DNA of 34,722 nt from a bacterium (GTDB taxonomy: Bacteria > SZUA-79 > Acidulodesulfobacterales > Acidulodesulfobacteraceae), in the NCBI GenBank assembly GCA_021811805.1, contig JAKAQA010000004.1, positions 1 to 34,722 on the forward strand, read 5' to 3'. This document shows positions 1-34,722 of the stretch, piece by piece; positions within the stretch are counted from its first letter, which is position 1; each line of letters begins with the position of its first letter. The notes beneath the pieces were generated by a model. The model made no database searches. It was not told the origin of the DNA and saw only the letters and a program-made list of their open reading frames with translations. The translations under genes and the position numbers were made by a program.

Positions 1-236
1 ATAAGACGGTATTAAAGGAAACACGCAGGGGCTTATGAAAGAAAACAATCCCGCGAGAAATGCTACTAAAAATGATACGTTGGGAGCAAAAAATGAATCC
101 ATAAATAATTACCTCAATTACATTCTACAACATAGCGCCGCCGCTTGCAAATATATTTTTGTTTTAAGCGGCTCATTTAACTTTATAATTATGCGGTATA
201 ATTATAATATTAAACCTTAAAAATAAAAGAAATGTT

Positions 237-1589
237 ATGAAAGAATACGACGCCATAGTAATAGGAACCGGAGCCGGCGGCATGCCTGCCGCATACAGAT
301 GCGCAGGCGCAGGCATGAAAGTCGCCGTAATAGACTCCCACCCGTTTGGAGGAACATGCGCTCTCAGAGGATGCGATCCTAAAAAAGTTTTAATCGGCTT
401 CTCGGAATTAGTCGATTGCTACGACAGGCTCAATGGTAAAGGAATATCCGCGGATAACCTGAAAATAAATTGGAAAGCAATGATGAAATTTAAAAGGACA
501 TTTACCGGTCCGGTGCCGGAAAACCGCGATAAAGGTTTTAAAGAAGCGGGAATAGATACTTATCGCGGCAGAGCCCGCTTTACTTCTAAAGACGCGGTAG
601 AGATAGGCGGCACAGGTCTTAAAGCCAAGTATTTTATGCTCGGGGCCGGCGCTAAACCAATGAAACTAGGAATCCCCGGCGAGGAACATGTCAAGATAAG
701 CGACGACTTTCTTGAAATGGACGAATTAGCTGAAAAAGTCGTATTTTTAGGCGGCGGCTATATATCTTTCGAATTTGCCGGTATTGCAAAAAAAGCCGGT
801 TCCGATGTAACTATTATTCAAAGAAGCCCTAAAGCCCTTAAGCGTTTTGACAAAGATGTCGTAAAATGGGTTACGGCTTCGATGAATGACGCCGGAATAA
901 AAATACTGCTAAATACTAATCCGTTATCCGTGGAAAAAAAGGGCGGGAATTACGTCGTGCATACATCCGGAGAAGCCGGAGACCTTCAGATTGAAGCCGG
1001 CCTCGTGGTGCACGGCGCAGGAAGAGAACCCGACATCGAAGATATGGGGCTTGATATCGCAGGAGTAAATTACGACAAAAAGGGCATTGCCGTTAACGAA
1101 TATCTTCAAAGCGTTTCAAACCCTTTTGTATATGCGGCGGGAGACTGCGCCGCGACTAAGGGTTATCCCCTTACTCCGGTCGCTTATTTAGAAGGCGGCA
1201 TAGCGGCGTATAATATAATAAACGGCAATAAAAAAAAGCCGGATTACGCCGGGATGCCTAATGTCGTCTTTACGCTTCCTCCCATGGCTTTTGTGGGTTT
1301 AACGGAAGAGCAGGCTTTATCGGCGGGTTATAAATTCAGGGTAAATATGGAAGAAACTTCCGAATGGTATTCTTCGAAACGCATAGGAGAAAAACACTCC
1401 GGGTTTAAGATTTTAATAGAGGAAGGTACCGGGCGCATAATAGGCGCGCATCTTTTTGGGGCGGGCTCCGAAGAAGTTATTAATATTTTTGCGCTTGCCG
1501 TAAGGAATAATCTTACGGCTTCGGCTTTAAAAGACGCTATTTATACATATCCCACAAAGACGTCCGATATAAGCGATATGCTTTATTAA
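237..1589 (+). CDS. FAD-dependent pyridine nucleotide-disulfide oxidoreductase (class I, dihydrolipoamide dehydrogenase/mercuric reductase-like)
   Basis: N-terminal GxGxxG (VIGTGAGGMPAA), redox-active GGTCALRGCDPKK, second dinucleotide fold VVFLGGGYISFEFAG, YAAGDCA FAD motif, C-terminal dimerisation-type region. Confidence 0.9.
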   Translation: MKEYDAIVIGTGAGGMPAAYRCAGAGMKVAVIDSHPFGGTCALRGCDPKKVLIGFSELVDCYDRLNGKGISADNLKINWKAMMKFKRTFTGPVPENRDKGFKEAGIDTYRGRARFTSKDAVEIGGTGLKAKYFMLGAGAKPMKLGIPGEEHVKISDDFLEMDELAEKVVFLGGGYISFEFAGIAKKAGSDVTIIQRSPKALKRFDKDVVKWVTASMNDAGIKILLNTNPLSVEKKGGNYVVHTSGEAGDLQIEAGLVVHGAGREPDIEDMGLDIAGVNYDKKGIAVNEYLQSVSNPFVYAAGDCAATKGYPLTPVAYLEGGIAAYNIINGNKKKPDYAGMPNVVFTLPPMAFVGLTEEQALSAGYKFRVNMEETSEWYSSKRIGEKHSGFKILIEEGTGRIIGAHLFGAGSEEVINIFALAVRNNLTASALKDAIYTYPTKTSDISDMLY

Positions 1590-1704
1590 TCCGGCTGGAG
1601 TTTTTACTATATCGGGGTTATGCATCCCGAAGATTTTCAAAATACTTTAAAAATCAAAAATAGCCTTAAAATCTTAAATCCGTTTAAAAATTGACGCATA
1701 AAAA

Positions 1705-1728
1705 AACCCGCTGCTAAAACAGCGGGTT
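1705..1728. terminator. Hairpin terminator-like element downstream of the oxidoreductase
   Basis: AACCCGCTG-ctaaaa-CAGCGGGTT perfect 9-bp stem, A-run before and T/A-rich after. Confidence 0.6.
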
Positions 1729-2032
1729 ATATATTAATTCTTTACATGTTGCCAGAAGGTATTTTTTAAAAAGTATAAACATGCCTGATTAATAAAATTA
1801 ATAAATAAATTAAATAAAATTGAATATTTATAATTAAAAATACAACAATATTAAATAATTTTGTAAAGTTTATTACGGTTTTAGTTTAATATTTTTGCAA
1901 TTATATTAATTAAAAGTTTAAGTTAATCAATAAATAGGCATTGCATTTTAACTGGATGGTTATCATATAATACCAACATTGATAATTGATGAAATAAAGC
2001 AATATAAAAGTTTATTATATATTTATTACCCC

Positions 2033-3238
2033 CTATTTCTTAAATATATTGGGAATTCTCGGCATTCCTTGTCGCTGAATATAAAGAGAATATTTTTGTT
2101 GAATTTTCGTGATATAAGGTGGTAATAATCTGCCAATTCTTTTGTCACTAATAGCTTGCCATTTTTCTATACGAATATTCTTAAATTGAAAAGAAAATGT
2201 TTTTCCTTCAAACATTGAAAAGATAATGGATTCATTATCACCCTCCTTGAAATATCCATATTTCTTAATATAAATATCCTTTTCTTGTTTTTTTGAAAGC
2301 TTAGCCCCTTTTATCAAATATAATTCGACCTTTTGAAGTATATCGCATGTCGTACCGTTTCTTGGAATACAATCGCAATCAGGTCGTATATTTAAAAAGA
2401 TATCCCCTTTAATTTTAAATATATCTCCTGCTACAATTGTGTTTTCGTGTATTTTATCTTTATCAAGGAAACGTTCTCCAGTAAAAACTCTACGTGTTTC
2501 TTCTATGCTATTATTTTTATTTTTAGCCCTTCTTTTTATCATAGCAGAATCGAATTTAAAAGGGGTCATGCGGGTATGTAAATTACGCGAGATCATTTCT
2601 CCAAGTCCTGATGATACATTAATATCAATACCATCATCCGAAAACGATTTCCAAATGATTTTAGGCCAATTAGGATCTATTTCATAAAAGTTATGAAATA
2701 GATCTGTTTTAGCTTTCTCATATTCGCTTTCCCATACTTTAAGAACATAAACCGGCGGAGTGTGTTTTATCCAATCCTGTATAGCTTTAAAAAGACTGTT
2801 TTTTCCGGTAAGTTCAGATTTTTTTTTAATAAAAATATAATTTGGCTTATTTTCTTTATATAGCCCCTCTTCTTGAAGTTTTGAACTTACCTCATCTATA
2901 ACTTCATTTGTAAAAATAAAAACCGGGACAAAGCAAATATTTTTAAGATTTTTAAGGAAATTGGTATTAGCAGTGATATTAGTGTCGGCATATTTAGGAT
3001 TAATAACTCCTGCCATCGTATCTGCATCGCTCAAATCATTAAGATTCCAATCAAGCAAAATAAAAGAAATTCCTTTCCAATTTTTTATAACATCATCTTC
3101 AGGAATTTCACCATATTTTAAACAAGGCATTTTATGTTTTTCTATTTGACTAATAATTTGGTTTATATTAGCCTCATTTTTTTTAATCTCATCGTCAATT
3201 ACAACCGCAATGCCGGAAAACAAGTCATTTGTACTCAC
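2033..3238 (-). CDS. Receiver-domain (REC) protein with uncharacterised C-terminal region
   Basis: VVIDDE acidic pair, FILLDWNL phosphoacceptor-type Asp, VFIFTNE Thr position, YIFIKKKSEL Lys position; GTG start 1 nt after the stop of the upstream ATPase gene; no recognisable HTH output domain. Confidence 0.75.
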   Translation of the reverse strand: MSTNDLFSGIAVVIDDEIKKNEANINQIISQIEKHKMPCLKYGEIPEDDVIKNWKGISFILLDWNLNDLSDADTMAGVINPKYADTNITANTNFLKNLKNICFVPVFIFTNEVIDEVSSKLQEEGLYKENKPNYIFIKKKSELTGKNSLFKAIQDWIKHTPPVYVLKVWESEYEKAKTDLFHNFYEIDPNWPKIIWKSFSDDGIDINVSSGLGEMISRNLHTRMTPFKFDSAMIKRRAKNKNNSIEETRRVFTGERFLDKDKIHENTIVAGDIFKIKGDIFLNIRPDCDCIPRNGTTCDILQKVELYLIKGAKLSKKQEKDIYIKKYGYFKEGDNESIIFSMFEGKTFSFQFKNIRIEKWQAISDKRIGRLLPPYITKIQQKYSLYIQRQGMPRIPNIFKK

Positions 3239-3239
3239 T

Positions 3240-5501
3240 TTAGTCCTCCTTTTTAATGAAATTTATCACAAAATTTGCTCCGTTTAAAATTAAATCCCCG
3301 TTTAAGTCTGCAATTTCAATAGAATAATCATTTCTTTCAAGAAGCTGCCGTGCGATGTATAACCCTAAACCCCGACCGTCTTCCCCTTTTCCCGAATAGA
3401 ATGGTTCGAAAATATACGGAGCGTCATCCTTGTTTACACCGGGACCATTATCGGAAAAAATAAGTTTTCCGTAATTGCCGTCCATGGTTATCTCTATTTT
3501 TTTTTGTTTCTGCGCTGTTTGTTGTAGCCAATATATAGAGTTATCAAATAGATTAAGAAAAAGCTGGAGCAATACGGCATCCGTAGTTTTGGCGGTAAGG
3601 GGCGAACCTATTTCGTTGATGTCCAAATCAATACCTTCCTTTTTCAGTGAACGCTTATATATCCTTTCGACCTTCGCTATAACTTCTTTAACCCTTATTT
3701 CCCGCCTTCTTTGTTTTGATGATTTAAACAATAACTGGATATCTTTCAACTGCGTTTCCACAAAAGAAAGCATCCCTCTAAGGGACTGCATTTCTTTTTG
3801 CAGTTCTTCTCTATCTAAATCTGCACCGCTTAACATGTCTGAAATTAACGCATCTATAGCGGACATAGCTTTGCCCATCATAGCCATTATGTCATGAGAT
3901 GCAGTCTCTACGGAAAGTCCTACGCCAGCTAGCTCCTCCGTCGTCTCTGCCCGTTGAACGAGATACCTGCGTTCGATGCTGTATTCTTTCTCAATTTTAG
4001 CGGCCAGATTAAGCGCTTCATGCTTTTCTTGAACGATTTTTTTTAATTGCTCAATGTCTTCGCGAATCTGTTCAGTTCTGAAAACATCTTGGGCATTTTT
4101 ATCTTTAAGTTGCTCCTTATATTGGGCATAAGGCTTCTGTCTGATATAAGAAAGAATTATCCGCAGAAGGGCGATAAAGTCTCCTGTTGCATTGCCTTCG
4201 TCTATAAGTCCTTCGCGATTAGTTTTATCTTTAAGATTAGGATTTTCTTTTTGGGATATTTTAATAAATCCGACAACCTGGTCGTTGCTCAAAAAATCTC
4301 CAGCACTTATAGTTCCACGTTGCATATCAATTTTCAGCCAATCATCATCCTTTTCTCCGTAAGGATATACCCTAATACCGTCACGGTAAAGATATATACG
4401 ATGATCTTTTATTATTTTTTTATCTTCCTTATCTAATTGGAATTTAGGTGGCGCCTGCGGCGTAAGATCGAAAACAAAAAAGTCGAATTTAAAAGAGCCG
4501 CAATCGGTTTTAATTTCATTGAGCATCCCCTTTATGTCTCCGAAACGTTCCTTAAACCATTCTCTAAAAATTTTTAATCCTTTTATTTCGGTACTGCTGA
4601 GTTTTAATATTTTTTCAACCCCGTTTAATAAGAATCTGAATTCCGCATTTTGTTCGTCATAGATGCCGCTTTTTATCTCTATAACCGATTTTTCTTCCAG
4701 AATAAATCTCAACTTATTTAAATAATCTTCGCGAAAATTTTGATATTCTTTGTCTTTATATATATAAACCTTGAATGAATCTTTATTGCTTTCTTCTGTT
4801 TTATCCTCTAAATCTGTATCAAAAAAAATTGTTTCCAACTTTTCAAGATCGTAGTATAGATTTTTTACCTTTTGCTCTGACCAACTACTTTTTAAATCGT
4901 ATATTTCAATTCGAGTTCCGTGCGATTCTCGCGACCTTTTTTGTATCTTTCCTAATGGAAAATAAGTTACTTTAATATTTTGCGGGGAGCGCTCCTCAAA
5001 ATCCACAGAAATGTCATCGATAAATAAAGTCTTATGCTCTCCATTTTCTGTAAGAAAATCATCGTCAAACTTAGAAAAATTAAAATCGACTACCCGTTCA
5101 ACATTTTCTCCTTTAGCCCTTGTGATAATTTTAATACGCCTGCCTAATTTCATTAAGGCAAAACGGCCAATTCCTTTTTCCCCCTGAATTACCCTACCTT
5201 TTTCGGTAGTATCTTTTACGGCTTTTCTCTGTAATTTTTCAGGGGTAGCGGGATTTAAGAAATGATTCTTTATTATATCAATCCCCATTCCAAAACCGTT
5301 ATCTTCTATAACAATATTTGAACAGGATAGAATTGAATAATTATCTATGAAATTATTAAAGGAGAGTTTTACCCATGTTGCATCAGCATCATATGAATTC
5401 TTAATTATTTCTATTAATGCAATGCGACTATCTTTTATCAACTGTTCGCCAAGCATCGTCAAAAGACGAGCATACGGCCTCATTTTTACTGTTTCACCCA
5501 T
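3240..5501 (-). CDS. Dual GHKL ATPase: MORC/HSP90-like N-terminal domain plus histidine-kinase-like DHp/HATPase C-terminal region
   Basis: N-terminal N-box EIIKNSYDADA, IEDNGFGM, GEKGIGRFA; C-terminal H-box-like ETASHDIMAMM, N-box LFLNLFDNSIYW, SDNGPGV, GRGLGLYIARQL. Confidence 0.85.
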   Translation of the reverse strand: MGETVKMRPYARLLTMLGEQLIKDSRIALIEIIKNSYDADATWVKLSFNNFIDNYSILSCSNIVIEDNGFGMGIDIIKNHFLNPATPEKLQRKAVKDTTEKGRVIQGEKGIGRFALMKLGRRIKIITRAKGENVERVVDFNFSKFDDDFLTENGEHKTLFIDDISVDFEERSPQNIKVTYFPLGKIQKRSRESHGTRIEIYDLKSSWSEQKVKNLYYDLEKLETIFFDTDLEDKTEESNKDSFKVYIYKDKEYQNFREDYLNKLRFILEEKSVIEIKSGIYDEQNAEFRFLLNGVEKILKLSSTEIKGLKIFREWFKERFGDIKGMLNEIKTDCGSFKFDFFVFDLTPQAPPKFQLDKEDKKIIKDHRIYLYRDGIRVYPYGEKDDDWLKIDMQRGTISAGDFLSNDQVVGFIKISQKENPNLKDKTNREGLIDEGNATGDFIALLRIILSYIRQKPYAQYKEQLKDKNAQDVFRTEQIREDIEQLKKIVQEKHEALNLAAKIEKEYSIERRYLVQRAETTEELAGVGLSVETASHDIMAMMGKAMSAIDALISDMLSGADLDREELQKEMQSLRGMLSFVETQLKDIQLLFKSSKQRRREIRVKEVIAKVERIYKRSLKKEGIDLDINEIGSPLTAKTTDAVLLQLFLNLFDNSIYWLQQTAQKQKKIEITMDGNYGKLIFSDNGPGVNKDDAPYIFEPFYSGKGEDGRGLGLYIARQLLERNDYSIEIADLNGDLILNGANFVINFIKKED

Positions 5502-6775
5502 TATTTCCTTCCTATTAAGATAAATTCCTCTGAATATATTTTCTTGTTGTTATGGTTTGAAGAAAATTTTCCGGATTTGTCGCGATATGGGGTTAAGGTT
5601 TTGCCGGTAATTTGTCTTTTTGTAACCATAATTTTTTTAAACCCGCTACTAAGTAAGGATTCGCATAAATGCTCAGCATTCTCAATCTTTACCCCCTTGT
5701 ATTCAGTATTTCCTATAACAAAAACCGCAGCCCCGCTGTCGGAAAGCATATAATAGCAGACATCCGCAACTTTCTGCATATCAAGGAAATATTTAGCAAC
5801 AGACCGGACTTTTGATTTAGCTCTATCATATAAACGCAAAACTACACCAGTGCCAGTGTTGTTTAATCGTTTCAGTTCTCTTTCGAAATTGTATTTATGG
5901 TAAAGGCTACCTATGGAACCAAAACGAAGGCTGTGGTAATCCTCGGCATAATCAAGCCATAAAGAAGATAGCTGATGCAAATCCGCATATTCGTACGATG
6001 TAACATAAGGAGGGCTGGTGATAATCATGTCAACTTTAGGTTTGCTTACCGATTTGTCTAAAAAGTTAGCTGTTTTTATTTCTATTTTTGGTTTCCCCGT
6101 TAAACCGCTTTCTTCGTTAGCGTCTATCATAAATTCGCATTGTTTTTTGAATATAGTTATAACATCAGTTGAATTCTTATTGGGATCTACCTGCGGTTTT
6201 ATTGATTTCGTTAGCCACCGCGAAGATGGTTTTAAAATATTTGAAAAAGCACAGAGAAAAAAAAGCTTATACCGGCTTCGGCTTGGTATAATGTTCTCAA
6301 TCGTGTATTTTAATCTAAAAATTTTTCCATACTGCTCTTTTTCATACCAATATTGTAATCTATCATTAGCCGTTTCATAATGACCGTTTTGATTTTTTAC
6401 GGTTGCATAGAAATTTAAAATTAAAAGCAAGTATTTTCTCAGCCGTTCAGTATCATACTTATCGCTTTTAACCTTGGCAATCATAGTTGCAACGGGATTT
6501 ATATCGCATCCCCAAAAATCGATATTGTTTCTTTTTGCTTCAAAAGCTACAGTGCCGCAACCGCAAAAGATATCAGCTATTTTGTTAACCACTATTTTAT
6601 TTTTCTTGGCATATGATAATGCTTTTGTAGTTAAAAATGCAGGAAATTTTGCGGGGTATGAATGAATCCGGTGCATTTTGAATTCTCTCTCTTCAACAAG
6701 ATTCCAAGATGGATCAGAAGGTATTTTGTTAAAATTAACTTTTCTAAAATCAGCACCTGATTCAATTTCAAACAT
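5501..6775 (-). CDS. DNA methyltransferase (N4-cytosine/N6-adenine type, TSPPY motif)
   Basis: Motif I IADIFCGCGTVAFEA, motif IV IITSPPYVTSYEYADL, HSYPAKFPAF N-terminal motif; TAATG overlap with the downstream ATPase gene. Confidence 0.85.
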   Translation of the reverse strand: MFEIESGADFRKVNFNKIPSDPSWNLVEEREFKMHRIHSYPAKFPAFLTTKALSYAKKNKIVVNKIADIFCGCGTVAFEAKRNNIDFWGCDINPVATMIAKVKSDKYDTERLRKYLLLILNFYATVKNQNGHYETANDRLQYWYEKEQYGKIFRLKYTIENIIPSRSRYKLFFLCAFSNILKPSSRWLTKSIKPQVDPNKNSTDVITIFKKQCEFMIDANEESGLTGKPKIEIKTANFLDKSVSKPKVDMIITSPPYVTSYEYADLHQLSSLWLDYAEDYHSLRFGSIGSLYHKYNFERELKRLNNTGTGVVLRLYDRAKSKVRSVAKYFLDMQKVADVCYYMLSDSGAAVFVIGNTEYKGVKIENAEHLCESLLSSGFKKIMVTKRQITGKTLTPYRDKSGKFSSNHNNKKIYSEEFILIGRK

Positions 6776-7031
6776 AATATTATGCTTATAATAGGGCGTA
6801 TAGAAATCTTTTATTTACATCGGCATTAATTTTGATATAATTAAAAATTTTATCAATAAATTATATTTAGGTCAAGGAAAATGAAATATTTTAAAGCAAT
6901 TTCGGCATTGCAAAATAAATAATTATCTTTAATGAATCTAATTTGTTGGGGTTAAAACGCCACTAATTTTTTAAATAAGTAATTTCCAGCAGTCATACTA
7001 GTTTTCCTCAAGCAATAATCAAAACAAGATT

Positions 7032-7119
7032 GTATATGCTAATTATAGTATGTAGAACGAAAATTAGGAAGAGCATATACTTATAATTACCTTAAAGTTA
7101 TGAATTTAATAAGTATATG
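7032..7119. promoter_or_regulatory. Putative C-protein operator region with three GTATATG/CATATAC half-sites
   Basis: GTATATGC 7032-7039; CATATACTTAT 7074-7084 is an exact 11-bp inverted repeat of ATAAGTATATG 7109-7119; the last arm contains the ATG of the HTH gene. Confidence 0.5.
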
Positions 7120-7332
7120 AGCAAAACAATACTAGAAAAATTTGGTGAACAAGTTCGCAAGGAAAGACATCAAAAAGGTTTTTCTCAAGAAGAGCTTGCC
7201 GCTAGAGCTGGTGTTCATCGCACCTATATCGGCATGATTGAAAGAGCGGAAAAAAATATTACACTAGAAAATATTGAAAAAGTCATAAAGGCTCTCGGTT
7301 TAAAAATATCGGATTTTTTTAAAGACTTTTAA
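7117..7332 (+). CDS. XRE/Cro-type HTH controller (C) protein of an R-M system
   Basis: 71 aa; FGEQVRKERHQKGFSQEELAARAGVHRTYIGMIERAEKNITLENIEKVIKALGL; 1-nt gap to the REase candidate. Confidence 0.85.
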   Translation: MSKTILEKFGEQVRKERHQKGFSQEELAARAGVHRTYIGMIERAEKNITLENIEKVIKALGLKISDFFKDF

Positions 7333-7333
7333 T

Positions 7334-8230
7334 ATGAATTATAAAGAATTCATTCAGAAAACAAGTCAAGAAATAAAATCTAATATTGTAGATTTAAGTG
7401 TTGAGCGCAAAAGAGGAAATGCTCCAACGCAGGCGTTTTCAAATTTCTTAACCCATAGCGAGCAGGGAGATTGGGCTGAAGTTTTATTTTTCAACGCTTT
7501 AAAAGAATCTGATTTAGCATGCATTCCCGTGCGATATGGAAGATCGGACAAAATTATTGCCGGCGACCCAAACTTTAAAGAATTTTATAACTCTTATCAA
7601 AACGAGCTTGATTTAATCGGAAAGCGTCCTGATATTTTATTGTTTAAATCTGACGATTATCGGAATGAATGGGGCAGCGACATTAGCAAATTGCCGATAG
7701 AAACATTAAAATCCATTGTCCCAAAAGCAATTGCTGGATTTGAAGTTAGATCAAGCGCATATCTGACAAAAAAGTTTGTTCCTAAAAAAAATAGACCTTT
7801 TTTGAGTTTTACTCCAAAAGTTGAAGATTTATTGGTAGTTTTAAAATGGATTGAAACATACGGCGTTCCGCATTTTTATGTTCAAATCTTTTTTGACGCG
7901 ATTTATATAATATCGTTTAAAGATATTTTATTATTATTAAGAAATGCTCAAATTGATGAGCGGGGAATCAAAAATAAAAAAATATTAGGGAAAATAGACA
8001 GTAACCCAGCCTTTGTTATTGAAAAAAATCCTAAGAACCAATACAAAGAAACTATTCATATCTATACAGACAGAGGAAAAATTTTAAGCGACAAAATAGA
8101 ATATCCAAAATTAGTTGGAAGTAAAAAAGAATTGGCGGGCGGGCGACTGCTTCATTATGTAAGTTTTGAAGGCGGAAAGGCGGAAATTAAAAAAGATGAA
8201 TTGCTTAAGCTTATCGCAGATAATTTTTAA
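7334..8230 (+). CDS. Type II restriction endonuclease candidate (possibly AccI-family)
   Basis: Cotranscribed with C protein; RPDILLFK ... GFEVRSSAY is consistent with a PD-(D/E)XK-like core; convergent with a cognate-type N6-adenine MTase. AccI-family assignment from recollection only. Confidence 0.6.
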   Translation: MNYKEFIQKTSQEIKSNIVDLSVERKRGNAPTQAFSNFLTHSEQGDWAEVLFFNALKESDLACIPVRYGRSDKIIAGDPNFKEFYNSYQNELDLIGKRPDILLFKSDDYRNEWGSDISKLPIETLKSIVPKAIAGFEVRSSAYLTKKFVPKKNRPFLSFTPKVEDLLVVLKWIETYGVPHFYVQIFFDAIYIISFKDILLLLRNAQIDERGIKNKKILGKIDSNPAFVIEKNPKNQYKETIHIYTDRGKILSDKIEYPKLVGSKKELAGGRLLHYVSFEGGKAEIKKDELLKLIADNF

Positions 8231-9815
8231 GTATCAAATCAGCTTTATTAACAATCCCAAGTCTATCTTTTTTATTGTTTTTAAAAATTTCTATCTGCAA
8301 TCTTCGCAATTCATCCAAGTCTTCTTTTTTTATAATCTCAAAGTCCAATATTAGTGTTTTATTTAAATCGTTTGGTTCAAATTTCTCTAATCCATTTCCG
8401 TATTCTCTTTTCTCCCGGTCAAAAAGTTTTCTGGCAAATTCGGTATTAAGATAAATAAATAAAATATCTAAATAATTTTTCCCAAGTTCAGAAGGATAAA
8501 ATGAATGAAAGCAGGTGAGATTTTTACAATTGCTGTCGTTCCAAATAAATTTTAAACCATTTCGGCTGAAAACGGAAACCCATATTTTAGATACTTCTCT
8601 TTTTTCTATAGCATACCAAGGATTCCTATTTTTTGTTAAATATTTTTTGTGAATATTTTCCGATTCACCTTTTTTAATATATTTATTACAGATTTCATTC
8701 TCCAATTTTTGACCGTCAAAAAGATAAGTTTTTTTATTTTGTTCTACTAAGCGATTAAAATCATTTTTCGAAAATAATATATCTTTTATAAAATTTGCTT
8801 TTGTTATACAAGGGTATAGGCACCCATTGGGGATATTAAATTCTTCAACTTCTTTCGGCGTTAAAGTAAAATATTCATTTGAGCCTGTTGCAATTCCTCT
8901 TGAGAATTTTCCAATCTTTAAAAAAGAAATTAGGTTTTTCTCATCTTGTTTTTTATATTCGTTAAAATAATTTCTCCATTTTATTTTTGGATTTAAATCA
9001 TAATTATTCATCTGTTTCATCGGATATTCTTTTAAAAAATTAGATAGATTATTGAGTTGTTTAATATCCGAAATATTAAAAAAATTGACCGTAGAGCTTT
9101 TTTCGGGGTTCTTTTCCGCCAACATAATTAAAGATGTGGTAAGCGCATTATCAAAAACATTTTCTGTAAAATTAATATTTATTAGGTGTAGTGTTATTCC
9201 TGAAGCAACCAAATATTCCTTAATTTTTTCTCCATAATTTGCATTTAAAAATTCACTTGGAATAATAAACGCCAACTTCCCGCCATAGTTTAGAAGATTG
9301 ATTGATTTAATCAAAAACCAGCTATAAATATTATTTTGAATACTAAACTTAAAAAATGCTTTTGAACAAATTTTTTGGAAAATTTCCTCTTTATTTTTGA
9401 TAAAATGATGCTTATAATATGGAGGATTTGCAATTATTCCGTCATATTTTTTATCCCATGGGCTGGTAAGAAAATCTGATTCATTGATATTGACATTTAT
9501 TTTTAATTCGGAAACTATATTTTTTAATTCGGAAACTATATTTTTATCAATTTCCCAAAGGTCAAAATAAATATTTTTGCTTTTATTTCGATATTTTATT
9601 GTCCTTTCGAATATTCCTAATCCTGCAGCCGGATCAAGTATTGTTAAATTATCTTTTTTGGTATTCAAAATCCAATCGGCCATAAAACAGGCAATATTAA
9701 AAGGTGTAAAAAATTGTCCAAAAGAACGACGATATTTAATATCCGTTTTTGACAAATAGTTGTTTTCTAATTCGTTATCATAATTCGTTATCATAAAATC
9801 GTAATATTTTTCCAT
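8211..9815 (-). CDS. Type II N6-adenine DNA methyltransferase
   Basis: RRSFGQFFTPFNIACFMADWIL, LDPAAGLGIFE motif I, IIANPPYYKHHF motif IV; adjacent to C-R operon. Confidence 0.88.
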   Translation of the reverse strand: MEKYYDFMITNYDNELENNYLSKTDIKYRRSFGQFFTPFNIACFMADWILNTKKDNLTILDPAAGLGIFERTIKYRNKSKNIYFDLWEIDKNIVSELKNIVSELKINVNINESDFLTSPWDKKYDGIIANPPYYKHHFIKNKEEIFQKICSKAFFKFSIQNNIYSWFLIKSINLLNYGGKLAFIIPSEFLNANYGEKIKEYLVASGITLHLININFTENVFDNALTTSLIMLAEKNPEKSSTVNFFNISDIKQLNNLSNFLKEYPMKQMNNYDLNPKIKWRNYFNEYKKQDEKNLISFLKIGKFSRGIATGSNEYFTLTPKEVEEFNIPNGCLYPCITKANFIKDILFSKNDFNRLVEQNKKTYLFDGQKLENEICNKYIKKGESENIHKKYLTKNRNPWYAIEKREVSKIWVSVFSRNGLKFIWNDSNCKNLTCFHSFYPSELGKNYLDILFIYLNTEFARKLFDREKREYGNGLEKFEPNDLNKTLILDFEIIKKEDLDELRRLQIEIFKNNKKDRLGIVNKADLILKNYLR

Positions 9816-9971
9816 TTATTCCGTCCTTTCCTGTCAATTATAGGCAAAGGTTCATTTAATTGATGTTTTTTGACGCGGTGCTTATAAGCATTATACTGCC
9901 AAATGACGAATTTTTCCATCAATTCGGCGTTCTTAATTCTTCACAGTTTTTATTAATGGTTATTAATAAAA

Positions 9972-9994
9972 AAGCCCTTAAATTTCAAGGGCTT
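9972..9994 (-). terminator. Rho-independent terminator for ssb (minus strand)
   Basis: AAGCCCTT-aaatttc-AAGGGCTT stem; minus-strand reading is followed by a T-run. Confidence 0.65.
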
Positions 9995-10031
9995 ATAAAC
10001 TATATCTTTACATTTTGTTATAAGGTAAGGG

Positions 10032-10508
10032 TCAAAAAGGAATATCGTCGTCCTCGCTCGGCTGGTTCGATGTCCCGCCGGCATTTGCGGAACTGCCGCC
10101 GTTTTGTCCCGCATAGCCGTAATCGTTAGAGGCCTGTCCATAATCGGCATCCGCGGCTTCAGCGCCGCCTCCGCCGCCTTTGGCGCCGAGTAGGACGATA
10201 TTAGTCGCAATTATTTCCGAAATATATTTTTTATTTCCGTCTTTGTCGTCGTAAGATCGGTTGTTAATCCTGCCTTCCACGAATACCTGCTTTCCTTTGT
10301 TTAAATAGTTTGCAAGATTCTGCGCCATTTTTCCGAACAATACGATATTATGCCATGTCGTTTTTTCCGATTTATTGCCTGATTTATCGTTAAAATATTC
10401 CGACGTCGCAATGGAAAACTTTAGGATTGCCAGACCGTCAGGCGTGTATCTGAGTTCAGGGTCTTTGCCCAGATTGCCGATTAATAATACTTTGTTAAGA
10501 CTGCCCAT
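10032..10508 (-). CDS. ssb: Single-stranded DNA-binding protein
   Basis: MGSLNKVLLIGNLGKDPELRYTPDG OB fold, acidic DDDIPF C-terminal tip. Confidence 0.97.
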   Translation of the reverse strand: MGSLNKVLLIGNLGKDPELRYTPDGLAILKFSIATSEYFNDKSGNKSEKTTWHNIVLFGKMAQNLANYLNKGKQVFVEGRINNRSYDDKDGNKKYISEIIATNIVLLGAKGGGGGAEAADADYGQASNDYGYAGQNGGSSANAGGTSNQPSEDDDIPF

Positions 10509-10812
10509 AAAACCTCCGAAATTTAATAAAGATTTAATATTTTAATAAAAGTTTCATAAAATTATGATAATTTAAGTAATTTATTTTGGCAAGTTAAATT
10601 TCCGTTAAATTTCCGTTAAATTTTTATTTCGTTTTTATTTCATTTCCGTTAAATTTAGGTTATAAAGCCCGTTCAAAAGCCGTTTGCCGTTAATTAAATC
10701 CGGCGTATAGATATTTATAGATTGACACTTAGGTTGGCGGTTTTTGACTTTTTTTGGGATGATGATATAATCAATATATAAAATAAAAATAGAATTTTTA
10801 AAATAAAATTTT

Positions 10813-11343
10813 ATGATCAGGAATAAGGGCCTATTAATAAAAAACCGCAGCGGCGCTTCTCTGCTGGAGGTTATGATCGCTATGGTTATTCTTACCGTCG
10901 GGTTTCTGGGAGTAATGGCTCTGGCAGTCGCCCTTACAAATAACAATGCTACGGCCGGCAAGATAAATACGGCTACGGCTATAGCGCAGGCCGAGGTGAG
11001 CCAGCTAAACTGCCTTGGGGTCAGCGGAATTAATAATAATTTAGCAAATTGGGGCATTGCCGCTCTACCAGGGACTTACACTTACACTGTTTCTCCAGTC
11101 GTATTGAATCCCGATTCTAGAAATTCGGTAAAGTCCTGTATAAATTCAGCTTTGACAGTAGGAGGTTCGGCGCCGGATTCTCCTGCACCTACAGGACTTG
11201 GCGTTACTCTTCCTTACACCGTTACAATCAATCTTTCCAATAATCCGAATCCTGCATCTACAACCGTAATAAATGCACAGGTTGAAGTCGGCTGGCAGGA
11301 TACGGGACAGCATCTTATAATAATGAACGATTTAATTTCATAA
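10813..11343 (+). CDS. pilV: PilV-like type IV minor pilin
   Basis: Prepilin motif GASLLEVMIAMVILTVGFLGVMAL; first gene of minor pilin cluster. Confidence 0.75.
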   Translation: MIRNKGLLIKNRSGASLLEVMIAMVILTVGFLGVMALAVALTNNNATAGKINTATAIAQAEVSQLNCLGVSGINNNLANWGIAALPGTYTYTVSPVVLNPDSRNSVKSCINSALTVGGSAPDSPAPTGLGVTLPYTVTINLSNNPNPASTTVINAQVEVGWQDTGQHLIIMNDLIS

Positions 11344-11363
11344 CTATTTGAAAAATTAACGCC

Positions 11364-12554
11364 ATGAGTAAAAAAATAAATTTTAATAAAAATAGACCGG
11401 TAGGGGTTTTAAAGAATAATAAAGGTTTGACGGCGGTCGAACTCATAATAGCCCTGGCAATTTCCGTGATAGTAGTCGCGGCGGCAGGATTCATTTTACT
11501 GACCCAATCAGGCGTAATAAGATTTAACAGGTCTGTTTCGACCGAACAGCAAAGATTGAATACGGCATTCAATACCGTAAGATATTCGCTGCGTATGGCG
11601 GGATTCGATTATGGAAACGGTTATTATGCTTATTCCCAAGGGAATCCCGTACCGTCGGTTCAAGTCGTCAGCGCGGCATACCCAAGCAATCCATACGAGG
11701 TTTTAGTCAGTTACAGCGCCTTAGTTAACGGTTCCAGCCCCTGTGTTTTAACGCCTAACGCAAATTCGAACTCAAACTCGGCATCCGCACGATTTAACTT
11801 ATGTGCCAACCCAAACGTTCCCTGCTCTTGCAACATTAATAACTTTTATATAGGTCAGGTTATTAATGTTGAGAACCCGACGCCCCTTAATAATAATCCG
11901 CTTCCTGCCGCACCGATAACTTTTTGCGTTACAAACGTGTTAACTAATTCTAACGCTATAGTAGTAAATCCAGGCAACGGAAATAATCCCTGCGGCACTA
12001 ATAATCCTGTGCCGCCGAAAAGCATAGGCGGCGGAAACGTATCTTCCATAAATCAAATTTTATTTTATTGGGGAAATACCTCATATAATTTTAATGCTCC
12101 GTTCGATGTCCCGGGTAATTTATACGAGTGTACGTTGAGCAAGATATTCATAGAGCCGCCGGCGCCTGGAGCAGGCGGCGCATATACGCCGCCGCAATGT
12201 TCAAATACGATTACCCTCAGCGATTATATTAATAATTTTGCGGTTGCGCCTGAAGGATATAATTTTAACGGCCCGATGTCATATTACATAACTTCTACTT
12301 CGCCTGCCGGGCAAATTCAAGTTTATTACAGCAACGGCACAAATCAGTCGGAGCCTCCCTACTTAAATTTGTCCGTTACCGGCGAGTCTAACGTAGCGCT
12401 GTCCGATTCTCCGGCTTACAGCGTTAACGTGCCTTATAATTCTAATGCAGGCGGGGTCGGGGCTAAAGGAAACGCCGGTCAAATCGTAGGCAATAATGTT
12501 TTGAAAACGTTAAACTCAAGCCTATTTTTAAGGAACCTCTATTACGGCAGTTAA
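11364..12554 (+). CDS. pilW: PilW-like type IV minor pilin
   Basis: Prepilin motif KGLTAVELIIALAISVIVVAAAGFILL followed by NTVRYSLRMAGFDYGN; position between pilV-like and pilX-like. Confidence 0.75.
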   Translation: MSKKINFNKNRPVGVLKNNKGLTAVELIIALAISVIVVAAAGFILLTQSGVIRFNRSVSTEQQRLNTAFNTVRYSLRMAGFDYGNGYYAYSQGNPVPSVQVVSAAYPSNPYEVLVSYSALVNGSSPCVLTPNANSNSNSASARFNLCANPNVPCSCNINNFYIGQVINVENPTPLNNNPLPAAPITFCVTNVLTNSNAIVVNPGNGNNPCGTNNPVPPKSIGGGNVSSINQILFYWGNTSYNFNAPFDVPGNLYECTLSKIFIEPPAPGAGGAYTPPQCSNTITLSDYINNFAVAPEGYNFNGPMSYYITSTSPAGQIQVYYSNGTNQSEPPYLNLSVTGESNVALSDSPAYSVNVPYNSNAGGVGAKGNAGQIVGNNVLKTLNSSLFLRNLYYGS

Positions 12555-12563
12555 TGCGATAAC

Positions 12564-13121
12564 ATGAAAAACAAAAATTTTATAAATATTATAACAAAAA
12601 ATAATCGGGGAATAGCCCTTGTAACGGTAATATTGGTTATCGCAATTCTGGGCATATTAGCGGCGGTAGCAATAGAAACAACCGGCACCGATATTCTAAA
12701 CGCCGGAAACTATACGTCGTCCGAGCAGACCTTAAATATATCTAACTCGGCTATGAATATCGTGCTTGCCCAGTTAAATACGAGCCAGCAGACCAATACG
12801 GGAATAGGCATGCCGTCTCCAAGTATATATTATTATACTATAAGCGGCAATAATACGGTACAGCAAAGTCCTACTTATATAGGATTGACCGCCGCAAATA
12901 TAAATTCTAATTTTTCGAACGCTTTAGGATTTGCTAACAACAGCGGTTCATTCGGTTTTGAGTACGAGGGGGTTTATGGGGGCGTTCCTGGATACAGCCT
13001 TAATTACCATTTTTATAACGGGCAGATAAACACTATAACCCAAAACCAAAACGGCTCAAAAACCGTTCAGACCGGAATGACTTTCAGTTACGGACCTATT
13101 CAGGTGGGATACAACCAGTAA
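12564..13121 (+). CDS. PilX-like pilus assembly protein
   Basis: NRGIALVTVILVIAILGILAAVAIETTGTDILNAGNY; located between pilW-like and pilY1-like. Confidence 0.65.
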   Translation: MKNKNFINIITKNNRGIALVTVILVIAILGILAAVAIETTGTDILNAGNYTSSEQTLNISNSAMNIVLAQLNTSQQTNTGIGMPSPSIYYYTISGNNTVQQSPTYIGLTAANINSNFSNALGFANNSGSFGFEYEGVYGGVPGYSLNYHFYNGQINTITQNQNGSKTVQTGMTFSYGPIQVGYNQ

Positions 13122-13152
13122 TAAAGGGATAACCACCCCGCCCTAATGTGCA

Positions 13153-13178
13153 CCCTTCCTTATTTTTATAAGGAAGGG
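13153..13178. other. Intergenic stem-loop between pilX-like and pilY1
   Basis: CCCTTCCTTAT-tttt-ATAAGGAAGGG perfect 11-bp stem, no following T-run. Confidence 0.6.
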
Positions 13179-13209
13179 AGTTTAAGAAACGGGGATTAAA
13201 GGTGAAGAT

Positions 13210-16200
13210 ATGAATAATAAAACAGGATTTTTTATGAAAATAATCCTTGCATTTATTTTATTAATCTTTTTTTTAGGTTCAAACTTTTTAGCGAATAAAA
13301 CTTATGCCTCCGATACCTCTTTGCTTACAAATCTTAACAACCCCAACGTTTTAATATTTTTGGATACTTCCGGTTCTATGATGTGGAACGAAGGTGTCGA
13401 GTGGAAGAGTTCTGCGACAAGCGGCTATGACTCGCCTGAATCCTGGAGCGGGGGAGGCAATTCTTTCGCATGGGCGCCGGGGTCTAACAGCGTGTTTTCA
13501 AAGATATACAACGCAAAAATGGCTATATCCGAGATTGTTACAGATTCTTCTTTTTCGAATCTCAATTTTGCGTTTGCGACGTTCGACCAAATAGACGCAA
13601 GCCAGACGAGCGGTACGGCGGGTCAATGTATATATTCAAACGACGGATCTTTTCAAAATCCTTCAAACGCCGCTTATTTTCCTTACAGCGGAAGCACAGG
13701 GACCGGAATTCCCGATGAAACCGGCGAATATTATTTAAGCGGGACATATAATTATAATAACAATTATCCATTTAATTCCGAATATTGTTCCGGCAATGCC
13801 GACGGAAGCGGATTGTATTTTATTTCTTACGATTATTCGCCTTATTTAGGCGATGTTGCAAACGGCACGGGCAATTCTCCATGGACTTTATACGTTCCTT
13901 TGACCGTAAACGGAAGCCTGACCCAGTCAACGACTACCACCGTAAGCTCAAATTCTAACAATTCGACCGACCCGTATTTCGACCCTTCAAATATTGCAGG
14001 CCCCGCGATAAATTATGTTCTATGGAATGCTAAAGATTACGGCAGTCTTAAAGACCCCGCAGGAAATTATGTCGCAGGTTTAAAGGCCGGAGGCGGCACC
14101 CCGACATATTCTATGGTTAAAGAGATGATAAAGTATTTTACCAATTCCCTTGCCTCCGACAGCGCAAAAGCCTGCCGCAGAAATTTTAATATAATTATTA
14201 CCGACGGAGAAGCAAACGATCCGTCAGCCGCCGATACTCCTAACGAACTGTATGATTTATATCAAAACGTGGATACGACCTATCCTATAGAAACATTTAT
14301 TATAGGATTCGGTTACAGCGGAGGAGTAAGCGGCCCGACTTATATCCAGCAAATGGCAAACGCCGGAGCCGGAATCGACCCCTCTAATTATTTCGTAAGT
14401 AACGGTTCGACCGTTTCAAATCCGTTGCAGTTTCAGGCAACGGCGGGCAGTTCTACTACGGCTTATACTCTTCCTTCGGCGGCATTTTCAACTGCAAACG
14501 GGGTGCTGGTGGGAGATACCGTTTCCGACGACGGCAGGCAGTCTTCCGATTGCGAAGCAAACAATACAAGTTCAACCGGAGAGCCGAGCGGCATATATTC
14601 TTCGGCAGGTTTCGACTGCGCCGTAGTAACGGGAATTTACCCTAACACGGATACTATTCTTTTATCAAATCCGCTTTCTAATTTTAGCGGAACGTTAACG
14701 GTTTCCGGTACGGTTTATTTAACGTTTAATTACAGCGAGTTAGTCAATTCGCTTACTACGATATTCGACCAGATTGAAGCGCAGCCCACTTCTTTCACTT
14801 CGCCCGTCGTCCATCAGGTTAATGCGCAAAACGGTAATGTTTATTATGCGGACTTTAAGGCTTTGAACCAGCCTCTATGGGGAGAGGGAAATATCTTTTT
14901 ATTTAAGTTGAATTCGCAGGGACAGTTAACAGGACCGAACGGTTCTGCCGTCAGTACCGGCGGCCAGATAATTACAAGCGATTCATACTGGGATAACGGT
15001 AACGGAGCGGGCGGAGAACTCCAAACCGAATCGCCCGCATCGAGATTTATAACCACGAGCGAAACGAATACTTCGACCGGTTTAAATGAAACGATCCCGT
15101 TTAATATAAGCAATGTTTCTAACTTAGAAACGTTGCTCGGATTAAATTCGACAAATTATGCCTCGGTTTGTCCGGGCTCAACATCTGAAAGCGCGTGTGC
15201 CGACGATATAATAAATTTCGTATTAAATCCTGACAGCGCGACGGACAACTGGAAACTGGGAGCAATATTCCATTCCGACCCCGTATTGATATCGCCGCCT
15301 TCTTATCCTTATTCAAGTTTGTCTTATCAATCGTTTAAGTCGCAATACGCCGAGAGGCAGATGGTTTTAGTCGTAGGAGCGAATGACGGTATGCTGCACG
15401 GATTCGATGCGGGAACGTGGGATAGTTCGACAAATTCTTTTACGGACGGAACGGGAAGCGAACTATTCGGATATATCCCGCCGGATTTTTTAGATACAAA
15501 CGGCGGTTCTTCTTTGCCTAAAATCACCTCATGGTATGAAACATCGGTTACTCAGCCTTCTATATATGAATTTGTGGATTCAACGCCTTCCATAAACGAT
15601 ACGTTCTTCGGCAATATTTTTAACGGTACGGCTAACAGCGTAGATACGTCCGTATATCCTATATCCGCCGGAACCCCCGTAAGCAGTTGGCATACGGTTT
15701 TAGTAGGAGGGGAAAGAGACGGCGGAACAAGTTATTATGCGGTAGATTTAACGAACCCCGGAAACCTTGGAAACGCTTATCCGACAGGATTATGGGATTT
15801 TTCCGATGCGTCCGCATCGACTGCTCCCATGGGCAATACATGGTCTGAGCCTTTAATGACTTATGTCTGCCTGCCTAATCCTAATTATAATTCAACCAAC
15901 GGCGGGACGGGAGTTTGCGGAAACAATCCCAATCCTCAGAGTCCGGTTGCAGCTCCTGAATATATCCAAACATATACGGCTTTTGCCGGAGGCGGATATT
16001 CGTCTAATAATACCGCGGGACAGGCCGTATATTCTCTATACGTCGAACCTAATCCCGTAAATACGGGAACCTCTGCGGCTCCTAACTATGTTAACGAACA
16101 GGAGTTATGGAAATTCGACAGCTCAAACGATTCGCATATGACTTATTCTATTCCGTCCGCTATTGCTCCCGTAGAGAGTTCAGATTTTATACTTCAAGCT

Positions 16201-16953
16201 TTTTATGCGGGAGATTTGGGCGGACAGATGTGGGCATTTAATATACCCTTCGGAGAATCGCCGCAGGGTTCGGGAAATACTCAAAATTGGACGGGTTGCA
16301 GGGTTTTTGCGTCCAATCAAACGACCGCGCCTTTAAATATTTTTTTTCCTCCCGCTGTTTCTTATGACTCAAGCGGCAATTTATGGCTGTTTTTCGGCAC
16401 GGGCAACAGGGAAAATTTAACCGAGGTTATTACTGCCAGAGATAACGAATTAATCGGATTAAACACCGTAGGAACTCAGGGGACGGGAGAATGCGCTAAA
16501 TCGGGTCCGTATAGCGAAACTAATCTAACCAATGCGACGGGAACAAGCGGAATCGGAACACTGCCGGGTTCGAGCGCAGGGTGGTATATTAATTTAAGCC
16601 AGGGAGAAAAAGCGGTCGGAACCGCTCAGGTATATGACGGCGTTGTATATTTCGTTACATACACTCCTTCCGCAACGGCCAACGCCTGCGGTTACGGAAC
16701 CGCCAATTTGTATGCTGTTTATTATCTTAACGGAGGCGGAACTATAACGACGAGCGGGGGTACTACAACTATCTCCAACACGGCGGGCGCGGGCGCATCG
16801 CAATCAATGGCCATAGGAAGCGGCGTTCCTTCCTCTCCGGTAATTTCAAACGGCAATTTAATAGTAACGACATCGACGGGGGCGGTTTTAACCCAAAAAA
16901 TACCCTCTCTTCCGTCAAAGCTGGTACCGACTTCATGGTTTCAACTGCCGTGA
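13210..16953 (+). CDS. pilY1: PilY1-like pilus tip adhesin/assembly protein
   Basis: Signal peptide; VWA/MIDAS-type NVLIFLDTSGSMMW; C-terminal PilY1 propeller features (VLVVGANDGMLHGFDAG, LFGYIPPDFL, HTVLVGGERDGGTSYYAVDLTNP, FGTGNRENL). Confidence 0.92.
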   Translation: MNNKTGFFMKIILAFILLIFFLGSNFLANKTYASDTSLLTNLNNPNVLIFLDTSGSMMWNEGVEWKSSATSGYDSPESWSGGGNSFAWAPGSNSVFSKIYNAKMAISEIVTDSSFSNLNFAFATFDQIDASQTSGTAGQCIYSNDGSFQNPSNAAYFPYSGSTGTGIPDETGEYYLSGTYNYNNNYPFNSEYCSGNADGSGLYFISYDYSPYLGDVANGTGNSPWTLYVPLTVNGSLTQSTTTTVSSNSNNSTDPYFDPSNIAGPAINYVLWNAKDYGSLKDPAGNYVAGLKAGGGTPTYSMVKEMIKYFTNSLASDSAKACRRNFNIIITDGEANDPSAADTPNELYDLYQNVDTTYPIETFIIGFGYSGGVSGPTYIQQMANAGAGIDPSNYFVSNGSTVSNPLQFQATAGSSTTAYTLPSAAFSTANGVLVGDTVSDDGRQSSDCEANNTSSTGEPSGIYSSAGFDCAVVTGIYPNTDTILLSNPLSNFSGTLTVSGTVYLTFNYSELVNSLTTIFDQIEAQPTSFTSPVVHQVNAQNGNVYYADFKALNQPLWGEGNIFLFKLNSQGQLTGPNGSAVSTGGQIITSDSYWDNGNGAGGELQTESPASRFITTSETNTSTGLNETIPFNISNVSNLETLLGLNSTNYASVCPGSTSESACADDIINFVLNPDSATDNWKLGAIFHSDPVLISPPSYPYSSLSYQSFKSQYAERQMVLVVGANDGMLHGFDAGTWDSSTNSFTDGTGSELFGYIPPDFLDTNGGSSLPKITSWYETSVTQPSIYEFVDSTPSINDTFFGNIFNGTANSVDTSVYPISAGTPVSSWHTVLVGGERDGGTSYYAVDLTNPGNLGNAYPTGLWDFSDASASTAPMGNTWSEPLMTYVCLPNPNYNSTNGGTGVCGNNPNPQSPVAAPEYIQTYTAFAGGGYSSNNTAGQAVYSLYVEPNPVNTGTSAAPNYVNEQELWKFDSSNDSHMTYSIPSAIAPVESSDFILQAFYAGDLGGQMWAFNIPFGESPQGSGNTQNWTGCRVFASNQTTAPLNIFFPPAVSYDSSGNLWLFFGTGNRENLTEVITARDNELIGLNTVGTQGTGECAKSGPYSETNLTNATGTSGIGTLPGSSAGWYINLSQGEKAVGTAQVYDGVVYFVTYTPSATANACGYGTANLYAVYYLNGGGTITTSGGTTTISNTAGAGASQSMAIGSGVPSSPVISNGNLIVTTSTGAVLTQKIPSLPSKLVPTSWFQLP

Positions 16954-17006
16954 ATATAATTAATATAGCATGATTATTTTTTTATTGTTTAATTAAACAA
17001 AAGCGC

Positions 17007-17390
17007 GTGTATTGGGAGAAAACTATGGATTCGAATAAAAAATTACCTATAATTATTTTATTTCTGTTATCCGCCTTTATGTTTATCGGCTTGCCGGGAT
17101 ATGTTTCGGCGGACGGACAAAATATGATGAAACCTTCACCGGGTTCTTATTTTTACGGCGGCATGATAAAGGATGTCCCGGCTTCGTCTATAACTTTTTA
17201 TAACGGGATAACCGTATATATTACAAGCGATACGAAGTGCGCGGCCCCGCCGGTTTCTTCTCCCGTTATTAAAAATACGGCGGATATTTCATGTTCCGAT
17301 TTAAAGAAAGGGGAGACCGTGAAAGTAGAGGCTGTTAAAAATTCCAGCGGAGAACTTGTCGCAATCCAGATTCAAGAAGTTTTTTATTAA
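17007..17390 (+). CDS. Small secreted protein, DUF5666-like beta domain
   Basis: Signal-peptide-like N-terminus; SDLKKGETVKVEAVKNSSGELVAIQIQ. Confidence 0.5.
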   Translation: MYWEKTMDSNKKLPIIILFLLSAFMFIGLPGYVSADGQNMMKPSPGSYFYGGMIKDVPASSITFYNGITVYITSDTKCAAPPVSSPVIKNTADISCSDLKKGETVKVEAVKNSSGELVAIQIQEVFY

Positions 17391-17416
17391 TTTGCGGTTG
17401 ACATAAAAATAATTTA

Positions 17417-18184
17417 GTGCTACCCTGCATTAAGGAGAAAAGGCTTGTTTTGGTATCAAATTTCTTTTTAAGTTTATACTGCTGGACGGTTATTTCGTTT
17501 TCAACCGTAATATTAGGCATACTTGCCGTTATAACTTCGTTTTTCGGCGAAAAGATTCCGCATAATATAGCAAAATTATGGGGAAAGGTAATATTAAAAG
17601 CCTGCATGATAAAAGTGAACGTCGCGGGCGCCGAAAATATATCCCCGCAAAAATCTTATATTATTACGTCAAACCACCAGAGTTATTTCGACATATTCGT
17701 TTTACTTGCTTCTCTTGACTTAAATTTTAAATTTATTGCAAAGGCGTCTCTTTTTAAAATACCTTTCCTTGGCCGCTCTATGAAAAGGCTCGGATATATT
17801 CCCATAGACAGGGAAAACTTGCGAAACGCTTTTAAAAGCGTAAGGAAATCCGCCGAACTCATTAAAAACAAAACCTCTATACTCATTTTTCCCGAAGGCA
17901 CGAGGTCTTTGGACGGAAAACTTTTAAGTTTTAAAAAAGGCGGGCTTAATATGTTTTTAAAACAGGATAATATAGCCGTCCTTCCCGTCGCTATCAAAGG
18001 CACGGTGAATATTTTAAGAAAAAACAGCCTGACTATACATACCGGTAAAACCGTAGAGCTTAAAATATTGAAACCCCTGTCTCCGGCTATTGAAAGCAAT
18101 AAGAAAGAAAAAGATAAAAAATATTGCGAAATGTTAATAGAAAAGGCGGAAAACCTTACTAAGGAAGCTATAGCCGGTATATAA
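17417..18184 (+). CDS. plsC: 1-acyl-sn-glycerol-3-phosphate acyltransferase (PlsC-like)
   Basis: NHQSYFD and FPEGTRS acyltransferase motifs; an internal TTG after AAGGAG may be the true start. Confidence 0.88.
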   Translation: MLPCIKEKRLVLVSNFFLSLYCWTVISFSTVILGILAVITSFFGEKIPHNIAKLWGKVILKACMIKVNVAGAENISPQKSYIITSNHQSYFDIFVLLASLDLNFKFIAKASLFKIPFLGRSMKRLGYIPIDRENLRNAFKSVRKSAELIKNKTSILIFPEGTRSLDGKLLSFKKGGLNMFLKQDNIAVLPVAIKGTVNILRKNSLTIHTGKTVELKILKPLSPAIESNKKEKDKKYCEMLIEKAENLTKEAIAGI

Positions 18185-18283
18185 AATTGCCGAATTAATA
18201 ATTTAAAAAATAAAAAATTAAGTGTATAATTTATATTTATATATTAATTTTAACAAGGAGATTAAAGGATTAAATTTATTAAA

Positions 18284-19948
18284 ATGCTAAAATTAAAAGT
18301 TACACCCCTCGGGGGCTTGGGCGAAATCGGCCTCAATATGATGGTTTACGAGACCGAAAAAGACATTATCATAGTCGATTCCGGAATTATGTTTCCCGAG
18401 GACTATATGTTGGGGATAGATATGGTTATTCCCGACATAAGATATTTATACGACCCCGAAAAAAAGAAAAAGATTAAAGGCATTGTTATTACCCACGGGC
18501 ATGAAGACCATATAGGCGCCATACCTTATGTTTTAAGAGAGTTTAATATTCCGATATTCGGCACTCCGTTTACCCTTGGAATAATCGAAGAAAAATTAAA
18601 AGAACACGACCTGCCTTTTAAGGTGTCGCTTTTTACCGTTAAAACCGGCAGCTCTATAACCCTGGGCGATTTTGAAATCGAATTTATAAGAGTAGCCCAC
18701 TCGATAATCGACGGAGCAAGCCTTGCCATAAAAACGCCCGTCGGAACAATAATACATACCGGAGATTTTAAACTCGACCAGACCCTCGAAAAAAATGCCG
18801 TAACCGATATAAACAGGCTTGCCCATTACGGAGACAACGGAGTTTTAGCTTTATTTTCCGATTCTACCAATATAGAAAAAGAAGGATTTACGATATCGGA
18901 AAACGACATAAAAAAGACCTTCAGAAATATTTTCAGGGATAATAACGCAAGAATTATAGTGGCTTTATTTGCTTCGAATATACACAGGATTTCGGAACTT
19001 CTTTCGCTTGCCGCCGAATTTAATAAAAAGGTTATATTCAGCGGAAGAAGCCTTATGACATATACTAAAGTAGCAAGAAAATTAGGATATTTGAAAATTC
19101 CTGAGGATATTTTAATAGACGAGGAAACGATAGGCTATTATAAACCGGAAGAGCTTTTAATACTGACTACAGGTACTCAGGGCGAAACGATGTCCGCGCT
19201 TTCCAGAATTTCGGTTGACGACCACAAATATATAAAAATCAAGCCCAACGACCTCGTCTTAATGTCCTCGAAATTTATCCCTGGAAACGAGAAAGCCATA
19301 TCGAAAATAATAAATAATCTTTATAAAAGAGGGGCCGAAGTTTATTACGAAAATATATCCGAAATACACGTATCGGGACATGCAAGCAAAGAAGAGCTTA
19401 AATTTATGATAAATATAGTTAAACCTAAATATTTTATTCCGGTTCACGGAGAATTAAAACATTTATACCAGCATAAAAAACTTGCCGTTAATTCGGGAAT
19501 TCCGTCGGCAAACGTTTTTGTCCTAGAAAACGGGAACAGTCTTGAATTTAGCGGAGAATCCGAATGCGTCAGGGGCGCAGACGCTTATGCCGGCAGAATA
19601 TTCGTAGACGGGAAGGGAATAGGCGACGTCGGCGCTCATACCCTTAAAGAACGCGCCCACCTTTCCGAAAACGGAATGATTATAGTCCAGCTTGTCGTGG
19701 ATTCCAAGACGTCGGGCATAATTTCAGGCCCGGATATAGTTTCTAAGGGGTTCGTCTTCGAGGATTATTTTAAGGAATTAAACGGCGTTCTGTATAAATT
19801 AGTTATGAACGTCATAGAAGAAAATCAAAAACACGAAAACATAGATTGGGTAAAAGTTAAAGACGATATAAGAAAGGCTTTAAAGAAATATTTAAATAAG
19901 ACTATAGACAGGCATCCCTTTATTTTCCCGATGATTACCGAAATTTAA
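18284..19948 (+). CDS. rnj: Ribonuclease J
   Basis: GGLGEIGLNMMVYE, THGHEDHIGAIPY metallo-beta-lactamase motif, HVSGHASKEELK beta-CASP region, C-terminal domain. Confidence 0.93.
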   Translation: MLKLKVTPLGGLGEIGLNMMVYETEKDIIIVDSGIMFPEDYMLGIDMVIPDIRYLYDPEKKKKIKGIVITHGHEDHIGAIPYVLREFNIPIFGTPFTLGIIEEKLKEHDLPFKVSLFTVKTGSSITLGDFEIEFIRVAHSIIDGASLAIKTPVGTIIHTGDFKLDQTLEKNAVTDINRLAHYGDNGVLALFSDSTNIEKEGFTISENDIKKTFRNIFRDNNARIIVALFASNIHRISELLSLAAEFNKKVIFSGRSLMTYTKVARKLGYLKIPEDILIDEETIGYYKPEELLILTTGTQGETMSALSRISVDDHKYIKIKPNDLVLMSSKFIPGNEKAISKIINNLYKRGAEVYYENISEIHVSGHASKEELKFMINIVKPKYFIPVHGELKHLYQHKKLAVNSGIPSANVFVLENGNSLEFSGESECVRGADAYAGRIFVDGKGIGDVGAHTLKERAHLSENGMIIVQLVVDSKTSGIISGPDIVSKGFVFEDYFKELNGVLYKLVMNVIEENQKHENIDWVKVKDDIRKALKKYLNKTIDRHPFIFPMITEI

Positions 19949-20069
19949 TTTATAGCGTAAAAATAATTTTTTGTTTTTATTATGATATACTTTATTTAAC
20001 GTTGATAATTATTAAAGATAATTATCAAATATACCGTTTAATTAATAAAAGGTAACGGAGGTGATTAAA

Positions 20070-20138
20070 ATGGCATGCGCTTCTAAAAAATCCGCTTCGA
20101 CGTCTAAAAGCAAACCTGCAAAAGCAAAAAGCAAATAA
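20070..20138 (+). CDS. 22-aa lysine/serine/alanine-rich microprotein candidate (MACASKKSASTSKSKPAKAKSK)
   Basis: Near-perfect Shine-Dalgarno GGAGGTGATT just upstream of ATG; short ORF ends before a strong terminator; absent from the supplied ORF list. Confidence 0.6.
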   Translation: MACASKKSASTSKSKPAKAKSK

Positions 20139-20165
20139 GGAAAGGTTGCGCTTTTTAGATTATCT

Positions 20166-20208
20166 ATCGGCAAAACGCTTTTATTAAAATTTAAAGCGTT
20201 TTGCCGAT
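20166..20208. terminator. Strong bidirectional terminator hairpin
   Basis: ATCGGCAAAACGCTTT / AAAGCGTTTTGCCGAT perfect 16-bp stem with 11-nt loop, followed by T-rich sequence. Confidence 0.75.
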
Positions 20209-20214
20209 ATTATT

Positions 20215-20478
20215 TTATTCATCGTCGTTGTTTTCATTATTTCCGCCAGTTTCGCCGCCGCCGGTTTTAGACCTGCGTTCTTTCGTTTTTGCGATTCTGT
20301 CGTCGATTCTTTTAACGAAACCGTTGAAAACACCTTCTATAGCAAAGATTAATTCTTTATTTGCATTGCCTAAATGTTCTACCACATCTACGGGAATTCT
20401 GTCGTATATCCCATCCACGATTTTGTGCCTTAATTCCGACCTTTTTTCTCTAAAAGATTTTTCTTCTTTTAAAAGCAT
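20215..20478 (-). CDS. Hypothetical 87-aa protein with Gly/Asn/acidic tail
   Basis: ORF with GGGAGGTC ribosome-binding site upstream; convergent with the 20070 microprotein. Confidence 0.6.
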   Translation of the reverse strand: MLLKEEKSFREKRSELRHKIVDGIYDRIPVDVVEHLGNANKELIFAIEGVFNGFVKRIDDRIAKTKERRSKTGGGETGGNNENNDDE

Positions 20479-20570
20479 CTTGACCTCCCTTACCGAATAT
20501 CTTAGTGTTTATAAATAAATTTAAGTTCCTTTTATTTAATTATAAACCTATTAGCGCTAAAATTCAAATT

Positions 20571-21476
20571 TTAATCGGAGTACTTCTTGCCTATTTCATA
20601 TCCTAATTTTCCCGAAATCGCGTTGCTTGCTTCAACGGTAAGAGGGATAATAACGTTTTTAAGTTTTTCCGGAGTCGTTCTTATTACCGGGGCGGAAACC
20701 GATATGCCTCCGATGATATGGGTGGTGTAATCTCTCAAGGGAGCGCCGATGCATATAATGCCTTCGTCGAGCTCTTCATTGTCTATCGCGTATCCCTGGC
20801 GTTTTACCTTCTCTAATTCTTTAAACAGGCTTTCCTTATCCGTTATGGTATTTTTAGTAAAAGGGGTAAGTTTTTCCGGCAAAAGTCTTTCTACGTTTTC
20901 TTTCGGTTCGAAAGCAATTTGAGATTTTCCTATAGCGGTAGCATAAACGGGAAGCATATTACCTACCCTGGAAGCGACTTTTAAAACCTGTTCTGCTTCT
21001 ACTATATCGAGATAAATTACTTTCTTTTCTCTTATGACTCCGACGTATGCGGATTCTTTTAACTTATCGACCAATTCCTTAAGAACGGGTTTGGCTATGC
21101 TCAACAGCCTTAAATGATGGATAAAAGACTGTCCAAGCTCAAGGCTTTTCAAGCCTAAGCGGTAATTTTCGGTAAACGCGTCCTGCTCGATATATCCCAT
21201 ATATTCCAATGTGGCAAGAAGCCTGAAAATTTTATTTTTATGAAGCTTGAGAATTTTACTGAGTTCGCTTACGCCAAGCTCCGGCTTTTCGCCTTTAAAG
21301 GCTTCTAAAAGGTCGAGAGAATTTAAAACCGTTTTAATAAGGTAATTCGTTTTATCTTTTTTTTTGCCGGCGGGTTCCTTTTTATTTTTAGTCTGCATTT
21401 TTGCACCTTTAATTTTAAAATTATAATTCAATTTCAACTTTAAATTAATTTTACATAAATAAAAAGTAAAATGCAA
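20571..21476 (-). CDS. IclR-family transcriptional regulator
   Basis: N-terminal winged helix (VLNSLDLLEAF...LGVSELSKILKLHKNKIFRLLATLEYMGYIEQD) and IclR effector domain (PVYATAIGKSQIAF, YAIDNEELDEGIICIGAPL). Real start may be the internal Met at MQTKNKK. Confidence 0.9.
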   Translation of the reverse strand: MHFTFYLCKINLKLKLNYNFKIKGAKMQTKNKKEPAGKKKDKTNYLIKTVLNSLDLLEAFKGEKPELGVSELSKILKLHKNKIFRLLATLEYMGYIEQDAFTENYRLGLKSLELGQSFIHHLRLLSIAKPVLKELVDKLKESAYVGVIREKKVIYLDIVEAEQVLKVASRVGNMLPVYATAIGKSQIAFEPKENVERLLPEKLTPFTKNTITDKESLFKELEKVKRQGYAIDNEELDEGIICIGAPLRDYTTHIIGGISVSAPVIRTTPEKLKNVIIPLTVEASNAISGKLGYEIGKKYSD

Positions 21477-21553
21477 TTTTTAAAGATAAAAATTTGGAGT
21501 ATAATTAAATATAAAAACACCGTTTTAATTTTTAAATATCAAAATATTTTAAA

Positions 21554-23056
21554 ATGAATATAAAAACATTAAAATTCAAAATTTTATCGCTTTTTTCCGT
21601 TTCTTACCTGATAATATTTTTAGTTGTACTCGGCTTTCTGATAGTAAGAATTAAATATTTTAATTTCTTTTATTTTTCGCTGTTAAGATATTATGCCCCG
21701 CTCTTTACCATACTAATTATTATCGTTATATCTTTGTTTTCGGTTTATATAATTTTAAAAAGAATTTTTATCCATCCCCTCGAAGATTTATTATTTAATA
21801 TTAAAAAAATAGACGTTAAAAATCCGAATAAAATAGATTTAACCGAAAAATACCGGAAAGCAGGCGATGAATTTTACGAATTTGCGCAGGCGATTACGGT
21901 TTTAAATAATACTATCATTAAAAAGCAGGAAGAAAATAATCTTGTTATCGCCCGTCTCGAGAATTCTAATAAAAAGCTCAACCTCTTGAACGAACTGTCC
22001 TATAAATTATCCATGGTTTTTACGCTTGAATATGCCATAAAAACATTCGCGGAAGGAATTTATTCCATAAAAAAAGACGGCGGAGGCGGGGTGGATTCTC
22101 TGCATATAAACATATTCGATACCGTTAACAGGAAAACGGTTACTTCTTTGATTTACAGCGGAAATGAAAACAAGGCGAACGAAAACAAGACGGTTGAAGT
22201 TCCGGCTTCGGAAAAGTCAGGTAAAATTATCGTGACTACTAACAATATTGATTACGAAGATTATCTGTCGAACTGCAGGCTTTTAATAAACGACTGTAAA
22301 AATAAAAACTGCGGCGGAACGGTCGATAACTGCGAGTTTCGCGGTACGGCCGGGAGTTACAAATGTTTTTGCCTTAAAATCAGCGACGAGGCCGCGGGGA
22401 CCGTTTCGATAGATTCGGAAGATAAAGATTTCTTTACGCAGGAAATGACGGACCTGATAAAGGAGATAATCAATATAGCTTCGCCGGTGTTCGCAAAACT
22501 TATATTGATAGAAACAAACAAAGAGCTTGCGATTACCGATTCTTTGACCGGAATATACAATAGAAGGTTTATGTATGAATTCGCGAAAAGGGAAATCGTC
22601 AGGGCGCACAGGAATTCGGCCGGCCTTTCCTTTGCCGTATTGGATATCGATAAATTCAAAAATATAAACGATAATTACGGCCATCATATCGGAGACGTCA
22701 TGCTGGCGAAATTTACCAGCGATTTGAAAAATGTTTTAATGCGAAAGCAGGATATTATAACAAGGTACGGCGGAGACGAATTCGTTATGATACTGCCGGA
22801 TACGGATAAAGAAAATGCCTTTAATTTAATGGAAAAATTGAGAATTTATATAAAGAACAAAATATATAATTTTGAAGACAATTTAAATTTAAATATTACG
22901 GTATCCATAGGGGTTTCGAGTTTGAGGTCCATGCCGGACGGCAAAAGCATAAAAAATAACGGAGACCCGGACGATATTTTAAACAGTCTTTTGAAGATTG
23001 CGGACGATAATTTATACAGAGCCAAGAACACTGGAAGAAACAAAGTAGAGGGATAA
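21554..23056 (+). CDS. Membrane-anchored GGDEF diguanylate cyclase with GAF-like Cys-containing sensor region
   Basis: Two N-terminal TM segments, TDSLTGIYNRRFMYEF, RYGGDEFVMILPDTD. Confidence 0.9.
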   Translation: MNIKTLKFKILSLFSVSYLIIFLVVLGFLIVRIKYFNFFYFSLLRYYAPLFTILIIIVISLFSVYIILKRIFIHPLEDLLFNIKKIDVKNPNKIDLTEKYRKAGDEFYEFAQAITVLNNTIIKKQEENNLVIARLENSNKKLNLLNELSYKLSMVFTLEYAIKTFAEGIYSIKKDGGGGVDSLHINIFDTVNRKTVTSLIYSGNENKANENKTVEVPASEKSGKIIVTTNNIDYEDYLSNCRLLINDCKNKNCGGTVDNCEFRGTAGSYKCFCLKISDEAAGTVSIDSEDKDFFTQEMTDLIKEIINIASPVFAKLILIETNKELAITDSLTGIYNRRFMYEFAKREIVRAHRNSAGLSFAVLDIDKFKNINDNYGHHIGDVMLAKFTSDLKNVLMRKQDIITRYGGDEFVMILPDTDKENAFNLMEKLRIYIKNKIYNFEDNLNLNITVSIGVSSLRSMPDGKSIKNNGDPDDILNSLLKIADDNLYRAKNTGRNKVEG

Positions 23057-23107
23057 GGTTAAGGTAAAGGGCTAACCGGTTGCATATAGAAAAGGAGAAT
23101 AAATAAA

Positions 23108-24154
23108 ATGAAAGCTATAAGACTTTTTAATAAAGAGGATGAATATACGCAGTGTCTTATTTGCGCCCATAAGTGCAGGATTAAGGACGGCAAATTAGGA
23201 GTATGCAAAACCATTACAAATAAAGGCGGGGTTCTGTACAGTATAAATTACGGAATTTTAGTCGCACAAAGCGTTGACCCTATAGAAAAAAAGCCGCTTT
23301 TTCATTTTATGCCGGGTACTTTTTCATATTCCATCGCTTCGCCCGGGTGTAATTTCAGGTGCTTAGGATGCCAAAACGCCGATATATCGCAAAGTTACCG
23401 GGACGAAAATTACGAGGTTTACCTCGAATATTTTAAGGGATTAAAACAAACGCCGCCGGAAGAAGTCGTAGAAAACGCTTTAAAAGCAAACTGCCGGTCT
23501 ATTTCATATACTTACACCGACCCTGCGGTTTTCTTCGATTACAGCTTGGACGTTATGGAGCTTGCGCACAAGAAAGGCTTAAAAAATGTTTTCGTTACAA
23601 ACGGCTATTATACGGAAGAATCGATAAATGCCGCTAAAGGGCTTTTGGATGCGGCAAACGTCGATATAAAATTTTTTAACGACGCAAGTTATAGAAAAAT
23701 ATGCGGGGGAAGGCTCGAGCCTGTCCTGGAAACGGTAAAGCTGTTTTATAAAAACGGCGTTCATTTAGAACTGACCACCCTTTTAATAGACGAATATAAT
23801 AACAACGACGAAGAAATTAAAAAAATAGCGGATTTTATCGTCTCCGTAGATTCAAACCTGCCGTGGCATATTTCGCGGTTTTTTCCTTTGTATAAGATGC
23901 AGGACGGACATATTACGGCGGAAAAAACCATAGTAAACGCCTATAACATCGGAAAGGAGGCGGGATTGAAATATATTTACGCGGGAAATATCCGGTTGGA
24001 AGGCTATGAAGATACGCGCTGTCCGTCATGCGGGAAACTTTTAATAAAGAGGCAGGGTTATAATATTCTGGAAAATAACGTGATTAAAGGGGCAGGCGGA
24101 GCGGGCGAAGGCATATGCAAGTTCTGCGGATATAAAATTTACGGGGTTTTTTAA
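23108..24154 (+). CDS. amrS: AmmeMemoRadiSam-system radical SAM protein (AmrS-like)
   Basis: SPGCNFRCLGCQNADISQ CxxxCxxC motif, N-terminal CLICAHKCRIKDGKLGVC, C-terminal CPSCGKLLIKRQGY. Confidence 0.87.
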   Translation: MKAIRLFNKEDEYTQCLICAHKCRIKDGKLGVCKTITNKGGVLYSINYGILVAQSVDPIEKKPLFHFMPGTFSYSIASPGCNFRCLGCQNADISQSYRDENYEVYLEYFKGLKQTPPEEVVENALKANCRSISYTYTDPAVFFDYSLDVMELAHKKGLKNVFVTNGYYTEESINAAKGLLDAANVDIKFFNDASYRKICGGRLEPVLETVKLFYKNGVHLELTTLLIDEYNNNDEEIKKIADFIVSVDSNLPWHISRFFPLYKMQDGHITAEKTIVNAYNIGKEAGLKYIYAGNIRLEGYEDTRCPSCGKLLIKRQGYNILENNVIKGAGGAGEGICKFCGYKIYGVF

Positions 24155-24219
24155 AATTTTCTTGAATTGAGGCGCCGCAATATTATATAATCATAAATCA
24201 AGTTATTCATTCCATTCAT

Positions 24220-24293
24220 TGGGGGATCGTCTAGCGGCAGGACCTGGGACTCTGACTCCCATTACGGAGGTTCGAATCCTTCTCCCCCAGCCA
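24220..24293 (+). tRNA. tRNA-Gln (anticodon CTG), CCA encoded
   Basis: Acceptor TGGGGGA/TCCCCCA with G73, anticodon stem TGGGA/TCCCA with loop CTCTGAC, T-loop GTTCGAATC. Confidence 0.93.
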
Positions 24294-24433
24294 TTTAAAG
24301 CTACAGTATTTAAGCCTTTCCAGCTATTTTATTCTTGACTTTAATATGAATTAAAATGTAAAATTATGTATGAAAATGAGGCAAAATGCAAAAATTTTAC
24401 TACTCATTTACTACCCTTAGGGGATTAAAATAA

Positions 24434-25468
24434 ATGGCTTCGATATATCAAAAGAAAGGTAAAAATATCTGGTATTACTGCATTACCCATAACGGTAAAA
24501 AATACCAGGGCAGCACAAAAACCAGCGATAAACAGTCGGCAAAATTAATTGCCGAAGCTAAACAGACCGATATTGCAAGAGAGTATAATAAAATTCCTGT
24601 CCTGAATAAAAACATAGGAAATTTTAGCACACTATGGCAGGGGTATTTAAAACTGCAAGTAAACTCTGACGTCCGAAAAAGAACCGCCGCAAATCATTTC
24701 CTGCCCGTATTCGGCAATAAAGGATTAAATAATATATCTTTGCCAGATATAAAAAATTATCAACTCGAAAGAAAACTTGAAATAATGACCCTGGGAAAAA
24801 ATAAAAGCAAAAGGGAATCGGAAATAAATTTCAGGTCGGTTAATTATGAAATCGCTATTCTGCGGAATTTCTTTAATCATTGCATAGAAAAAAACTATAT
24901 AGATAAGAACCCATGTGCCGGAGTTAAAAAATTAAACGAATTATCCCGCCTTAAGACTTTATCCGACGATGATATTCAAAAACTCATCACCGGAGCTACA
25001 AATAAATTAACAAGGGACTTAATATCATTTCTTATTTATACGGGATGCCGAAAGGGCGAAGCATTAAATCTTAAATGGGAAAATGTCGATTTAATAAATG
25101 ATGTCGTAGCTATTAAAGGAACTAAAACAAAGCATGACCGTTATATACCTGTTTCCAGCCCCCTAAAAAGCCTTTTGAGCGGGGTTGAGAAAGTAGACGA
25201 CTGTTTCTATGTTTTTAATAATGCTGGCAAAAAAATCGTCGATTTTAAACATTCTTTTAAGACAGCTTGCCGGAATGCAGGATTAAAAGATTTGCGTATC
25301 CACGACCTAAGGCACGTTTTTGCAAGTAAAATGGTAATGGGCGGAACAAGTTTATATATTACCGGCGAGCTCCTGGGACATAGGACGACTCAGATGACAA
25401 GGCGGTATAGTCATTTAATGCCAGAAACTTTACGAAAGGCCGTGAATGAGGTATGGGATTATAAATAA
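24434..25468 (+). CDS. Tyrosine recombinase/integrase
   Basis: TGCRKGEALNLKWENV (Arg I), LRIHDLRHVFAS (HxxR), LLGHRTTQMTRRYSHL (H/Y); immediately downstream of tRNA-Gln. Confidence 0.93.
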   Translation: MASIYQKKGKNIWYYCITHNGKKYQGSTKTSDKQSAKLIAEAKQTDIAREYNKIPVLNKNIGNFSTLWQGYLKLQVNSDVRKRTAANHFLPVFGNKGLNNISLPDIKNYQLERKLEIMTLGKNKSKRESEINFRSVNYEIAILRNFFNHCIEKNYIDKNPCAGVKKLNELSRLKTLSDDDIQKLITGATNKLTRDLISFLIYTGCRKGEALNLKWENVDLINDVVAIKGTKTKHDRYIPVSSPLKSLLSGVEKVDDCFYVFNNAGKKIVDFKHSFKTACRNAGLKDLRIHDLRHVFASKMVMGGTSLYITGELLGHRTTQMTRRYSHLMPETLRKAVNEVWDYK

Positions 25469-25838
25469 TCTATCAAATTAATTGCGATACTGCATCTTAA
25501 TTGTTAAATTTCATTAATAAAAAAATGTGGCTGTATCGGGTTTTTATATTAAACGGTTTGCGAAGCGAAGGCGGCAAGCCGCCGAAGCGTAAAGTAAACT
25601 GACGGGCAATAATAAAAGAAAGGCGGGACTTAAGATTTTTCCATAAAGATATTTTCATTGACTTAAAACTAACGGTATTATATAAAAATATAAAGGGATT
25701 AATTGCTAATTTAAGCATTCGCGATCAGAAACAGAATCAGCATTTGATTAAAACGAAATATGTGCGCAGATTAAAGATGATTTAGCTTAAAACATATAGG
25801 ATATTACTATAAAATCTGATTTATAAAAGTAAAATATT

Positions 25839-27338
25839 ATGATATCCGCAATTTTACTTATAGCAAATCTTGTATTATTGTTTATAATCTTGTATTTTGT
25901 CTTGAATCCCAATAAAAAACAAGATGATGACCTAAAAGTCTTTTTAAATAAGATCCCCAGCACGATTGAAAGGATTGAACCTACGCTTAAAGATGAATTC
26001 AAGAGAAATAGAGAAGAAGCTCAAGAACATGCAAGGCATTCAAGAGAGGAGCTTTTTGTGTCTTTTAAAAATTTAAGTGATACAACAATAGCGTCTTTAA
26101 AAAATAATGAAGAAAAAATATCTAATCTTACGGAAACCATTGACAATAAAATAACGACCCTTCAAAATGGACTTTTAAATTCATCTAAGGAAAATAGAAA
26201 AGAATTAAACGATTCGCTAAAAAGCTTTAGTGATAGGTTTTCTGATAATGTCAAGGAGTTTAATGCATTACAGAAAGAAAAATTTAATGAATTAACTAAT
26301 GCAGAAGAAAAACTAAGAAATGAAACAAATAAAAAATTGGACGAGATAAGGCAGTCCGTTGAAAAAAAGCTTGCGTCAATCCAGGAAGACAATACGAAGA
26401 AATTAGAGGAAATGAGGATTACCGTCGACGAGAAATTGCATACAACATTAGAAAAGCGACTCGGAGAATCTTTTAAACTAGTCAGCGAACGTTTAGAGCA
26501 AGTACACAAGGGGTTGGGCGAGATGCAAACATTAGTGGTTGGCGTAGGAGATCTTAAAAAAGTTCTAACCAATATCAAGACTCGTGGAACTTGGGGCGAG
26601 ATTCAGTTGGAAGCCTTACTTGATCAGATTCTAACCCCAGAACAATACGAGAAAAATGTTTTAACTAAACCCAACAGTTCCGCAAGAGTCGAGTTTGCAA
26701 TTCGTTTGCCGGGGCGTGATGATTCGGGTTCGCCTGTTTGGTTGCCGATCGATGCCAAATTTCCGATGGAGGATTATCAGCGTCTTATAGAAGCTCAAGA
26801 ACTAGCGGACATTCCAGCGATTGATGCGGCAGGCAAAGCACTTGAAACTCGCATTAAAAATGAGGCAAAATTGATCCGTGATAAATATATAGAACCTCCT
26901 CATACAACCGATTTTGCTATTTTATATTTGCCTACGGAGGGACTCTATGCGGAGGTATTAAGGCGGCCGGGGTTGTCGGATTACGTGCAACGTGCTTCGA
27001 GAGTCAACATAGCGGGTCCCACAACATTGGCAGCGATGCTAAATAGTCTTCAAATGGGTTTTCAAACACTTGCAATAGAAAAACGCTCATCTGAGGTTTG
27101 GACATTATTAGGTGCCGTCAAAACTGAATTCGGTAAATTCGGGACAGCATTGTCTCATACAAAGAAGAAGTTGCAAGAAGCAACCAATAGTATTGATGAT
27201 ACCGAGAAACGCAACCGCGTGTTAACGCGCAAACTTTCGACTATTGATGCCATGCCGGAAGTAGAGGCTTCTAAGTTATTAGATATACCAAATAATAACG
27301 ATGCAGATACTAAAACGACTGAAAAGGAGGAGGTGTAG
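25839..27338 (+). CDS. rmuC: RmuC-family DNA recombination protein
   Basis: N-terminal TM, long coiled coil, GTWGEIQLEALLDQILTPEQYEKN, LPIDAKFPMEDYQRL. Confidence 0.9.
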   Translation: MISAILLIANLVLLFIILYFVLNPNKKQDDDLKVFLNKIPSTIERIEPTLKDEFKRNREEAQEHARHSREELFVSFKNLSDTTIASLKNNEEKISNLTETIDNKITTLQNGLLNSSKENRKELNDSLKSFSDRFSDNVKEFNALQKEKFNELTNAEEKLRNETNKKLDEIRQSVEKKLASIQEDNTKKLEEMRITVDEKLHTTLEKRLGESFKLVSERLEQVHKGLGEMQTLVVGVGDLKKVLTNIKTRGTWGEIQLEALLDQILTPEQYEKNVLTKPNSSARVEFAIRLPGRDDSGSPVWLPIDAKFPMEDYQRLIEAQELADIPAIDAAGKALETRIKNEAKLIRDKYIEPPHTTDFAILYLPTEGLYAEVLRRPGLSDYVQRASRVNIAGPTTLAAMLNSLQMGFQTLAIEKRSSEVWTLLGAVKTEFGKFGTALSHTKKKLQEATNSIDDTEKRNRVLTRKLSTIDAMPEVEASKLLDIPNNNDADTKTTEKEEV

Positions 27339-27343
27339 TTCAG

Positions 27344-27658
27344 ATGTTTTTAAATATTTTTGAAGAAGCCATTCATGAGAAAAAGCTTGTTAAGGTAACT
27401 TTTTTTGCAAGTAATGACATTGTTCCAAGGGTACGAAAATGTGTGCCATTTGATTATAGCACAAGTAAAAAAGATAAGAATAGAATTCTTAAGTTCCAAA
27501 TTTATGATTTAAGTAGCCCAGATGGACCGCACAATCTCTCTTTAGATCCTGATAGAATCGTTAATATTGAAAAACTTAATGAAACCTTTGAGCCTGCGAA
27601 CTACGTAAATTGGGAACCGGATTGGAGCATAAAAAGAGATTGGGGTATTTATTCATAG
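27344..27658 (+). CDS. Small conserved-looking protein coupled to rmuC
   Basis: 5-nt gap from rmuC, GGAGGAGGTG ribosome-binding site inside the rmuC end; FDYSTSKKDKNRILKFQIYDLSS ... VNWEPDWSIKRDWGIYS. Confidence 0.65.
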   Translation: MFLNIFEEAIHEKKLVKVTFFASNDIVPRVRKCVPFDYSTSKKDKNRILKFQIYDLSSPDGPHNLSLDPDRIVNIEKLNETFEPANYVNWEPDWSIKRDWGIYS

Positions 27659-27704
27659 AAACAGCAATGAATATGAAATAAGGGTAAATCTCTTTACATT
27701 CTCT

Positions 27705-27739
27705 TTTTCGGCGTTGGCGATTCTCGCCAACGCCGAAAA
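27705..27739. other. Perfect 16-bp stem, 3-nt loop hairpin
   Basis: TTTTCGGCGTTGGCGA-ttc-TCGCCAACGCCGAAAA. Confidence 0.8.
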
Positions 27740-27825
27740 TCGGACAAATGAAATAAAATAAGAAGATCCAAATATGTATTTTTAATAGCAACATATTAAA
27801 TAGATAAAAAGAGGCATTTATCATT

Positions 27826-28803
27826 ATGCTTTTAAATTTAAAATTTATCGATCTCTTCGCAGGCATAGGGGGAATTAGAATTCCGTTTGATGAATTAGGA
27901 TGCGAATGCGTTTTTTCCTCGGAATGGGATAAACATGCGCAAGATATTTATGAAGTAAATTTCGGAGAAAGGCCGATGGGCGATATAACAAGCATACCAT
28001 CGGAAAGAATCCCGGATCACGATATTCTATTGGCTGGATTTCCTTGCCAACCTTTTAGTATAATAGGTAAAGGAAAAGGTTTTGCCGACACAAGAGGGAC
28101 GTTATTCTTTGAAATAGAAAGAATTCTTAGAGATAAACAGCCAAAAGCATTTCTTTTGGAAAATGTAAAACGGCTTGTCAGCCATGACAAACATAGAACT
28201 TTTCAAACAATAATGTCTAAACTTAAAGAACTTGGGTACCGGACTCATTGGAAAATATTAAATGCGTTGGATTATGGATTGCCACAAAAGCGGGAAAGGG
28301 TGATAATAGTCGGATTCAAAGAGAACTATCCATTTGGGTTTCCGGAACCTATCAAAAAAAGAACGAGCTTAAAAGATATTCTCGAAGATCATTCTGCCGT
28401 GGACAAGAAATATTTTGCTTCCGAACACATAGTAAAGAAACGAATGGAAAAAGTTAAAGGAAAGCTAATACCAAAACCATCTATATGGCATGAAAACAAA
28501 GGCGGAAATATTGGGGTGCATGAATTTTCTTGTGCTTTAAGGGCAGGAGCTTCTTATAATTATTTGCTTGTTGACGGCATAAGAAGGCTTACTCCCAAAG
28601 AACAATTGCTATTACAAGGTTTTCCAGTTAATTTTAAAATTGTTTCAGAATCTTATATCGGGAAACTCGCTGGCAATTCTGTGCCGGTCTCTTTAATTAG
28701 AGAGGTCGCAAAATCAATAGCGAAAGCAATGGCTTATGGGCCCCTATCCAAAGATGAAATTAACCTTTATGATACATCGCAAGACCTTTTCGCGAGGGTT
28801 TGA
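27826..28803 (+). CDS. DNA (cytosine-5) methyltransferase
   Basis: FIDLFAGIGGIRIPF, LLAGFPCQPFSIIGKGKGF, FLLENVKRL, LLQGFP, GNSVPVSLI. Confidence 0.95.
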   Translation: MLLNLKFIDLFAGIGGIRIPFDELGCECVFSSEWDKHAQDIYEVNFGERPMGDITSIPSERIPDHDILLAGFPCQPFSIIGKGKGFADTRGTLFFEIERILRDKQPKAFLLENVKRLVSHDKHRTFQTIMSKLKELGYRTHWKILNALDYGLPQKRERVIIVGFKENYPFGFPEPIKKRTSLKDILEDHSAVDKKYFASEHIVKKRMEKVKGKLIPKPSIWHENKGGNIGVHEFSCALRAGASYNYLLVDGIRRLTPKEQLLLQGFPVNFKIVSESYIGKLAGNSVPVSLIREVAKSIAKAMAYGPLSKDEINLYDTSQDLFARV

Positions 28804-28806
28804 TAA

Positions 28807-29859
28807 ATGGAAAGCAAGGTCGCTTTAGACAAAATAATTAAAATAAGCAGAGTTCATTTATATAAACCTATCCAAATAGCCGAGATTTTATATCACTATA
28901 GAAAAGGGGATAAAATAGATCTGTCAGACGTTGAAACGTATCGAAACATTAGCAAAAAGTGGCGGGACGAAATTAGCGTGCTTTTAGTCGGAAGGGCATC
29001 GACATCATCTCAAAAATATCAAGACAATATTTTCGACTCTAATGCTATGCCTCCAGAATTTGTTAAAGAGTTGGCGGAATATAACAAAAAGCATGACGGA
29101 ATTGTTGAGAATTATGTCTATCATAAATTAAAAGAAAGACTTTCTTTAGTATATGACGCGTTTGAATATCTTAAAATAGGGCCAGGAAAATTCAACCTAA
29201 ACGAATTCTTATCCATATTCTCCCATTCACCCGGATTAAAAAGAAGCATTGATAAAGTTTACGAGATAACCGTATACGCACTCTTTAGCGTTATAGTTCG
29301 GGCATTAAAAGTGGAAGTAGGTTTGTCGATAGAGAATGCAGACAAGGAAATATTAAAAGACTTTGACATATTTATTAAAATGGCTCTTGGATTATCGGAA
29401 AAAATGCTAATAAAAAAGATGCCTGCCAAATTATTTAGGGGCGGGGTCACAAATGCAGCGGACAGAGGTTTAGATATGTGGGCAAACTTCGGGCCTGCCG
29501 TTCAGGTAAAGCATCTTACGCTTAGCGAAGATTTAGCCGAAGATGTGTCTGAAAATATTACTGCAGATAAAATCGTATTGGTATGCCTTGACGGTGAAGC
29601 GAAGATGATTAATAGAATTATGACTCAATTACCGTTCAGCAATAGGATCCAAGGAATAATAACGATATCTGATTTGGAATCATGGTATAGGATCTGTCTA
29701 TCTGATAAATACAGAAATATGCTAGGGTCGCAACTGCTAAAGGATTTAGAAAGGGAGTTTAACTTCGAATTTCCAGCTAATTCTAAGATAGCCCCCTTTA
29801 TCAAAAAAAGAGGGTATAAAATTAAGGCCTTGAAAGGAAAATGGAGTATTATAGCGTGA
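28807..29859 (+). CDS. Type II restriction endonuclease, HaeII-like
   Basis: ALDKIIKISRVHLYKPIQIAEILYHYR and overall length resemble HaeII-family REases (recollection); encoded between 5mC MTase and Vsr. Confidence 0.7.
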   Translation: MESKVALDKIIKISRVHLYKPIQIAEILYHYRKGDKIDLSDVETYRNISKKWRDEISVLLVGRASTSSQKYQDNIFDSNAMPPEFVKELAEYNKKHDGIVENYVYHKLKERLSLVYDAFEYLKIGPGKFNLNEFLSIFSHSPGLKRSIDKVYEITVYALFSVIVRALKVEVGLSIENADKEILKDFDIFIKMALGLSEKMLIKKMPAKLFRGGVTNAADRGLDMWANFGPAVQVKHLTLSEDLAEDVSENITADKIVLVCLDGEAKMINRIMTQLPFSNRIQGIITISDLESWYRICLSDKYRNMLGSQLLKDLEREFNFEFPANSKIAPFIKKRGYKIKALKGKWSIIA

Positions 29860-30276
29860 ATGCCTGATACCATATCGAAACAAAAGCGTTCCGAAATTAT
29901 GCGGGCGGTTAAGGATAGAGATAGCAGAATTGAAACGGCCTTTAGGAAAGCCCTTTGGCATAAAGGATTCAGGTACAGGAAGAATTCTATTAAATATTTT
30001 GGCAAACCAGACATAGTATTAAAAAAGCATAAAACCATAATTTTCGTTGATTCTTGTTTTTGGCATGGGTGCCAAGCGCATTGCAGGATACCAGAAACTA
30101 GGCGAGAATATTGGGTAGATAAAATAGAACGCAACAGGGAAAGAGATCAAGAAGTAAATAATTATTATAAAAAATTAGGATGGCATTTGTTTAGAGTTTG
30201 GGAGCATGAAATTTCAAATAAAATTGGAATTGAAAAAAAAATATCCCAAATCATTAAAAGAATGGATAGCCAATAG
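29860..30276 (+). CDS. vsr: Very short patch repair endonuclease (Vsr)
   Basis: RSEIMRAVKDRDSRIETAFRKALWHKGFRYRKN, GKPDIVLKKHKTIIFVDSCFWHGC, WVDKIERNRERD. Confidence 0.95.
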   Translation: MPDTISKQKRSEIMRAVKDRDSRIETAFRKALWHKGFRYRKNSIKYFGKPDIVLKKHKTIIFVDSCFWHGCQAHCRIPETRREYWVDKIERNRERDQEVNNYYKKLGWHLFRVWEHEISNKIGIEKKISQIIKRMDSQ

Positions 30277-30281
30277 TGATT

Positions 30282-30779
30282 CTAAAATTTTTTAAAAATT
30301 GTTAAAATTAAAATAAATAATAAAATTAAATAAATAAAACCAAAAATAAAAGGTATCTTTATTTCAATATGGGAGAATGGCCAATATAGCTTTTTATTTT
30401 TTCCTTCACCGAGTATTTTCCACTCCTGCTGATATAATGCTAATGGCAGTTCCTGTTCAATCTCATGTATTACTTGAAATTTCCCGCTATTTAGTTGTTT
30501 ATACGAATTTATAAGAAAATAAAAAATCACGCAAATTAATATTCCAACAAGTGAAAGCAAAATACAAATAAATGAGATATCCTTTAATTTTATTTCATAT
30601 ATTAATCCAAGAAAAGAAAAAATGGCGGTATTTATTGCCAAAAAATAATTATTTGCGCTTTGTCTTCTGTCACTAACCTTTTCGGCACTTTCTATATATA
30701 ACCGATATTGCTCGAACAAATGCACCTTATAATGTTCGCCGTATTCTATTTCCGATTTTTTAAATAATTCTGATTTCAT
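30282..30779 (-). CDS. Small multi-TM membrane protein (possibly RipA-type octameric membrane protein family), putative defence effector
   Basis: Hydrophobic segments YFLAINTAIFSFLGLIY, ISFICILLSLVGILICVIFYFLI, PFIFGFIYLILLFILILTI; immediately downstream of TIR-like gene. Family name from recollection. Confidence 0.6.
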   Translation of the reverse strand: MKSELFKKSEIEYGEHYKVHLFEQYRLYIESAEKVSDRRQSANNYFLAINTAIFSFLGLIYEIKLKDISFICILLSLVGILICVIFYFLINSYKQLNSGKFQVIHEIEQELPLALYQQEWKILGEGKNKKLYWPFSHIEIKIPFIFGFIYLILLFILILTIFKKF

Positions 30780-30781
30780 TT

Positions 30782-31198
30782 CTATAAGGAATATTGTCTT
30801 ATGGCATCAACAATTGAATTAGAATTCCATCCAACTATTATATCTGCATTATTTTCTACAATAGAAGATATATTTCTTTGACCCCAAGGGTTGACTCCAA
30901 TAATAGGTTTTGGGCCAATATTATAACCTTTCTTGGCAATTTTTATTTCCTTATTGATCCATTTACTATGAGTTGAATAAACACCTGTTGGTATTAAAAC
31001 TATATGGCAGCCCAGTATTCTATTATAAATAGCCTCATATAATTGTTTATCAGTGCCATTAGTATGAATGGGATCATGTATTGGGATAGAGTGGTTATTA
31101 TAAGAAAAATATTTAGCATTATCGAGAAATTCAATAAGTTTATAATAAATATTGGAGTATGTCCAAGAATGGCTAATAAAAATATTGTATGTCTTCAT
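30782..31198 (-). CDS. TIR-like (MTH538/ThsB-type) domain protein
   Basis: NIFISHSWTYSNIYYKLIEFLD, CHIVLIPTGVYSTHSKWINKEI, KPIIGVNPWGQRNISSIVENNADIIVGWNSNSIVDAIR. Confidence 0.88.
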   Translation of the reverse strand: MKTYNIFISHSWTYSNIYYKLIEFLDNAKYFSYNNHSIPIHDPIHTNGTDKQLYEAIYNRILGCHIVLIPTGVYSTHSKWINKEIKIAKKGYNIGPKPIIGVNPWGQRNISSIVENNADIIVGWNSNSIVDAIRQYSL

Positions 31199-31238
31199 AT
31201 CTTAACAACCTCCTGATAAACAAATTAAATGTTTATAT

Positions 31239-31898
31239 TTATAATTTTCTTTCACAACCAATTTCTTCTATAGTAGGGACAGAATAACTCAAAGAATCTC
31301 TTGAAATAAGATTCTTGTAACTTTCGCCTTCAAGTTCTAATGTTAGTTTTTTGCAATTTTCATCAAACTGAACCGCTATCCAATCAAGAGCTTTATTAAT
31401 AAGTAAGAATAAGGAGTTGTAAGCGTTTTGTTCCAGCGTGCCAGCAATAGCAGAAATACAAACAATCTTCTCAACTTTATGGGATTTATTACCATTATTA
31501 AGGATTGCCCCAACCTTACATTGCGAATATGAATTTTCATCATGAATTAAATGTTTATTGCGTAATTTTTTAAAATATTCAAAAGAAATTTGGGCTTCCT
31601 TGGGCTCATTTTTATAAATTGTTTTAAATTGAAGTTTGAAACGAACCCCGTTACCAAAACATTTAATGAAATAAATAATTGCTGTTCTCCATAACGCTTC
31701 TCGTAAAAATTTCTGATCGGCAGGAACATTGTTTATAGATTCAAGAGAAAATTTTGCAAATATTAGGTCTTCTTTATGTAATGATAAGTCAGATAGTCTT
31801 TTAACCTTTTCTCCCTCAATCTTGACAATTTTTAAGCCGTCAGGAACATTATCAATATTAATTTCGTCATTTGTGCTTGAGATTTTTAAATTTTCCAT
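31239..31898 (-). CDS. Uncharacterised protein with HEPN-like RNKHLIHDEN motif
   Basis: First gene of a three-gene minus-strand operon; helical region with LRNKHLIHDENSYSQ resembling the HEPN R(x4-6)H signature. Confidence 0.45.
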   Translation of the reverse strand: MENLKISSTNDEINIDNVPDGLKIVKIEGEKVKRLSDLSLHKEDLIFAKFSLESINNVPADQKFLREALWRTAIIYFIKCFGNGVRFKLQFKTIYKNEPKEAQISFEYFKKLRNKHLIHDENSYSQCKVGAILNNGNKSHKVEKIVCISAIAGTLEQNAYNSLFLLINKALDWIAVQFDENCKKLTLELEGESYKNLISRDSLSYSVPTIEEIGCERKL

Positions 31899-32029
31899 AT
31901 AATATTATAAATATATATTTAAAAATTTTTTTGCTTAATCTAAAAAGGATAATAAGTAATAAACTATTATTACAATAAAAATCATTATATTCCGATTATT
32001 TGTTTCCGTCAAATTTATATATTATAAAT

Positions 32030-32914
32030 CTATAATTCTGATTTTCCCAGATAGACCTTTGTAACATAATCCCTATCATGCCCCAATTCATTGGAAACGG
32101 CTATTTTAGAATCTTTTTCGGAATACCCGTTTAAAACAAGTTCCGCATACCTTTCCTGTGCGACGGAATGTCTTACGGCGTGCATATTGAAGCCGGCATT
32201 TTTAATAGAATTTCCCAGATGGTTCATTTCCTGCTTTAAGTTCCTGCGGGTATCGTAATTGCTATTCATCGCAAATTTACGAAGTTCCGCAAGTTCTTTA
32301 AGTTTCTCCGAAGAAAGTTTTATTTCCCTCGGTCTGCCGTTTTTGCACCACGAGCCTTTTAATTCAAGACTGCCGTTTTTTACTATTTCATAACCTTTTG
32401 AAAGCGCAAGTCCGGCGTGAACGCTTTCTTCTTTCCTTAAGCCCGCTATACTCGCAATTTTCAACTGAACGTAAACGTTGGCGTCTTTTTCTTTAAAATA
32501 CCGGAGCTTTTCTTTTATATCCACTCCTTTGGCGGCGAGGCTTTTGTCCTTATATTCAATTTCTCTTTTAAGTCCAAGTTCTCCGTTGGAAATGTTAATA
32601 TTGGTTCTACCTGTTTCATGTAAAAAAGACCTTAAGGAAGAAACGTAGTTGATAATAGTAGCGTCCTTTAGTCCCTGAGCCTTATAATAACTTACCATTT
32701 TTTCGATATCGGCGTTACTCCATTTGCCTATATCGGCTTTCCTGTTGGCGGTTACACCTATATCGTAATGCCTAGCGTCATGAGCTATACGGCGCATGTC
32801 CTGCCTTATGTCATGGTCGGATTTATTCGAAACGATTGACAGCGGGGCGTCCATTTTGTGGAAATGCTCTATCTCTTTTAATTCCCGATTTATCTTATAT
32901 TCTATTTTCGTCAT
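32030..32914 (-). CDS. Phage-type site-specific recombinase (tyrosine recombinase)
   Basis: SAM-like N-terminal region, IAGLRKEESVHAGLAL (Arg I), MHAVRHSVAQERYAE (HxxR), LGHDRDYVTKVYLG (H..Y). Confidence 0.8.
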   Translation of the reverse strand: MTKIEYKINRELKEIEHFHKMDAPLSIVSNKSDHDIRQDMRRIAHDARHYDIGVTANRKADIGKWSNADIEKMVSYYKAQGLKDATIINYVSSLRSFLHETGRTNINISNGELGLKREIEYKDKSLAAKGVDIKEKLRYFKEKDANVYVQLKIASIAGLRKEESVHAGLALSKGYEIVKNGSLELKGSWCKNGRPREIKLSSEKLKELAELRKFAMNSNYDTRRNLKQEMNHLGNSIKNAGFNMHAVRHSVAQERYAELVLNGYSEKDSKIAVSNELGHDRDYVTKVYLGKSEL

Positions 32915-33612
32915 TTTAATATCCTCCGTGAAAATATTTATTTTTATTTAGACAAACTTTTGCCATTGGCATTTAACCCTGCCTATATTCTATAATGCCA
33001 TGAAACACCCATGCCGGTTTAAGGTCGAAAATGTCTTTTCGTATGGCTTTTTAACTGGAAAGACAATACCAGCTCTAAGGAGAAAATCTTTTGAGGATAA
33101 GCCAATAATCCCTATATATTTTTAAAAGTTATTTTCCGGATTTAAAGACCCGGCAAGTCTTGGAAGGTTTTTTTAGAGTTAAACCTTAAGCGGTTAGTAA
33201 AATAACTGTGCAGGATTTCGGCCTGCCTTAGAAAGGATATTTACTTTTAAAATTGACCCGGATTTTTTTCCGAGCAGAAGTAGTTCCTTTTTAAAATCTT
33301 TAATCGCGCCGGTATTTTCATCGTTTATAAATAAACTTAAAAATCACCGTGGAAATAAAAATTTTACAAAATCAAAGTAAATATTTGCGAATTTAATAAT
33401 CCGTTCGTTTCGGATTGGAAAGTTTTTGATCTTCTTTCGAAGATAGGCAAGTTTGAATCTTTTGCGAAGATAATAGGTTTCTTTAAAAGCGCCGCCAATT
33501 AAAGCGCGAAACCCAAAAAGAATTGACTAAACAAAGTATATTTTAATTGTACCACAATTTATAAAAATAGTAATCACTTTTCGTCAAATTAGGTTTTTCA
33601 AGCATTTTCCAC

Positions 33613-33808
33613 GCTTTCTTCAGTTTGTAAAAAACACAAACTGAAGAAAGCTTATAGAGGTTTGTTTCTTGCTCCGTTTGATTTTGCTTTCCAAACTGGC
33701 AAGCGGTTTGAAAAGCGAGCCTTTCGGCAAAATCAAACTCCGGCGAAACAAACATAAAAAGCATCGTATCGGGCTTCCGCCCGAACCTGACAAGCGTATG
33801 CACGCTTG
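33613..33808. repeat. Dense cluster of inverted repeats/hairpins
   Basis: 33613-33628/33636-33651 (16-bp stem); 33660-33668/33745-33753 plus 33676-33687/33727-33738; 33769-33774/33779-33784; 33791-33797/33802-33808. Confidence 0.75.
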
Positions 33809-33941
33809 ACCGCAGGGGATGGATAAAAACTTTAATTTTACATCCTGCCACATAAACGGCATACTTTTATGATGAAAAAAACATGCTTTTTCAATACATA
33901 CAGAAAAATATATGTTTATATAGTTGGTCGGATAATGCGCT

Positions 33942-34373
33942 CTATTTTGCAGATTTTATATATATTTTTTCATGCATTTCTTCGGCTAAAGTTTTTAATG
34001 CTATTTTATTTACTTCCTGCTCTGGTTTCCTAAGAATAGCTACAGTAACTTTGCCAGGATACCGTTTAAGTATCTTAACGTGCAAGCCGAGCCTATTTTC
34101 TATTACGTTTCGCATGAATAACCAGTGGGTTTGCGAAACGTAAACCAGCTTATTCTGCCCATCAACTTTCTCAACAAAAACGAACAATTCTTGGTCCTGT
34201 CCTTCAAATTTAAAACAAGACTTTTGTTTGGGTAAGATATATCTATATCCATCAGGCTCGATATCGGGGTTAGGATTGCCATAATCAAAGACGCTACAAT
34301 TAGATAATATATAACAATTTTCCGTTTCACCTCCCAGAAAAAGTTTAATATTTGTTTTTTCTATAATTTCCAT
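33942..34373 (-). CDS. Hypothetical protein
   Basis: 143-aa ORF with TACCTCC (GGAGGTA) upstream; no recognised family. Confidence 0.55.
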   Translation of the reverse strand: MEIIEKTNIKLFLGGETENCYILSNCSVFDYGNPNPDIEPDGYRYILPKQKSCFKFEGQDQELFVFVEKVDGQNKLVYVSQTHWLFMRNVIENRLGLHVKILKRYPGKVTVAILRKPEQEVNKIALKTLAEEMHEKIYIKSAK

Positions 34374-34415
34374 ATAATTTTACCTCCGTTTTTCCAGTTT
34401 TTTTTATTATTACTG

Positions 34416-34480
34416 CCATAACGGTGGAGCCTAAGCGCAACCGTTATGGGGCTTGCTTGAACCTTTCTTATGAAAGGTTC
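34416..34480. repeat. Two consecutive inverted repeats next to iterons
   Basis: CCATAACGGT 34416-34425 / ACCGTTATGG 34440-34449; GAACCTTTC 34459-34467 / GAAAGGTTC 34472-34480. Confidence 0.75.
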
Positions 34481-34499
34481 TTGAATATTACTTGAACCG

Positions 34500-34580
34500 T
34501 AATTAAATGTTTGCCATATCGTCATTATATTATTGCCATCCGTAATTAAATGTTTGCCTTTTCATAATTAAATGTTTGCC
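34500..34580. repeat. Iteron-like direct repeats (TAATTAAATGTTTGCC), three exact plus one degenerate, 21-22 bp periodicity
   Basis: Exact copies at 34500-34515, 34543-34558, 34565-34580; degenerate TCATTATATTATTGCC (12/16 identical) at 34522-34537. Confidence 0.8.
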
Positions 34581-34722
34581 GAGCCTGCGTAACACTTTAT
34601 TTTATTGGTTCAATAATTTTAATTCTATTAAAGATGAGTATTTATCGGATTCTGTTATATTTTTAAAATATGCATGATTATTTTTAGGATAATAAAATAC
34701 TATATCCCTGTTTATTATTATT

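Follow-up and report, generated by a model that had tools for sequence, protein, structure and literature searches.

Genes and features of the locus

The stretch of DNA analysed here (the window; 34,722 nucleotides, contig JAKAQA010000004.1 of assembly GCA_021811805.1, from a member of the Acidulodesulfobacteraceae) contains three adjoining genes on the minus strand, for a DNA methyltransferase, a histidine kinase with two GHKL ATPase domains and a receiver protein (Table 1). A TAATG overlap at position 5501 joins the methyltransferase and kinase genes, and a gap of one nucleotide at 3239 separates the kinase and receiver genes. The initial annotation had described these genes as translationally coupled; the open reading frames, the overlap and the gap were exact when read in the sequence, as were the positions of the TSPPY motif (residues 253–257 of the methyltransferase), the H-box histidine of the kinase (His536, codon 3894–3896) and the receiver aspartate (Asp63, codon 3050–3052). 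Asp15/Asp16, Thr110 and Lys140 are all present in the receiver. The assignment of the proteins as an SPPY methyltransferase, a GHKL plus DHp-HATPase kinase and a REC protein was likewise upheld, by Pfam for the methyltransferase (N6_N4_Mtase, 3.8e-13) and the kinase (HATPase_c_3, 6.5e-19; HATPase_c, 7e-17), and by AlphaFold and Foldseek for the receiver.

Table 1. Positions of the genes and other features in the window.
Feature	Position	Strand	Basis or remark
Acquired island (trio plus AccI-type R-M system)	1748–10031 (~8.3 kb, approximate borders)		empty site in sister genome
Predicted effector/output domain of the receiver, residues ~257–401, with GDIF and N-x-R-P-x-C-D motifs	2033–2470	(-)	structure prediction, alignment
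Receiver protein, 401 aa, GTG start	2033–3238	(-)	AlphaFold, Foldseek, alignment
Dual-GHKL histidine kinase, 753 aa	3240–5501	(-)	Pfam, AlphaFold/Foldseek, alignment
DNA methyltransferase, N6_N4_Mtase/SPPY type, 424 aa	5501–6775	(-)	motif I FCGCG (residues 70–74) before SPPY (254–257)
HTH (XRE-like) protein, 71 aa	7117–7332	(+)	translation; directly upstream of AccI-type REase, divergent from trio
AccI-type restriction endonuclease	7334–8230	(+)	RE_AccI 3.7e-79 (Pfam)
Eco57I-type DNA methyltransferase, partner of AccI-type REase	8211–9815	(-)	family search; overlaps REase 3' end by 20 bases

The island to which the trio belongs has an oxidoreductase gene on one side and ssb on the other. A sister genome has these two genes, whose products are 99% and 96% identical to those of the window, about 180 bp apart with nothing between them. 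Since this genome has the empty site, since the GC content is low over most of the island, and since a close kinase was found in only one of 30 genomes of the phylum, namely the present one (a remote relative occurs in one more), the island was acquired, and recently. A short imperfect direct repeat is found at its ends (~1740–1760, CTTTACATGTTG; ~9995–10015, CTTTACATTTTG) and is compatible with an insertion footprint. Outside the island, downstream of ssb, open reading frames at 10813–13121 have type IV pilin-like N-termini (GASLLEVMIAM, GLTAVELIIAL, GIALVTVILVI).

The type II R-M system which had been noted beside the trio is real, to judge from the family matches of both enzymes, with the 71-aa HTH protein alongside; the latter probably does not belong to the trio proper. 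No homologue of the AccI-type endonuclease was present at other trio loci, and therefore its position beside the trio is probably incidental. For the same reason a role of the trio as control circuit of this particular R-M system was rejected.

Distribution and co-divergence of the three genes

A profile made from three receiver sequences was used to scan 85,462 genomes and yielded 22 loci from at least six phyla, with representatives in Verrucomicrobia, Pseudomonadota, Holophagales (Acidobacteriota), Bacteroidota, Cloacimonadota and Bacillota. Each of the 19 loci with enough flanking sequence (L015–L023 and L025–L034; the methylase of L034 is cut by a contig end, as are the other three loci) has all three genes, which adjoin or overlap each other in an unchanged order. 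Since the loci had been retrieved with the receiver alone, the co-occurrence of kinase and methylase is an independent observation. Thus, the genes are kept together elsewhere, and the proposal that methylase, kinase and receiver form one unit gains from this conservation and from the co-divergence of kinase and receiver, whose distances were strongly correlated (r = 0.89, Mantel p ≤ 0.0005). Methylase distances correlated weakly with those of kinase and receiver (r of 0.41 and 0.51) and were not tracked by the distances of the C-terminal barrel of the receiver (0.12). The signalling pair is therefore the core of the system, with the methylase being exchanged or diverging more freely.

A second SPPY-type methylase is located on the opposite strand beside the trio in eight loci (L009, L016, L019, L021, L022, L026, L028, L031). 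It is adjoined in L016, L026 and L028 by a small homologous open reading frame, the L016 copy of which encodes an HTH_3 protein, as R-M controller genes do. No other recurrent genes were found near the trio, and ten nearby open reading frames from other trio loci had no function in common; a constant fourth gene was thus rejected, with only the second methylase and the small reading frame (HTH where scanned) recurring. A cognate restriction endonuclease within the trio was found neither by domain searches nor by gene recurrence across trio loci, which agrees with the earlier remark that the operon contains no conventional nuclease: no linked nuclease gene or domain recurs. The trio is also carried by a conjugative plasmid of Allorhizobium (43/50/34% identity) and by a fecal scaffold of 6.2 kb that bears the label Bacteriophage sp.; many of the loci are situated on long chromosomal contigs.

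Kinase, receiver and the predicted output domain

The kinase consists of a MORC/HSP90-like ATPase with a transducer region (about residues 1–430), a coiled coil, a DHp domain with His536 and a C-terminal HATPase. In the AlphaFold model (20-sequence alignment, mean pLDDT 77) the C-terminus resembles DHp and CA domains of the HK853 type, and the N-terminus resembles the ATPase modules of SMCHD1 and HSP90. His536 and the N- and G-box residues of both ATPases were invariant in 20/20 kinases. The N-terminal ~250 residues match NF050001, the model for the BbrUII/HgiDII restriction enzyme, with 1.6e-16, which is far below the cut-off of that model; the match was obtained with all 20 kinases, and the PADLOC model REase_II matched the GHKL module in 12 of them. 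A kinship of the GHKL module with R-M enzymes, as had been suggested, is therefore supported.

For the receiver protein no Pfam receiver model matched, nor did any other Pfam model significantly; sequence searches of the PDB with methyltransferase and receiver, and of PHROGs with the receiver, gave nothing informative. Its AlphaFold model (22-sequence alignment, mean pLDDT 76, pTM 0.47) shows a (beta-alpha)5 fold with Asp63 in residues 1–160, for which Foldseek retrieved CheY-like receivers, a helical linker (161–256; poorly predicted around 203–240) and, in residues 257–401, a beta barrel plus C-terminal helix, which are predicted well. The phosphorylation-site residues had been described as intact; Asp15, Asp63 and Lys140 were indeed invariant in 22/22 receivers, but the second acidic residue (D in 16, N in five and E in one) and the Thr position (Thr or Ser) vary. 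Together with the H-box His and the catalytic ATPase boxes, the receiver Asp and Lys make up a conserved set of two-component hallmarks.

Searching the PDB with the receiver model by Foldseek gave several chains of Escherichia coli MazF (TM by target 0.65–0.69, E-values 4e-3 to 1.3e-2), the other top matches being receivers or similar Rossmann-like folds. In an independent search of viral structures, a PemK-like protein ranked first (E = 7.5e-4) and a phage PemK/MazF toxin second (1.4e-3), with further PemK-like proteins lower in the same list. Judging by fold class and by the succession of strands and helices, we infer that these matches belong to the C-terminal barrel, which is thus predicted to have a MazF/PemK fold. 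The suggestion of an effector in the C-terminus of the REC protein is in line with this model: a predicted output domain is situated there, with a predicted MazF/PemK-like fold. At the sequence level homology to MazF was rejected, since profile-profile comparison (hhalign) of the receiver with PemK_toxin/MazF sequences was negative; PF02452 did not match any of the 22 receivers at E ≤ 0.5, and no counterpart of the usual catalytic Arg/Thr pair of MazF was evident in the barrel. The resemblance to the toxins of the MazF/PemK (CcdB-fold) type would lie in predicted fold and strand-helix order, whereas the barrel differs from them in being fused to a receiver, in not being paired with an antitoxin, and in sequence profile and catalytic residues.

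In the alignment, residues D272, N283, R285, C288, R370, P374 and R389 of the barrel were invariant, and D289 nearly so. The Cys-Asp pair was also invariant in eleven receivers of the PF19192 type (at least six have P-x-C-D) and is present in a relative from Campylobacter. Because of this distribution it is probably a functional site common to the trio and the PF19192-type receivers.

Relation to known systems and possible function

Bellieny-Rabelo et al. (2021; PMC8011034) described HEF_HK kinases encoded beside Response_reg_2 receivers (91.6% linked) in 628 strains, mostly with C5 methylases and enriched near R-M genes; N6/N4 methylases appear in the neighbourhood network. They connected the kinases with the paraMORC ATPases described by Iyer et al. 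(2008; PMC2292703). The receiver proteins showed them no further domain of a known type, and a control of R-M systems was offered as speculation. The general combination of HEF_HK, Response_reg_2 and methylase is therefore already published, as a prediction (PMC8011034). No later experimental study was found among the open-access papers that the search covered.

The trio shares with these systems (PF19191/PF19192) a soluble kinase with HATPase_c_3, H-box or DHp, and HATPase_c beside the gene for a divergent receiver, a methylase, R-M-rich contexts and the C-terminal Cys-Asp motif; hhalign of the trio receiver with Response_reg_2 members (11 receivers, ten from PF19192 hits) gave a probability of 97.3 and an E-value of 2.3e-11 over the receiver. 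Filing the trio under PF19191/PF19192 was rejected, since neither model matched the window kinase and receiver at E ≤ 1, nor did any of the 22 receivers match. It differs further in its methylase, which is always present and of the N6/N4 type instead of mostly C5, in the shorter receiver (~400 versus ~550–600 aa) and in that no Vsr partner was seen. It is also rarer: a sample of 399 genomes of Pseudomonadota had PF19192 in 11 and the trio sub-family in two, one of which was the centre genome of the sample. Given unmatched Pfam models and receiver homology at the profile level, the trio constitutes a distinct sub-family of the published kind. New in relation to the literature covered are this sub-family, its strict three-gene arrangement with a methylase of the N6/N4 type, and the predicted MazF-fold output domain; no description of the sub-family or the domain was found there.

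The kinase resembles the paraMORC ATPases (PMC2292703) and BbrUII/HgiDII (NF050001) in its N-terminal GHKL and transducer region and its linkage to a methylase; where those carry a C-terminal nuclease, TIR or other extension, the trio kinase has a histidine-kinase module and a separate receiver. PADLOC (2023) has no system model for the window kinase or receiver, and the combination is not catalogued there; one of the 22 receivers matched at E = 0.049, and for the kinases the overlap, with REase_II and PDC candidates, was confined to the GHKL part. In its proposed function the trio also resembles Detocs, a two-component-like phage defence with signalling from kinase to receiver for control of cell fate. 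Detocs is not known to have a methylase or a MORC-like GHKL module.

Remote relatives of the kinase adjoin receivers on Campylobacter plasmids, in a Stenotrophomonas record and in Acinetobacter. Most of 41 Campylobacter plasmid records contain a related kinase and response regulator with a convergent C5 methylase (e.g., L010, CP132133.1); some copies appear split in the annotation. The Stenotrophomonas record has a C5 methylase, the kinase and a REC-only protein. From the family of the window genome, another remote relative (L008) consists of a 900-aa kinase beside a 462-aa protein which starts with a receiver-like LIDD motif. At L011:8120–9450 a REC-only protein (212 aa) is followed by an unannotated 226-aa open reading frame with HGS and SCGTA motifs; a caspase/CHAT-like reading of the latter, made by eye, had no support from Pfam or PDB.

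We tentatively regard the trio as a mobile, R-M-like conflict system in which a phosphorelay replaces the nuclease step, a reading to which we give slightly less than an even chance. The methyltransferase would mark the host DNA, and this self-methylation would keep the GHKL module of the kinase quiet. A non-self or lost-protection state of the DNA, such as sites left unmethylated or a lost methylase, could be what the module responds to; the coiled coil may then relay the switch to the DHp-HATPase part, with autophosphorylation at His536 and phosphotransfer to the receiver at Asp63. This would free or activate the predicted MazF/PemK-fold domain and lead to growth arrest, either as abortive defence or, if the element is lost, as addiction. 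A more specific version is doubtful, namely methylation-gated immunity in which the MORC-like GHKL domain senses missing methylation or foreign DNA and a His-Asp relay de-represses the MazF-fold effector, so that R-M would signal instead of cut, with the same domain as output of the whole HEF_HK/Response_reg_2 superfamily.

The kinase and receiver might instead regulate the expression or activity of R-M genes in a methylation-linked manner, without deciding cell fate. This is the role on which the 2021 study speculated. That R-M genes are enriched around the relatives described there (PMC8011034), and that the AccI system adjoins the trio here, would fit it; however, neither the AlphaFold model nor the family search showed an HTH or any other DNA-binding domain as output of the receiver, no endonuclease recurs beside the trio elsewhere, and the trio is complete in itself and is transferred as one unit, so that we consider this explanation unlikely. 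Quite unlikely, too, is a mainly selfish maintenance function by post-segregational killing, in which, once the element is lost, the methylase would decay and leave DNA sites exposed, kinase and receiver would kill the cell, and phage defence would be secondary. The location on an acquired island here and on a conjugative plasmid in Allorhizobium, the relatives on many Campylobacter plasmids and a predicted barrel of the MazF/PemK fold, which is typical of plasmid addiction toxins, argue for it, but on the long chromosomal contigs of many loci a pressure for maintenance is less obvious.

If the C-terminal domain of the receiver, or the GHKL protein, were an unrecognised nuclease which is activated by phosphorylation and cuts unmethylated DNA, the trio would be a true restriction system. 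The relationship of the GHKL module to type II restriction enzymes points in this direction, and the conserved D272, N283, R285, C288 and D289 could form an active site. The receiver had no match to a nuclease family in Pfam, NCBIfam or PADLOC, however, and the known proteins of the MazF fold are RNases or gyrase poisons, not DNases; this possibility is considered improbable.

Should the proposed conflict system prove true, a single compact operon that is mobile would unite self-marking by DNA methylation with two-component signalling, and its receiver would carry an effector of toxin fold; phosphotransfer and growth arrest should then follow when methylation is lost. The uncharacterised HEF_HK/Response_reg_2 superfamily would gain a concrete candidate for its output domain, and bacterial MORC-like ATPases could then drive a signalling output, not just a nuclease.
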